From: Candidatus Babelota bacterium
GTDB lineage: Bacteria > Babelota > Babeliae > Babelales > Vermiphilaceae
Reading direction: 5' to 3'
Length of the DNA: 64,000 nucleotides
NCBI GenBank assembly: GCA_013286935.1
Contig: JABDES010000002.1
Coordinates: 62,001 to 126,000, forward strand
In this document: one piece after another, positions 1-64,000 of the stretch
Numbering within the stretch: position 1 is the first letter of the stretch
Layout: the number at the start of each line of letters is the position of its first letter
Program-made: the position numbers and the translations under genes
Notes under the pieces: model-generated
What the model saw: the letters and a program-made list of their open reading frames with translations, nothing else
The model's database searches: none
Told to the model about the DNA's origin: nothing

Positions 1-205
1 AATAAGAGAAAAACATGAAATAAGTGTAAGAACATGTACCAATACTATTGTTTGCATTATTATTCCTTTTTTAAATAAGACATTTTGGAAAAAATCATAT
101 AACAAGATAGACGTCTGTGCAATAACAACACAAGAACATAGTACGTTTCCCTGACAAAAAAATGGCACTATTGTAAAACCGTGACCTTTATATTACAATG
201 TCCCT
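1..205. other. Intergenic stretch upstream of first toxin gene
   Basis: No open reading frame or RNA was recognised here. It is very AT-rich and lies directly upstream of the first toxin-antitoxin pair, so it presumably holds that operon's promoter, but no convincing -35/-10 pair was seen. Confidence 0.4.
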
Positions 206-535
206 ATGAACCTCATTACAATCGTTATTTACTCGACAATATCTGGCAAAGAGCCCTATGCTGACTGGGAGAATAAAATCGACACAAATGCTAGAGCCAT
301 CATTAAGAACAGATTGGACAGGCTACAATTAGGTAATTTTGGGGATGCCAAAATAATTAAAGGTGGAGCCGGCATATGGGAACTTCGCATAGATTACGGA
401 CCAGGCTATCGGATTTATTTTGGAAAACAAGGCAATACTACCGTCTTATTGCTACTTGGTGGCAATAAAGCAACGCAAGAACGCAATATTGAAAAGGCAA
501 AGCGCTACTGGCTTGATGGAAAGGACCTGTTATGA
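206..535 (+). CDS. Type II toxin, RelE/ParE superfamily (addiction module killer)
   Basis: A 109-residue protein that reads as a RelE/ParE-like toxin of the addiction module killer type. It has the early 'SGKEPYADW' element, the central 'GGAGIWELRIDYGPGYRIYF' strand block and the C-terminal 'LLGGNKATQERNIEKAKRYW' helix typical of the family. Family members are usually ribonucleases acting on translated mRNA. It overlaps the downstream antitoxin by 4 bases (ATGA), so the two are translationally coupled, and toxin precedes antitoxin as is usual for this subfamily. No clear ribosome binding site precedes the start. The family call is firm, but activity cannot be judged from sequence. Confidence 0.85.
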   Translation: MNLITIVIYSTISGKEPYADWENKIDTNARAIIKNRLDRLQLGNFGDAKIIKGGAGIWELRIDYGPGYRIYFGKQGNTTVLLLLGGNKATQERNIEKAKRYWLDGKDLL

Positions 536-837
536 AAAAAAGAGTATTTAGAAATTACCAAGAAAAAATGATCCGCGATCTGCAAGATCCAGAACTTGCA
601 AGCGCCTATCTTAATCAAGCACTCATAGACGATGATCCACGAGTATTTCTTCTTGCATTAAAAAACGTCTTTGCTGCGCGCCAAGTTGAAATGACACAAC
701 TCTCTCGCGATACGGAGCTTAGCCGAGAAAATTTATATCGTATTCTTTCCAGACGAGGAAACCCTAAGCTCACCAGTATTGTTTCTTTGCTTCATACAGC
801 AGGATTTTCTTTGGCCGTCCAGCCATACAAGAAGTGA
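532..837 (+). CDS. Antitoxin, Xre-like helix-turn-helix (addiction module antidote)
   Basis: A 101-residue partner of the preceding toxin. The segment 'DPELASAYLNQALIDDDPRVFLLALKNV' (about residues 18-45), followed by a helix-turn-helix around 'MTQLSRDTELSRENLYRILS', matches the probable addiction module antidote family. Such proteins bind and neutralise the toxin and repress their own promoter. It starts inside the toxin stop codon, so the operon is a single unit. Confidence 0.85.
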   Translation: MKKRVFRNYQEKMIRDLQDPELASAYLNQALIDDDPRVFLLALKNVFAARQVEMTQLSRDTELSRENLYRILSRRGNPKLTSIVSLLHTAGFSLAVQPYKK

Positions 838-854
838 AGATTTGTCACATTAGG

Positions 855-1631
855 TTATTCAGTCATCTGCTCATTATCAGATCTTTCTCGACATTCTTTT
901 TCTAATCGTTGATGGCGCTTATACAAATATATAAGCCCACCTATAAGCACGGTAAAAGTTATGATTCCTGCTGTAGTCAATGCTATATTGCGCCCCAAAG
1001 AGGAATTTGAAGATGAAGCCTCTTGTGATGAAGGCTGTGGTGGTGGCGGTGCAAATGTGTTGCTGGGCTGTGTAGGCGTAGAAAATAGTTGCTGTGCTGG
1101 TTGTGTTGACAGTTGTTGAGATTGCTTTAAGCCTAAAGAGATGTTTTCAACTGTAGGTTCTATTTCCTCCGGTAATTCTGGGGTTGATTTTGGCAAACAG
1201 AAAGATTGTGTAGGGTCAGTGGGTGGCAATTGTGATAGAGAATTCCTTAATCTGATGGTTAAAAGGCTCAATTGGCTGGTTAAAGCTTCCAGAGCTTCTA
1301 ACTCTTGGTTTTCTTGTGTTAAGGCAGACCTATACTGATTATCAGCCTCTTCCGCCGCTTTTTCTAATCTCGTTTCTGTCGCTTCATCATTACCATTTGA
1401 TTTATAATACTTCTTCGCTTGGCAAGACGCTTTATCAACATCATTCCCTACCTGCATCCTCTTGATTCGTGCATTATTTAGGCGCTCTTTTTGAGACTCG
1501 ATTTGTTGCCCTAAAGCGTCAACTTCCGTTTTTAATGCTTGTACTGTCTGCGATGCATATCCATCACAAACGTGCAGCCCTATGACGGCAACCGCGCACA
1601 ATGCTAATGTATTTATCAATAATTTCTTCAT
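855..1631 (-). CDS. Exported coiled-coil protein with C-terminal membrane anchor
   Basis: Family not recognised. The start is set at the ATG preceded by GAGGTG, giving 258 residues and an N-terminal signal peptide (MKKLLINTLALCAVAVIGLH, then likely cleavage near DGYA/S). Residues about 25-140 are Glu/Gln/Lys-rich and predicted coiled coil. A Pro/Gln/Ser/Thr-rich stretch follows, then one hydrophobic segment (about 216-237) and a charged tail that begins YLYKRHQR. The layout is the same as in the proteins at 23437-27195 and 61932-62642: signal, coiled coil, low complexity, anchor, basic tail. This suggests a shared envelope location, with the bulk of the chain outside the cytoplasm. Confidence 0.75.
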   Translation of the reverse strand: MKKLLINTLALCAVAVIGLHVCDGYASQTVQALKTEVDALGQQIESQKERLNNARIKRMQVGNDVDKASCQAKKYYKSNGNDEATETRLEKAAEEADNQYRSALTQENQELEALEALTSQLSLLTIRLRNSLSQLPPTDPTQSFCLPKSTPELPEEIEPTVENISLGLKQSQQLSTQPAQQLFSTPTQPSNTFAPPPPQPSSQEASSSNSSLGRNIALTTAGIITFTVLIGGLIYLYKRHQRLEKECRERSDNEQMTE

Positions 1632-1931
1632 AAAACACCTCATGGATTCTAATTGTAATTGAAACAGCAAGAAACTATTCCTGTTAAAAGTGTACAAATT
1701 TCCAATAGAAAAAACAATGGCTGATTTGTTGAATCTTCATTCAAAGCATATAGTTTCTAATGAAAAATAAGCAATAATTACATATTATGTTTATTTTAAA
1801 TGCTATGACTAGGTAATAACTCTCAATAGGTAATAATTAATGCTTTATGTAAGCAGACGCTCTTGACACCCGTAACAGAATAATGGTACTGTATCCATAG
1901 TATATAGAATCGACTCTCCAGAAAAGGCCTT
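1632..1931. other. Divergent intergenic region
   Basis: This 300-base AT-rich gap separates the reverse-strand exported protein from the forward toxin operon. Apart from the promoter listed at 1863-1892, no gene or structured element was seen. Confidence 0.5.
1863..1892 (+). promoter_or_regulatory. Sigma70-like promoter of second toxin-antitoxin operon
   Basis: A consensus -35 TTGACA (1863-1868) is followed after 18 bases by a weaker -10, TACTGT (1887-1892). It lies about 40 bases before the toxin ATG. Confidence 0.5.
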
Positions 1932-2318
1932 ATGAAGAAATATATAGCATATCAAGGAAGCGAATACACCATTGAATGGTATTACGATAGGAGGGCAAAG
2001 AGCAGAGCGTTGGCATACTACCTTGACCTAACAGATGATAGAAAGCGTAAGGTTATGAGTCTTTTCCGTTTGATGGCAACTCATGCTAAAATTCACGACG
2101 AGACCAAGTTTCGTTACGAGGGGGATAACATATATGCCTTCAAGCCGCAACCAGATCGTTATTTATGCTTCTTTTTTATGGGTAAGAAAATCATCGTTAC
2201 TAACGCATTTGAAAAAAGAACTCAAAAGATGCGTGAACAAGAGAAGGACAGGGCATTGAAAGCGTATGACGATTATGAAATGCGTATAGCTCAAGGGATG
2301 TATTATGAAAAAGAGTAA
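1932..2318 (+). CDS. Type II toxin, phage-derived Gp49-like/HigB family
   Basis: A 128-residue protein with the Gp49-like (HigB-type) pattern: 'ALAYYLDLTDDRKRKVMSLF' helix, then 'KFRYEGDNIYAFKPQPDRYL', then 'FFFMGKKIIVTNAFEKRTQK'. Family members are ribosome-dependent mRNA endonucleases. It overlaps the downstream antitoxin by 14 bases. The promoter at 1863-1892 and the following gene make a compact toxin-first operon typical of HigBA. The family call is good, but no catalytic residue can be confirmed by eye. Confidence 0.85.
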   Translation: MKKYIAYQGSEYTIEWYYDRRAKSRALAYYLDLTDDRKRKVMSLFRLMATHAKIHDETKFRYEGDNIYAFKPQPDRYLCFFFMGKKIIVTNAFEKRTQKMREQEKDRALKAYDDYEMRIAQGMYYEKE

Positions 2319-2607
2319 GAAGACAAACAAGACAGTTAAATCAACATATGATGTGCTCGTTGATGATCCTGAACAAAAGAAGTTACTCGAGCAAGAGTAT
2401 CAAGAACTTTTGTTATCAGAACTCCTTCTTGCAACAATGAAACGTGATCAACTGTCTGTACGCAAATTAGCCGCAGAGGCGGGAGTTTCGCCTACTATTA
2501 TTCAGGAATTACGGGTAGGAAAGAGAACAAATATTACACTTGCTACATTTAATCGCGTGCTTGATGCAATTGGCTATCAGATTGCAATCGAGCCTAAAGG
2601 TCGATAA
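2305..2607 (+). CDS. Antitoxin, Xre-family helix-turn-helix (HigA-like)
   Basis: A 100-residue DNA-binding protein whose second half (about residues 45-95) reads 'RDQLSVRKLAAEAGVSPTII', a clear Cro/CI-type helix-turn-helix. It is the expected autorepressing antitoxin of the upstream HigB-like toxin. The N-terminal 25 residues are Lys/Thr-rich and probably the toxin-binding or flexible part. It is translated from a start inside the toxin gene. Confidence 0.85.
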   Translation: MKKSKKTNKTVKSTYDVLVDDPEQKKLLEQEYQELLLSELLLATMKRDQLSVRKLAAEAGVSPTIIQELRVGKRTNITLATFNRVLDAIGYQIAIEPKGR

Positions 2608-2789
2608 CAATGTTCAGCGTAACGTTTTTATCATTCACCAGTTATGATGCTAAACCAACATGCATGCCAGAATTGCCAATACATTCCTTCAAATTTTTAA
2701 GCAGCTTTTTCCTTACAGTGGGACTATTTTGTCAATAGATGGCAAGACAAAGTCTATGATGAAAAATTGCGCACATAGCTTGACTGACG

Positions 2790-3068
2790 CTAAAAAGCAA
2801 CCAAATCTTTCTCGATTAATTTTTTAAACTCTTGAGAACACTGATCAAAGGCAACTAAATCAACCTTAAAGGGCAAGTCTGACTCTTCAAATTCCTCTTG
2901 CAAGTTACCCAAATCAGATAAAGGGATATCTCCTTTATAGCACAAATCCAAGTCTGAAACTGGCTGCGCTGTCCCGTTAACGCGCGAACCGAAAGCATAA
3001 AATTGATATGGGTATCGTGCCAAAATATCTTTAATTATCGTTCTATGACGCGTTTCTAATTGAATCAT
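2790..3068 (-). CDS. MntA-type nucleotidyltransferase antitoxin
   Basis: A 92-residue minimal nucleotidyltransferase. It carries the full GSX10DXD signature: G27-S28, ten residues, D39-L-D41. In characterised MntA/HepT pairs this enzyme AMPylates a tyrosine of the HEPN partner and thereby silences it. It overlaps the upstream HEPN gene by 4 bases (ATGA), so the pair is an operon with toxin first. A third catalytic carboxylate is plausible in 'PFKVDLVAFDQ'. Confidence 0.85.
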   Translation of the reverse strand: MIQLETRHRTIIKDILARYPYQFYAFGSRVNGTAQPVSDLDLCYKGDIPLSDLGNLQEEFEESDLPFKVDLVAFDQCSQEFKKLIEKDLVAF

Positions 3069-3451
3069 AGCCGTTGTTTTAAAGCAGTAATCAATAGCCG
3101 TACTTGTACCTGAAATGATGGCAGTTGTGTGACAACCACATGTAAAACATCATCATTATACGTGTGAGAGGTTAAATTTCGAACGGTTATAAACGTAAAC
3201 CAAATCTCAGGATCTGCAATCATCCCAAGCCGCGCACTCTCACGAAATACAGCTCTCGGGCTATTCACATCCTGTACCCCTTCACGTATCAATACTTTTC
3301 TGGCTGTTTTCCAGGAGAGTTCGTAGGTATATTCAAATGCTTGTACCGCCGCTGTTTGCTCTGTTTCTGTTACAAGCGATGTGCAAAAAAATACTAGGCG
3401 CTTATACGCCTGCTCTAAAGGAGAAATGCTTATTATTGTTGTTTGAACCAT
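3065..3451 (-). CDS. HepT-type HEPN toxin (nucleotidyltransferase substrate-binding family)
   Basis: A 128-residue HEPN-domain protein of the HI0074/nucleotidyltransferase substrate-binding type. The RX4HXY ribonuclease motif is intact (R91-N-L-T-S-H96-T-Y98), so this is predicted to be an active RNase with Tyr98 as the likely AMPylation site. The N-terminal half shows the family's 'AAVQAFEYTYELSWKTARKV' helix. An AAGGA ribosome binding site sits about 10 bases before the ATG. Confidence 0.87.
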   Translation of the reverse strand: MVQTTIISISPLEQAYKRLVFFCTSLVTETEQTAAVQAFEYTYELSWKTARKVLIREGVQDVNSPRAVFRESARLGMIADPEIWFTFITVRNLTSHTYNDDVLHVVVTQLPSFQVQVRLLITALKQRL

Positions 3452-3486
3452 GGGTAATCATCCTTCGTATGCTCGTTGCCAACGTA

Positions 3487-4335
3487 CTAATCATCACGTT
3501 CTTTTCTTGAACGAGCCAATGCTCTTTTCCTTGTTGCATTAAAGCCACTTTTTCTCGTTTTCTTTGTTGATTTTTTAATGATTTGAACAAGCTCAATCTC
3601 CTCAGCAATCTTAGTCTCCTGAGCAATCTCGATCCCAAATAATGTAGAAAGATCATCTTCAATTATGCTCGATGCCATTGGAGAACTTAATCCAAGCGAA
3701 ACGTCCTGCGCAGCACTCAAAAGAAGTTCGGTGTGATCAACCTGTCGCAATATAAATAACTGCTCGGGAGAGTCATCAAGCCGAATACCAACACCGTATA
3801 GGACGGCACTGACATGCTTGCACATCGATGCATAATCCGGACAAGAACAATTAAGCACAATTTCATTTTTTTTTGGAAACAATCCCTTATCTGGCTGCAT
3901 AATAATCTGCATAATATGCTGTGAAAACTTCCCCTGCAGCAACTCAATGAGTGAATTAATTTTGCCAGAACATTCTTTGATAAGACTGTGCCATGCTTCT
4001 GGAGAAACTGTTGAAATGGTAATGTGTACCGTGTACATTCGCGTTCCACAAACAAGGGCATTAATCTCACCAGGCTGAATCTTAAGATCAACAACAGCAC
4101 CGCTACGAACATAGGAGCGACCACGATCCAAACGATACGCATAATCTTCATATGACTCCAGATTCTTGCACCACGCCTTGCCCCAAAATGTTTTTGCTAT
4201 CAAGCGACCCTCTGCAATAACCGGCTGCAAATCCTTCTCTTTTATTTTAAGCTTAGATATTTTCTGAGCATTTTTTTTCTTACGCTCAGCTATCGTAATA
4301 TATTGAGGAAACCTACCATAGTTATGCCAGCTCAT
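3487..4335 (-). CDS. SWIM zinc-finger protein
   Basis: A 282-residue protein with a SWIM zinc finger, CSCPDYASMCKH (about residues 163-174), which fits the CXCXnCXH pattern. Around it are the family's N-terminal 'KTFWGKAWCKNLESYEDYA' and 'RGRSYVRSGAVVDL' blocks. It overlaps the downstream SNF2-helicase gene by 4 bases (ATGA). This pairing is common in bacteria (compare YwqB/YwqA of Bacillus). The C-terminal 60 residues are Lys/Arg-rich and may contact nucleic acid. The biological role of the pair is not established. Confidence 0.88.
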   Translation of the reverse strand: MSWHNYGRFPQYITIAERKKKNAQKISKLKIKEKDLQPVIAEGRLIAKTFWGKAWCKNLESYEDYAYRLDRGRSYVRSGAVVDLKIQPGEINALVCGTRMYTVHITISTVSPEAWHSLIKECSGKINSLIELLQGKFSQHIMQIIMQPDKGLFPKKNEIVLNCSCPDYASMCKHVSAVLYGVGIRLDDSPEQLFILRQVDHTELLLSAAQDVSLGLSSPMASSIIEDDLSTLFGIEIAQETKIAEEIELVQIIKKSTKKTRKSGFNATRKRALARSRKERDD

Positions 4336-6632
4336 TCTTTACTTTCCGTTTCAAATCCATCATCACCAAGCGCACGATCAAGATCGAGCGAGATAACATC
4401 GAGCAGCTCTGCATCGTTCAACTCAGAAAGCATAACTTCTCGTTCAGATTTCATGATCGTATCAACCAAGGGACGCTTTTGTTCAATAATTGCATCAATT
4501 TTTTCCTCAATTGTACCACGACATATAAATTTGTGAACCAACACATTTCTTTTTTGACCAATCCGATATGCCCGATCTGTTGCTTGATTTTCAACTGCCG
4601 GATTCCACCAACGGTCAAAATGAATAACGTGAGATGCATTAGTAAGGTTTAATCCCGTTCCGCCTGCCTTAAGCGATAATACAAAGAATGGTGGCCCATC
4701 CTCGCTCTGAAACTCTGCAACCAACTTTGCCCTATTTTGAAGAATTGTTTGCCCATGAAGCTCAAGACCAGGTCTACCAAAAATAGTGGTAAGAAATGCA
4801 GATAATGTTGATACAATTTCGCGAAATTGTGTGAAAATAAGCACCTTTTCGTTTTTTTGAGCAATGATAGTACATAGCTCTTTCAAACGAATAAATTTGC
4901 CACTCGCATCTGCCTGGTATTGATTGTGCCCAAGCCACTGATTTGGGTGATTACAAATTTGCTTTAACCGAATCAGGTACGCAAACACCAGTCCTCTGCG
5001 TTTTATGCCATCAACCTCACTTGCCAGGATGCTAGCAAGCTCATCAACCGATTTTTGGTACAAAGCTGCTTGATGTTTGGTAAGTGTACAATATGCCGCT
5101 AACTCGGTTTTATCGGGCAAATCATCGATTATGCGTTTGTCACTTTTAAGCCGTCGTAAAATATACGGACTTACCAATCGCTGAATGGCAGAATGGGCTA
5201 TTTTCTTGCGTTCATCATCATCGGTATTGATTAATGTGGCAAATTTTTTACTTGATCCCAAAAGACCGGGTGCAACAAAGTCAAACAATGACCACAAGTC
5301 GAGCAAACTATTTTCTATGGGGGTACCTGTTAAGGCATATTTAACGTATCCATTCAATTCCTTAACGGCTCGCGTTTGCTTGGCGTTTGGATTTTTGATT
5401 GCTTGCGCCTCGTCTATAATAATCATATCCCATACAACAGCTTGTAAAAATGGTAGCTTGCTGACCAATCCATAGGTGGTTATAACTAGATCAACACCTT
5501 GTAGATCCGGGGTCTTGGTTGCATCTAAAGTTCTTTGGGAGCTATGTGCAACTAGATAACACAAAGTTGGAGCAAATCGTTTAATTTCTGACAACCAGTT
5601 CCCCAAGAGAGATGCAGGCACGATAAGAAGGTGCTTTTTGTTACTGTATTTTTTTTGTATAACCAGCAAATGAGATATAATTTGAATTGTCTTACCAAGG
5701 CCCATGTCATCGGCTAAGCAACCACCAAGTTTCATGCCGTAGAGTGTCCAAAGCCACATCACTCCCTGTAACTGGTAAGGGCGCAATTGCGCCCTTAAAC
5801 GTTCAGCCAAGATATCGTTAATTGCTTGATTGTTGCACAAGTCTGGATTGCGTATAAATGCCAAAATTTCTTGCAGGCGATCCCCCTCAATAATCGTCGA
5901 CCATGCGGCAACATCTTCGGTTGAAACCTGTGATTTAGATGAATCATTAATACCTGAAAGCATCCGCAAGCTTTCAGCCAACGACACACCATGCTTAACA
6001 TATTTTTTCCAGTGCTCTAAGACTTGCTTGAGCTTTGCGTTATCAAATTCCAGCCATTGCCCACGTATACGTACTAGATTGTCTTGACCAGCTAAAATAT
6101 TCTCAAGCTCTTCTACGGAAAACGTATCTCCGCCTGGCAAAGCAACATGCATATCAAAGTTCAGTAACGAATCAAGACCAGCAAGAGCTTGAGATTGTCC
6201 ACCAACTTTTACCGTGATTGTCGGTCGTGGAGGGTTTTTTGTGCTCCACCAGCTTGGTATGCGAATTGTAATTCCGGCAGTCTCAAAAATTGGAACATCC
6301 TTAAGAAACAAATATGCTTGAGGAGCAGTCCAGGCGGTTGGTCGAAAGATTTCACCACGTTTTATAAGTCCAGATAAAAAGTTGCTCTTTTCAGCTGCCT
6401 TTTGGATGGGTACTAATAGCTTGACAAGCAATGAGTTTCTATCTTGAGAGGGACTTTCCTGCAATATGCGTCCCAGAGGGATATGCAATAAGGGTGAGTT
6501 GCTGTCTGTACTTGAGGCATAGGTAGCCAGGAAAGCAAAGGGATGATCATCACTATGTTTCTGTTCTGCCAAATGAAAACAAACTATACCATCAAATGCT
6601 TGCGATAACCTTTGAGTCGTTGTGCTCATCAA
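4332..6632 (-). CDS. SNF2/Rad54-family helicase-like ATPase
   Basis: A 766-residue SNF2 ATPase. The C-terminal two-thirds hold motif I 'DDMGLGKT' (about residues 305-313), motif II 'IIIDEAQ', motif III 'ALTGTPIEN', and motifs V-VI 'LKAGGTGLNL' and 'DRAYRIGQ'. The roughly 280-residue N-terminal region is the usual bacterial SNF2 accessory domain. It is a double-stranded-DNA translocase rather than a strand-separating helicase. It is coupled by overlap to the adjacent SWIM protein. All key motifs look intact. Confidence 0.92.
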   Translation of the reverse strand: MMSTTTQRLSQAFDGIVCFHLAEQKHSDDHPFAFLATYASSTDSNSPLLHIPLGRILQESPSQDRNSLLVKLLVPIQKAAEKSNFLSGLIKRGEIFRPTAWTAPQAYLFLKDVPIFETAGITIRIPSWWSTKNPPRPTITVKVGGQSQALAGLDSLLNFDMHVALPGGDTFSVEELENILAGQDNLVRIRGQWLEFDNAKLKQVLEHWKKYVKHGVSLAESLRMLSGINDSSKSQVSTEDVAAWSTIIEGDRLQEILAFIRNPDLCNNQAINDILAERLRAQLRPYQLQGVMWLWTLYGMKLGGCLADDMGLGKTIQIISHLLVIQKKYSNKKHLLIVPASLLGNWLSEIKRFAPTLCYLVAHSSQRTLDATKTPDLQGVDLVITTYGLVSKLPFLQAVVWDMIIIDEAQAIKNPNAKQTRAVKELNGYVKYALTGTPIENSLLDLWSLFDFVAPGLLGSSKKFATLINTDDDERKKIAHSAIQRLVSPYILRRLKSDKRIIDDLPDKTELAAYCTLTKHQAALYQKSVDELASILASEVDGIKRRGLVFAYLIRLKQICNHPNQWLGHNQYQADASGKFIRLKELCTIIAQKNEKVLIFTQFREIVSTLSAFLTTIFGRPGLELHGQTILQNRAKLVAEFQSEDGPPFFVLSLKAGGTGLNLTNASHVIHFDRWWNPAVENQATDRAYRIGQKRNVLVHKFICRGTIEEKIDAIIEQKRPLVDTIMKSEREVMLSELNDAELLDVISLDLDRALGDDGFETESKE

Positions 6633-6842
6633 TCTTTCATGTTGGATTAAATTTTAAAGGAATTTACAGTACCATGCCGATGTCGCCATAAAAATATACC
6701 CAATTATCACTAAAAATGCGAGCGCTAAGACCTCCAAAAAAACAACTCTTGAGCTTTGGGTCCATCAAAATAACAGACTCTAAACTCACTACGTCTTCAT
6801 CTGAAAGAAGCTTTTTAAGCGCTTTAAAATCTTTTTTGATAC

Positions 6843-9008
6843 TTATCGACTTACATTTTTGTAATAACTTGCCGTTGCAGTATCAAGATTTGAAAGGGAG
6901 ATAAGATCTGGATCAACACCATTAAAATTTGGTGGACAATTAATCACCGTACAATTATAGACAAATGCGGCTAATCCGCCTGATGCGCCGCTAACATCAA
7001 TTCCGCCACCACCACACGCAGCTATCTTGCATGATTGTATAAGAATATCTGCAAGAGGATCTGCTGATGATGCACTTATGCCAATACCTGCTGCAGTTTC
7101 TATACGGCTATTTTCAATAGTGATTTCATTACTTATAGTACCGCCAATAAGAATCCCGTTTGAGTTAGGATTTGAAATAGTAGCTTGAGAGATGGTGACG
7201 AATTTAGAATCAATCAAAGAAATGCCTTCTGCCCGCGCCCCATTGATAATGGCATTATTAATAGCGACACTTACTCCATTGGTAATATCAATACCAGACC
7301 CATTTGAGCCATTAATAGTGCAATTACGTATAGTTATATTGGTACTTAGAGTTGCACCGCCCAGAAGAATTCCGGCGCCTCCTGATGATTTGATAGTAGT
7401 ACCGTCCACGCTTATTCTTTGAACATTGCTCATATCGATGGCCGTATTGTTAGACCCAGATATAGTGCATCCACTAATATCAACATCCGAAGTCGTTCCA
7501 GTCATCAATACACCCTGAGCACCTGATGCTACAATCTTACAATCCGAAAAAGTAATATTTTGAGCATTAGACAAAGTAAGACCAGTATTGCCTGCACCTA
7601 CAAAAGCTGAACTTAAGATAGCAACAGAGTTCGCATTATTGAACAACATAGCATCCGATCCACAGGAATTTATATTGGTATTGTCTATCGTAACATTTTG
7701 AGCATTAGACAAAGTAAGACCCCTGTTTCCAGCGCCAACAAGAGTTGAATTCAAGATAGCGGCAGAGTTCACATTGTTGAACAACATAGCGTCCGATCCG
7801 CAAGTATTTATATTGGTATTGTCTATCGTAACATTTTGCACATTAGACAAAGTAAGACCACTGTTTCCAGCGCCAACAAGAGTTGAATTCAAGATGGAAA
7901 TAAAATCAACATTGTTGAACAACATAGTATCCGACCCAGCAACGTTTATGCTGGTATTCTCTATCGTAATATGTTGAGCATCATCAATTTCTATACCAAC
8001 AGTGCCAACACCCGTGATAGCACTATTGAGGATGAGTATGTTGTTGCTAGTAGGAGTATTAATGAGAATTCCTTGCGCTCCCGTAGAATTAATATTGATA
8101 TTATTCATCGAAATATTTTGGCAATTAGCAATGAAGATACCTTGATTGACCATACGAAGCATCTCGCAATTAAGCAGCTGAACACTGTTGACGTTATTCA
8201 TAGCAACAGCAGTATTTTGACAATCACAAAAATGGCAATTTACAATATCCCATTCTGCTGAAGTACCCTCAAGCTTAATAGCGGTATCCCCGCCGTCGGC
8301 AAAGAAGCAATTGTCTACTAAAGACGGTATTGCAGAGCTAGTTGCATGGATGCCTAACAGGTTAAATCTAAAAAGACAGTTTCTTACGTATGCGCCCACA
8401 GATAAGGCATTAAACTCTATAGATGTGCCCAATGCAATAAAGCTACAATTGGTTATGCTTGTAGGAAAGGAGTTCCCTATGACAATACCCGTCGTTCCCA
8501 AAAATCCTTCTGATGCAAAGATAATGTCTTTTGCTTCAATTATATATCCTTCCACCAACACAAATGAGCCAGTTGCAAGAAGCGCACCGCCACCAATTAA
8601 CAGGGTAGGAGAATCCGCCTCAATCATAGTCGCCTGACTTGATTGAAAAACATGACACGCAAGATTTATAGTGGCCGGTGATAAATCGGGAACAGCTACT
8701 GTAATGGCCGACGCTGTCCCTGTATATTTAATCTCTTCGCCAAGCGAATAGATTCCACCGGTGGTAATGGTAATAGGAAGATCTGTATTGCGCAGTACGG
8801 ATCCGGCACAGTTACTGCCTTGAATTTCGTTGAGCTGGGTCCAGATTGATGTCCCGATACCTGAAACGCCATTGAGGGGGTCACATACTACCGCCACCAA
8901 ACCCTGACTGTATATGAACATGGCACATATAAACAATAAGAAGGATCTTGCTCGATTATTACAATACACAACGTTGAGCTTTATAAAGAATATATAAATA
9001 CTTTTCAC
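6843..9008 (-). CDS. Exported right-handed parallel beta-helix repeat protein
   Basis: A GTG start is chosen because AAGGAG lies 6 bases before it, giving 721 residues. A long hydrophobic N-terminal segment (about residues 20-42, 'ARSFLLFICAMFIYSQGLVA') is a signal peptide. Nearly all of the rest is short beta rungs of the 'ITIENTSIN' or 'VTIDNTNIN' type with Asn ladders, as in pectate-lyase-like parallel beta-helices. No enzyme active site was recognised, so this is more likely a surface adhesin or polysaccharide-binding protein than a proven lyase. Three rungs are duplicated almost exactly at DNA level (see 7570-7983). Confidence 0.82.
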   Translation of the reverse strand: MKSIYIFFIKLNVVYCNNRARSFLLFICAMFIYSQGLVAVVCDPLNGVSGIGTSIWTQLNEIQGSNCAGSVLRNTDLPITITTGGIYSLGEEIKYTGTASAITVAVPDLSPATINLACHVFQSSQATMIEADSPTLLIGGGALLATGSFVLVEGYIIEAKDIIFASEGFLGTTGIVIGNSFPTSITNCSFIALGTSIEFNALSVGAYVRNCLFRFNLLGIHATSSAIPSLVDNCFFADGGDTAIKLEGTSAEWDIVNCHFCDCQNTAVAMNNVNSVQLLNCEMLRMVNQGIFIANCQNISMNNININSTGAQGILINTPTSNNILILNSAITGVGTVGIEIDDAQHITIENTSINVAGSDTMLFNNVDFISILNSTLVGAGNSGLTLSNVQNVTIDNTNINTCGSDAMLFNNVNSAAILNSTLVGAGNRGLTLSNAQNVTIDNTNINSCGSDAMLFNNANSVAILSSAFVGAGNTGLTLSNAQNITFSDCKIVASGAQGVLMTGTTSDVDISGCTISGSNNTAIDMSNVQRISVDGTTIKSSGGAGILLGGATLSTNITIRNCTINGSNGSGIDITNGVSVAINNAIINGARAEGISLIDSKFVTISQATISNPNSNGILIGGTISNEITIENSRIETAAGIGISASSADPLADILIQSCKIAACGGGGIDVSGASGGLAAFVYNCTVINCPPNFNGVDPDLISLSNLDTATASYYKNVSR
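7570..7983 (-). repeat. Three tandem 138-bp in-gene repeats
   Basis: The landmark gacaaagtaagacc recurs at 7570, 7708 and 7846, a period of exactly 138 bases or 46 codons. Each unit encodes two beta-helix turns containing 'NSTLVGAGN' and 'GSDAMLFNN'-like text. Near-identity suggests recent duplication or gene conversion. Confidence 0.8.
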
Positions 9009-9109
9009 CAGGATCTCCTTATAATTACTTTCTAATGTTAAAAGCATCATAGCACCTCGCATCCAAAAACCAAGCAGTCATATTCTTCAATTAAGCAACA
9101 GATGAATTT

Positions 9110-10015
9110 TTATTGATTATAATGCACGTCAATGTGCCTTTTGATGGCCCCATTGACCATTAATTGCGGTAAATCGCATATGCCAAGCGGTTGTGCTATA
9201 TGCTTGACTTCATCCAACTTTTTTGGAATGCAAAAGCTTATAATGTGGTCACAAGTCTCTATCGGTAATACGGTCAGGCCACTCCTAAGCAATACGCAAT
9301 TTCGCACTAAATTTCTACGATCTCGAAAAAGCAAGAGGAGCTCCTTAAGTATGTATGCTCGTTTTTTATAAGCTTCCGCACTCATGTCTTCAGCCAAATC
9401 ACTTTGATAGTAGAACAAGCATTCTTTTTTTCTCTGTAACTCTAAGCTATTTATCGTATTCAAATAATTTATCTTTAAATGGTCTAAAGGAGAACGCCAA
9501 GAACTACTAGGGTAAAAATCTTTTAAGGTCTGAGTACTGGGAGTAAAACGCATATCAGCCCAACATCGTAATAATATCTTTACAATCGATGGCGCAGAAG
9601 GGGTAACATGAGTAACAGCAATAGAAAGTGCTGTGCGAAGACTAGAAGGAGAAGGCCAACATGTGTCGCTGACAGGTGGCAAAAGAATGTCAATATCTTC
9701 AGGTTTTTTCAAATGTCGAACAACGCGCTCCATGGTTTCGCCATTTCCATACGCGGCAGCGAAGTGCAACGGAATTGTCAGATGTTCCTTATGTGCTTGA
9801 AAAAAGGCATGCAATAAAGTAGGCGAGCAAGCACCGTGTGGGTCTGATTTCAAATGGTCATCTGTTGTTTCAAGATCGCCAGTTAATATGCCTGTCTGAG
9901 CAAAACTTAAGCCTGCCAACGACGTACCGACCCACGGTGTTCTACTAACCGATGTATCCATACCCATAGCATTAGGCGCTAGTAGCATAACAGTAATGAT
10001 AACAAAAAAATTCAT
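9110..10015 (-). CDS. Exported ankyrin-repeat-like protein
   Basis: A 301-residue protein with a hydrophobic signal peptide (MNFFVIITVMLLAPNAMG). At least one ankyrin-type unit is readable ('TIPLHFAAAYGNGETMERVV', about residues 76-95), and a second weaker unit sits near 'TALSIAVTHVTPSAPSIVKI'. The C-terminus contains 'LPIETCDHIISFCIP', which resembles the short F-box/PRANC-like ends of ankyrin effectors, but that is only a resemblance. It belongs with the ankyrin genes that follow on the other strand. Confidence 0.7.
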   Translation of the reverse strand: MNFFVIITVMLLAPNAMGMDTSVSRTPWVGTSLAGLSFAQTGILTGDLETTDDHLKSDPHGACSPTLLHAFFQAHKEHLTIPLHFAAAYGNGETMERVVRHLKKPEDIDILLPPVSDTCWPSPSSLRTALSIAVTHVTPSAPSIVKILLRCWADMRFTPSTQTLKDFYPSSSWRSPLDHLKINYLNTINSLELQRKKECLFYYQSDLAEDMSAEAYKKRAYILKELLLLFRDRRNLVRNCVLLRSGLTVLPIETCDHIISFCIPKKLDEVKHIAQPLGICDLPQLMVNGAIKRHIDVHYNQ

Positions 10016-10345
10016 AAGAGCATCCTATAAATGAACAAGTAGTAATGTTTAACGTAAAACAATGCTTATCATAGCGTTTCTCCAACCAAAAACAAAATAT
10101 AAAAAGTCAGCAAATTGGCAAGTGGTACATTATTGTTAATTGCGCAGATAATTATGCCAAAAATATGTTCGATGTCAGAGCACAATAATAAGCTTCGGTG
10201 ATGCAGCAATAAATACTCATTCGGCCTATTTTGTATTTTTTTTAAAAAAAAATAATAAGCTTTACACTTCATAAATATATCCTTAAAATAACGTTGTTCA
10301 TTTTTATACATTATCTACATAATTGTTTTTACTCAGAGGTGATTA
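10016..10345. other. Divergent intergenic region holding a duplicated promoter segment
   Basis: From about 10204 to the ATG at 10346 the sequence is nearly identical to 11880-12021, upstream of the next ankyrin gene. A T-tract directly followed by an A-tract (8 T then 9 A) lies upstream of the promoter and could bend DNA. No real gene was seen in the rest. Confidence 0.6.
10261..10289 (+). promoter_or_regulatory. Sigma70-like promoter of ankyrin gene (copy 1)
   Basis: TTTACA (10261-10266), a 17-base spacer and TAAAAT (10284-10289) form a good promoter. It is repeated without change at 11937-11965. Confidence 0.55.
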
Positions 10346-11758
10346 ATGTTTTCGTTTCAAAAAAATTTTGTTCCCTTCTTTATGTTGCTGGTCTTCCACC
10401 ATGCATTATCAGGAATGGGGGCTGCTTCTTCGCACACGCCAATAGACTCTCTTTTATTAGAAACCCTAAATCAGGACTTCTGCAAATTATTAAAAAAGGA
10501 TGGGACAACGTACGAGCAGGTAGAACAATGCATCAACACCACGCGCCCAAACATAAATTGTTATTCCAATGATGATAAACAGATGACCCCCTTGCACATA
10601 CTCATGAGTAAGGCAACCAAGATAACACGTGAGTGCGTTAAGCTTTTGTGTTTGTTGCACGCTGACAGAAATGCTCCGATACTCGCTCCAAAAAAGATGG
10701 GCTGGACGCCTTTGCATTGTGCTGTTCGCAGTCGGCAGGATCTAGGAGTCTTCGAAGATTTTATTAACATGGGAGCAAATCCAAATCAACAAAATGCCAT
10801 TGGTGATACGCCTCTCCATCTATTGCTCAAAAAAGCTAAGCCTGAAGACTTTGAAGATTTAGATGAAGAGGATGAAGAAGATCAGAATCCTATTCAGAAC
10901 CCTGTAGAAAGTGCTGACTTTGCAATTTACAAATTATTAAGCGGCTGCACAAAGCTTTCCATTCAGAATCAGGCCGGAGATACACCACTTCATCTTGCCA
11001 CTGCAGCCCACTACAATGACCAGAAAGACTGGCTAAAGGTTTGCGTACCTTTAATGACACAAGCGGCTATTAATTTACCAAACGAAAAAGGTTTGACACC
11101 TCTTGCCAGCTGGTGTAAATCTTTCGCAGCTTCAGACAGTTTTGCAGCTTTAAACAATGCGGATAATTCACTTGAAACGATTAATCAGCGGTGCAGTTAC
11201 GCGCAAGTAATTTTGGTTTTCAAATCCAAAGGTGCAGTTGAAGACACTATCGACAAACAAGGTCAACTGCCAATAGAATACCTGCTACAGACGCCAAAAA
11301 GTATTTCTAGATTTTCAGAAATACTTTCGGCTTTAGTCGTTCCGTATAATATTTACGAGCCGATTGTGATTAATGATGCCGGAGAGAAAGCTACATTACA
11401 TGACCAAGCAGTGTGCTTTGGCCCTAACCGCTTTGGAGTAAACAAGATTGTTGCACTGAGGCATAAACAGAATACCACGCGATTAATTAAATTGTTTCCT
11501 GTATATAGGCAGTTTAAAACGGAGTATGGTCACGAAGTTGCCAGCGCACTGATCAAAGCCATAGATAATGAAATTCATGGAAAAAAGAAAACCGAATGGG
11601 ACAGCATAGTAGAAAAGCACCAATCTTTTGAGAAAGTAAAGCAATTGTTTACCCAAAAACTATCTGAAAATATCAATAAAAAAAGAACTTTAGCGATTGA
11701 GGATCAACCGTTGTCGCAGGAAAAGCGTCAAAAATTGCCTCACCCCGAGCAGCTTTAA
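10346..11758 (+). CDS. Exported ankyrin-repeat protein (tandem copy 1)
   Basis: A 470-residue protein with signal peptide (MFSFQKNFVPFFMLLVFHHA) and AGAGG ribosome binding site. Ankyrin units are readable at about residues 77-105 ('MTPLHILMSKATKITRECVK'), 120-150 ('GWTPLHCAVRSRQDLGVFED'), 155-200 ('GDTPLHLLLKKAKPEDFEDL', carrying an acidic insertion) and 210-240 ('GDTPLHLATAAHYND'). A helical Lys-rich C-terminal region follows. Ankyrin proteins exported by host-associated bacteria often act on host proteins, but no target can be named. It is a tandem duplicate of the gene at 12022. Confidence 0.88.
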   Translation: MFSFQKNFVPFFMLLVFHHALSGMGAASSHTPIDSLLLETLNQDFCKLLKKDGTTYEQVEQCINTTRPNINCYSNDDKQMTPLHILMSKATKITRECVKLLCLLHADRNAPILAPKKMGWTPLHCAVRSRQDLGVFEDFINMGANPNQQNAIGDTPLHLLLKKAKPEDFEDLDEEDEEDQNPIQNPVESADFAIYKLLSGCTKLSIQNQAGDTPLHLATAAHYNDQKDWLKVCVPLMTQAAINLPNEKGLTPLASWCKSFAASDSFAALNNADNSLETINQRCSYAQVILVFKSKGAVEDTIDKQGQLPIEYLLQTPKSISRFSEILSALVVPYNIYEPIVINDAGEKATLHDQAVCFGPNRFGVNKIVALRHKQNTTRLIKLFPVYRQFKTEYGHEVASALIKAIDNEIHGKKKTEWDSIVEKHQSFEKVKQLFTQKLSENINKKRTLAIEDQPLSQEKRQKLPHPEQL

Positions 11759-11780
11759 TAGTTTATATGTTCTCTCTTAT

Positions 11781-11810
11781 CTTCATGGCTAGCTTTTGCT
11801 AGCCATGAAG
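11781..11810. terminator. Hairpin terminator candidate after ankyrin copy 1
   Basis: A perfect 13-base inverted repeat, CTTCATGGCTAGC with a TTTT loop, starts 22 bases after the stop codon. No strong T-tract follows, so it may stabilise or process the transcript rather than terminate it by itself. Confidence 0.55.
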
Positions 11811-11936
11811 TCAGAATATTGACTCTCAAAATGTCATCGCACTGATGACAGGTTGGTAACTACATACATTTCAGTGGTACAGCAATAAATACTCATTCGG
11901 CCTATTTTGTATTTTTTTTTAAAAAAAATAATAAGC

Positions 11937-11965
11937 TTTACACTTCATAAATATATCCTTAAAAT
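11937..11965 (+). promoter_or_regulatory. Sigma70-like promoter of ankyrin gene (copy 2)
   Basis: TTTACA (11937-11942), 17 bases, TAAAAT (11960-11965). It lies exactly 1676 bases from the copy-1 promoter, the same offset as the two start codons. Confidence 0.55.
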
Positions 11966-12021
11966 AACGTTGTTCATTTTTATACACTATCTACATAATT
12001 GTTTTTACTCAGAGGTGATTA

Positions 12022-13455
12022 ATGTTTTCGTTTCAAAAAAATTTTGTTCCCTTCTTTATGTTATTGGTCTTCCACCATGCATTATCAGCAATGGATGCTC
12101 CTTCTCGGTACAAGCCAATAGCGTCTCTTGTAGAAGTCTTAAAAAACGATGACAATCAGGCATTCTGCAAATTGTTAAACAATGAGGCAACAACATATGA
12201 GCAGGTAGAACAATGCATCAACACCACGCGCCCAAACATAAATTGTTATACCAACGATGATGAACAGATGACCCCTTTGCACATACTCATGAAAAGGCAA
12301 AGCGCAATAACACTTGCATGCGTTGAGCTTTTGTGTTCGTTGGATGCTAACCCAAACGCTCCGATACTCGCTCAAGAGAGGAAGGACTGGACACCTTTGC
12401 ATTGTGCTGTTGAGAATATGCTGGATCTAGGGGTCTTAGAAGGACTCATTGAAATGGGAGCAAATCCAAATCAACAAAATGCCATTGGGGATACGCCTCT
12501 CCATCTATTGCTAAAACGAACTCATCCTGAAGACTTTGAAGATTTAGATGAAGAAGATGAAGGTGATCAGAATCCTATAGAAAGCGCTAAATTCGTAACT
12601 TACAAATTATTAAGCCACCATACAAAGCTTTCCATTCAGAATCAGGCCGGAGATACGCCACTTCATCTTGCCGCTGCAGCCCACTACAATGACCAGAAAA
12701 ACTGTCTAAGGGTTTGTGCGCCTTTGACCACACAAGAAATTATTAATTTACCAAACAAAGCAGGCTTGACACCTCTTGCCATCTGGTGTAAATCTTTTGC
12801 AGCTTCAAACAGCGAAGGTGATTCGCTTGGAACAATTAATCAGCAATGCGATTGCGTGCGACCCGCTACATTTTTCATTTCCAAAGATGCAAATATAAAC
12901 ATTATCGACAAACAAGATCGACGACCAATAGAGTACCTGCTACAGGTGCCACGAAACATTCCCAAATTTGAAGCAATACTTTCTTTGCTCGTCCCGGATG
13001 ATATTTACAAGCCATTTGAAGTTGGTGGTGCCGAAGGTCTCAAAGAAAAAATTACATTATATGATCTGGCCAAACGTTTTTCTAAGCGAGTTGGGTGGAA
13101 GGAGATAACCCTCAATGGACGATTTGGATGGAAAGATCTTGTCATAAGAAGGCATAAAGCCAATACCAACCGATTGGTAAATTTTTTGCCTTCTTATGTA
13201 CAATGTAGGAAAGATTTGGGTTTTGCATTGGCCGATGATGCTATGAGAAAATGTGATAACACAGCTTCCTATAACAAAACCATAATAACAAAATGGAACA
13301 TTGTAAAACAACATCCATCGTTTGCTTCCAGCCTACAAAGCTTGCTTGACAACGAGCAATCTGGAGGCAGTGGTAAAAAAAGAACTTTGGAGATTGATGA
13401 TCAATCGTTGTCGCAGAAAAAACATCAAAGATTGGCTCGCCCCAAGAAGCTTTAA
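12022..13455 (+). CDS. Exported ankyrin-repeat protein (tandem copy 2)
   Basis: A 477-residue paralogue of the preceding gene. The first 22 residues (signal peptide) are identical, and so is nearly all of the 5' untranslated DNA. The ankyrin units are well conserved ('MTPLHILM', 'DWTPLHCAVENMLDLGVLEG', 'GDTPLHLLLKRTHPEDFEDL', 'GDTPLHLAAAAHYND'). The ends of both proteins share 'KKRTLxIxDQxLSQxKxQ'. The linker regions and the stretch around residues 250-420 have diverged strongly. The pair therefore arose by duplication of a complete transcription unit. Confidence 0.88.
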   Translation: MFSFQKNFVPFFMLLVFHHALSAMDAPSRYKPIASLVEVLKNDDNQAFCKLLNNEATTYEQVEQCINTTRPNINCYTNDDEQMTPLHILMKRQSAITLACVELLCSLDANPNAPILAQERKDWTPLHCAVENMLDLGVLEGLIEMGANPNQQNAIGDTPLHLLLKRTHPEDFEDLDEEDEGDQNPIESAKFVTYKLLSHHTKLSIQNQAGDTPLHLAAAAHYNDQKNCLRVCAPLTTQEIINLPNKAGLTPLAIWCKSFAASNSEGDSLGTINQQCDCVRPATFFISKDANINIIDKQDRRPIEYLLQVPRNIPKFEAILSLLVPDDIYKPFEVGGAEGLKEKITLYDLAKRFSKRVGWKEITLNGRFGWKDLVIRRHKANTNRLVNFLPSYVQCRKDLGFALADDAMRKCDNTASYNKTIITKWNIVKQHPSFASSLQSLLDNEQSGGSGKKRTLEIDDQSLSQKKHQRLARPKKL

Positions 13456-13465
13456 TAGTCTATAT

Positions 13466-13511
13466 ATATTTTGTTTCATGGCTAACAAAAGCTAGCCATG
13501 AAACAAAATAT
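13466..13511. terminator. Long hairpin terminator candidate after ankyrin copy 2
   Basis: Inverted arms ATATTTTGTTTCATGGCTA and its complement form a 19-bp stem with an 8-base loop. The core TCATGGCTA/TAGCCATGA is shared with the copy-1 hairpin, but the arms differ in a compensatory way. It lies between convergent genes and may serve both strands. Confidence 0.6.
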
Positions 13512-13550
13512 TGAGTCTCAAAATGCATCGCACTGAAATTGTTGTAAAAT

Positions 13551-14402
13551 TTAGTAATCTGCCTTGTCAAGATACTTAAGAGATCGTATATCAAATGCAG
13601 GCTGCTGCTCTGCAAGCATCGTTTTTATCTGCCCAACGGTCCTTTTTTCTTTTTCAATTATACCGTTCACAGGCCCCCTAAAAAATGCAGTAGTTGGATT
13701 GGCATCCCCATCATGACTATAGCAATCGTAAACCGTTGCATAAGAGTCCTCTTCGCATTTTTTCATTATTGCTTCAAGCAAACTAGAGACCACATCGGAA
13801 ATCTTAATGCTATCGATAAACAATAACGTCTTATGTTCCATAGGGCAAAAATCATCTGTTGCTGATTGGATCGCCGCTAATCGTTCTTTAAGACATAGTC
13901 TCGTAACATATTGGCTACCATACGATACGAGTCGAAACGGAAACCCGCGCCTACACAAATCGTTTTCTTTTTTTTCACGTTCTTTTTCTGCACTTAACAA
14001 CCGCTGCTTGGCAACCTTTTTTGCATCAGCAACCATATGTTTAAAGTAGTACCATATCTGCTCTTGAAAAAGAGTGTGCGCTATCCCTAAAAGTCTCTCT
14101 TTGCGGTCGGTCACAGCGGTCAAATATTTTATAGTGCGATAACGAAATCGCGGTAGCACCTGTTGAACATTCTGAAACCTTTCAAAATCTCCAGCATTAA
14201 TATACGATTTCAGTAATTGGACAACATTGTCGTAAGTTATTACAGAGACACGAAGAGTGTCGCAGTCCTGCTGATTAGGGGTAATAATACCATTAACAAT
14301 CATTGCATTTTCATGCCCAAATCCACCCAAAATAATCATTGCACTTGCATATCTACTACATACACCCAAGCTGAGCAAAATCGTCCACAATAACATCTTC
14401 AT
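13551..14402 (-). CDS. Exported protein of unknown family
   Basis: Not recognised. The start is placed at ATG 14402, preceded by AGAGG at 6 bases, rather than at an in-frame TTG 6 bases upstream. It encodes 283 residues with a signal peptide (MKMLLWTILLSLGVCSRYAS). The body has a basic helical segment 'AKKVAKQRLLSAEKEREKKE' (about residues 129-148). It faces the ankyrin pair convergently. No motif points to function. Confidence 0.7.
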   Translation of the reverse strand: MKMLLWTILLSLGVCSRYASAMIILGGFGHENAMIVNGIITPNQQDCDTLRVSVITYDNVVQLLKSYINAGDFERFQNVQQVLPRFRYRTIKYLTAVTDRKERLLGIAHTLFQEQIWYYFKHMVADAKKVAKQRLLSAEKEREKKENDLCRRGFPFRLVSYGSQYVTRLCLKERLAAIQSATDDFCPMEHKTLLFIDSIKISDVVSSLLEAIMKKCEEDSYATVYDCYSHDGDANPTTAFFRGPVNGIIEKEKRTVGQIKTMLAEQQPAFDIRSLKYLDKADY

Positions 14403-14631
14403 TGCCAACCTCTAAACGTAAAAACTATCAACGCTATCCCCACAACTACAAAACTATAAGCCATTTTGTTTTGATTTAAAAATAATTATCTCCTTTTTGC
14501 ACGGCATCAATATTTGGCATAACGGCAACAACATCTTGTAACTTCAATATTTTATTTATACAATATTGTTCAATCGTATTGCACATACGAAGATATAACT
14601 CTTTTATTTTATTTGAATAGATTGGATCTGC

Positions 14632-15249
14632 GTGTATTACACTATCACTATTAAACACTATCTGCTTGCTATCGCTATGTTGTCCAGTTCATTATTTGGT
14701 ATGAAGCATAATAAAACGCCTTTTACAATCTATCAAGCCTGTGAGGGGGGGCACACGAGTACATTAACAGAATTTATACGTAATAAGGCAGATCTAAATA
14801 AATACTCCCCTACTGGCAAATCACCCTTAGGCATTGCAATAGAAAATCGCCAAGCCAACATAGTAAAGCTACTCATTGATGCTAAAGTTGACGTCAATTT
14901 GCCATCTCATTATCGATGGATTTTTTCATTAACCCCATTGCAGATCGCAATGTCTATGCCAAATAAAAAGATAATACAAATGCTTCTGACCGCAAACGCT
15001 AACACACATCTAAAAGAACCTACAGATGGATTTACAGCACTTCACATAGCTGTCACCTATTTTCTCCCAAGCCAGGATTTATCAGATCCGAATGGCTTTG
15101 ACCCAGAATGTTTCAAAACATTACTTTTACACGAAGAATTAGATCCTAATGTAGCAGATAGCAAGTCTGAAGGCACACCATTTTGGTGGGCATGCAGGTC
15201 TGGCAATCTAGATGCAGTAAAAATGTTATTAGATTGTCCAAACCTTTAG
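14632..15249 (+). CDS. Ankyrin-repeat protein, probably exported
   Basis: A 205-residue protein, nearly all ankyrin repeats: 'FTIYQACEGGHTSTLTEFI', 'KSPLGIAIENRQANIVKLLI', 'LTPLQIAMSMPNKKIIQMLL', 'FTALHIAVTYF' and a final 'GTPFWWACRSGNLDAVKMLL'. The start is uncertain: the GTG at 14632 gives a hydrophobic leader (IKHYLLAIAMLSSSLFG), while ATG 14674 would shorten it. It ends about 36 bases before the Maf-like gene and may be cotranscribed with it. Confidence 0.82.
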   Translation: MYYTITIKHYLLAIAMLSSSLFGMKHNKTPFTIYQACEGGHTSTLTEFIRNKADLNKYSPTGKSPLGIAIENRQANIVKLLIDAKVDVNLPSHYRWIFSLTPLQIAMSMPNKKIIQMLLTANANTHLKEPTDGFTALHIAVTYFLPSQDLSDPNGFDPECFKTLLLHEELDPNVADSKSEGTPFWWACRSGNLDAVKMLLDCPNL

Positions 15250-15284
15250 GTAACCAACACTATACGTTGTAGTTTGTCGAATAC

Positions 15285-15905
15285 ATGTCACACAGATTAT
15301 TTTTATCCTCAAAATCAGAATCTCGCCATGCCCTGTTGCGTATGTCAGGAATACCATTTGTAACTATTGACCAAAGCGCTGATGAATCTAAGTGCAACTG
15401 GGCTTTGCCGCTCAATGAAGTTGTCACACACATAGCACTATTTAAAATGAAACATGCTATTCTGCCTTTTGGCCACTTTGACGAGCAGATTGCTTATGTC
15501 CTTACTGCTGACACACTCACGCAAGATGCAGATGGAACTATTCATGGAAAACCTCTTAATAGAGATGACGCACGAGAGATGATTCGTCTTTCTGGCAGTG
15601 GAAATACAGCTGCTACCGCTTTCTGCATTGAAAAAAGAATATGGTCAGCCAACCAATGGAATGTCATAGAGACATCCACAGAATGCGTTAATGCCTTTTA
15701 TCGATTTATAGTTCCAGAGCAGTACTTAGATGATTACCTTAATCGTAGTCCAAGTATTAGTTGTGCAAACGCTACCTCTATTGAAAATTTTGGGTTACAG
15801 TTCCTTAAAGATGTACACGGATCATACACAACAATTCTTGGGCTACCCTTATTTGAGCTGCGCGAAGCGCTGGAAAAAATCGGCTTTATAACCAACAAAC
15901 ATTAG
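15285..15905 (+). CDS. Maf-like nucleotide pyrophosphatase
   Basis: A 206-residue divergent Maf/YhdE family member. The N-terminal 'FLSSKSESRHALLRMSGIPF' corresponds to the family's ASxSPRR signature with the paired Arg changed. 'VLTADTLTQDADGTIHGKPL' carries the substrate-binding Asp-Thr, 'AREMIRLSG' follows, and 'YTTILGLPLFELREALEKIG' is the standard C-terminus. Maf proteins hydrolyse non-canonical or ordinary nucleoside triphosphates to monophosphates. The substrate subclass cannot be assigned given the altered first motif. The 3' end overlaps the convergent gene by 4 bases. Confidence 0.75.
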   Translation: MSHRLFLSSKSESRHALLRMSGIPFVTIDQSADESKCNWALPLNEVVTHIALFKMKHAILPFGHFDEQIAYVLTADTLTQDADGTIHGKPLNRDDAREMIRLSGSGNTAATAFCIEKRIWSANQWNVIETSTECVNAFYRFIVPEQYLDDYLNRSPSISCANATSIENFGLQFLKDVHGSYTTILGLPLFELREALEKIGFITNKH

Positions 15906-16375
15906 TTCAAAATTGTTTGATTAGTAGGCTTCCAACGACGCAAAAGCTCTTCATAAAGCAACTCTTTTGGACTGGCTTGCGGATTGTTTTCACTTTTTGT
16001 TGTTGCTTTTTCAAGGCTATACTGCACCATTTCATCATTGCATTCATTGGAATCTATCTTGTCAATCGAGGGCATCAGATTTTGCGTATGAGCTTTAACT
16101 CGCACACGATCCTGAATGGTACTCGTTAAAATATTTTCAAGCATTCCGAAAAATTCAACTACTGTATCATGTATATCTGTCGGATTATTGAGCAACCTGC
16201 CCATAGCATTCATTTTGTCAAACTCTTTTTCAAGCCCAATACTACAAGCTTTTGCAATGACTTTTTTCAATTTTTTTTCATCATGATCTACCAACCAACG
16301 CAGCAAAATAAGAAGTTCGTATGACAACATGAACTGCGCCTGTAATTCTTTATTGGGAAAATTGTTATGTGCCAT
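15902..16375 (-). CDS. Unknown cytoplasmic helical protein
   Basis: Not recognised. It encodes 157 residues from the ATG preceded by AAAGGAT. There is no signal peptide or membrane segment. The chain is predicted mainly helical, rich in Lys, Glu and Asn, and includes 'LLILLRWLVDHDEKKLKKVI'. It ends tail-to-tail with the Maf-like gene and is followed by htpX after about 70 bases on the same side. Confidence 0.6.
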   Translation of the reverse strand: MAHNNFPNKELQAQFMLSYELLILLRWLVDHDEKKLKKVIAKACSIGLEKEFDKMNAMGRLLNNPTDIHDTVVEFFGMLENILTSTIQDRVRVKAHTQNLMPSIDKIDSNECNDEMVQYSLEKATTKSENNPQASPKELLYEELLRRWKPTNQTILN

Positions 16376-16445
16376 GTAAAATCCTTTCATTACATTGTTA
16401 AAATGCGATTTTTATATACTTAAAAAGCGGCCTGGCTTCATGAAA

Positions 16446-17333
16446 TTACGTGTGATGCATAAGTTTTGCCGCTAAAAATTGCAGACGCGCTACTCGCTTA
16501 AAAAGCGGTGGATGGGTAGAAAATAAATTAACCCAATTTCTACCAGTCAATGGGTTAACTATAAATAAACTACTCGTTGCTGCATATTTTGATTCATTTT
16601 TATTCAAGTTCACATCATACGAATTTTTCTCTAATTTTTCCAATGCGCTTGCTAAAGCAAGCGGATCGTTGCAAGAGCATGCTCCTGTTTCATCAGCATC
16701 ATATTCGCGCGATCGTGAAATAGCCAACTGCATTAAGGTAGCCGCAATGGGCATAACGATTGCCAAAAGTAACAAAAGGATTGGATTAGAACTACTACGG
16801 CGATCCTTACTAGACCCCATCGAACCCCAAAACGCAGTATATTGTGCCATCTGAGCCAAATAGCTAATAGCTGTGGCAATTGTCGCAGCTATAGTAGCTA
16901 CCAAAATATCTCTATTTTTGATATGTGAAAGTTCATGAGATAGAACTCCACGCAACTCACGACTTGTTAAAAGATCCAAAATTCCTGTAGTAATAGCAAT
17001 TGAGCCATTTTTTGGAGATCTTCCCGTAGCAAAAGCATTTGCCACGGGCGTTTTTATAATCCATAATTTTGGTATTGGCATATGCATTAATGTGCATAGC
17101 CCCTCAACCATCTCGTAAATATGACGGTACTGTAGCTTATCAAGCGGCTGAGCCTTGTAGATAGCAAGAACAATTTTATCAGAAAAAAAATAGACAATGC
17201 CGTTCATGAGCAACGCCATAACAAGCGCTATTTGAAGACCCGCATAACCACCAACAAGCTTGCCCAAAAACATCAATATGGAGGCCAGTCCGCTCAAAAG
17301 TAATACCGTTTTTATACCATTAAATGAAATCAT
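16446..17333 (-). CDS. htpX: Membrane zinc metalloprotease HtpX
   Basis: A 295-residue M48 protease. The HEXXH zinc motif is HELSH at residues 133-137, and the third ligand region is 'SREYDADETGA' near residue 207. Hydrophobic segments lie near residues 8-30, 32-52, 147-165 and 185-205. HtpX degrades misfolded membrane proteins from the cytoplasmic face alongside FtsH. It lies 11 bases after an HspR-like regulator gene on the same strand, so it is probably under heat-shock-type control. Confidence 0.92.
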   Translation of the reverse strand: MISFNGIKTVLLLSGLASILMFLGKLVGGYAGLQIALVMALLMNGIVYFFSDKIVLAIYKAQPLDKLQYRHIYEMVEGLCTLMHMPIPKLWIIKTPVANAFATGRSPKNGSIAITTGILDLLTSRELRGVLSHELSHIKNRDILVATIAATIATAISYLAQMAQYTAFWGSMGSSKDRRSSSNPILLLLLAIVMPIAATLMQLAISRSREYDADETGACSCNDPLALASALEKLEKNSYDVNLNKNESKYAATSSLFIVNPLTGRNWVNLFSTHPPLFKRVARLQFLAAKLMHHT

Positions 17334-17344
17334 AATAACCCTTT

Positions 17345-17806
17345 TTAATCATGTTCATCATATTTGACGTTCCACTTGGCCAAAAAAGCTTTAGTGTCAG
17401 ACAATAGTGATTTTTGATTGTTTGTATACTGTTTTTGTTGCAGGTTAATAAGTTTTTTGGCTCTGACTTGCACCTTCTCTTTGGCGCTTTCAACCCGTCT
17501 ATCAAGTTCATTTTGCGTGTTTTCAAATACCTTATTCATATCTTTTTGAAGACGTCCTATCTGTTTTTTAAGTTTTAGAATCATCTCCACACCTGCAAGA
17601 TTGATGCCTAGCTCATGGGTTAAGTAAATAACCTCCTCTAACTTATTTATGTCTTCTTCTGAAAATAAACGCGTATTGCCATCCGATCTGGCAGGAGTTA
17701 TAAGTCCTTGCTTTTCGTACAACCTAACGGTCTGCTGATGTACTGAAAACATCTTGGCAACAGCAGAGATTGAGAAAAAACCTTTTTTTCTTTTTAATTT
17801 TGTCAC
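17345..17806 (-). CDS. MerR-family heat-shock repressor, HspR-like
   Basis: A 153-residue regulator. The N-terminal winged helix-turn-helix has the order typical of HspR: 'FSISAVAKMFSVHQQTVRLY', 'GLITPARSDGNTRLFSEEDI', then 'ELGINLAGVEMILKL', which corresponds to HspR's conserved 'GVNLAGI' block. A long coiled-coil C-terminus (about residues 75-140) would dimerise. The start is a GTG with AGGAG at 5 bases. It is the first gene of an operon with htpX. Specific HspR assignment is likely but not certain within MerR. Confidence 0.8.
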   Translation of the reverse strand: MTKLKRKKGFFSISAVAKMFSVHQQTVRLYEKQGLITPARSDGNTRLFSEEDINKLEEVIYLTHELGINLAGVEMILKLKKQIGRLQKDMNKVFENTQNELDRRVESAKEKVQVRAKKLINLQQKQYTNNQKSLLSDTKAFLAKWNVKYDEHD

Positions 17807-18181
17807 TTGCGCTCCTACCGCTACCTGTACCTATAAGCAGTTGTAGAGTGTTAACGATATTGCACTATATGTACCACGCAGTATAGCAAGTTGTTAATAA
17901 AAAATCTTGATATAGATAAAACTTGTTTTGATAAATTTCAATTAGAATTTTTGTCACCCGGTTTTTGCCAAACAAACAGTATGGTACATATAAGCAATAA
18001 AATCGTTAGACAATTTGATTTTAGCTGGCTCAGCAGAGTGCCTGGAGCCGTATACAATATAACTACCTTATAACCTAACGTTAAATAGCTCGTTTTTCGT
18101 ACAATTTGACAATTTGACCTATTTTGATAATATATAAAATATAGTCCTTATATATGAATAATTATTTTGAAGGCACATAAC
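17807..18181. other. Divergent intergenic region
   Basis: These 375 bases separate the HspR-like gene from the AAA ATPase gene. Besides the promoter at 18106-18133, no gene or RNA was recognised. No perfect HAIR operator (CTTGAGT-N7-ACTCAAG) was found. Confidence 0.5.
18106..18133 (+). promoter_or_regulatory. Sigma70-like promoter of membrane AAA gene
   Basis: A consensus TTGACA (18106-18111) is followed by 16 bases and TAATAT (18128-18133), about 48 bases before the ATG. Confidence 0.55.
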
Positions 18182-19921
18182 ATGAATATACTAAAAAAGA
18201 ATTTTATAATCAGCTTTTTCGTAGTCTTTGTCGCCATTGCTCATACAATTCCCCTACAAGCCGATGATGAAGAAGAACAACCACCAAAATTTTCACCTTG
18301 TCTTCGACCAGCCATCTTGTTTGACCAGTCCAGAGTGTTTCACAATAAATCATACGCGTACGCTCTCGCCCAGGAAGGTTTTTTTATTGAAGGTGTTAAT
18401 ATGGACGGAACGCCTTTGATTCAAGTGGATCCTAAAATTGATTCAGAAGCCCTGGACCACGCATTTGAAAGAGAGTTTATCAAGCAATGGCAGCTGATGT
18501 GCGCAAAAGAGCTTGTTTGCAATTCGGTCATACCGTTCGCGATTCCCCCCTGTGTCATATATGCAGTGTACCGTGGCGTAAAAACATTAATGACATCAGA
18601 GACCTTCTCCAACGCCCTTGCTACCGCCACAAATTCATCAAACAACAACATTCAAAGGCCCAGCGCAACCAACCCTCAAAAAAAAATGAATGAATGGACA
18701 ATATTTGAAGCAATACAAGAGGGTACGGCCAGAGGACTGGCCTTAGGGGCAAGCATTGGAACAGACGATTTTAACCCCAAGAAGTTTTTTACCGACAAAC
18801 CGTCAAGAATTAGCTTTGATAAGCTTCCCGTTTTTGCCAAAAATGCTGGGAGCATGGCTTCATCACTTTTGACTGTTAAAAATGATAAAGGGCAGGACGA
18901 ATTCTCATTTAAAGGTCTAGCAACTAGCGTAGGCGGTCTTGGCGCTGCATCAATAGTCACTACGATAGGCTCCCTTTTTTACGCAAAACAGTTGACTAAA
19001 TACTACACTACAGGATTAAACGCATTTTCAATGATGTGTAGCCCTACTCGAGAGCCCTTGTATGTCTATTGTCGTCAATACGCCATTAACAAACGACTCT
19101 TGAACTTTTTGGATAACAGCGAAGATCAGCGTTTGTATAGTGAATATGGAAGAATTCCATACATTGAAGAGGCATTTATATCCGGAAATACTAATGTTAT
19201 AAAGTCATTTTTGTCAGTACCAACCAAAAGCAAAAGGCCAGATTTTGATATGGATGAAGCATATCGATGTTTTGATCTTTACTCGCAACAAGCACAACAA
19301 ATATTGATGCGTACATGCGTCAACCACATAGAATCGTATCAAAGCACAATTGGCATTAATAGTAAATCGCGTGAATTTTTAAACCTTGTTTCTCCTCCAG
19401 GAGTTGGTAAAACAATGCTTGCACGCACAATGGCACGATTGATTGGTGTTCCTGTAGAAACAGTCTGTTTGGCTGATGGAACTATTGAAAAAATATTTGG
19501 ATCTTCCGAAAATCCCGGATGGATTCTAGAAGCAATGGGTCGCCTTGGGTCAAGAAATGGCATACTATTTTTTGACGAACTTGACAGAGTAACAGATGAT
19601 AGAAAGCTATTGTCCGTTTTATTGCCATTCTTAGAACCTAGCGAAAAGAAATTTTATAGCCCCTATCTGCAGCGCACTATTGATGTAAGCCACTTATTAA
19701 TCATAGTTGCCGGAAACTTTTCATTTAAAGATCCAGCATTACTGAGTCGTTTTCATGCATTAAAAACCGTTCCTTTAAATATCGTTAATCCAAGCCGACT
19801 TGGAAAAATTGTAACGGAAGATTACTTATATTCAAAATTACTCCCCTATGAGCGCGAATTGTTATCAAACAACCTCAAGGAGCAGTGGGCTCAGCAGGTC
19901 AGTCAGTACGTCTCTGACTGA
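18182..19921 (+). CDS. Membrane-associated Lon-like AAA ATPase
   Basis: The start is set at ATG 18182, 8 bases after GAAGG, giving 579 residues. A signal or anchor segment (about residues 8-24) precedes a roughly 330-residue unknown region with further hydrophobic stretches near 115-137 and 245-265. The AAA module follows: Walker A 'PPGVGKTMLA' (about residue 405), Walker B 'ILFFDELDR', and 'LLIIVAGN' as sensor 1. The order most resembles Lon's ATPase, but no Lon protease domain follows. The reading frame ends at a TGA, and the +1 frame continues open for 33 more codons to TAA at 20021, so the natural C-terminus may be longer. Its substrate is unknown. Confidence 0.8.
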   Translation: MNILKKNFIISFFVVFVAIAHTIPLQADDEEEQPPKFSPCLRPAILFDQSRVFHNKSYAYALAQEGFFIEGVNMDGTPLIQVDPKIDSEALDHAFEREFIKQWQLMCAKELVCNSVIPFAIPPCVIYAVYRGVKTLMTSETFSNALATATNSSNNNIQRPSATNPQKKMNEWTIFEAIQEGTARGLALGASIGTDDFNPKKFFTDKPSRISFDKLPVFAKNAGSMASSLLTVKNDKGQDEFSFKGLATSVGGLGAASIVTTIGSLFYAKQLTKYYTTGLNAFSMMCSPTREPLYVYCRQYAINKRLLNFLDNSEDQRLYSEYGRIPYIEEAFISGNTNVIKSFLSVPTKSKRPDFDMDEAYRCFDLYSQQAQQILMRTCVNHIESYQSTIGINSKSREFLNLVSPPGVGKTMLARTMARLIGVPVETVCLADGTIEKIFGSSENPGWILEAMGRLGSRNGILFFDELDRVTDDRKLLSVLLPFLEPSEKKFYSPYLQRTIDVSHLLIIVAGNFSFKDPALLSRFHALKTVPLNIVNPSRLGKIVTEDYLYSKLLPYERELLSNNLKEQWAQQVSQYVSD

Positions 19922-20021
19922 GCAGGATTACGGGTCCTTTCGTGACGCTCAAGCCAAGCTTGACACTCTCATAGGCGATTGGCGGGTTGAAAGATGGGCC
20001 GCGACACACGGCCGCACCTAA
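19920..20021 (+). pseudogene. Possible frameshifted C-terminal extension of the AAA gene
   Basis: In the +1 frame directly at the AAA stop codon, 33 codons (starting EQDYGSFRDAQAKLD, ending ATHGRT) run to a TAA at 20019-20021. The text is protein-like and clearly richer in G+C than its surroundings. A single-base deletion or sequencing error in 'tctctgactgag' would explain it. Confidence 0.4.
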
Positions 20022-20051
20022 AAATAACAAATTTCAACATTAAGGCTTGAG

Positions 20052-20258
20052 CTATTCCACACTAACAGCGTTTCCATAAAACTGTTGCTTCATACCAACT
20101 TTTTTATGCAACAAAAGCCCATTGGTTAAAAGAGCCGCAACGATAACCAATACCATGCCGACCATGATATAGTCATTGAGGTCTAACCTAAACGTATTCA
20201 AACATTTTATTTTTTTTACGGACGGCTTCATCTTGCCATACATATCAGTATTCAGCAT
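20052..20258 (-). CDS. Small single-pass membrane protein after dnaB
   Basis: A 68-residue peptide starting at an ATG that overlaps the last codons of dnaB by 14 bases. It has one hydrophobic segment, 'YIMVGMVLVIVAALLTNGLL' (about residues 30-49), and a Lys-rich N-terminus, which predicts the N-terminus inside. No family was recognised. The overlap suggests translational coupling with dnaB. Confidence 0.5.
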   Translation of the reverse strand: MLNTDMYGKMKPSVKKIKCLNTFRLDLNDYIMVGMVLVIVAALLTNGLLLHKKVGMKQQFYGNAVSVE

Positions 20259-21630
20259 GTGTATCCTCAAATTTGGTCAACTCCTTGGTAAAGTTTAAAT
20301 ACACAGTACCTGTTGGCCCATTTCGTTGTTTTCCTATGATCACTTCTGCCTGCATTGGGCGCTCTGTATCCGTATTGTATACTACCTCGCGATATAAAAA
20401 CATAATAACATCTGCATCCTGCTCTATTGCGCCAGACTCTCGTAAATCAGACAAGATTGGACGTTTTTCCATGCGACTATCTACAGCTCTGGAAAGTTGT
20501 GACAGTGCAATAATCGGAACATTAAGCTCTTTTGATAAAGCTTTGAGCGAGCGAGATATTTCTGATACCTCCTGATGCCTATTTTCATGTTTACGAACAG
20601 AATAAAGTAACTGCAAGTAGTCGATGATGATCAACTGAACATTATGTTCGGCTTTTAGACGCCTTGCCTTTGCTCTTAACTCATTAATGTCAAGCATTGC
20701 AGTATCATCTATTAAAATTTTTGTTTGCGACAAGCGAGCCGCAGCGTTAGTGAGCCCAACCCATTCTTGCGAACTAAGAGTCGCATTACGTATATTTTGG
20801 TGCGGTATTGATGAAAGAGAAGATAACAATCTCAAAGTAAGTTGCTCGCCTGACATTTCCAAAGAAAAGACTCCAACCACGACACCTGCCGCAGAAGCAT
20901 TTTCTGCAATACAGAGCGCAAGTGCTGTTTTACCCATAGATGGACGAGCGGCAAGCACAATAAGGTCGCTTTTTTGAAAACCGGAAGTCATCTGGTCCAA
21001 GCGTTGATAACCGGATGCTATACCAGTTACACCCTTGCTATGCGTTTTTATATCAGACAGATGTTGAAACGTCTTTTTTAACCAAATATCAATCTGTACA
21101 AACGAATTTTTTGTACGCTTATTTGTAATTTCAAAAATTATTTTTTCCGCCGAGTCAAGCACTGAGCCTATGCCATCTTCATTTTGCCTATAACATTGAG
21201 TAATAATTGCAGAGGCAGAACTGATAAGTTGTCGCAACGTTGCTTTTTCTTTAAGGATGTGAGAATGTTGCTCAATCAATCCTACCGATGGTAAATCCTC
21301 TTGCAAACCGATCAGATACGTAAGTCCACCAACCGACTCAAGAAGGTTTTTTTTTGACAGTTCATCCTGAAGAGTTATCAAATCAGGACGCTTATTGCGC
21401 CCAACAAGCTCAGAAATAGTCTGATAAATTATTCGATGGCTAGGCAGATGAAAATCGTCAGATAGCAATAGTTCGGACACAAGGACAAAATGTTCATCAT
21501 TTAACAGTAAAGCACCTAGAATTGATCGTTCAGCCTCTATGCTTACCGGCAACTTCAACCCCTTCGACACGGAAAGAGTTGATGGGGAAAAAGTATCCGC
21601 ACTCACATTGTTCTCTGTCAAGGTGTTCAT
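20245..21630 (-). CDS. dnaB: Replicative DNA helicase DnaB
   Basis: A 461-residue DnaB. The N-terminal domain begins 'LPVSIEAERSILGALLLNDE'. The RecA-like domain has Walker A 'AARPSMGKTALAL' (about residue 205), Walker B 'LIIIDYLQLL' and 'SQLSRAVDSR'. The C-terminus contains 'RNGPTGTVYLNF', the usual end. It unwinds DNA at the fork and recruits primase. The ATG at 21630 is preferred over an in-frame TTG 12 bases earlier. It follows rplI in the same direction, a gene order found in many bacteria. Confidence 0.95.
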   Translation of the reverse strand: MNTLTENNVSADTFSPSTLSVSKGLKLPVSIEAERSILGALLLNDEHFVLVSELLLSDDFHLPSHRIIYQTISELVGRNKRPDLITLQDELSKKNLLESVGGLTYLIGLQEDLPSVGLIEQHSHILKEKATLRQLISSASAIITQCYRQNEDGIGSVLDSAEKIIFEITNKRTKNSFVQIDIWLKKTFQHLSDIKTHSKGVTGIASGYQRLDQMTSGFQKSDLIVLAARPSMGKTALALCIAENASAAGVVVGVFSLEMSGEQLTLRLLSSLSSIPHQNIRNATLSSQEWVGLTNAAARLSQTKILIDDTAMLDINELRAKARRLKAEHNVQLIIIDYLQLLYSVRKHENRHQEVSEISRSLKALSKELNVPIIALSQLSRAVDSRMEKRPILSDLRESGAIEQDADVIMFLYREVVYNTDTERPMQAEVIIGKQRNGPTGTVYLNFTKELTKFEDTHAEY

Positions 21631-21676
21631 ATAAACGTCCAACTATCAATCAAAGCTGTTTAGATTTAGATTATAT

Positions 21677-22120
21677 TTATTCGGGCAGTATATGCACTTG
21701 CAGCGTCGGCTTTAAACGAGAGGTTAACTTGATAACAACTTCAAAGTTGCCTTTGCTTTTAATCGCCTTAGCAAACTCCACTTGACTCTTTGCAACCATT
21801 ATCCCCTGCTTTGCCAGACCCTCAACTACATCGTGCGCATTGATTGCGCCATATAATTTCCCATCATCATGCATCTTCTTTTTTAAAGATAATTTGATTA
21901 CCTTTATTTTTTCTGCAAGCAACGAAGTTTGAGTAGCGATTGCTTCCTTTTTGTATTCAACTTTTTTGTGGTGAGTAAGAAAGCTAGATTCATTGTTAGC
22001 AGTAACTTCCTTGGCTAGCTGTCTAGGAAGCAGATAATTTCTGGCGTATCCATCCTCGACCTTTTTAATCTCTCCTGCCAAGCCAACATGCACTATGTCT
22101 TTAAGTAAAAATACTTTCAT
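21677..22120 (-). CDS. rplI: 50S ribosomal protein L9
   Basis: A 147-residue L9. The N-terminal 'MKVFLLKDIVHVGLAGEIKK' and 'VEDGYARNYLLPRQLA' are diagnostic, followed by the long central helix and the C-terminal domain with 'DGKLYGAINAHDVVEGL'. It binds 23S rRNA near the L1 stalk. An AGGA ribosome binding site precedes the ATG. The gene leads the rplI-dnaB run. Confidence 0.96.
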   Translation of the reverse strand: MKVFLLKDIVHVGLAGEIKKVEDGYARNYLLPRQLAKEVTANNESSFLTHHKKVEYKKEAIATQTSLLAEKIKVIKLSLKKKMHDDGKLYGAINAHDVVEGLAKQGIMVAKSQVEFAKAIKSKGNFEVVIKLTSRLKPTLQVHILPE

Positions 22121-22398
22121 AATAAAATCCTATCATGCGTAGAAGTGATCAAATAGGTTCGCTGGTTTTTTTGAGCATAAAGGAACCATGCGTTATTGAA
22201 AATAAGTGTAGCAAAGATCTTTCTAAAATCAAAATCCTACTTGTCCGGCAAATATGTTACCTGGCCATAGCCAACCATTCGTACATCAAAAAAACCAAAG
22301 GCTGGAAGGTTGATAAGCTATTATCTTTGATTTAACATTAGGACCACCATACGTATCTTAGCATTTACCAGTCACACTAAAACGATAAAGGAAATACA

Positions 22399-22776
22399 AT
22401 GAAAATAGTACTGATGTTGGCAAGTATTACCTACTGTACCATGCCTTATGCTGCACAAGACTCTAATATTCATCGCACAACACAAGCATACAACACAATC
22501 ACATTACCAGCGGCTGGGGTTTTAGAGGAGCGTCTTTTTCAAGAAGAGGCAATAAAGGCTTTTTGCCAAAAAACCAACCTCATCAAACAATTGGCAAACC
22601 TAAAAGGCCACCCAACCGGAGTTGTTCAGGTTGTCGAAATAGGCTTGTTTCGATATAAGCATATGTCAACAAAGCATTTTGATCTGTCGCCTCACAGGCA
22701 TACGATTATTGAACGAATCTTGCAAGATCACCCAGAAGCAATAGAGGACCTAAAAGCACGACGACTTTTATCGTAA
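22399..22776 (+). CDS. Small exported protein, paralogue A
   Basis: A 125-residue protein with signal peptide (MKIVLMLASITYCTMPYAAQ) and AAGGA ribosome binding site. No known family. Its second half ('GHPTGVVQVVEIGLFRYKHM' and 'ILQDHPEAIEDLKARRLL') aligns with the next gene ('WHPVSIVTMIELYLLEHKKS' and 'LLQDHPEILKKLESKGLL'), so the two are tandem paralogues in a probable two-gene operon 30 bases apart. Confidence 0.7.
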   Translation: MKIVLMLASITYCTMPYAAQDSNIHRTTQAYNTITLPAAGVLEERLFQEEAIKAFCQKTNLIKQLANLKGHPTGVVQVVEIGLFRYKHMSTKHFDLSPHRHTIIERILQDHPEAIEDLKARRLLS

Positions 22777-22806
22777 TAGATAACATTGAATATCAAAGGA
22801 TAATAC

Positions 22807-23256
22807 ATGCGCCAAAGCTTTAATCCATACTTTTCATGTACGTCGCTCATCACACTTGCCCTTGTGTCGACTACATTCACATCTCTCTTGCCGTGCCAAG
22901 TGGTATTATCTCCAAAAGAAAAAATGCACATGATAGCGAAAACAATGGCCAATGCTGATGCAATACAGATGCCAACAACCGATACATTGTGGCAATACCT
23001 TAAAGATCAAGGGTTAGATGCTATCGTAAGAGGTACAGACGTAGTTGAAGATTTAGCCGAAAAAAAATGGCACCCTGTATCCATAGTCACGATGATAGAG
23101 TTGTATCTCTTAGAGCATAAGAAATCTATTAAAGAGAGTAACCCTTCACAATGCGAAGCTATTGATGAGGGCAAAACGAAGATAATACGGACACTCTTGC
23201 AAGATCACCCAGAAATACTAAAAAAACTCGAATCAAAAGGACTTTTGGGTCTATAA
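22807..23256 (+). CDS. Small exported protein, paralogue B
   Basis: A 149-residue paralogue of the preceding gene, with a signal peptide (hydrophobic stretch about residues 10-30) and an AAAGGA ribosome binding site. The conserved C-terminal LLQDHPE block is kept. The remainder is helical, without recognised motifs. Probably cotranscribed with paralogue A. Confidence 0.7.
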   Translation: MRQSFNPYFSCTSLITLALVSTTFTSLLPCQVVLSPKEKMHMIAKTMANADAIQMPTTDTLWQYLKDQGLDAIVRGTDVVEDLAEKKWHPVSIVTMIELYLLEHKKSIKESNPSQCEAIDEGKTKIIRTLLQDHPEILKKLESKGLLGL

Positions 23257-23349
23257 ACATCACAAATAGCCATTGCAAGGGTAGTCACGCGGTAAATAAT
23301 GGCAAAAATCAGCCATAGGAAGCTCCATAGAAACTATTAGCACAAAATC

Positions 23350-23378
23350 TTGTCTTTTCCAATAGAATAATCTATACT
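23350..23378 (+). promoter_or_regulatory. Sigma70-like promoter of three-gene surface cluster
   Basis: TTGTCT (23350-23355), a 17-base spacer and TATACT (23373-23378). It lies about 60 bases before the first gene of the run 23437-27195, whose members overlap or nearly touch. Confidence 0.5.
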
Positions 23379-23436
23379 CCTATATGAGTAATAATCTTTT
23401 TTTTGCATTATTCAAATTGCATATGGAGTAACCGCT

Positions 23437-24783
23437 ATGATTAATAAACAATACGCTTTTGCAATAGTAAAATCTCTTTTTGTATGGCTTGCTGTGGTGT
23501 TTGGAGTGGCTGATATATGTGCTAGTCAATCACCAAGCGATTCCACAAGAAAAGTCTCATTTAATATTGCTACACAGCCTGGTCGCATAAAAAAACCATC
23601 ACAAAAAACAACGGTGGCAGAATTGACGGTTCCTGAAATGATTCAGAAGGCAAAAATCTTGCAGAGTAATATCAATGACCAAGAACAGGATATAGCCAAT
23701 TTAGATGCCAAGATTAAGGAGACAAGTCAAAATTTGGATGTTAGCTTTATGCTCGGCAACCTGTTACCGCTCCAACAACAAAAAGCAAATAGCCTCAATG
23801 CTCTTGGGCGCCTTTTAAATGAAAAAGCAGATTTAGATGATACAATTAATGAAGAAATAAGCTCCCTGACTCGTGAAAATATACCTGGAATTGATGAATG
23901 GGAGATTAGTTCAAAGGGTGCAAAAGAGAGGGAAATAGAAAATAAATTGCATAAGGTGCAACAAGATCTTCAACAACTAAAAACAGCAAATATTATACCT
24001 GATATGCCCTACAGCTCTAAAATCAAAGCAGCTGAGGCAAACAAACAATACAAGCAAACAAAAGCTGCAGTCAAAAGCACGATTCAAAAATCCTTTCCGC
24101 AAAGAGAAGAGGATCTAAGAAGGAGGCTTGAAATAGAGGCCAATTCCAATGCAAAAAGAGAACTATTAAAAAAGCTTGAATTTGCTACAACAGCGCGAAT
24201 GCATCTCGAAAGACAAGACCCGAATACAGATTTGAATGCTTTGCTCAAAAAACACGACGAAGCTTTTGAAGAGCTTGAAAAAGAATATGCTGCTCTCAAT
24301 CAAAGCCAAAAAACAACGCAAGGGACTGAATTGTCACAGAGCGAGAAAGAAGAAGAAGAAGGAAAGCCTCGACAGCAAGGGGAAGAGCAGGAAGCAGACA
24401 AGGATCTAGTGATAGGGGAGCTTGAGTTTGATAATCCTAGTGACACGACTACAGATGAAGATCTCAATCCACAAGAACCAGACAAGACAGAAACCGAGCA
24501 ATCAACAGAAACAATAGGGGAAAAACCAAGCCAATCACCTGCTGACCAGCCTCCAACAATAACAAATCAACCTTCATCGGCATCTAAGGCGCAAATCCCA
24601 CCTGAGCCAAAAAAAGAATCCTCAGGTTTTACAACGTCCAAAAAAGTTGGCGGAGCGCTCATTGGCATAGCGGGCATAGCAATAACTGCGTATGCTTTAA
24701 TGCGCGCGTACCGCGCATACCAAGATTACAAAAAATCACAAAACGTTACTCATAACAGGGACTCTACTAATGAACCTCTATAG
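23437..24783 (+). CDS. Exported coiled-coil protein with conserved C-terminal anchor, member 1
   Basis: A 448-residue protein with signal peptide (hydrophobic residues about 9-27) and GGAG ribosome binding site. Residues about 60-300 are almost continuous Glu/Lys/Gln heptad-like coiled coil. Then comes an acidic Pro/Thr/Gln low-complexity linker (about 300-395), a hydrophobic segment 'GGALIGIAGIAITAYALM' and the basic tail 'RAYRAYQDYK'. The final part is nearly identical to the next gene at DNA level. It overlaps the next gene by 14 bases. The architecture suggests an elongated envelope or surface fibre anchored at its C-terminus. No known family was recognised. Confidence 0.8.
   Translation: MINKQYAFAIVKSLFVWLAVVFGVADICASQSPSDSTRKVSFNIATQPGRIKKPSQKTTVAELTVPEMIQKAKILQSNINDQEQDIANLDAKIKETSQNLDVSFMLGNLLPLQQQKANSLNALGRLLNEKADLDDTINEEISSLTRENIPGIDEWEISSKGAKEREIENKLHKVQQDLQQLKTANIIPDMPYSSKIKAAEANKQYKQTKAAVKSTIQKSFPQREEDLRRRLEIEANSNAKRELLKKLEFATTARMHLERQDPNTDLNALLKKHDEAFEELEKEYAALNQSQKTTQGTELSQSEKEEEEGKPRQQGEEQEADKDLVIGELEFDNPSDTTTDEDLNPQEPDKTETEQSTETIGEKPSQSPADQPPTITNQPSSASKAQIPPEPKKESSGFTTSKKVGGALIGIAGIAITAYALMRAYRAYQDYKKSQNVTHNRDSTNEPL
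24616..24744 (+). repeat. 129-bp direct repeat, copy 1 (anchor cassette)
   Basis: This 129-base stretch encodes the C-terminal anchor of member 1 and is nearly identical to 25862-25990 in member 2, with scattered mostly silent differences. It contains the palindrome ATGCGCG/CGCGCAT. Confidence 0.85.
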
Positions 24784-26029
24784 CAACCAATTTAGACTGA
24801 TTTTAATAGCAATAGCCTGCTTATTGGGACACATGTGTCTTGAAAGCAAGGGCGCTTTTGGTGAAGGTTTTGATGAGCAATACGCAATCAAAACAATATC
24901 AGACTACAATCCAGACTACACCGCTGTAGACAAAAAAACACGAGAGACGAACTTGAAGACCCTAGCAAATTTCAAAAAAGGCCTGCAGGCAAAGAAAGAC
25001 TTAGCAAAATTGAGCATTGGAATGGGCCAATCTACGTTTTGTTGGGAATACAACTTAACAGAAATAAACCTTAAAAATATTAACACGGCATTAGAAAAAA
25101 TTGGACTTATAGAAGAGGGCTTTAGGAAAGCAGCGCAATCCATGCCAAACAATCCACCACAAGTCCCTACCGCCGAACTTGTCGTTGCAACAAACACCAC
25201 GCCACAAACAAGTAGTCAACAAGAACTACCACCACCATCACCACCACCACCACCGCTATCACCAAGAAACACTGAATCACCATCGTCGCACCAGCCTCCA
25301 CCACTGCCAACAAAGCCGTCAGAGTCGGAGGAAAAGACAGCGACACCAATACAGCTACCAGAATCTCAAAAAGTGCAGCCTGAGAGTGACACAACTGCGC
25401 CAATACCACCGACATCACAACCTTCAACTGATGATCAAGAGGTTACAAAAACAAACATAGCGCCACAGCCTGATTGGATAAACTCTTTAGATGCAGCATC
25501 TGAAAGAAGAGATATTAACGAGAATGAGCTGATCCATGCATTCTTAGATATATCGGAATCAGCTACGCTTGATGAGTTAGAGGGCAAGTTGCTGAAAGAA
25601 AAAGAGAACAATGCGCAAAAGGCGTTCCGCCATGGAGACACAATTTGGAATCGAGCCAAAATGCAAAATGGACTCACAATTAAGAAATTATTGAGTGCGA
25701 TTAGCTATTTGAAACAACAGACAAAAAATCAAGAAGAGCAAGAAAAAAGGACTCAGTGGTTAGCTGGGGTGGATGCATCAATGAAGAAAAATACAGAAGA
25801 GAGAAACAGAGAACGCCTAAAGAAAAAAGATCAAAACAAACGGGAAGCACAAACTCCACAAGAATCCTCAGGCCTTACAACGCACAAAAAAGTTGGCGGG
25901 GCGCTTATTGGCATAGCGGGCATAGCGATAACTGCGTATGCCTTAATGCGCGCGTACCGCGCATACCAAGATTATAAAGCATCACAAAATGCTAATTGCG
26001 ATCCAGAAACAAACATCCAGGGTGAATAA
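24770..26029 (+). CDS. Exported low-complexity protein with conserved C-terminal anchor, member 2
   Basis: A 419-residue protein starting inside the end of member 1. The signal peptide contains 'LILIAIACLLGHMCLESKG'. A helical region precedes a long Pro/Ser/Gln tract (about residues 140-235) encoded partly by CCA/CAC runs. A second charged helical region follows, then the same anchor as member 1, 'GGALIGIAGIAITAYALM' and 'RAYRAYQDYK'. Outside the anchor the two proteins do not align clearly, which implies shuffling of a shared C-terminal cassette onto different bodies. Confidence 0.8.
   Translation: MNLYSNQFRLILIAIACLLGHMCLESKGAFGEGFDEQYAIKTISDYNPDYTAVDKKTRETNLKTLANFKKGLQAKKDLAKLSIGMGQSTFCWEYNLTEINLKNINTALEKIGLIEEGFRKAAQSMPNNPPQVPTAELVVATNTTPQTSSQQELPPPSPPPPPLSPRNTESPSSHQPPPLPTKPSESEEKTATPIQLPESQKVQPESDTTAPIPPTSQPSTDDQEVTKTNIAPQPDWINSLDAASERRDINENELIHAFLDISESATLDELEGKLLKEKENNAQKAFRHGDTIWNRAKMQNGLTIKKLLSAISYLKQQTKNQEEQEKRTQWLAGVDASMKKNTEERNRERLKKKDQNKREAQTPQESSGLTTHKKVGGALIGIAGIAITAYALMRAYRAYQDYKASQNANCDPETNIQGE
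25862..25990 (+). repeat. 129-bp direct repeat, copy 2 (anchor cassette)
   Basis: Second copy of the anchor cassette, the same length as 24616-24744 and nearly identical to it. Confidence 0.85.
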
Positions 26030-26031
26030 AA

Positions 26032-27195
26032 ATGAGCTTCAATAAAAATCAACTCGCGATACTTTTTATATCTATATTCTGTCTGCTTGGCCACACTTGC
26101 TTTGATGCAAAATGCTCAATGGAGGATTTTGATGCAACGTTTTTGCCATATCCAGATCAGGTTGAAAAACGCCTAAAAAGCTTTACGCCAAACATAGAAA
26201 CATTAAAGGAGTACAAAGCTACGCTTTTAAAAGAGCGAGACGATGCAGTATTTGACTTAAAGATAATTAGAGATTTTTACATACGAAACTCCAGAATTAA
26301 AACAATTGCTCAAATTGATAATCTACTAAAGGATATTGAAATTATCGAAGGCAATATAAACAATCCGCCAAAGCCTTTGGTGCAAAATCCAGAATTCTCT
26401 ACAATTGTCCCTCAAGGCAATACTCAACCATTAACAGTAGAAACACCACAAGGACAGTCGTTAGCACCGTCATCATCATCATCATCACAAGCAGAAGCGA
26501 CACAAAAAACAGCAGAAACTTCATCGACACAGCCACTTCCACAAACTCAGCCGCTAGACAAAGAGCAATTACAGGCAGATCCAGGTTATTATCCAGTAGA
26601 TGAAGAAAAAAACGAGCGAGAGCGAGTCGCACTGAGAAAACAACAACAAGAGTATCATCTCAAAGCCCAAAGAAAAAAGGAGCAGGAACAAAGTCGCGAA
26701 GACAAAAAGAAGCTTGACAAGGAGATAAAAGAGCTTGGCGAAGAACTAGAAGAGCGCAACAAGAAGCAGCGCATCGAAGAGCAAGAAAAACTCAAGCAAA
26801 ATCAACTTGACAAGCAGACGCAACAGCGCGCCCAAGAACAAAAAGAAATCGAACAGATCAGAACTAACAACAAAAACAAGCAAGCAGAGGATCTTCGAAT
26901 CGCAACGGAGCGAGAGCAAGCAAAAATGAATGCGATATGGGACGAGCAAGACCGACGAAACGCGCAGAAGGAATCAAAGCCCGCCCAGCAAGATCAAGAC
27001 CAACAAAATCAACCAGAGATAACCGATCAAGACCAATCGCAAGCAACTCCTCCATCGCCCATGATAACTAGAGGTCGACTTGGGGCATTTATTGGCATGC
27101 TAGGCGCAGCAATAGGTCTGTATTATATAATTCATGCATACCGCCAACAGACCAATAAGACGGCAAAGTCAGTCGTAACCGAAGAAAAAAAATAA
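26032..27195 (+). CDS. Exported coiled-coil protein with related C-terminal anchor, member 3
   Basis: A 387-residue protein two bases after member 2. The signal peptide 'AILFISIFCLLGHTCFDAKC' resembles that of member 2 (both contain CLLGHxC). A Ser/Gln/Thr tract encoded by TCA repeats is followed by a very charged Glu/Lys/Arg/Gln coiled coil (about residues 200-310). The anchor is a diverged form, 'GAFIGMLGAAIGLYYIIHAY' then RQQ. It belongs to the same operon and architecture as members 1 and 2. Confidence 0.8.
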   Translation: MSFNKNQLAILFISIFCLLGHTCFDAKCSMEDFDATFLPYPDQVEKRLKSFTPNIETLKEYKATLLKERDDAVFDLKIIRDFYIRNSRIKTIAQIDNLLKDIEIIEGNINNPPKPLVQNPEFSTIVPQGNTQPLTVETPQGQSLAPSSSSSSQAEATQKTAETSSTQPLPQTQPLDKEQLQADPGYYPVDEEKNERERVALRKQQQEYHLKAQRKKEQEQSREDKKKLDKEIKELGEELEERNKKQRIEEQEKLKQNQLDKQTQQRAQEQKEIEQIRTNNKNKQAEDLRIATEREQAKMNAIWDEQDRRNAQKESKPAQQDQDQQNQPEITDQDQSQATPPSPMITRGRLGAFIGMLGAAIGLYYIIHAYRQQTNKTAKSVVTEEKK

Positions 27196-27200
27196 CCACA

Positions 27201-36970: not shown

Positions 36971-37228
36971 TTAATCCCTGTAAGGCCATCTCCAATAATA
37001 ACCGGGAACGGCCGGCGCACCGTAAAAGTAGGGTTTTAACCTATAAGTCTTAGCACAAGGGCGATCACAACTATCTCTATCCACTCGGCACCAGCTGTCG
37101 CTATAAATATCATCGTCCAATACCGATTCATCGATAGAAGAATCTGATTCGTTGCTCTTATAATCCGCTAAAGATAATGCACAAGAAAAAGTCAGTAGCA
37201 GCACGAATATAGTGTGCAAACATTTCAT
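36971..37228 (-). CDS. Small exported acidic protein
   Basis: An 85-residue protein with signal peptide (MKCLHTIFVLLLTFSCALSL) and AAAGGG ribosome binding site. The mature part is Asp/Ser-rich, then contains four Cys ('WCRVDRDSCDRPCAKTYRL') and an aromatic Tyr/Trp/Pro C-terminus. It is probably disulfide-bonded outside the cytoplasm. No family recognised. It may share a transcript with the hydrolase gene just upstream. Confidence 0.65.
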   Translation of the reverse strand: MKCLHTIFVLLLTFSCALSLADYKSNESDSSIDESVLDDDIYSDSWCRVDRDSCDRPCAKTYRLKPYFYGAPAVPGYYWRWPYRD

Positions 37229-37252
37229 GTATATACCCTTTGACCTATAGCG

Positions 37253-38341
37253 TTATTCTAATAATGGTATAGAAGATAGTGGAAAACTCACATCAGAAGC
37301 AATAACATCATCTTCATCTTCTATAATGTGCGCAGCGATAGGCATTCTTACGCCATTTGTTTGCATAACCTTAGTTAAAAATTGACCTATGTATGCAGAA
37401 TACCGTTCCGGATTATAAAATATAGAATCATAATGCCTTCGACCATTGGTCAGCCAAAGCCATTTATAACCGGCAGCCCCCTCAAATACCAATTTGATCG
37501 ATTCTACCGATATTTTTTCATCATTTTTGCAATGAATAAAAAAACACGGAATGGATATTTTTTTTACAGATTCAGCAGGGCTTAACGGACATATATATGT
37601 CTGAACTTTTTTTGTATCCATATGAGAGGCCGTTTTAAGCAGTATCTTAACAAAAGATTGAACATACGGGTGAAATGCATATCTACACAACAAGGACCGC
37701 CCTGGCATTGAAAATTCATAGCCACAAACAGACAATTTAATACACTCGATAGAGCGCTTTAATATATTCTCGCTTGAATCAAACGGGCAATCTAAAATCA
37801 TAGCATCAAACAAAGATGAGTCTCGAGCTTGAGCCTCTATTGCAGCAACTGCCCCCATAGAAAAACCGTACACATAGACAGGCTTATCTTTACACTCTTT
37901 TAATGCTTTCAAACTACGAACAGCAGCGATAACATCAAATGCTTCATGAAAACCAAAGGTGCAACACTGACCGTCACTGACATCTCCATGAGCCCGAAAA
38001 TCAAATGTTAAAAAATTAAACTGATTATTAGGGAAAAAGGTTCGCAAAAATCCAGCATCATATTTATCACACATAAATCCATGACAAATAACGACAGTAG
38101 CGACCGCATTAGGAATTGTTACCAAGACACCACGCCGAACAAGTACCCTATCAGATTCGTCACTTTCCTGTGATTTAATGATCATGTCCCTCATAACCGG
38201 TGGCACGTAAGAAAATGGCATAGCCACACTAACCTTTGCACCACTAGCATAAGCAGTTTGAATTAAAAAAAAACCTAACAAGATGGATAAGAACTGTGTA
38301 CCAATAAGTAATTGTTTGATATGCTTCATCCTTTTTCCCAT
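37253..38341 (-). CDS. Exported alpha/beta hydrolase
   Basis: A 362-residue protein with a signal segment (about residues 10-32). The fold landmarks are 'VVICHGFMCDKY' (oxyanion region), 'LTFDFRAHGDV', and nucleophile elbow YGFSMG with S161. D274 in 'CKNDEKIS' and H303 in 'GRRHYDS' complete a credible Ser-Asp-His triad. It is a likely periplasmic or surface esterase or peptidase of the prolyl-oligopeptidase-like group, substrate unknown. The ATG at 38329 (MKHIKQ) is an alternative start. Confidence 0.82.
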   Translation of the reverse strand: MGKRMKHIKQLLIGTQFLSILLGFFLIQTAYASGAKVSVAMPFSYVPPVMRDMIIKSQESDESDRVLVRRGVLVTIPNAVATVVICHGFMCDKYDAGFLRTFFPNNQFNFLTFDFRAHGDVSDGQCCTFGFHEAFDVIAAVRSLKALKECKDKPVYVYGFSMGAVAAIEAQARDSSLFDAMILDCPFDSSENILKRSIECIKLSVCGYEFSMPGRSLLCRYAFHPYVQSFVKILLKTASHMDTKKVQTYICPLSPAESVKKISIPCFFIHCKNDEKISVESIKLVFEGAAGYKWLWLTNGRRHYDSIFYNPERYSAYIGQFLTKVMQTNGVRMPIAAHIIEDEDDVIASDVSFPLSSIPLLE

Positions 38342-38513
38342 GCTCTAAAATCAAAAAAAATCAGCCACTCATAATGCAATAACTGGAATTGTAGTTAATA
38401 GTAGCATTGTATTATTCGTAATAGCAATACAATCATGCAAGAAGGCAACCTAGTTACCGCAAATAGCAAAGTTTTTTATTCTACCTGCCACTTTCACAAA
38501 AAGGCATTGAGCC

Positions 38514-40121
38514 TTACGAAACCAATGCGCTCAAAAATTCAATGAGGTCTGTCTTTTCAATAAACCCAACATATTTTGCCAGAGTAACTAGTTGTTCATT
38601 GTCTGTATCTTCTGATTTACCAAGAGCAAGTATGGTAGGGACATGAGTAACCAAAAATTTTGCCCCTAATTCCGGCACAAGATCAAGATTGACCTTTGCA
38701 AATACCAATCGATCACTAAAATCATTTGCAGCGACATCCTGAAAAATCGGCAAAAGTCTTCTGCAAGAACCACATTCTGTCGTAAAACAGTCAATCACTA
38801 TTGGCCTGTCGGTATTATTGCCAATCAATGTTTTCAGATCGCTCATACTGGAAATAACCTTCACAGGGTCGTTTTTCTCAGCTTTTTCAGGCTGTTTTGA
38901 CCTATCATCAATCACCTTTGGCACAATAGGCGCAGATGTATCTTTGCCAACAGCATCATGACGGCCAGGTTGAGTTAGAAGATCATTTTTACTTTTTGCA
39001 ATCTGAAGGGCATCAAACCCAATATGCCGTAAAAACTCGAGAGCATCCAAAGCAGCTTTAATGCCATCTCCACTTGCTATACCGCCTTGACGATATATGG
39101 GCTCAGTAACGTCTCCAGCTGCAAAAATGCCACCAAGAGAAGTTTTTTGTGAACGACCCTCAACTAGTATGTGTCCAGCAGAGCTTAATGGTATTGCATC
39201 TTTAAACAACTGGCTGTTTGGAGTATGTCCAATAGCTAAAAACACACCACTTGCCGGCACTGTTTCATGCTTTCCGGTACCTATATTAAGAACTTCAACA
39301 CCCGTTACATCGTTTCCATCCCCCATAATCCTAATCGGTTCGGCAGAATATCTAATTGAAACATTAGGATAGCCAGCAAGGCGCTCTTGCATAGATTGTG
39401 CAGCTCTCATACGCTCTTTGCGAACTAAAATAACAACATCTTTTACATGGGTTGCCAACTGCGTAGCCTCTTCTACCGCTGAATCTCCACCCCCAACAAT
39501 TACTACCGATTTGTTTTTAAAACGCCATGCATCACAAATAGCACAGGAACTTACCGATCCTTTCTTTGCATATTCTTCTTCGCCGTCAATACCCAGAGTT
39601 TTAGGTGTGCTTCCTGTGCATGCAATAATGGTGAGCGCATGGATCGTAATTCCACCCTTTGTTGTAACAATAAAGGGCCAGGTAGACATGTCTACTCGCG
39701 TAGCCGTATCATTTAAAAATAAAACATTAAATTTGGATACCTGGGACTGCATCTTTGCTATTAAATCAGGACCCAGTATAGAGATTTCTCCTGGCCAATT
39801 CTCAACATACGTTGTATCTGTTAACAGTCCACCCGGCTGATCGCCATGCATAACGGCAGTAAGAATATTTTCTCGAGCCGTATACAATGCAGCACTAAGC
39901 CCTGCAGGTCCAGAACCCAGTACCAAAACAGGCACTATATTTTTCAATCCTTTTAAAAGAGAAATATCATATGAAAGTTTTTTTAAAGAAGGACATGTAT
40001 CAGCACCTTGGCTTGCAACCTTGCTAAGGCACCCACAAATGCCCAAAATTGCACAATAACCTGCAATCGTACTAATGAAAGCCCATGCCGCCCTGTTTGA
40101 AAAGAATGATTTTTTGATCAT
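38514..40121 (-). CDS. Thioredoxin reductase-thioredoxin fusion with N-terminal signal/anchor
   Basis: A 535-residue fusion. After an N-terminal hydrophobic segment (about residues 12-32, ending ILGICGC) comes a complete low-molecular-weight thioredoxin reductase. It has FAD site 'VLGSGPAGLSAALYTARE', redox-active C193-A-I-C196, NADPH site 'VIVGGGDSAVEEATQLA', and 'GGIFAAGDV'. A linker of about 60 residues leads to a thioredoxin domain with C450-G-S-C453. TrxB-Trx fusions are known; a leader on one is odd because NADPH is cytoplasmic. A membrane anchor with the enzyme on the inside is the simplest reading. AAAGG precedes the ATG. Confidence 0.88.
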   Translation of the reverse strand: MIKKSFFSNRAAWAFISTIAGYCAILGICGCLSKVASQGADTCPSLKKLSYDISLLKGLKNIVPVLVLGSGPAGLSAALYTARENILTAVMHGDQPGGLLTDTTYVENWPGEISILGPDLIAKMQSQVSKFNVLFLNDTATRVDMSTWPFIVTTKGGITIHALTIIACTGSTPKTLGIDGEEEYAKKGSVSSCAICDAWRFKNKSVVIVGGGDSAVEEATQLATHVKDVVILVRKERMRAAQSMQERLAGYPNVSIRYSAEPIRIMGDGNDVTGVEVLNIGTGKHETVPASGVFLAIGHTPNSQLFKDAIPLSSAGHILVEGRSQKTSLGGIFAAGDVTEPIYRQGGIASGDGIKAALDALEFLRHIGFDALQIAKSKNDLLTQPGRHDAVGKDTSAPIVPKVIDDRSKQPEKAEKNDPVKVISSMSDLKTLIGNNTDRPIVIDCFTTECGSCRRLLPIFQDVAANDFSDRLVFAKVNLDLVPELGAKFLVTHVPTILALGKSEDTDNEQLVTLAKYVGFIEKTDLIEFLSALVS

Positions 40122-40203
40122 TGAAAACCTTTTGTACTTAGAATAGTCAATATTTTATAAAGACTGTATACTAAGAATATGTATTAATCAAAGGGGTATT
40201 TAT

Positions 40204-42651
40204 ATGTCATATAGAAAAGATTTTCGATATTGGTATTTGCTAGTCATACTAGTTAGTTCATCGCTATGCACAAATCTACTATCAGAAGTTGAAACTGATT
40301 TGTCAGAAACGCTACAAGAGCCTGAGGTCCAAAAACCGATCAACTCGGACACAACAGATTCGCATACCGCTGACAAAAAAAAGCTATTTGTCATTAACCA
40401 AGAAGATCGTGGCGACCAAATCGACCCCGAAACCCTAAAGAAATACCAAGAAGAGTACGATCTGTGCATAAAATTGTCTGCAAGCGCAATCGACATTTCA
40501 ATGAAGCAGATGAATGTTATTCATATGATGCTATCAATTTTGTCAAACATTGTGGAAAATGAAAAAATAAATGTACAACCTGGCACTATTGAGTTTATTA
40601 AACAAATGAGCCGATATGTTCAACAATTTCAAACACAAAAATTTCTAGAGCCTACCATACAAACGGCTACTATTTTGATCGGTCTCAATTATCACATCAT
40701 GCAAAACATACTTAAATGCCTTAAAGGCAAACCATTTCTTTCATCAATGGCAGAAATTATTTCTAAACTGCCTATCAATCGTAACAGTAAGAGCATTTCC
40801 CCTTCTGACCTAAAAAAACGAATAATACGCAATAAAAAAATATTTATGCGTTTTAAAACGGAGGTCAACGAGATCGGTCTTTCTAAGACCAACAAGGTTT
40901 TTCGTAATATTGATGCCAAATTTGGAAGATTTGTTCGTGAGCACGATATAATAGGAAGAACCGCAACGATTGCAATACCAATGGCAATAGCGTCAGGCTT
41001 TGTATACCATTATTCGAAAGCCTTTATTTCAATTAATAGACAAAATAAGACTGCGCACGAAATAAGAGAGCTCGTTGAAAACGTAAAAAGTGAAACAAAA
41101 AGGGCTACTAAATCTTTTGATGCAATTTTCTTTAACCCTCTTTGTAGCCTGGCGTTAGGATATGCTGGAACGCGCCTCTACGAAGAATATAACAAGCATT
41201 TTTGTTCTTGGTTTTCTGCAAAATGCGATTATGTGGCCAACATGCTTAGAGGGGGGGCGTACGTCAAAGAAGCACTCAAAATAGCAGATATCGGCAACAC
41301 CATAACGTTTGATGACGTGATAGGTATGGAAGAGGCAAAAGAGACACTTGAATACATTTTACAATACCTTGATGACCCTGAGGGGATTGATCGCATTGGC
41401 GCAACGCCACCAAAAGGAATATTAATATCTGGAGCAACCCGCGCAGGGAAATCATTTTTAGCTCAGGCGCTTGGTGGGGAATATGGACGTCGCTGCAGAA
41501 TGCGTGGACGAAAAGTAGATGAATTTAAATTTTTACCAATAACGTATTCTGACTTTAAGCAATATGGTATTCATCATGTACTTAATTTAGTAAAAAAATG
41601 CGCTCCGTGCATTGTCTTTATAGACGAGATAGATCTGCTTGATTTACAACGTAAAGGACAAAATGAACGTCTTTGCGAGCTATTAACCGCTATGAGCGGG
41701 ACGTTGGATCAAGTAAATTCTAAACATCAAGTTATTATCATTGCAGCAACAAATAGACCTCAACATCTAGATAATGCTTTGTTGCAACCTGGTCGATTTG
41801 GAAAACGAATTCTTCTTGACTACCCTCGCCATGAACACCGTAAGGAGTTCTTCAGACGTAAATTAGATAAATTATCATTGGATACCTCGTTTTTTGATTT
41901 GGATAATCTGGCTAACCGCACTGATGGCGCATCATATGGGGCGCTTGAACTCGCACTAAGTACCGCCCTGTTAAAAGCGCGCGTTCATAATCAGGGAATT
42001 ACGCAAGAACATTTAGAGGCCGCAATTGACGAATGCGTACATCATATAGCAGAGGCACATGAACAAGAGATTGCAGACCATGAAAAAGAGATTTTAGCTG
42101 CTCATTTTGCAGGTCATGCGCTCGCACTTTCTCTGCTGGATTCATATACAAAAGTTGCAATGGTATCAATACAAGCCATAATTCCCCCAATTAAAGAAAA
42201 AATTATGGGTATGCATTTATACCAAGATCAAGAAATGGAGGAATCAAAGGTATCATTTGGCGCCATCGCAACGTACAAGGAATATGAAACGGTCAATGTC
42301 CAAACAAAAGAAGAAAAGCTAAAAACTATTAGTTATCTAGTATCTGGCTTTGTAGCGGAAGAGTTATTGCTCGGATCTTGCGGATACTCGTGTCACCAGG
42401 ATGATATGGAAAAAGCTCTTACCATAGCCCAGTCATTAACATGTGAAGGCTTAGATCAGAACTCTCGTCTAATACCCGATGACATAAAAACAAAGCGCTT
42501 TCTTGCTTCACAGCAACTCATTGAACAATGTAAAGACTCTGTAAAGGAATTATTTAAAACAAATTTACCAAAATTACGCCTTATCTGCGAAGAGCTTCAA
42601 GAAAAGGGTATTTTAAACTCTGCAGAATTATCCACTATAATATCATCATAG
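40204..42651 (+). CDS. FtsH-like membrane AAA protein with inactivated protease site
   Basis: An 815-residue protein with AAAGGGG ribosome binding site. It has an N-terminal hydrophobic segment (about residues 9-25), a large helical region, and a second membrane segment near residues 255-275. The AAA domain has Walker A 'GATRAGKS' (about residue 410), Walker B 'CIVFIDEID', and second region of homology 'AATNRPQHLDNALLQPGRFG'. The M41-like C-terminal domain follows, but the HEXGH zinc site is H637-F-A-G-H641, with the catalytic Glu replaced by Phe. The Asp ligand region 'CHQDDMEKA' remains. It is therefore a probable unfoldase or chaperone rather than a protease. Confidence 0.85.
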   Translation: MSYRKDFRYWYLLVILVSSSLCTNLLSEVETDLSETLQEPEVQKPINSDTTDSHTADKKKLFVINQEDRGDQIDPETLKKYQEEYDLCIKLSASAIDISMKQMNVIHMMLSILSNIVENEKINVQPGTIEFIKQMSRYVQQFQTQKFLEPTIQTATILIGLNYHIMQNILKCLKGKPFLSSMAEIISKLPINRNSKSISPSDLKKRIIRNKKIFMRFKTEVNEIGLSKTNKVFRNIDAKFGRFVREHDIIGRTATIAIPMAIASGFVYHYSKAFISINRQNKTAHEIRELVENVKSETKRATKSFDAIFFNPLCSLALGYAGTRLYEEYNKHFCSWFSAKCDYVANMLRGGAYVKEALKIADIGNTITFDDVIGMEEAKETLEYILQYLDDPEGIDRIGATPPKGILISGATRAGKSFLAQALGGEYGRRCRMRGRKVDEFKFLPITYSDFKQYGIHHVLNLVKKCAPCIVFIDEIDLLDLQRKGQNERLCELLTAMSGTLDQVNSKHQVIIIAATNRPQHLDNALLQPGRFGKRILLDYPRHEHRKEFFRRKLDKLSLDTSFFDLDNLANRTDGASYGALELALSTALLKARVHNQGITQEHLEAAIDECVHHIAEAHEQEIADHEKEILAAHFAGHALALSLLDSYTKVAMVSIQAIIPPIKEKIMGMHLYQDQEMEESKVSFGAIATYKEYETVNVQTKEEKLKTISYLVSGFVAEELLLGSCGYSCHQDDMEKALTIAQSLTCEGLDQNSRLIPDDIKTKRFLASQQLIEQCKDSVKELFKTNLPKLRLICEELQEKGILNSAELSTIISS

Positions 42652-42677
42652 CTTCTGACCGACTCATGTGTGAGGTG

Positions 42678-42947
42678 TTACAGCATCCAGTAATCTCGTC
42701 GCACAAAAGCCATATTCAATATAATCGCTCCCCAGCAAACAACAAAAGCTATCGTTGCCCCATGGTTCGAGCTTTCATACTCTCCGTGAGACATCTGAGC
42801 ACAAGCTTGCTGGCATAGACCTGATAACATAACGCCACCAAGGACTATTTTCGTTGCAATATTGGGGGTAATTTTATCATCACTCGCATTAACACAAGAA
42901 GAAAGCAAAGCAAACACAAGCGCTAATGATTGATAAAGCTGTTTCAT
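42678..42947 (-). CDS. Small exported membrane protein, tandem family member 1
   Basis: An 89-residue protein with signal peptide (MKQLYQSLALVFALLSSCVN), then SDDK, Pro, a hydrophobic segment 'KIVLGGVMLSGLCQQACAQM', and a second one near the C-terminus. The order aligns with the next two genes on the same strand. It starts inside the stop codon of its upstream neighbour (ATGA). Function unknown. Confidence 0.7.
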   Translation of the reverse strand: MKQLYQSLALVFALLSSCVNASDDKITPNIATKIVLGGVMLSGLCQQACAQMSHGEYESSNHGATIAFVVCWGAIILNMAFVRRDYWML

Positions 42948-43288
42948 TTGTCTTTTTTAAATCTTATTGGTTTATATTCAGGATAGAAATCCTCGAAAAA
43001 CAGATGCGTGTAGCAGTAGTTCAATGTAATCGAAACCATAAAACCAGAAGCAATTGCAAGAGCTGATAAGGCAGATGGCGTTAAGAAACTGCTAGACTCC
43101 TGAGGCAAAACGTTTACATCTTCCTCTTGCACCATCTGAGCTACGGTTTTCATCAAAAAGCATGCCAGAGGAACACTGCCAAGCATTATCGGTTGTGCCA
43201 GACCAGGGACGGCCTTATCATCTCCTGCATGCACACAAAATGGAATCAAACTTAATGTAAATAATAAGGATCGATAGATATGCTTCAT
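42944..43288 (-). CDS. Small exported membrane protein, tandem family member 2
   Basis: A 114-residue protein from the ATG preceded by CGGAG. After the signal peptide (MKHIYRSLLFTLSLIPFCVH) it has AGDDK, 'PIMLGSVPLACFLMKTVAQM', an acidic linker and a second hydrophobic segment with a basic end. It shares about 25 bases of 5' leader ('tatctatcgga') with member 3. Confidence 0.72.
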   Translation of the reverse strand: MKHIYRSLLFTLSLIPFCVHAGDDKAVPGLAQPIMLGSVPLACFLMKTVAQMVQEEDVNVLPQESSSFLTPSALSALAIASGFMVSITLNYCYTHLFFEDFYPEYKPIRFKKDK

Positions 43289-43433
43289 TTTCTTCTCCGA
43301 TAGATATCGATAAATCAACAGATTTTTCCAAACATAATGTCACAAGGGTCTATAGTAGCGCTCGTAACCAAAAGCTGTCAATAGGAAAAAATAACATTAG
43401 GCGTGTTGATTTGCAGGGCGCCCCTCAATATGT

Positions 43434-43464
43434 ACCCCAAGACCAAAGAGAAATGCCTTGGGGT
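43434..43464 (-). terminator. Inverted repeat after tandem family member 3
   Basis: ACCCCAAG (43434-43441) and CTTGGGGT (43457-43464) form an 8-bp stem about 45 bases past the end of member 3. No T-tract is present, so a termination role is tentative. Confidence 0.3.
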
Positions 43465-43506
43465 TGAATCTCTTAGATAACGTATATCACGCCATCCAAA
43501 CGCCTA

Positions 43507-43821
43507 CTACGCTCTTTGCCTGCCTCTCTTCTCGCTATGACTCGTAGCAATACACATACAGCACCAGAATGCAAAGGTCACAACACACACCGAAAAAGTA
43601 AGCGCCCCTTTTATTGCAGGATCAGCATCTTGAGAGCTTAGATATTCATTTTGCGTCATTTTATTAGCAGAAGTTTCTGCCAATAAGGATGCGAGTGCAA
43701 CGCCACCAAGGGCCACCTGGCTGGCAAACCCAGGGGCAGTAACCTTCTCATCCGATGCATGCGCACATGCAGAAACTAAACTCAATACAAAAAAGAGCGA
43801 TCGATACGTATAGTGTTTCAT
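43507..43821 (-). CDS. Small exported membrane protein, tandem family member 3
   Basis: A 104-residue protein from the ATG preceded by CGGAAG. The signal peptide (about 21 residues, ending AHA) is followed by 'SDEKVTAPGFASQVALGGVA', the family core, then 'NKMTQNEYLSS' and a second hydrophobic segment with Cys pairs. The start is placed well inside the open frame because the shared leader and signal peptide begin there. Confidence 0.72.
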   Translation of the reverse strand: MKHYTYRSLFFVLSLVSACAHASDEKVTAPGFASQVALGGVALASLLAETSANKMTQNEYLSSQDADPAIKGALTFSVCVVTFAFWCCMCIATSHSEKRGRQRA

Positions 43822-43961
43822 CTTTTCTTCCGATAGATATGTAAAAATTAACAAATATGCCAAAATTATATCATAAAGTATTGCTTTAACAATCAGATGT
43901 TGTAATCTTCGTCTTAGTTTTTTATAGTTCATAACAATCATCAGGCAAGAAATAGACTCTC

Positions 43962-44648
43962 ATGAAACGTTTAATGCACATCTTCTTATCCATAGTTGTT
44001 TTTTTCAATTTTCCAGTTGTAGGGATGCGTGAGCCTTCAAGTGGTTGGTCTTTTGCGCAACCAAAAAATGTAATTCTGCTAAAAACATTCTTAAAAGAGA
44101 ATGATATTGCAAGTATCGAAACATATATCAATAACTTTGCATCACATAGCAGGGATGAGCAGCTTTATTTTATACAATATGCAATTGAATTAAGCAATAT
44201 GGCCGCAATAACATTACTTATTGGCAATGGATCGATAAATCAAGCACGACTAATGAATAAAGGTCGAATGGGAGCATCAGCTATTCATCATGCAGCATGG
44301 AATAACAACCTAGATTTAATAAAATATCTGATAGACTCTCAAGAAATTCCATCAAATGCAGCAACTACCGCAGGAGTTACGCCGCTATATATCTGCGCCA
44401 CAGGCAACCATCTAGCTGCGATAGAGTTCTTACTAGCTCAACAACAAACAGATGTAAATTTTCATACAAAACTCGACAAATATACAGCGCTACACATAGC
44501 TATTGACAACAATAACGTAAAAGTAGTAGAGAAATTGATTATTGACAAGAGGACTAACAAGAATGCACTAACCAAAAATGATGAAACCCCATTTTCACTT
44601 GCCGCCGAACGTGGCCACCTTGACATAGTAAAATTATTGTCAAATTGA
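43962..44648 (+). CDS. Exported ankyrin-repeat protein
   Basis: A 228-residue protein with signal peptide (MKRLMHIFLSIVVFFNFPVV). Ankyrin units run through most of the mature part: 'ASAIHHAAWNNNLDLIKYLI', 'VTPLYICATGNHLAAIEFLL', 'YTALHIAIDNNNVKVVEKLI', 'ETPFSLAAERGHLDIVKLLS'. The last repeat ends at the C-terminus. It is convergent with the next ankyrin gene, 3 bases apart. Confidence 0.87.
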   Translation: MKRLMHIFLSIVVFFNFPVVGMREPSSGWSFAQPKNVILLKTFLKENDIASIETYINNFASHSRDEQLYFIQYAIELSNMAAITLLIGNGSINQARLMNKGRMGASAIHHAAWNNNLDLIKYLIDSQEIPSNAATTAGVTPLYICATGNHLAAIEFLLAQQQTDVNFHTKLDKYTALHIAIDNNNVKVVEKLIIDKRTNKNALTKNDETPFSLAAERGHLDIVKLLSN

Positions 44649-44651
44649 AAG

Positions 44652-45572
44652 TCAACAGACATTTAAACATCTAATCAGGCTCATTCCACCTGGCATCTTG
44701 CTACCTTGCTCAATAAGAAACTGAATAATCTCTTCATGTCCCTTTTTAACGGCAATATCAATCGCCGTTTCCTGATCATGATTTTTGTCATTAACCTCTG
44801 CAGCATTTGAATCTAAAAAGGTATGCATTGCGTCCTTATCATTATTTTCCACGGCTTGAAACCATCCGTATGGAGCGACGTAATATTCATAAAGCCCCGT
44901 AATGGAACCATTGTGTATTGTAAGGTAGCTATCTTTATAATCATCAAGCAGTTGCTGAGTGTGCAATGGGATACCAATGATTCCATATGGTATTTTACTG
45001 CAATGCTCAAGAAGGAGCGTGATTGCTTTTCTTGTTAACGCATTTGAACCGCAATCTCTATCAACAATAAGCAAATGTCCCAAGACAGACCGCTCTCCGC
45101 GTTTTTGACAATGTACATCTGCACCAGACTTCAATAATAGTTCCATAATCCGCAATAGTTTATCTTTATATGATACGCTTTTTGTAAATGAGTGTCGGCA
45201 CGCCATCGCAATACAATATAATGGCGTATTTCCATTCGAGTTACGCAGATGTACGGACGCACCAGATTGAATAAGATATTGCACCACATCAAAATGTCCT
45301 TTTTTGGCAGCCCGATGCAACGCAGTTTTTTCTTTATATTCCTCTTTCTGGTTAACCTCAACAGATTTCAAAGCCAAGATTGCTTTAACGGTAACGACAT
45401 CGCCATCCTTTGCTGCGCCAAACCATTTATCTAACACAGTTTGCTCATCATCCTGGCGTAAAATATCTATCACAGAATCTTGACGCAGCATATCGAGCTG
45501 AGAATCGCTCATCGCTACTATTGATATGCATACAGATAAAGGTATAAGTCCAACTATGGATAATGCTTTCAT
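44652..45572 (-). CDS. Exported ankyrin-repeat protein
   Basis: A 306-residue protein with signal peptide (MKALSIVGLIPLSVCISIVA) and AAGAGG ribosome binding site. Ankyrin units are readable as 'KTALHRAAKKGHFDVVQYLI', 'NTPLYCIAMACRHSFTKSVS', 'RSVLGHLLIVDRDCGSNALT' (degenerate) and C-terminal 'ETAIDIAVKKGHEEIIQFLI'. The central stretch around residues 190-240 is diverged. It is one of six ankyrin proteins in the window. Confidence 0.87.
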   Translation of the reverse strand: MKALSIVGLIPLSVCISIVAMSDSQLDMLRQDSVIDILRQDDEQTVLDKWFGAAKDGDVVTVKAILALKSVEVNQKEEYKEKTALHRAAKKGHFDVVQYLIQSGASVHLRNSNGNTPLYCIAMACRHSFTKSVSYKDKLLRIMELLLKSGADVHCQKRGERSVLGHLLIVDRDCGSNALTRKAITLLLEHCSKIPYGIIGIPLHTQQLLDDYKDSYLTIHNGSITGLYEYYVAPYGWFQAVENNDKDAMHTFLDSNAAEVNDKNHDQETAIDIAVKKGHEEIIQFLIEQGSKMPGGMSLIRCLNVC

Positions 45573-45669
45573 TTTTTACCTCTTAAGTTTGAAAAAAACC
45601 AAGTAGGCTTTTTTTAGCCTCCAACAACTTTTTTCACACATATCTGGCGAATATATGCGTTAACATTTT

Positions 45670-46122
45670 TTATCGACATACAATATGATCTACCATCTCT
45701 AAACGTTTTTTGTGATCAGTCCCAGAAAATGAGGTAGTCAACCAACAATGCAAAATTTCTCCAGCCTGGTTATCAGTAACAAAATCAGATGGCAATATTA
45801 ATACATTAACGTTATCGTCCGATTTTGCTGCATGAGCAACGTTGCAATTCCACGCAATACCCGCATAAATATGACAATATCTATTAGCAACAATGCTCAT
45901 TCCCACACCGCTCCCACACAAGAGGACACCATAGTCAACCTTTTTGTTGACAACTAAATCACATACCAAACGAGCAAACACCGGATAGTCAGACTTAAGC
46001 ACATTATTCGCTCCAACATCAACCCAATCAATATCACAATCAGCATAATCGTAAGATGTTTTTAAAAACTGTTTTTGAGCAAAGCCACGATGATCTGCTC
46101 CAATGGCAATCAGATAGCTCAT
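45670..46122 (-). CDS. rpiB: Ribose-5-phosphate isomerase B
   Basis: A 150-residue RpiB/LacAB-family enzyme. 'YLIAIGADHRGFAQKQFLK' and 'GVLLCGSGVGMSIVANR' carry the phosphate-binding and active-site Cys positions. It interconverts ribose 5-phosphate and ribulose 5-phosphate. The start is set at the ATG overlapping the upstream lipoprotein stop (ATGA), which gives the standard N-terminus MSYLIAIGADHRG. Confidence 0.93.
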   Translation of the reverse strand: MSYLIAIGADHRGFAQKQFLKTSYDYADCDIDWVDVGANNVLKSDYPVFARLVCDLVVNKKVDYGVLLCGSGVGMSIVANRYCHIYAGIAWNCNVAHAAKSDDNVNVLILPSDFVTDNQAGEILHCWLTTSFSGTDHKKRLEMVDHIVCR

Positions 46123-46841
46123 ACACAAGATCCAAGCTCGTTTTGACAACGTGTTGGACCGTTGCGTAAAGAAAATGGCTTGTCGCCAGATACAGACTTA
46201 CGAGTAACCATGTTCAACCCATCGTCAATACACCATGATAGAGAAGCTGATTTCTTAACAGATCTAAATTCCAAAATCATTTCTCCCGTATCAGAGTTTA
46301 AAATAGGCAACCCATCAGCGCCAAAAGCATCAAATACAACCTCATATGCTGTTTTGAATCGACTTAACTCACACGACAAAAATACACGATATTCTGGCGC
46401 CAATTCAACCGATTTTATCGACAACGGTACAAATCTTTTGTTGTCCGTATTCAAAATTATAGACCAGGCAGAAGTTGGACTGTCAAGCAATATGTCATAC
46501 AGGCTGAGAACAAAAAACGTAATACGGTTTCTATTTTCATCTAACTGGGCGTCTAGAAAGATTTTAAGTCGTTTTTCGTCTAATCCAAGCCGCTGGGCAT
46601 ATACATGCGCATAGGTAGTACGTACCTTGTCAGACAGCCAAAGGGCATCAAAAAGAGCACATGTAGAAAATTGATTATAAATGCTAACCGATCTTATATG
46701 TCCACGCACACAATCAGCCCTGTCATAAACCTTATTGCCTTGGTAAAAGTTGCGCTTGCCCCAATCAACATAAAGACAACAACCTGGCAATATTATTATC
46801 AAAAGACTCACCACAACATGCACTAAGAACGGATACCTCAT
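46119..46841 (-). CDS. Predicted lipoprotein of unknown family
   Basis: A 240-residue protein. The start is placed at the ATG with AGAGGG 6 bases upstream. The signal peptide ends in 'LLIIILPGC', a good lipobox with lipidated Cys near residue 21. The mature domain is mixed alpha/beta, with 'LIDNRITFFVLSLYDI'-like strand text and 'PEYRVFLSCELSRFKTAYEV'. It is translationally coupled to rpiB, although the two functions seem unrelated. No family was recognised. Confidence 0.72.
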   Translation of the reverse strand: MRYPFLVHVVVSLLIIILPGCCLYVDWGKRNFYQGNKVYDRADCVRGHIRSVSIYNQFSTCALFDALWLSDKVRTTYAHVYAQRLGLDEKRLKIFLDAQLDENRNRITFFVLSLYDILLDSPTSAWSIILNTDNKRFVPLSIKSVELAPEYRVFLSCELSRFKTAYEVVFDAFGADGLPILNSDTGEMILEFRSVKKSASLSWCIDDGLNMVTRKSVSGDKPFSLRNGPTRCQNELGSCV

Positions 46842-46945
46842 ACTCGACCCTCTCATATCACCAAAATTGCTTTATACCATATCTTAAACTGGTATTCTAA
46901 AAAAACTGTGGTATTTTACAAGAACGATATACGAAGGATTTGATA

Positions 46946-48184
46946 ATGAAAAATATTGTTCTCCTTCTCTCATGGCGGTATATAACGCATTCCGCCACAG
47001 AAAAAACCGTTTCAACGATGATTGCGATATGCTTTCTTGGTGTTTTTTTGGGCGCATTTTCTTTATCCTTGGTAACCGCGATTATGAACGGCTTTGAAAA
47101 GGACCTGTACAAAAAGATGCAAGGTATTCATTCTAACGGTATCATTCGCTCAGAATCGAATAACCTAAACTACAACGCCATAAAAAAAGTTCTTCAAACG
47201 GAATTTCCCCAGGTTTTAGGAATAAGTCCTACAAGCAGTAGCTATGTACTGGTACCAGGAAACAATAATGACGATATTCCGGATGTGATTATTGTGAAGG
47301 CCATTGATCCAACGGCTGAAGCAACGGTAACAACCATTGCTCAAAAAATTACCAACACAGTGCTATCTGGCAAATCACCACTCTCTTGCGCATTATCGAA
47401 CAACAACATTTTGATGGGGAAAAAATGCGCACAGGCACTTAACCTACATATTGGTGATACCGTTACGTTTCTTTATCCTGATACACAGGCTGATAAACAA
47501 CACAGCATTAATTTATCAAAACAACAGGCACAAATAGGGGGTATTTTTTGTACAGGAATCGATGAATACGATGCACACGTTGTTTTTTGCACGTTCAATT
47601 TTTTTCACGAAATGTTTCCAGATATTGACATTACACAAATTAATATCAAATTTACGGACGATACACACGAACAGAAGCTCCTATCTGATTTAAAAAAACG
47701 TCTCGGCATTGAGGTAAGTTCGTGGAAAAATCTATATCCTGAGCTTGTATCAGCGCTCACCCTACAGAAATATGTATCTTTTTTTATCATAATGCTTATA
47801 AGTTTAGTGGCCAGTATGAATATACTCTCACTTCTATTTATGGAAATAACCAATAAACGCCCTGACATCGCAATCCTGAGAACTATGGGCGCAAGTCCAG
47901 ATACCATATCGCTCATTTTTATCAGCATTGGAGTAGGAATATCTTTCATCGCCGGCATTATTGGAATCGCTGGAGCATATGTTGTGAGCTATATATGCCA
48001 AACATATCCTTGCATTCGACTGCCAGACGTATATTACACCTCTCATCTGCCCGTTCTTATGGAATGGCACATAGCACTCACCGTTTTATTGGTAGTGCTG
48101 CTGATCAGTTTTTTTGCGAGCTGGCTACCAACACGCTCAATTAAGACACTTAATATAGCCCATATTTTGCGATCAGAAGGCTAA
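46946..48184 (+). CDS. LolC/LolE-like (FtsX/MacB-type) ABC permease
   Basis: A 412-residue permease. The ATG at 46946 follows GAAGGA. An N-terminal membrane helix (about residues 20-45) precedes a large extracytoplasmic domain. Three C-terminal helices include 'FFIIMLISLVASMNILSLLF', 'RPDIAILRTMGASPDTISLI', 'GVGISFIAGIIGIAGAYVVS' and a final helix near 'LTVLLVVLLISFFASWLPTR'. 'RPDIAILRTMGA' is diagnostic for the family. It would release lipoproteins from the inner membrane with an ATPase encoded elsewhere. It is 3 bases from pgk, so the two are cotranscribed. Confidence 0.87.
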   Translation: MKNIVLLLSWRYITHSATEKTVSTMIAICFLGVFLGAFSLSLVTAIMNGFEKDLYKKMQGIHSNGIIRSESNNLNYNAIKKVLQTEFPQVLGISPTSSSYVLVPGNNNDDIPDVIIVKAIDPTAEATVTTIAQKITNTVLSGKSPLSCALSNNNILMGKKCAQALNLHIGDTVTFLYPDTQADKQHSINLSKQQAQIGGIFCTGIDEYDAHVVFCTFNFFHEMFPDIDITQINIKFTDDTHEQKLLSDLKKRLGIEVSSWKNLYPELVSALTLQKYVSFFIIMLISLVASMNILSLLFMEITNKRPDIAILRTMGASPDTISLIFISIGVGISFIAGIIGIAGAYVVSYICQTYPCIRLPDVYYTSHLPVLMEWHIALTVLLVVLLISFFASWLPTRSIKTLNIAHILRSEG

Positions 48185-48187
48185 TCA

Positions 48188-49363
48188 ATGCTTGCCGACA
48201 TACACACAATTCGTAACAAACGCGTCCTATTGCGTGCTGATTTAAACGTACCGATTAATGACAATACTATCGTTGACGATTTTCGCCTGATCTCGCTACA
48301 ACCAACACTACATCTTTTACTTGAAAATCAATGTACCGTAACACTCATTACGCATATTGGGGGTGGACAGCAATCTGCAAAACACCCATCAACTTCTATT
48401 CTTGCGCCGTGGTTTTCACGCTGTGGCTATAAAACAATATTTGCCAACAGCATACCAATTGCATATTCATATAGTATGAATAACCTGCCAGGCACTATCA
48501 TTATTCTTGAAAATCTAAGAATGTACCCCCAGGAAGTTATGCTCGATATTTCATTTGCACAATCCTTGGCAACGTTGGGAGATTATATTATTCAAGATGC
48601 CTTTGGAGCGCTACATGATAATCATACGTCTATGACAATACTGCCACGATTATTTGCTCAAAATCGCCGGGCAGTTGGACTGCTGATACTCAAAGAATTA
48701 AAGGTACTTGAACCGATTAGAAATGATCCTAAAAAACCATTTTCACTGATTATTGGTGGAAACAAAGTAGCAAAAAAAATGCAACTCTTAATCGATATGG
48801 CACACAAAGCGCAACATATGTTGCTATGTCCAGCACTCGTTTTTTCTTATATGCATGCTCAAAATATAGCGGTTGGCAAATCTTTAATCGATCAAAAAAC
48901 AAAAAAATTATGTGACATGCTCATGCAAACGTCAGGCTCAATCATTTCATTGCCAAGAGATTATGTAGTAGCACCATACAACGACATGAACTCAGAACGC
49001 GTTATACGTAAAGGTGAATTTACCAACTCAGATGTTGGCATTTCAATAGGTCCGGAAACGGTTACTTTTTTTTCAGAAATAATCAACAGATCAAAAACTG
49101 TAGTGCTGAATGGGCTTTTTGGTTTACCACAACACCCTAGCACTATGGAGCCTATGAGCGAAATAATTGACGCAATGGCCAACAGCAAAGCGGTTACTAT
49201 CGTTGCCGGTGGCGACTCAGTCGCATTTGCCAGAACTCATCCTATGGCCAGCCAGATTACGCACTTTTCAACGGGTGGCGGCTCAACAATTGCCTGGCTT
49301 GCCGGTTGCGAACTTCCAGGCCTCACGGCCCTGACTAATGATCAATCAGCATCAACGATTTGA
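48188..49363 (+). CDS. pgk: Divergent phosphoglycerate kinase
   Basis: A 391-residue PGK by overall layout: 'VLLRADLNVPINDNTIVDDF', 'ENLRMYPQE', 'DAFGALHDNHTSM', 'IIGGNKVAKKMQLLIDM', 'GGDSVAFA', and the C-terminal 'STGGGSTIAWLAGCELPGL'. Several residues usually invariant are changed. The SHxGRP loop reads H56-I-G-G59-G, losing its Arg. The DAFGxxHR Arg is Asp144. The NGPxGxFE block reads 'NGLFGLPQHP'. The lysine of the GGxKV motif and the first-loop Asp/Asn remain. It may be a weakened or re-purposed kinase. The 3' end overlaps the convergent gene by 22 bases. Confidence 0.82.
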   Translation: MLADIHTIRNKRVLLRADLNVPINDNTIVDDFRLISLQPTLHLLLENQCTVTLITHIGGGQQSAKHPSTSILAPWFSRCGYKTIFANSIPIAYSYSMNNLPGTIIILENLRMYPQEVMLDISFAQSLATLGDYIIQDAFGALHDNHTSMTILPRLFAQNRRAVGLLILKELKVLEPIRNDPKKPFSLIIGGNKVAKKMQLLIDMAHKAQHMLLCPALVFSYMHAQNIAVGKSLIDQKTKKLCDMLMQTSGSIISLPRDYVVAPYNDMNSERVIRKGEFTNSDVGISIGPETVTFFSEIINRSKTVVLNGLFGLPQHPSTMEPMSEIIDAMANSKAVTIVAGGDSVAFARTHPMASQITHFSTGGGSTIAWLAGCELPGLTALTNDQSASTI

Positions 49364-50502
49364 CCGGTATCATTATTGTCCGGCAGATTATCTTGCACAT
49401 CTAGTGCAGACTGATCGGAGCCATATTCTTCTGATTGGTCAGCAGCATGAGTTCCGTTATTGCCACAAAACCGTTCTTTCAATTGCAATACGTACGGTTT
49501 AACCTTTTTAATCCCAACATATGAAGCAACTGCAAGGCAAGCTATGGAAGCTACCGCAACGGCTCCTGTTAAGGCAACCGCAACTTTGTGAGGCGCTAAA
49601 TACTTGAGCGCAGCAAGTCTTTTGAACTCTGTTTGTCTTGAAAACAACTTGCTGCTCGCCAGTAAAAATGCATTCTCCTCGCCATCTTTTTGGGTGCTTG
49701 GTCGGTAATCTTCTAGATCAACACCATCGATCTTAGCCGCTAAGTGAAGCATGCCTTGATTTTGATGATGCGCTAAAATAGCGCCAATTATTTTTTTTCT
49801 TTTATCCATATCATTGTCTGATATAAGGTAAACGTTTTGGTAATGGGCAAGCCTGAAATATAAAGCCTGAGTTACCCAGTAGGGAGCATCCTTATCATCA
49901 GCAGAATGAATTAATATTATAGGTACATTATGATCAAGATTTTCAACGTTATCTATTGGCTGGCTACCGGAAGGATCATACGGCAAATCTTGCAAAAAAA
50001 CCATCAAGTATGGAAACCAATTGTATGCATAAGGCAGCTTGGTTATAAACGAACCCTTGGATTGCGTTGCGTTGTAAAACATTTCCTCATTTGCGTCAGC
50101 CACAACCGATTCGCATATTAATGCTGACACTTTTGCGGGATGTGGCCTATTGCTGGCATAATAACCAAGCGTAGCTGTCGTATCTATACCATGAGCATAA
50201 ACAATGACAGCCGCAACCCTATCTTCCCAGGTATTCATAGACACCTGCTCAATAAATGCTTGAGATTTAGCCTGTCCCAGGTCATGATTACCTTTGTCCG
50301 AATCACATCTATATGAAAAAGATATCATACCATTGGATTGATAAGGTGATTGGCTCAAGATGGCTTCAAGGTCTCTGCAATTATTGTTTTTGCCAATATT
50401 GTAAACTATGCATTTTTCTTTGCTACCACCGCCATCCATAGGACAAATACTAAAAGTTACTAATCCTAAACTGACAACCAATAATCTTAATAATGTATTC
50501 AT
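49342..50502 (-). CDS. Exported alpha/beta hydrolase-like protein with C-terminal membrane segment, copy A
   Basis: The start is ATG 50502 with GGAG at 6 bases, giving 386 residues and a signal peptide (MNTLLRLLVVSLGLVTFSIC). Central text recalls a hydrolase fold ('VIVYAHGIDTTATLGYYASN', 'ALICESVV', 'PIILIHSADDKDAPY'), but no GXSXG elbow is present, so catalysis is doubtful. A membrane helix (about 305-330) follows 'YLAPHKVAVAL', then an acidic Asn/Asp/Gln tail. It is a paralogue of the next gene. Confidence 0.75.
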   Translation of the reverse strand: MNTLLRLLVVSLGLVTFSICPMDGGGSKEKCIVYNIGKNNNCRDLEAILSQSPYQSNGMISFSYRCDSDKGNHDLGQAKSQAFIEQVSMNTWEDRVAAVIVYAHGIDTTATLGYYASNRPHPAKVSALICESVVADANEEMFYNATQSKGSFITKLPYAYNWFPYLMVFLQDLPYDPSGSQPIDNVENLDHNVPIILIHSADDKDAPYWVTQALYFRLAHYQNVYLISDNDMDKRKKIIGAILAHHQNQGMLHLAAKIDGVDLEDYRPSTQKDGEENAFLLASSKLFSRQTEFKRLAALKYLAPHKVAVALTGAVAVASIACLAVASYVGIKKVKPYVLQLKERFCGNNGTHAADQSEEYGSDQSALDVQDNLPDNNDTGQIVDAD

Positions 50503-50551
50503 GAGAATCTCCATGTTGTTAATTATCTTCATAATTTTAATCGCACAGCGT

Positions 50552-51646
50552 TCATTTGGTGAATAAATCCAGCCCCTGATCACTGTCGTCGCCCATCGCG
50601 CCTTGCGCCTTTTGCTCACGTTGGCCAGAGTCAGATGCTTCTGGCTGACCAGATTGATTATCAAAATCCTGATTTTCGCCATTACATAGCTGTTCCTTTA
50701 ACGTTAACAGCCCACGTTTTACTTTTTGAACCACTTTGACCACGCCATAAGTTATCCCAGCAACGGTCGCCAGCGACACTCCTGTCAATAAAGTTGCTGC
50801 AATAGCAGCGGCAACCTTGTGTGGCGCAAAAAATGGTAACTGGGCCAGCCTTAAAAACTCTGCCTTTTTTGCGATGTATTGATTATACGCCACTTTAAAT
50901 TCATTCTGATCACCACCGCTATTAACATCTGGCTTGTAATCTTCATCCTTTAATGGCCCTTGAATCGTACAGGCGTCCGTTTTACCCAAAAGGCTGCGAA
51001 CAATACACTGCTTATCGGCTTGAAGCGGAAGGTGGTAAGCACCATTGCATAATTTAGTCTTATCTATCAAAATATTCGTGTGCTCTGACCCATCAAGAGA
51101 AATGTAATACACATTTTCACGCCCCTGCCCATGCCTGAGCTTATAATACAAGGCTTTAATTGCATCGTGAGTCGCCAGATTGTCATCAACAGAATTAATA
51201 AATACTATAGAAGTCTGCGCAGGCAGGGTATCCAAACCAATAACCAAATTATCACACAGTGGATCGTAATTGTAGGCAATGAGACCCGAAAGCTTTGCTG
51301 CATACGGCAGCCAATTATATGCATACGGTAATTTTGTTATCAATGGAATTGCCTGAAACTTTCTAAAAATCGCCTCATTTTCATCCAAAACCGCACCTTC
51401 GCATATTAAGAATTCTGCTTGACACGCCTTATTATAGTCTCTAGAAACGCTAAGGGCGCCAAATGCGCCTCTATCCGTCGCATGAATAATAAAAGGTCTC
51501 ATATTTTCATTGTTAACTTTAGTATGTAATGTCTGACCAAGACTCGACTCGCCACAAGAAAAGCGACCATAATCTGTAACATATTCCACCTTAGCCATTG
51601 TAAAGAAATAACTTCCACTTTTTGGAAATAATGGCACAACTAACAT
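50552..51646 (-). CDS. Hydrolase-like membrane protein, copy B, main open part
   Basis: A 364-residue frame homologous to copy A from about its residue 55 onward: 'PFIIHATDRGAFGALSVSRD', 'LITKLPYAYNWLPYAAKLSG', 'IVFINSVDDNLATHDAIKAL', 'FFAPHKVAAAIAATLLTGVS', then an acidic tail. It has no signal peptide of its own. The missing N-terminus is found in the same frame just upstream (51689-51856), separated by TGA and TAA. It is therefore either a broken gene or one now starting internally. Confidence 0.6.
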   Translation of the reverse strand: MLVVPLFPKSGSYFFTMAKVEYVTDYGRFSCGESSLGQTLHTKVNNENMRPFIIHATDRGAFGALSVSRDYNKACQAEFLICEGAVLDENEAIFRKFQAIPLITKLPYAYNWLPYAAKLSGLIAYNYDPLCDNLVIGLDTLPAQTSIVFINSVDDNLATHDAIKALYYKLRHGQGRENVYYISLDGSEHTNILIDKTKLCNGAYHLPLQADKQCIVRSLLGKTDACTIQGPLKDEDYKPDVNSGGDQNEFKVAYNQYIAKKAEFLRLAQLPFFAPHKVAAAIAATLLTGVSLATVAGITYGVVKVVQKVKRGLLTLKEQLCNGENQDFDNQSGQPEASDSGQREQKAQGAMGDDSDQGLDLFTK

Positions 51647-51688
51647 TACATAAAACTTTTTGTACGAGTGGTACTTATTTCTTTACGG

Positions 51689-51856
51689 TCACTTAGCACC
51701 TTGATAGCTTGATCCAGCCACAAGCGCTTGCACATACCTTTCATTATGTACATACCTTCCTCCAGATATCATGTAAATATCGCAATCGCTACTCATCGCA
51801 ACAACAGGAAAGGCTATAAGGCCTAGGAGAATACTCGTTACTATTATTTTTTTCAT
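51689..51856 (-). CDS. Detached N-terminal part of copy B (signal peptide plus leader domain)
   Basis: A 55-residue frame with AGGAC 7 bases before the ATG and a clean signal peptide (MKKIIVTSILLGLIAFPVVA). The rest ('CDIYMISGGRYVHNERYVQA', 'LVAGSSYQ') aligns with the start of copy A ('CIVYNIGKNNNCRDLEAILS', 'QSPYQ'). It is in frame with 50552-51646. It may be translated as a small secreted peptide or be part of a pseudogene. Confidence 0.6.
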   Translation of the reverse strand: MKKIIVTSILLGLIAFPVVAMSSDCDIYMISGGRYVHNERYVQALVAGSSYQGAK

Positions 51857-51986
51857 TATGAGTCCTATGATGTATGCTTTTATGCATTGAATTGACTATT
51901 TTACTATTATTCTAGCAAATTATAATAAAATGTCCATAGCAGATCTCATAGGACATTGAATCTGGGCAGCATTCGTGAGCGGCAGA

Positions 51987-52538
51987 CTAAGGAATCAGGG
52001 AAACATTCACTGGACAGAAGGACAGGAGGACCACTCCCTCTGGTAAAAAGTCATCATGGCCCTCAAAATCGCTATCTTGGGCTCTTTCATATATAAAAAT
52101 ACCGTGATTATCGTTCTTTAGAGGCCAAGAATAGAAACCATGGCGAGAAAGATCAAGTTCTTGGGCTATGCATGCAACCGTTTCTCGCTCATCCTTTTTA
52201 TGCCTAAATGAGCTATCGTGCATGCAAGACCGTACCTTTTGGTTAAAGGGAGATTTTTGACTATAACCAACAAAATAGTCCGGAGATTGCCAAATATCAC
52301 CGTCATGCTCAGAAAAATCGGCTCGGCAATGTCCTGCAGCACCCCTCAAACAATCAAAATCAGGATTGTCAATAAAATATGCTGCTTTATCAATATTAAA
52401 ACAACGCTCATTGCACAACTCATGCAATACAAGATCGGTAAGATTGTCATGTCCATGAAGTGATAATATCTTGCGTGGTAACATACTCAAATGCTCAAGT
52501 ATGTTTTTTTTGCGTTCCAGCAATAAATCTGGATTCAT
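51987..52538 (-). CDS. Unknown protein, no signal peptide
   Basis: Not recognised. The ATG at 52538 with GAGGAG at 6 bases gives 183 residues. There is no membrane segment. It is rich in Asp, His, Cys and Phe, with 'ILSLHGHDNLTDLVLHELCN', 'CLRGAAGHCRADFSEHDGDI' and several His/Cys that could bind metal. It stands alone between the hydrolase-like pair and a divergent exported gene. Confidence 0.6.
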   Translation of the reverse strand: MNPDLLLERKKNILEHLSMLPRKILSLHGHDNLTDLVLHELCNERCFNIDKAAYFIDNPDFDCLRGAAGHCRADFSEHDGDIWQSPDYFVGYSQKSPFNQKVRSCMHDSSFRHKKDERETVACIAQELDLSRHGFYSWPLKNDNHGIFIYERAQDSDFEGHDDFLPEGVVLLSFCPVNVSLIP

Positions 52539-52783
52539 GCAAGGCTCCTCGGTATAAAAGGAATTGCTAACTACTTCTATCATCCTTGTTTTCACACTTC
52601 ATGGTTTTTTCATAGAACTATTTTAATAGTAGCAACGCTATAAGAAAAAATGCAACCCCTTGCCAAGGCATACTACATATAATTTTTAAAAATCGCCCGT
52701 TGACAGTGTAGCCCTATTATTTTATGTTCAATTAAAGCCTTCATAACTATAAACAACCGTGCCTTTTGCAACAAACCATCGCA

Positions 52784-53845
52784 ATGAAACAGATATACGT
52801 AGCTAGCACCTCTGCATTATTATTCATATCAATCGCTATGGCTCGTAGCCCATTAAGACCCAGCGATCCAAAGGCTCCTAATATCACTATCCGCTGGGAA
52901 CATGCTCCGGAAAAAAAACTCTGCATAACAGACTCACACTTAGAAGTTCATCCAATTTTTTCCATTAACAATAGCTCTCTCGAGAAACATTTTGTGCCGC
53001 AGGACGGAATTATGTACACAAAAAATAAAACAAATATGAGATTGGACCCTACAACAATTACCAGCCTCATTGAAACCTTATTGGTTCAAATAAAACAAAA
53101 AAAAAAGAAATATACAGATTTCACTATTATAAAACGAAAAAATTTTAGCTTTAAAAAACAATGCGGACTTCTTATTGTCGCATTTAACGACTATCCACTC
53201 ATTTTAAAACTTTTTGTAGAAACACCGCGCACATTTTTTGATTATCATGCAAAGGGAATAGAATCAATCTGTTTTTTTTATATGTCGGGCGGGGCAAACA
53301 GACATGTAACCGGTTTAACACGCATTAAAAATAAGGAACGAATTTTAGAAAAAGCGCAAAAATTTGAAAATTGGAAATCAAGTATTCAGATTCCCCGAAA
53401 ATGGTTCTGGTTGCCAAACAATCCTAAATATTTGCAGCTTACAGGTAAAAACATTGGCCCTCATGAATTATTACAAACGCGCATTCCCGCGGTATATGCA
53501 ATAATAGCTGATTGCGTCGATACTCAGCAAAAAACATCACTAACAACCCAGGAACAATCTAATATTATTTTACAGATGTCGTCAGATCTTGATTTGTTTA
53601 TCGATGCTCATCGCGATAACTTCGTATTCACTGACGAAATTATCAACGAGCATCCAAAAATAATAGTACTCGACACGGAACATTTCCCCTCCATAGTGGG
53701 CATAAAAGAGCCGACCTCATTTGTAAGTTATTTTGAGTGGTATTTGGCGCTCATCAAACGGTGCTTTTTTAACTGTTATTTAAGACACAAAAAAAGCCAA
53801 CAAACCGCTCAACTCCAACCACACAAACTACTTTTATGGGAATAA
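52784..53845 (+). CDS. Exported protein with protein-kinase-like motifs
   Basis: A 353-residue protein starting at ATG 52784 (an in-frame TTG lies 18 bases earlier) with signal peptide (MKQIYVASTSALLFISIAMA). 'YPLILKLFVETP' places a Lys (K142) where kinases have the VAIK lysine. 'IDAHRDNFVF' (H276-R-D278-N) resembles the HRDxxxxN catalytic loop, and 'IIVLDTEHF' (D297) resembles the metal-binding DFG Asp. This is a tentative kinase or APH-like fold. Export would place it outside the cell, where it could act on host proteins. It overlaps dnaA convergently by 12 bases. Confidence 0.6.
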   Translation: MKQIYVASTSALLFISIAMARSPLRPSDPKAPNITIRWEHAPEKKLCITDSHLEVHPIFSINNSSLEKHFVPQDGIMYTKNKTNMRLDPTTITSLIETLLVQIKQKKKKYTDFTIIKRKNFSFKKQCGLLIVAFNDYPLILKLFVETPRTFFDYHAKGIESICFFYMSGGANRHVTGLTRIKNKERILEKAQKFENWKSSIQIPRKWFWLPNNPKYLQLTGKNIGPHELLQTRIPAVYAIIADCVDTQQKTSLTTQEQSNIILQMSSDLDLFIDAHRDNFVFTDEIINEHPKIIVLDTEHFPSIVGIKEPTSFVSYFEWYLALIKRCFFNCYLRHKKSQQTAQLQPHKLLLWE

Positions 53846-55252
53846 GGTTGCACGAATTTCACGCTCCATACGCTCTACCTTAATACGGAATTGTGGCTCT
53901 GATTTCATTTCATTCGCAACCTTCTCAAGGCCATGTATAACTGTCGAATGGTCGCGTCCACCAAAAAAGTCACCTATGGCGCGCAAAGACCTTCCGGTCA
54001 AATGCTTAATGAGAAACATTGCAACGTGGCGAGCTTGCACATAGGCTTGCGTACGACTCCGTGCATATAAGTCATCTGGTGTACACAGATAATGTGATGC
54101 AACAATACGTATCACCGAGTCCAACTGTGATCCTTTTGGTTCCATTTCAGTTGTAGCCGGCGCACGATGTAATACTTTATGCGCAAGCTCAATCGAAATA
54201 GCTTGTTGCATAAGCGACGCAAACGCTAAAACACGAATTAGGGCTCCTTCTAATTCTCTAATATTAGACACAACTCTTGATGCAATAAATTGCGCTACTT
54301 CATCATTTAAATCATTTCCATGAGCGCGAGCTTTTTGCTTTACAATCGCCATCTTGGTTTCAAAACTGGGAAGATGAATATCAGCAACAAGTCCTGCAGC
54401 AAGGCGAGACTGCAATCTCTCAGCAATTCCATGCATATTTTGTGGAAACGTATCGCTTGAAAAAACAATTTGCTTACATGCATCATATAATGAATTAAAG
54501 ATGTGAAAAAAAGCCTCTTGTGTCTGTTCTTTGTTTGAAATAAATTGGATATCATCAATAAGCAACACATCAATATGACAATATTTATCCTTAAATTTGT
54601 GTACCTTATCAAACCTAATCGCATTAATAAATTCAGTTACAAATCTATCCGCAGACTGATAAAGCACAACGGAACGATTATTATTGATTTTGATTGCATT
54701 ACCAATTGCTCGCAATAAATGCGTTTTACCAAGTCCAGATTTACCATAAATAAAGAGTGGATTGTATAACGTTCCGGGTCGCTCCGTAACTGCATGTGCA
54801 GCTGCATAGGCAAGAGAGTTGCTCGGTCCTACTACAAAAGTTTCAAATTGATAGTTGTTATCTGTGGTCGCATAGGTCATTTCAGAAGGTAAACGACGTA
54901 AAGCTGGTGGCTTGCCAACCGAAGGCAACAACAGGTGTGCTGGTATAATTTTTTGTGATGTGTCCGACGCTACCTGTAGAGCATCTATTGTAGTAGGTGA
55001 GGCTGCCATATCGGTAAGCACAATACGTGGCATTTCAACATGCAACAAACGACCTAAATGAATCTGCATAGGTAACAAGTAGTTCTTGAGAACCCATTCC
55101 TTAATAAAGGTATTTGGAGCCTCTAGAAAAATCGTTTTAAGGACACTATCCCATGAACAAAATGTGATAGACTTAAACCATGTTTCTACTACGCGGCTAC
55201 CACACTCTTCACCAATCAGATGCAAAAATTGTTTCCAAATATCACTGGTCAT
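53834..55252 (-). CDS. dnaA: Chromosomal replication initiator DnaA
   Basis: A 472-residue DnaA from ATG 55252 (MTSDIWKQF...). Domain III has Walker A 'LFIYGKSGLGKTHLLRAIGN' and Walker B 'VLLIDDIQFI'. Domain IV has the DnaA-box-binding signature 'GDFFGGRDHSTVIHGLEKV' with upstream 'RQ'-type basic loop replaced by 'ARHVAMFLIKHLTGRSLRAI'. It starts replication at oriC. dnaN, recF and gyrB are not adjacent, and no DnaA-box cluster was seen nearby, so the origin need not be here. Confidence 0.95.
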   Translation of the reverse strand: MTSDIWKQFLHLIGEECGSRVVETWFKSITFCSWDSVLKTIFLEAPNTFIKEWVLKNYLLPMQIHLGRLLHVEMPRIVLTDMAASPTTIDALQVASDTSQKIIPAHLLLPSVGKPPALRRLPSEMTYATTDNNYQFETFVVGPSNSLAYAAAHAVTERPGTLYNPLFIYGKSGLGKTHLLRAIGNAIKINNNRSVVLYQSADRFVTEFINAIRFDKVHKFKDKYCHIDVLLIDDIQFISNKEQTQEAFFHIFNSLYDACKQIVFSSDTFPQNMHGIAERLQSRLAAGLVADIHLPSFETKMAIVKQKARAHGNDLNDEVAQFIASRVVSNIRELEGALIRVLAFASLMQQAISIELAHKVLHRAPATTEMEPKGSQLDSVIRIVASHYLCTPDDLYARSRTQAYVQARHVAMFLIKHLTGRSLRAIGDFFGGRDHSTVIHGLEKVANEMKSEPQFRIKVERMEREIRATLFP

Positions 55253-55420
55253 ACATTTACCAGAGCCTCTACGCATTGCAACAATGTTTATTTTAGACTC
55301 TATCGCATATAGCCGAGCATCCTAGACGTATGTCCAGTATTCAATCTAGTCTAAAATTTATTTTTAAAGCTTTTACCATGAGTATCTACTCTACCACATC
55401 AGATTTTTTTATAAAACCGC

Positions 55421-55972
55421 TCATAATAAACTGGTATGAGAATTCCAGCTAATAACGAGTATCGGCTTATGGACAGCTCGTAAATTATGTATACATTCCT
55501 GATTATGAATATGAATCTCTATACCACTACGTAACTCTAACGTATTAAAAAAGTCGTATGTAACGGATATTTTTTTCGGATTATATTCAAGCGCAACAAC
55601 AAGCATTTGTGGGTTTTTTTGTAGACGTATTTGACATTCACCCTTATGGGTCATCCTCAAAGCGTGCATTTTTGCAATAACGCTTGGCAAGCTCACCTCT
55701 GATCGTTCAAAATGAAACTCAAGCAACTCCTTGCCATCAACATTCGTTTTTTTAGTATTAAGATTTTTCTTTGGAGCCTGTGCAAAATGCAAAGATAGAC
55801 ATGCAGTTTCCAAATCAAGATTTTCACTATGGCAATTCAGAAAAATATCAACCAATTCGTTATGTTCAATTTTTTTATCCCCTAAAGCACTTATATTTAT
55901 GTGGATAAAAAAGATTAAAAAAAGGGTACCAATCAATCCATTTAAACAAAATATAGAAATCAATAGTCTCAT
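55421..55972 (-). CDS. Membrane-anchored protein of unknown family
   Basis: Not recognised. ATG 55972 is preferred because AAGGA lies 8 bases upstream; an ATG at 55990 is in frame. It encodes 183 residues with one N-terminal hydrophobic segment (MRLLISIFCLNGLIGTLFLI), then a domain with 'NLDLETACLSLHF', 'LEFHFERSEVSLPSVIAKMH' and strand-rich C-terminal text. The arrangement resembles small periplasmic pilus or secretion accessory proteins, but there is no firm match. Confidence 0.65.
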   Translation of the reverse strand: MRLLISIFCLNGLIGTLFLIFFIHINISALGDKKIEHNELVDIFLNCHSENLDLETACLSLHFAQAPKKNLNTKKTNVDGKELLEFHFERSEVSLPSVIAKMHALRMTHKGECQIRLQKNPQMLVVALEYNPKKISVTYDFFNTLELRSGIEIHIHNQECIHNLRAVHKPILVISWNSHTSLL

Positions 55973-56125
55973 TGCATTTTTCCTTTTCATTTACGTAAAA
56001 GGTTCATTTTTCACTAATGCGAATTATGCTAGAACAATGATATATAATTTCTATTATAATAATGGAAAGCGAGTAAGGTGCGCAATACCTTGTCACTTTT
56101 TAGGACTTTTGCGTGTAAGAATCCT

Positions 56126-57301
56126 CTAAATCTTACTCATAAACGCAACTCTAAGTTGCCGCAACCGATTCATATCCGAACCAATAAAAACGAAATGATC
56201 CAGTTCATTGTTATCATTTGTTGCAGTGCGCTCATATGCACTGAACGTGATACTGTCGGCAATATTATAATGCGACCGTTCTTTCAAATAGCCACCAACC
56301 GTTACATTAACACCAAAAAATGAGGAGGATATCAGCGAAGTTAAGCCGCGATATGGCTGAGGCTTGCCAACCATAGCATATGCGGCACAAATGCCTTGCT
56401 GCATTGCATCAGGCCATGAAACACTGGGCATTAATTGTCCCGTGCGTGCGTCCTGAACCATGACACAGTCACCAGCGGCAAAAATTGATTGTATGGTTGT
56501 AGCTTGGTATTGATCAACAATGAGGTACCCATTGCACATCTGAGATCCCACATTGTTCGCCAAATCGGTATTAGGACGTTGCCCCACGGCGCAAATGACA
56601 ATATCTGCAGGTAAAAAGTCACCATTTGAAAGCGATACCCCTTGAACAACATTATTTTCTTTTTCAATCGACATCACAAATCCGGATGTAACAACTTTTA
56701 CTCCGGCCCCTTTTAATCGCTCTGACAAAAAATCTGCCGCCTGGCTGGCAATAAGTGTCGATAAAATGTGTGGCTTGCTTTCAACGATGGTTACATCACA
56801 TTGCATGCGCAATAGAGCATCGCAAGCTTCTATTCCAGTTAGGCCCGCCCCTATAATGACTATCCGTTTTGACTGAGAGCGAAAGATTCGAGCTACTAAA
56901 CTGTTTATATCGTTTAGTGTATGAAAGGTAAAAATATCTGTTCTACAATGATCGGGAAATGGTACAAAGGCCTTTGAGCCGGTAGCTATCAATAAAGCAT
57001 CATATGCGTGACTAACCCCATGAACATCGACAATGCACTGAGCCTGCGGATCTATACTAATAATAGGACAATCAGTCAACAGGTTGACCCGTTTTGCACG
57101 GATATCAGACTCTGTAAAAATCCCCAGATCGCCATAAGGCTTGATGCCTGCAACATAATCGACCAAGAAACATTTATTGTAAGGCACTTGAGGCTCAGCG
57201 GTAAAGCAGGTTATATCTCCTGCGTCATCTAGTTGGCGAATTTTTTTGGCAGCGGCAACTCCTGCAGCGGAGGCCCCAATTATGCAATATTTTTTGGTCA
57301 T
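56126..57301 (-). CDS. FAD/NAD(P)-dependent oxidoreductase
   Basis: A 391-residue class-I pyridine nucleotide-disulfide family enzyme without a large dimerisation domain. It has FAD site 'CIIGASAAGVAAAKKI', NAD(P) site 'VIIGAGLTGIEACDAL', and 'SIFAAGDCV'. Cys44 in 'VPYNKCFLVDY' sits at the position of the redox Cys of NADH oxidases and CoA-disulfide reductases. Candidates are NADH oxidase/peroxidase, CoA-disulfide reductase, or a rubredoxin/NirB-type reductase. Its start overlaps the upstream exported gene by 4 bases (ATGA). Confidence 0.85.
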   Translation of the reverse strand: MTKKYCIIGASAAGVAAAKKIRQLDDAGDITCFTAEPQVPYNKCFLVDYVAGIKPYGDLGIFTESDIRAKRVNLLTDCPIISIDPQAQCIVDVHGVSHAYDALLIATGSKAFVPFPDHCRTDIFTFHTLNDINSLVARIFRSQSKRIVIIGAGLTGIEACDALLRMQCDVTIVESKPHILSTLIASQAADFLSERLKGAGVKVVTSGFVMSIEKENNVVQGVSLSNGDFLPADIVICAVGQRPNTDLANNVGSQMCNGYLIVDQYQATTIQSIFAAGDCVMVQDARTGQLMPSVSWPDAMQQGICAAYAMVGKPQPYRGLTSLISSSFFGVNVTVGGYLKERSHYNIADSITFSAYERTATNDNNELDHFVFIGSDMNRLRQLRVAFMSKI

Positions 57302-57915
57302 CGTGGAATAAGCGGAGAGGCATTTCGTAACGCTCGCAGATCACAAGCGCCGCATTGTCCCAATGTCGCGTTGTGTTCACATTTTTGAAGAACTTCTGTA
57401 CCTTTTTTAATAAAAACATGCTTTTCAGTAACTACTTGGCTCTCTATAAAGGCACAAGATATGCATGCACCCACAAAAGCACCACCCAAAAAACCGGTCA
57501 CGTAACATTTTTGGGCTGTAGGAGGAGCCTTAGCCCAACCTTCAATGACCGATGCTTTCACCTTTATGCCCTCGCCATCCTTTATAAGATACTGCTCAGC
57601 CTCGCTCAATCTCATTTGGAATCTGTAGTGAAATTTATACACAAGTCTTACAAACTCGGCTTCCACTTCATTTATTGGATATAAATGGTACCAACCATCA
57701 TCATTGACCGTCCTGGCCAACATGTAATTTAAAATCATCGCATCATGGTCAAGCTGTTTTTTTTCCTGCACACCATAATAAAGCCCTATAACTCCACCCG
57801 CCAGGGCGCCACCTGCAATAGCATGTCCTGCGTACGCTGTGGGAATCCAGCAGTTGGTTTGTTGTGGGGTAGCAATAGATACCAGAAGCACGCATAGCAA
57901 GAATATTTTTTTCAT
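57298..57915 (-). CDS. Exported membrane protein, paralogue pair member 1
   Basis: A 205-residue protein from the ATG preceded by GGAGAGG. The signal peptide (MKKIFLLCVLLVSIATPQQT) is followed by a Gly-rich membrane segment 'AGGALAGGVIGLYYGV' (about residues 34-50) and a second one 'VTGFLGGAFVGACISCAFIE'. Between them 'DDGWYHLYPINEVEAEFV' and 'YLIKDGEGIKVKASVIEG' align with the next upstream gene. The C-terminus has a CX7CXXC cluster. It is coupled to the downstream oxidoreductase by 4-base overlap. Confidence 0.7.
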   Translation of the reverse strand: MKKIFLLCVLLVSIATPQQTNCWIPTAYAGHAIAGGALAGGVIGLYYGVQEKKQLDHDAMILNYMLARTVNDDGWYHLYPINEVEAEFVRLVYKFHYRFQMRLSEAEQYLIKDGEGIKVKASVIEGWAKAPPTAQKCYVTGFLGGAFVGACISCAFIESQVVTEKHVFIKKGTEVLQKCEHNATLGQCGACDLRALRNASPLIPR

Positions 57916-57980
57916 TAGAAACCTCTCCGGTGCAAGAAAGATGGTATCAGCGCTATATACCAACTGCTTTATTTTTCAAA

Positions 57981-58742
57981 CTATTTAGTGGAAGAAGGGT
58001 CGTTGACGTTAAATATCCTCCGCCATTTCTCCTGATTATCTTTCAACTCACCGTTTTTCCGTTTTTTGGCAAGCAACCTAGCTTGTAACATTCGGATAAA
58101 AATATCCTCTTGTTCCGCTTGTTCTGCACGTGCCATTTGGAATTCATTCTTTAATCTTTCAGTTGACGCCTCAATGGCATCCATAATTTTTCGATTTTCA
58201 AGCATCACCTTTTCAAAGTTTTTGCTGCTCTTTGACGATGCTGCAACCATAGATCCTATTAAAACAAAATATGAGGATAAAAACAGCCCTGTTAAAGCAC
58301 CTAACAGAGAACAGCTTACATTGCAGTGCCTAGGCGATTGAGTATGCAAATCTATAACGCCCTGACTCACTTTTATGTTTTGACCATCCTTTACAAGATA
58401 ATAAGAGTATTTATCACTTTCTCTATGCGTAAAAAGCCCAAATAACACGCACATATCATCTACAAGTTTTGATTCTGTCTCAGTTTTTGGGCTCAATAGA
58501 TAGTATCCATCGCTATCAGGCTGCACATCGGCAAGCATACCATTAATAGTCTCTTGATTTTTTTTATACCTTGCCTTTAACGAGATTGCACCGCACAGCC
58601 CAGCAACACCGCCAACAATACTGCTCGCAAAAACAGCCCCTATGTATGGAGTTGGTGAAGTACATTGTGTAAAAGAGGCATTAGATAGCACCATCAATGC
58701 TGCACATAACGATAAGGTTATTTGTTTGATATTTTTTTTCAT
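57981..58742 (-). CDS. Exported membrane protein, paralogue pair member 2
   Basis: A 253-residue paralogue of the preceding entry: signal peptide, Gly-rich hydrophobic segment, 'SDGYYLLSPKTETESKLV', 'YLVKDGQNIKVSQGVIDL', and a second hydrophobic segment near residues 145-170. It then adds a long coiled-coil C-terminus (about residues 175-240) that member 1 lacks. Its GGGAG ribosome binding site lies within a small 5' hairpin. Function unknown. Confidence 0.7.
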   Translation of the reverse strand: MKKNIKQITLSLCAALMVLSNASFTQCTSPTPYIGAVFASSIVGGVAGLCGAISLKARYKKNQETINGMLADVQPDSDGYYLLSPKTETESKLVDDMCVLFGLFTHRESDKYSYYLVKDGQNIKVSQGVIDLHTQSPRHCNVSCSLLGALTGLFLSSYFVLIGSMVAASSKSSKNFEKVMLENRKIMDAIEASTERLKNEFQMARAEQAEQEDIFIRMLQARLLAKKRKNGELKDNQEKWRRIFNVNDPSSTK

Positions 58743-58751
58743 AGTATGTAA

Positions 58752-58772
58752 CTCCCGTAGAAATGTAACGGG
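58752..58772 (-). promoter_or_regulatory. 5' hairpin overlapping the ribosome binding site
   Basis: On the mRNA, CCCGT and ACGGG (plus strand 58754-58758 and 58768-58772) pair around a 9-base loop. The GGGAG ribosome binding site (58752-58756) is partly inside the 3' arm. This could limit translation of the 57981-58742 gene. Confidence 0.35.
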
Positions 58773-58910
58773 TCACCTAAGTTGACTATCTGTTACAATG
58801 ATTACTCTGTTGTTCAATGTTTGATTAAAATACTTTAATTATAGATATATATCAGTATATACCGTTAATCCAATTTGTCAATGCCATAGCAACAAAATGG
58901 AGAAAATAAT

Positions 58911-59271
58911 TGGTGGAGGCGATGGGAATTGAACCCATGTCCGTATTAAAAACCGCTTTAAGTACTCCATGCACATCCTTTTATTATACGAACACAACGA
59001 GCCAAAAGGCAGGCCGTTGTTGTGCAAGACAATTGCGTATACTCAACAAACTACCCAATCATATAGTCTCATTTGCGAGTCTTATCAAAGGTTATACGAG
59101 ACGGACAGATGAATAAGCACATCCGTCGGTCAAGTTCGTTTAGACTAGGCTAAGCGAAAAGTGGTTGTGCGTTTGCACCTATAATAGACCAGTTTTTTTA
59201 CGAGCACCCCAGTCAAAAAGCTCGGCATGCACTCAAAACGAACCCTAAAACGTCGAAACCGGTACGCCCCC
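58911..59271 (-). ncRNA. ssrA: tmRNA (ssrA)
   Basis: A 361-nt tmRNA. The 5' end GGGGGCG pairs with CGCCTCC before an encoded CCA, making a 7-bp acceptor stem with the G3-U70 wobble that specifies alanine charging. The T arm reads GGGTTCAATTCCC and the 5' region has the hallmark GGTTTCGAC. The likely tag reading frame (59150-59176) is GCA AAC GCA CAA CCA CTT TTC GCT TAG, giving ANAQPLFA, with the stop in a hairpin as usual. A -10 box TATGAT (59277-59282) lies 5 bases upstream. smpB lies upstream, with a mobile element between them. Confidence 0.93.
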
Positions 59272-59509
59272 ACTTCATCATATTTCAAAGACGACCACTA
59301 TTTTTCAAATAGTTCTTAGTGGTTAAGAATCAATGTACCATATATGTTTTGATAGGGCTACAATAATGTGGCGGACATTGTAATCTGTCACGTATCCGTG
59401 CTAATCTATAACTTGATTTTACGATTAGCATAAAGGGTTACAATATGTCGTTCTATTCGAGAGATTTAGGAAAAATAGTTAAAAAATATGCCAAATATCC
59501 GGTTATTGC
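59272..59509. other. Intergenic region between ssrA and the MITE
   Basis: No gene was seen. It holds the ssrA -10 box (TATGAT, 59277-59282) and a nested inverted repeat (ACCACTA 59294-59300 with TAGTGGT 59317-59323, enclosing ACTATTT/AAATAGT). Confidence 0.5.
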
Positions 59510-59855
59510 AGGGTGTAATTAAAAGTGTTGGTTGTCTTGACATAACACAAAAAAACATATCGTCTATAAATTCGTGAAAAACAATGCTTCGATCGTCGTT
59601 GCGAGCGTAAGCGAAGCAATCCAGCTATATACAAATTGTTTCATACAAGTCGTCCCAGTTAGCATTAAAAGATTCAATATCGCCAGTCGCCGTTTAATCA
59701 TTTTATAAGACTTTAGCTGGATTGCTTCGGCGCGAAGGGCGCCTCGCAACGACGAACAAACCGTCGTTTTTTTTGTTTGTGCAGTTTACATTTAAATGAA
59801 CCTATTTGTTATTCTGCAACCACAAAGTAACACTTTTAATTACACCCTTATTGCA
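59502..59855. mobile_element. MITE-like element with 19-bp terminal inverted repeats and 8-bp target duplication
   Basis: The element spans 59510-59847 (338 bp). Its ends are perfect 19-bp inverted repeats: GGGTGTAATTAAAAGTGTT at 59510-59528 and its complement at 59829-59847. It is flanked by a perfect 8-bp direct repeat, TTATTGCA (59502-59509 and 59848-59855). It encodes no transposase, so it was moved in trans. An 8-bp duplication fits several IS families, for example IS1595 or IS6; the exact family is undetermined. Confidence 0.85.
59594..59754. repeat. Inner palindromic repeat inside the MITE
   Basis: CGTCGTTGCGAG (59594-59605) and GAAGCAATCCAGCT (59613-59626) recur inverted as AGCTGGATTGCTTC (59715-59728) and CTCGCAACGACG (59743-59754). 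The text resembles short palindromic repeats dispersed in many bacterial genomes. Confidence 0.75.
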
Positions 59856-59889
59856 CTTTTGGGGAGCTTATGGTAAATATTGGCCAAAA

Positions 59890-60348
59890 TTACCATTTAC
59901 CCGCAAGCTCTCGGCGAGTTTGACGCGCAATATCCCGTTCTTTTAGCTCTTGCTTTTTAGATTCAGCCTTTTTATGCACACCCAAACCGAGTTCAACCTT
60001 GGCATACCCACGATCATTAAAGTAAATCTTGATTGGTACTATGGTAACGCCCTTTCGAGAAACGTCCCCCAAAAGACGCATGAGTTCACGCTTTTTTAAC
60101 AGCAATTTACGTCTACGGTCAGACTCAGCCTGCTTTTTAATGTACGCCTTTTCATAAGGTGAAATGTTGCAGTTCACCAAATATAGTTCACCATTTTGAA
60201 AATGCGCAAAGGCAGACACAAGCGAACCCTGACCAGCGCGTAGCGCCTTGACCTCATCACCATTCAGAACAATGCCAGCCTCAATTTTTTCAAGAATAGT
60301 GTAATTGAAAAATGCTTTCTTATTTTGCGATACTATTTTCACGGCCAC
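59890..60348 (-). CDS. smpB: SsrA-binding protein SmpB
   Basis: A 152-residue SmpB. 'KIVSQNKKAFFNYTILEKIE', 'AGIVLNGDEVKALRAGQGSL' and the basic C-terminus 'KKQELKERDIARQTRRELAG' are characteristic. It binds tmRNA and places it in the empty A site of stalled ribosomes. The start is GTG, with a GAGG ribosome binding site. ssrA lies about 620 bases downstream on the same strand, with the MITE between. Confidence 0.95.
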   Translation of the reverse strand: MAVKIVSQNKKAFFNYTILEKIEAGIVLNGDEVKALRAGQGSLVSAFAHFQNGELYLVNCNISPYEKAYIKKQAESDRRRKLLLKKRELMRLLGDVSRKGVTIVPIKIYFNDRGYAKVELGLGVHKKAESKKQELKERDIARQTRRELAGKW

Positions 60349-60358
60349 AACCTCAAAA

Positions 60359-60829
60359 TCAACTGCGTTCCACGTTTTTTTTACGCATTAAAAACCATAT
60401 TGCCACATACGTCGCTACGCCACACGTGAGGGCAACCACATTTCCACCAATGATAAAAGCCCAGATGGAAATACCGGTTCCAAGAACACTTTGCAGCCTA
60501 TTGTTAATGCAAACAAGCATCTGAGGGTTCCACGCATATGGATCAATGCCAAAAAGGTTACATATCATCAATCCAACGAAATGATCAAAAAGATAAATGG
60601 GAACCATCGTCCATGGATTATTAATTGTACAGGATAGTATCAACAGAAGGGCTGGATTAAGCTTGAAATACCAGGAACTTACAAAAACCAGTATCGTATG
60701 TAATCCAACAAAAGGAGAAATTGCTATGTATGTGGCAAGCGCACATGAAAGAGCAGCATCCTCTCGATCCCGAGCTGTACAGATTTTCAATAATTTTTTA
60801 CTGTAAGAACGAATGGTATCTATTATCAT
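60359..60829 (-). CDS. DUF2062-family membrane protein
   Basis: A 156-residue protein with the DUF2062 pattern: 'ALSCALATYIAISPFVGLHT' followed by 'NPALLLILSCTINNPWTMVP' (the family's conserved NNPWT segment) and a C-terminal hydrophobic region 'SIWAFIIGGNVVALTCGVAT'. About three to four membrane segments. Function is unknown in the family. It precedes smpB by 10 bases and is probably cotranscribed. Confidence 0.85.
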   Translation of the reverse strand: MIIDTIRSYSKKLLKICTARDREDAALSCALATYIAISPFVGLHTILVFVSSWYFKLNPALLLILSCTINNPWTMVPIYLFDHFVGLMICNLFGIDPYAWNPQMLVCINNRLQSVLGTGISIWAFIIGGNVVALTCGVATYVAIWFLMRKKNVERS

Positions 60830-60941
60830 CTATTGTTCTGCTTTTAACGCCTGGTATGTTAGGTATATGCACAACCGCACCATGACAGTCTGCCATAATA
60901 CAATCGAAAAAAGAATCTGTTTGCAAAAGACCAATAACCAT
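60798..60941 (-). CDS. Possible small ORF or gene fragment upstream of the DUF2062 gene
   Basis: A 47-codon reverse frame with protein-like text: 'MVIGLLQTDSFFDCIMADCH', then 'GAVVHIPNIPGVKSRTIDDN'. It overlaps the start of the DUF2062 gene in another frame. No ribosome binding site is evident and the frame stays open for some codons before the ATG, so it could be the end of a decayed gene. Confidence 0.25.
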   Translation of the reverse strand: MVIGLLQTDSFFDCIMADCHGAVVHIPNIPGVKSRTIDDNRYHSFLQ

Positions 60942-61039
60942 CTGTGACAACCGATCAAAAACATAGTATCCTGACTATGTGGAAAGATTTTTAAAAATAT
61001 AGGTAAAAATTAACTGAAGGCACACAGGGGAAATCCATT

Positions 61040-61786
61040 ATGAAAACAAATACTACGCTTGTTGGTCTTGCTATTCTTTTTATGTGCACACTACAAAGTG
61101 CCATAGTCAGCGCTACGAGCATTTCAAAAAGCCGATTACTTTTCGGCTCAGTCCAATTTCCTGCCATACTCAATAAAGTCCCGGACATTCGCGTGTATTA
61201 TGGAGGACACATGATCAAAACTGCTGCCCAACACGATACAAAACAAATTACATTTTCAATCCCTATAGGGACTCATCAAACGTTATTCCACGTATTAATC
61301 ACTAAATCAAAAGTAGACTTTAATCTTGCCAAAAACAAGCACATAGACCCTCAACTGGTTAATACCTTTTCATATCTTCGCGTTCCCAATGGGCAGCCCT
61401 ATAAGCTTTTTCAAATTGAGCAAATTGATACTGAAGCAAAAACCGTGCCTCAAGTCAGCACAGCCAGCGTAAAAACAGCTGCATGGCATATTAAAGAATG
61501 TAGCTTGACCACAAATGACTTGCGTATGCCTGATATGACAATAATGATCGATTATGACCCTGATTACGTGGACTATATGCAACAAAGTACAAGTACCGTC
61601 AACCTACCAACCGTGCATATCAAACAAAATGTTATAGAACTTGCAGGCGGCTCAGAGATACAGCTACACAACCAATCGCATGCCATTGTGCTTGCATCTA
61701 TAGATATCGATACATTACATGCCCCCTTAAATGAATCAATCAAGCATGACAAAAATAGAGTTCTTATTGCGGCTCCATCGGCTTAA
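61040..61786 (+). CDS. Exported protein of unknown family
   Basis: A 248-residue protein with AGGGG ribosome binding site and signal peptide (about 28 residues, ending IVSATS). The mature part is predicted beta-rich with His/Gln/Thr/Ile-rich strands ('RVYYGGHMIKTAAQHDTKQI', 'TFSIPIGTHQTLFHVLITKS', 'LRMPDMTIMIDYDPDYVDYM'). It has no membrane anchor at the C-terminus. Not recognised. Confidence 0.7.
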   Translation: MKTNTTLVGLAILFMCTLQSAIVSATSISKSRLLFGSVQFPAILNKVPDIRVYYGGHMIKTAAQHDTKQITFSIPIGTHQTLFHVLITKSKVDFNLAKNKHIDPQLVNTFSYLRVPNGQPYKLFQIEQIDTEAKTVPQVSTASVKTAAWHIKECSLTTNDLRMPDMTIMIDYDPDYVDYMQQSTSTVNLPTVHIKQNVIELAGGSEIQLHNQSHAIVLASIDIDTLHAPLNESIKHDKNRVLIAAPSA

Positions 61787-61851
61787 TATAAGTGCATTTT
61801 TTTTTCTAAAAATTGGCTTGGTGCATTAAACAACATATTTTTTACTTTTTA

Positions 61852-61880
61852 TTGTTTTTTCTAATTGAAAGTATTATAAT
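61852..61880 (+). promoter_or_regulatory. Sigma70-like promoter
   Basis: TTGTTT (61852-61857), a 17-base spacer and a perfect TATAAT (61875-61880), about 50 bases before ATG 61932. The spacer text ctaattgaaagtat closely matches the promoter at 63731-63759. Confidence 0.65.
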
Positions 61881-61931
61881 GTGTAATAAGGCATTACATT
61901 CTGATTGATTTTCAAAACAAAAGGGGCTCCG

Positions 61932-62642
61932 ATGACATACATTTTTAGCAGATTATCAGGAAAATGGTTTTTACCCACAATGACTGGCTTGCTGTTGCTG
62001 CTGCCGTGCGTAGGAGCATGGGGTGCTTTGTCGACACCTTCAGTATCAGAGGCTCTTAAAGATGTGAGCATTGGCGGTTCTGACGCAGGGGCGCTAGCAA
62101 AAAGACTTCACAAGGTAGGAATAGACTCAGAACTATTTCGTACAACCTTCGATCGTGACTCTCATATGTTCAGAAATCTTAAGGATAAAACTACACCTGC
62201 CCTAAGCGAGATGCTCAACAAGGAGATGACCGCCAAGCAATTTGAACGCATAACAGCAACATTAAATGACACATACATGCAACTTAGAGAATTGGAGCCC
62301 AGAGAGGCAGTTTCGGTATGGCACCTCGAAAATCCTCAAACTATCAAAGAAGAAGAAAATCTTAACCAAGAAGAAGAAGAAGAAGAAGAAGAAGAAGAAG
62401 AACCTAAACCGCCCCTCACCCATCCCTCACAAACATCACCACCCAAACAAGACACGGGCGAGCCTGAGCCACATGTCTCATCAAGCAACCCATCAAAAGA
62501 GACAACTCCTCCTAGTGACCTACCGCGACTAGCCCTGAAAATAGGCGTAGGTGCCGTAGTATTAGCAGCAGTTGTATATGCAGCAATAAAAGCATATAAG
62601 CACTGGTACCCACAACGAACATCTGCTTTCGATGAACAATAA
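61932..62642 (+). CDS. Exported protein with Glu run and C-terminal membrane anchor
   Basis: A 236-residue protein from the ATG preceded by AAAGGGG. It has a signal peptide (hydrophobic residues about 12-32), a helical domain and a run of Glu encoded by GAA/GAAG repeats (about residues 147-157). A Pro/Ser/Thr linker leads to an anchor 'IGVGAVVLAAVVYAAIKAYK', then HWYP and a short tail. The YxxxxAYK end matches the anchors of the 23437-27195 cluster. The last 11 bases overlap tsaD. Confidence 0.75.
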   Translation: MTYIFSRLSGKWFLPTMTGLLLLLPCVGAWGALSTPSVSEALKDVSIGGSDAGALAKRLHKVGIDSELFRTTFDRDSHMFRNLKDKTTPALSEMLNKEMTAKQFERITATLNDTYMQLRELEPREAVSVWHLENPQTIKEEENLNQEEEEEEEEEEEPKPPLTHPSQTSPPKQDTGEPEPHVSSSNPSKETTPPSDLPRLALKIGVGAVVLAAVVYAAIKAYKHWYPQRTSAFDEQ

Positions 62643-63660
62643 CATTACCGTTCTTGGCATAGAAACATCCTGCGACGAAACCTCTGCAGCGATATATTCT
62701 AGCAAGTCTGGGCTTTTGTCACATGCCCTCTATTCTCAAATTCCACTGCATGCGCATGCGGGAGGAATAATACCGGAAAATGCGGCTCGGCCACAGCTGG
62801 AAAAAATTAGAGGCATAGTTGCATCGGCGATTGAAACATCAGGCAAAGAGATCAATGATATTGACGTCATAGCCGTTACCAACACACCCGGCCTTGCCGG
62901 ATCCCTGCTGGTCGGCCTTAACTTTGCTAAGGCAATGGCATGGGCCAGGCAAAAAAAAATTATTGGGGTAAACCACCTCGAGGGGCATATTTTTTCATCG
63001 TTTATTGAACACAAAGACATCCCCTTTCCGCATCTTTGCTTGACCGCTTCTGGAGGCCATACTGAACTATACCTGGTGTATGATTTTGGGGTGTTTGAAC
63101 TGATTGGGCAAACGCTTGATGACGCTTCAGGCGAAGCTTTTGATAAAATAGCAACTCGCCTAGAGCTACCATATCCAGGGGGTCAGGCTATCGAACGACT
63201 CGCCCTTACGGTCGATAATCACGATTTTTTTTCATATCCACGGCCTACAGCCAAAACGCTTGACTTTAGTTTTTCAGGGCTTAAAACGGCTGTGTTGTAT
63301 GACATGGTAAAGCGAAACGCCTACGACCTGAAAACAAAAAAGTTATTACAAAAAGACAATGTATTTAAGGCTCAAGTGGCAAGCTCTCTACAAGTATGCA
63401 TTGGGGATACGTTTGTACACAAATTAACGCTCGCTCTATCTTTACACCGAACGGTAAGGGCAATTACATTTGTAGGAGGCGTATCCTGTAACCGATACCT
63501 CAAACAACGTATAATGGCGTTATGCGCACAACACGGCAAAACCTTTTTTGCGCCATCCGCCCAATTTTGCACAGACAATGGGGCCATGATAGCATTTGTC
63601 GGACATTATAGAGCACAAAAACAAGAATTTTCACCATGGTCTTTGGATATTTTTGAGTAA
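62632..63660 (+). CDS. tsaD: tRNA N6-adenosine threonylcarbamoyltransferase TsaD
   Basis: A 342-residue TsaD/Kae1/Qri7 protein of normal length. 'LGIETSCDETSAAIY' opens the ASKHA fold, metal ligands are in 'NHLEGHIFS', and 'GGVSCNRYLKQRI' and 'FCTDNGAMIAFVG' close it. It transfers threonylcarbamoyl to A37 of ANN-decoding tRNAs with TsaB and TsaE, neither of which is in the window. It starts inside the preceding gene and is cotranscribed with it. Confidence 0.96.
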   Translation: MNNNITVLGIETSCDETSAAIYSSKSGLLSHALYSQIPLHAHAGGIIPENAARPQLEKIRGIVASAIETSGKEINDIDVIAVTNTPGLAGSLLVGLNFAKAMAWARQKKIIGVNHLEGHIFSSFIEHKDIPFPHLCLTASGGHTELYLVYDFGVFELIGQTLDDASGEAFDKIATRLELPYPGGQAIERLALTVDNHDFFSYPRPTAKTLDFSFSGLKTAVLYDMVKRNAYDLKTKKLLQKDNVFKAQVASSLQVCIGDTFVHKLTLALSLHRTVRAITFVGGVSCNRYLKQRIMALCAQHGKTFFAPSAQFCTDNGAMIAFVGHYRAQKQEFSPWSLDIFE

Positions 63661-63730
63661 AATTTGAAAAACCAAATCTGTTGCCGCTTGCGCGCAACGA
63701 CCTGCTTGCTACACACAATCTTATTTTTAT

Positions 63731-63759
63731 TTGCCTTTTCTGATTGAAAATATTATAAT
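63731..63759 (+). promoter_or_regulatory. Sigma70-like promoter of the gene running off the window
   Basis: TTGCCT (63731-63736), a 17-base spacer and TATAAT (63754-63759). The region tttttctgattgaaaata resembles the promoter of the gene at 61932. Confidence 0.65.
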
Positions 63760-63807
63760 GGATATTCAGCTGTCTACTTTGATTTATGCGAAACCAAGGA
63801 ATTTTCA

Positions 63808-64000
63808 ATGAAACAGACTTTTAACAACTTCTCACCAATGTCTCTTTTGCTCTCAGCCTCTACCTTTTTTTTCTTCGCCGTTTGCTCTGGTGCATTAGGA
63901 TCAGAAGTATCGCCTACAGATCCACTGAGGCAGATGTTAAACATTAGCTTCCCAGACAACATTAATACCAACAAAGAAAAAGCTGACCATCTTCATCGCA
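63808..64000 (+). CDS. Exported protein, 5' end only (truncated by window)
   Basis: An ATG at 63808, 8 bases after AAGGA, opens a frame that stays open to the last base (64 full codons). It begins with a signal peptide of the form MKQTFNNFSPMSLLLSAST, then FFFFAVCSGALG. The promoter and leader resemble those of the gene at 61932, so the two may be related surface proteins flanking tsaD. The family cannot be told from this part. Confidence 0.65.
   Translation, partial: MKQTFNNFSPMSLLLSASTFFFFAVCSGALGSEVSPTDPLRQMLNISFPDNINTNKEKADHLHR

Follow-up and report, generated by a model that had tools for sequence, protein, structure and literature searches.

What does the shared C-terminus of three neighbouring, putatively exported proteins of a Babelota bacterium do: does it hold them in a membrane, or is it a signal by which they are processed and sorted? 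The genes lie on the plus strand of the 64,000-nucleotide stretch analysed here (the window; positions 62001–126000 of its contig in a 34-contig, 1.087-Mb assembly estimated to be 82.7% complete). Gene starts are first-ATG guesses, and signal peptides and transmembrane helices (TMs) were called by hydropathy and charge rather than by trained predictors. The first gene, w1 (23437–24783, 448 aa, open reading frame ending in YALMRAYRAYQDYK), encodes a signal peptide, a coiled-coil body (about residues 65–305), a disordered linker (about 306–401), a C-terminal TM helix and the tail AYRAYQDYKK. It is followed by w2 (24770–26029, 419 aa, also ending in YALMRAYRAYQDYK), with a charged Pro/Ser/Thr-rich body between its signal peptide and the same anchor as in w1. 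The third gene, w3 (26032–27195, 387 aa, ending in YYIIHAYRQQTNK), is similar to w2 at its N-terminus; it combines a w2-like signal peptide with a Gln/Glu-rich charged body and the anchor GRLGAFIGMLGAAIGLYYIIHAYRQQTNK. As originally predicted, each of these open reading frames thus has a signal peptide, one C-terminal hydrophobic helix and a Tyr/Lys-Arg tail. The same design is found in two unlinked genes of the window, w4 (61932–62642, plus strand, 236 aa, anchor LALKIGVGAVVLAAVVYAAIKAYKHWYPQR) and w0 (855–1643, minus strand, 262 aa from an ATG at 1643, anchor IALTTAGIITFTVLIGGLIYLYKRHQRLEK), the latter being the weakest case of the five. The 3′ end of w1 overlaps the start of w2, and 2 nt separate w2 from w3. 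The argument for an operon is one of this overlap and spacing only, since a scan for promoters and terminators gave no more sites than shuffled sequence. A single-sequence AlphaFold2 model of w1 (mean pLDDT 57.5, low confidence, and hence not used for a fold search) shows a signal helix, coiled-coil-like helices at 65–305, a disordered linker and a helix at 402–438 that continues unbroken through the tail.

We built a profile (A1) from nine tails. Five of these come from the window; the other four belong to loci that a search with the w1 tail picked up or that lie in the flanks of its hits. A1 matched 27 places genome-wide, 18 of them outside the training set, and a wider profile (A2) gave 36 matches at E≤0.1. 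When the frames were read, nearly every match lay 2–36 residues before a stop codon and behind a hydrophobic N-terminus; the profile search proposed with the original prediction thus returned, in this genome, almost exclusively the C-termini of signal-peptide proteins. Members are scattered over the contigs, often in tandem (three each at C4, C7 and C9 and four at C11; five in stretch L094 and four in L088). Together, A1 and later searches list 46 probable cases, about 44 of them solid: L046 is doubtful, and the gene at 3026 of L051 is atypical in having a second hydrophobic segment after its anchor. One further member (L094, plus strand, 1820) was found through similarity of its body. The count is a lower bound, about 40% of the genome having been read as stretches. 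An unselected 224-kb sample (the window plus stretches of C1 and C3) contains about 15 members, which extrapolates to roughly 70 in the whole assembly. A tail of one kind on more than 40 exported proteins with otherwise unrelated main parts is most likely a reusable membrane anchor.

That the pattern exceeds chance was confirmed in three ways, the third being the comparison across the order given below. In a leave-out test of 36 non-redundant tails, each tail was scored with a profile built only from rows less than 35% identical to it. Even so, 19 of the 36 members scored at least 10 bits, whereas no gene did so in a sample of 178 others from the same genome or in one of 383 from four relatives. 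A census of the 224 kb by topology only, independent of any profile, found 17 proteins that combine a signal peptide with a single C-terminal TM and a basic tail. In 13 of these the 12 residues nearest the end of the TM include two or more Tyr, versus 16% of the other K/R-flanked TM ends of the same genome.

The anatomy of the anchor was derived from 37 non-redundant members, with the polar residue that first follows the TM taken as position 0 of the alignment; a 36-row alignment (A3) was gapped and left out of the analysis. The consensus is a Gly/Ala-rich TM of about 20 residues followed by [KR]-x-Y-[RKQ]-x-Y-[KR]. Position 0 is Lys or Arg in 84% of the members, Tyr occupies −4, −1, +2 and +5 in 35, 35, 51 and 41%, and Lys or Arg stands at +3 and +6 in 46 and 43%. 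The YxxxxAY[RK] ending proposed at first therefore holds as a shared Tyr/basic tail pattern but not as a strict motif, its positions being degenerate across these members. Information content reaches 2.3 bits at position 0 and about 1–1.9 bits at +2 to +6, placing the conservation on the predicted cytoplasmic side. Each of the 20 residues before the TM (−40 to −20) holds at most 0.67 bits, and this region resembles Pro/Ser/Thr-rich linkers. The tail after the TM is hydrophilic and, counted from position 0 to the C-terminus, measures 9–48 aa (median 26). About a third of the tails have a Gly-Gly near the start of the helix. Within a 12-residue stretch at the TM end, members average 2.59 Tyr (in a set that is partly profile-selected) versus 0.65 at other basic-flanked TM ends of the same genome, where Tyr makes up an unremarkable 3.1% of proteins overall.

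The bodies behave quite differently from the anchors. With the ends removed they fall into 33 groups (blastp, 1e-3) and mostly do not align, which bears out the claim that bodies differ and the anchor is kept. Among 41 members scanned, two have ankyrin repeats in their bodies and nothing else rises above the Pfam cut-off; the anchor itself matches no Pfam or NCBIfam family above curated cut-offs. At the DNA level, anchors can be copies of one another. A 135-bp cassette in w1 (24614–24748, plus strand, ESSGFTTSKKVGGALIGIAGIAITAYALMRAYRAYQDYKKSQN) recurs in w2 (25860–25994, plus strand, 135 bp) with 90% identity, sharp edges and random identity outside (dN 0.055, dS 0.224). The identity of the w1 and w2 tails, on which the original prediction drew, is therefore real but stems in part from a duplicated or converted block, so that the two tails are not independent evidence. 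Further cassettes were found at C7 (148 bp, 98% identity, dropping to chance level 150 bp ahead of the stop codon, to be read with caution as an assembly gap adjoins one copy), C11 (97 bp, 90%) and between C10 and C23 (about 200 bp, 78–87%). Upstream of all four high-identity cassettes the DNA is unrelated or less similar. Signal peptides, too, are common to some neighbours (w2/w3, the C9 trio, the L094 pair and the C11 pair). In all seven correctly aligned close pairs, a set that leaves out the misregistered C3 and the divergent C3b, dN is lower than dS (0.012–0.090 versus 0.043–0.702). Given the small counts per pair, these low ratios suggest purifying selection on the anchor.

No other genome of the order shows the expansion, the genus being represented by this genome. 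At E≤0.01 the profile gives 31 matches here, whereas the 100 further genomes compared within the order have 0–3 weak ones apiece. Used as a single-sequence query against the relatives, the w1 tail found nothing outside this genome. Samples of 100 kb from each of four relatives contained essentially no protein with the anchor architecture, compared with about 15 in 224 kb here. The matches in relatives were considered as copies of the same module and rejected: they are mostly signal-peptide proteins with the helix in mid-protein, and 7 of 28 lie within 30 residues of the end. The anchor had been proposed to be lineage-specific, and among 101 genomes of the order it is indeed expanded in this one alone.

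Is the anchor also a processed sorting signal in the manner of PEP-CTERM or LPXTG, as had been suggested? In cleaved sorting signals a motif normally lies on the outer side of the helix, and the sequence closes with basic residues (PMC3237569, PMC11980579). Like proteins with such signals, the members combine a signal peptide with a TM helix close to the C-terminus. They have no conserved outer-side motif immediately before the TM and no basic cluster at the extreme C-terminus; the basic residues follow the TM, a median of 26 residues from the end. Nor did the expected enzymes turn up. Exosortase (PF09721) and sortase (PF04203) are found in none of 36 genomes, this one (82.7% complete) included, and rhomboid (PF01694) neither here nor in the 35 relatives, with all 14 control genomes positive. 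Myxosortase belongs to the CPBP proteases (PF02517; PMC11980579), which are found in 22 of the 36 genomes searched and not in this one. Membrane proteases are detectable by the method, since it recovered M50 in this genome and in 33 of the 36. Peptidase C25 (PF01364; T9SS/PorU sorting) had no match, and no control matched either. By eye, the unannotated gene lists beside the anchor clusters revealed no repeated neighbour enzyme. Lack of conserved information before the TM, tails of 9–48 residues and the enzyme searches all argue against PEP-CTERM- or LPXTG-like processing.

Known systems were also compared with the anchor. From PEP-CTERM/exosortase and LPXTG/sortase the anchor differs in having no pre-TM motif, a longer Tyr-rich tail and neither enzyme in the 36 genomes. 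GlyGly-CTERM/rhombosortase likewise combines a paralogous C-terminal domain with unrelated proteins, and some members have glycines near the helix start; however, these glycines lie inside the helix, their place is not conserved and no rhomboid was found here. The MYXO-CTERM/myxosortase system resembles it in dozens of copies per genome and in the pairing of signal peptide and C-terminal TM, but the members are without the invariant Cys before the helix and this genome is without a CPBP protein. Ordinary type I single-pass anchors share the topology of the members. By hydropathy and charge, the members show a cleavable signal peptide, one TM, a basic cytoplasmic flank and no further TM, in keeping with the topology, positive-inside rule and aromatic belt of such anchors. 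They differ from these in that one Tyr-basic pattern recurs on dozens of proteins of a single genome and is exchanged as DNA cassettes.

We therefore regard as probable that the module is an uncleaved, reusable type I anchor of the inner membrane, spread by tandem duplication and 3′-end exchange. The N-terminal signal peptide would direct each protein through Sec, and export would halt once the Gly/Ala-rich helix at the C-terminus enters the inner membrane. At the cytoplasmic interface, the Tyr/Lys-Arg stretch would set the orientation (positive-inside rule, aromatic belt), and the brief hydrophilic tail beyond it would be cytoplasmic. Whether coiled-coil, of low complexity or, in some cases, made of ankyrin repeats, the bodies would then stay attached at the outer surface of the inner membrane and not be released, with the anchor presumably left uncut. 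Spread within one lineage probably combined tandem gene duplication with exchange or homogenisation of 3′ ends, the bodies diverging fast.

Three other explanations were weighed against this one. The tandem neighbours that share both signal peptides and anchors (w2/w3, the C9 trio, the L094 and C11 pairs), some with bodies that still align, would also be expected of one fast-evolving paralogous family, for instance of variable envelope or host-facing proteins, in which only the ends are constrained and the bodies have diverged past recognition, no anchor being shuffled. The sharp cassette edges in w1/w2 and C7 point instead to 3′-end exchange, and homologues of ankyrin members in relatives have C-termini without the anchor (this was seen for L044:2422 and is weak evidence, as ankyrin repeats are generic); we hold a single family to be rather unlikely. 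It is likewise unlikely, and slightly more so, that the tail is a true sorting signal, its helix being the target of a dedicated intramembrane protease or transpeptidase, as yet unrecognised, that cuts or exchanges it and so moves the body to another envelope layer. Gly-Gly near the helix start in about a third of tails and the apparent purifying selection on the anchor would fit such a signal, but the short motif expected before the helix is not conserved, the basic cluster lies a median of 26 residues before the end instead of at it, none of the 36 genomes yielded exosortase, sortase or rhomboid and this one yielded no CPBP protease, and no recurrent enzyme was seen by eye to adjoin the clusters. 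Least probable of all appears an interaction module, in which the Tyr/basic extension of the helix binds a common cytoplasmic or membrane partner and so brings different bodies to one complex or site. Its attraction lies in the recurrence of Tyr and Lys/Arg at a spacing of about three residues and in the unbroken helix through the tail of the low-confidence w1 model; yet no partner was identified, the positions are degenerate, and the pattern fits the interface residues of a simple anchor as well.

The uncleaved anchor thus remains our preferred reading, and its topology is already known. What we did not find in Pfam, NCBIfam or the open-access papers searched is one Tyr-basic anchor pattern on dozens of otherwise unrelated proteins of a single genome, limited to that genome within its order and exchanged as DNA blocks. 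A plain anchor would account for every feature except the excess of Tyr relative to other TM ends. Since such an anchor needs no Tyr pattern, the tail may have a more specific task, for example in binding a partner, and the excess may leave room for a partner or an unrecognised enzyme; the assembly, 82.7% complete, may lack about 17% of the genome, and a gene for an enzyme could lie there. That the tail marks a new C-terminal sorting system of a small-genome lineage, with a Tyr/basic recognition element on the cytoplasmic side of the helix that is read by an enzyme or receptor unrelated to sortase, exosortase, rhomboid and CPBP proteases, nevertheless seems improbable to us.

Dependentiae (Babelota), the phylum that genome size and gene content suggest for this lineage, are host-dependent and have very few cultured members, and much of what they export is unannotated; signal peptides were reported for 44% of genes in one species (PMC6561590). 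An anchor recognisable by profile unites dozens of orphan proteins of this genome under a single predicted location and tells anchored proteins apart from those that are released. The cassettes are in addition a clean case of DNA-level anchor exchange between neighbouring genes, and the module poses a bounded question: whether the tail is cut, and by what. Secreted ankyrin-repeat proteins and a large exported fraction of the proteome have been described for the Dependentiae Babela and Chromulinavorax (PMC4378268, PMC6561590). The two members with a signal peptide and ankyrin repeats resemble these secreted proteins but differ in carrying the C-terminal anchor, and for that reason are probably not released.

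The anchor operon (genes w1, w2 and w3, positions 23437-27195, forward strand) is directly preceded by genes for two small exported proteins on the same strand (22399-22776 and 22807-23256). These two genes have a 52-nt stretch (..LQDHPE..) in common, which is 75% identical between them, and both of their products lack the C-terminal anchor. Directly downstream of the operon, three short ORFs on the opposite strand (27201-28569) appear to encode pseudopilins belonging to a type II secretion or type IV pilus system.

Elsewhere in the order, the profile built from the anchor tails gave weak matches in relatives (stretches L056, L060, L063, L065, L069, L072, L078 and L079). Most of these matches are proteins with a signal peptide, in which the Gly/Ala-rich helix and Tyr/Lys end lie mid-protein and are followed by a long further body. 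If the helix is a true stop-transfer segment, this downstream body would be placed in the cytoplasm. Rhomboid proteases (PF01694) were detected in 0 of the 36 genomes of the order, 26 of which are at least 90% complete (controls: 14 of 14 positive).

Within the source genome, the first anchor copy on contig C7 is followed by a run of N (L087:4594 onward), and the 98% identity over 148 bp in the C7 pair, adjoining this run, may have been influenced by assembly. What looks like another exported family arisen by duplication is represented by two highly similar proteins (L052:5260-6477 and L052:7912-9159; KPHVGRIASLGRTVVHVLNT), encoded on either side of an ATPase-like ORF that runs in the other direction, and by a further relative at L091:5673-6935. 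The C-terminal end of these proteins is hydrophobic and without the Tyr/basic tail.
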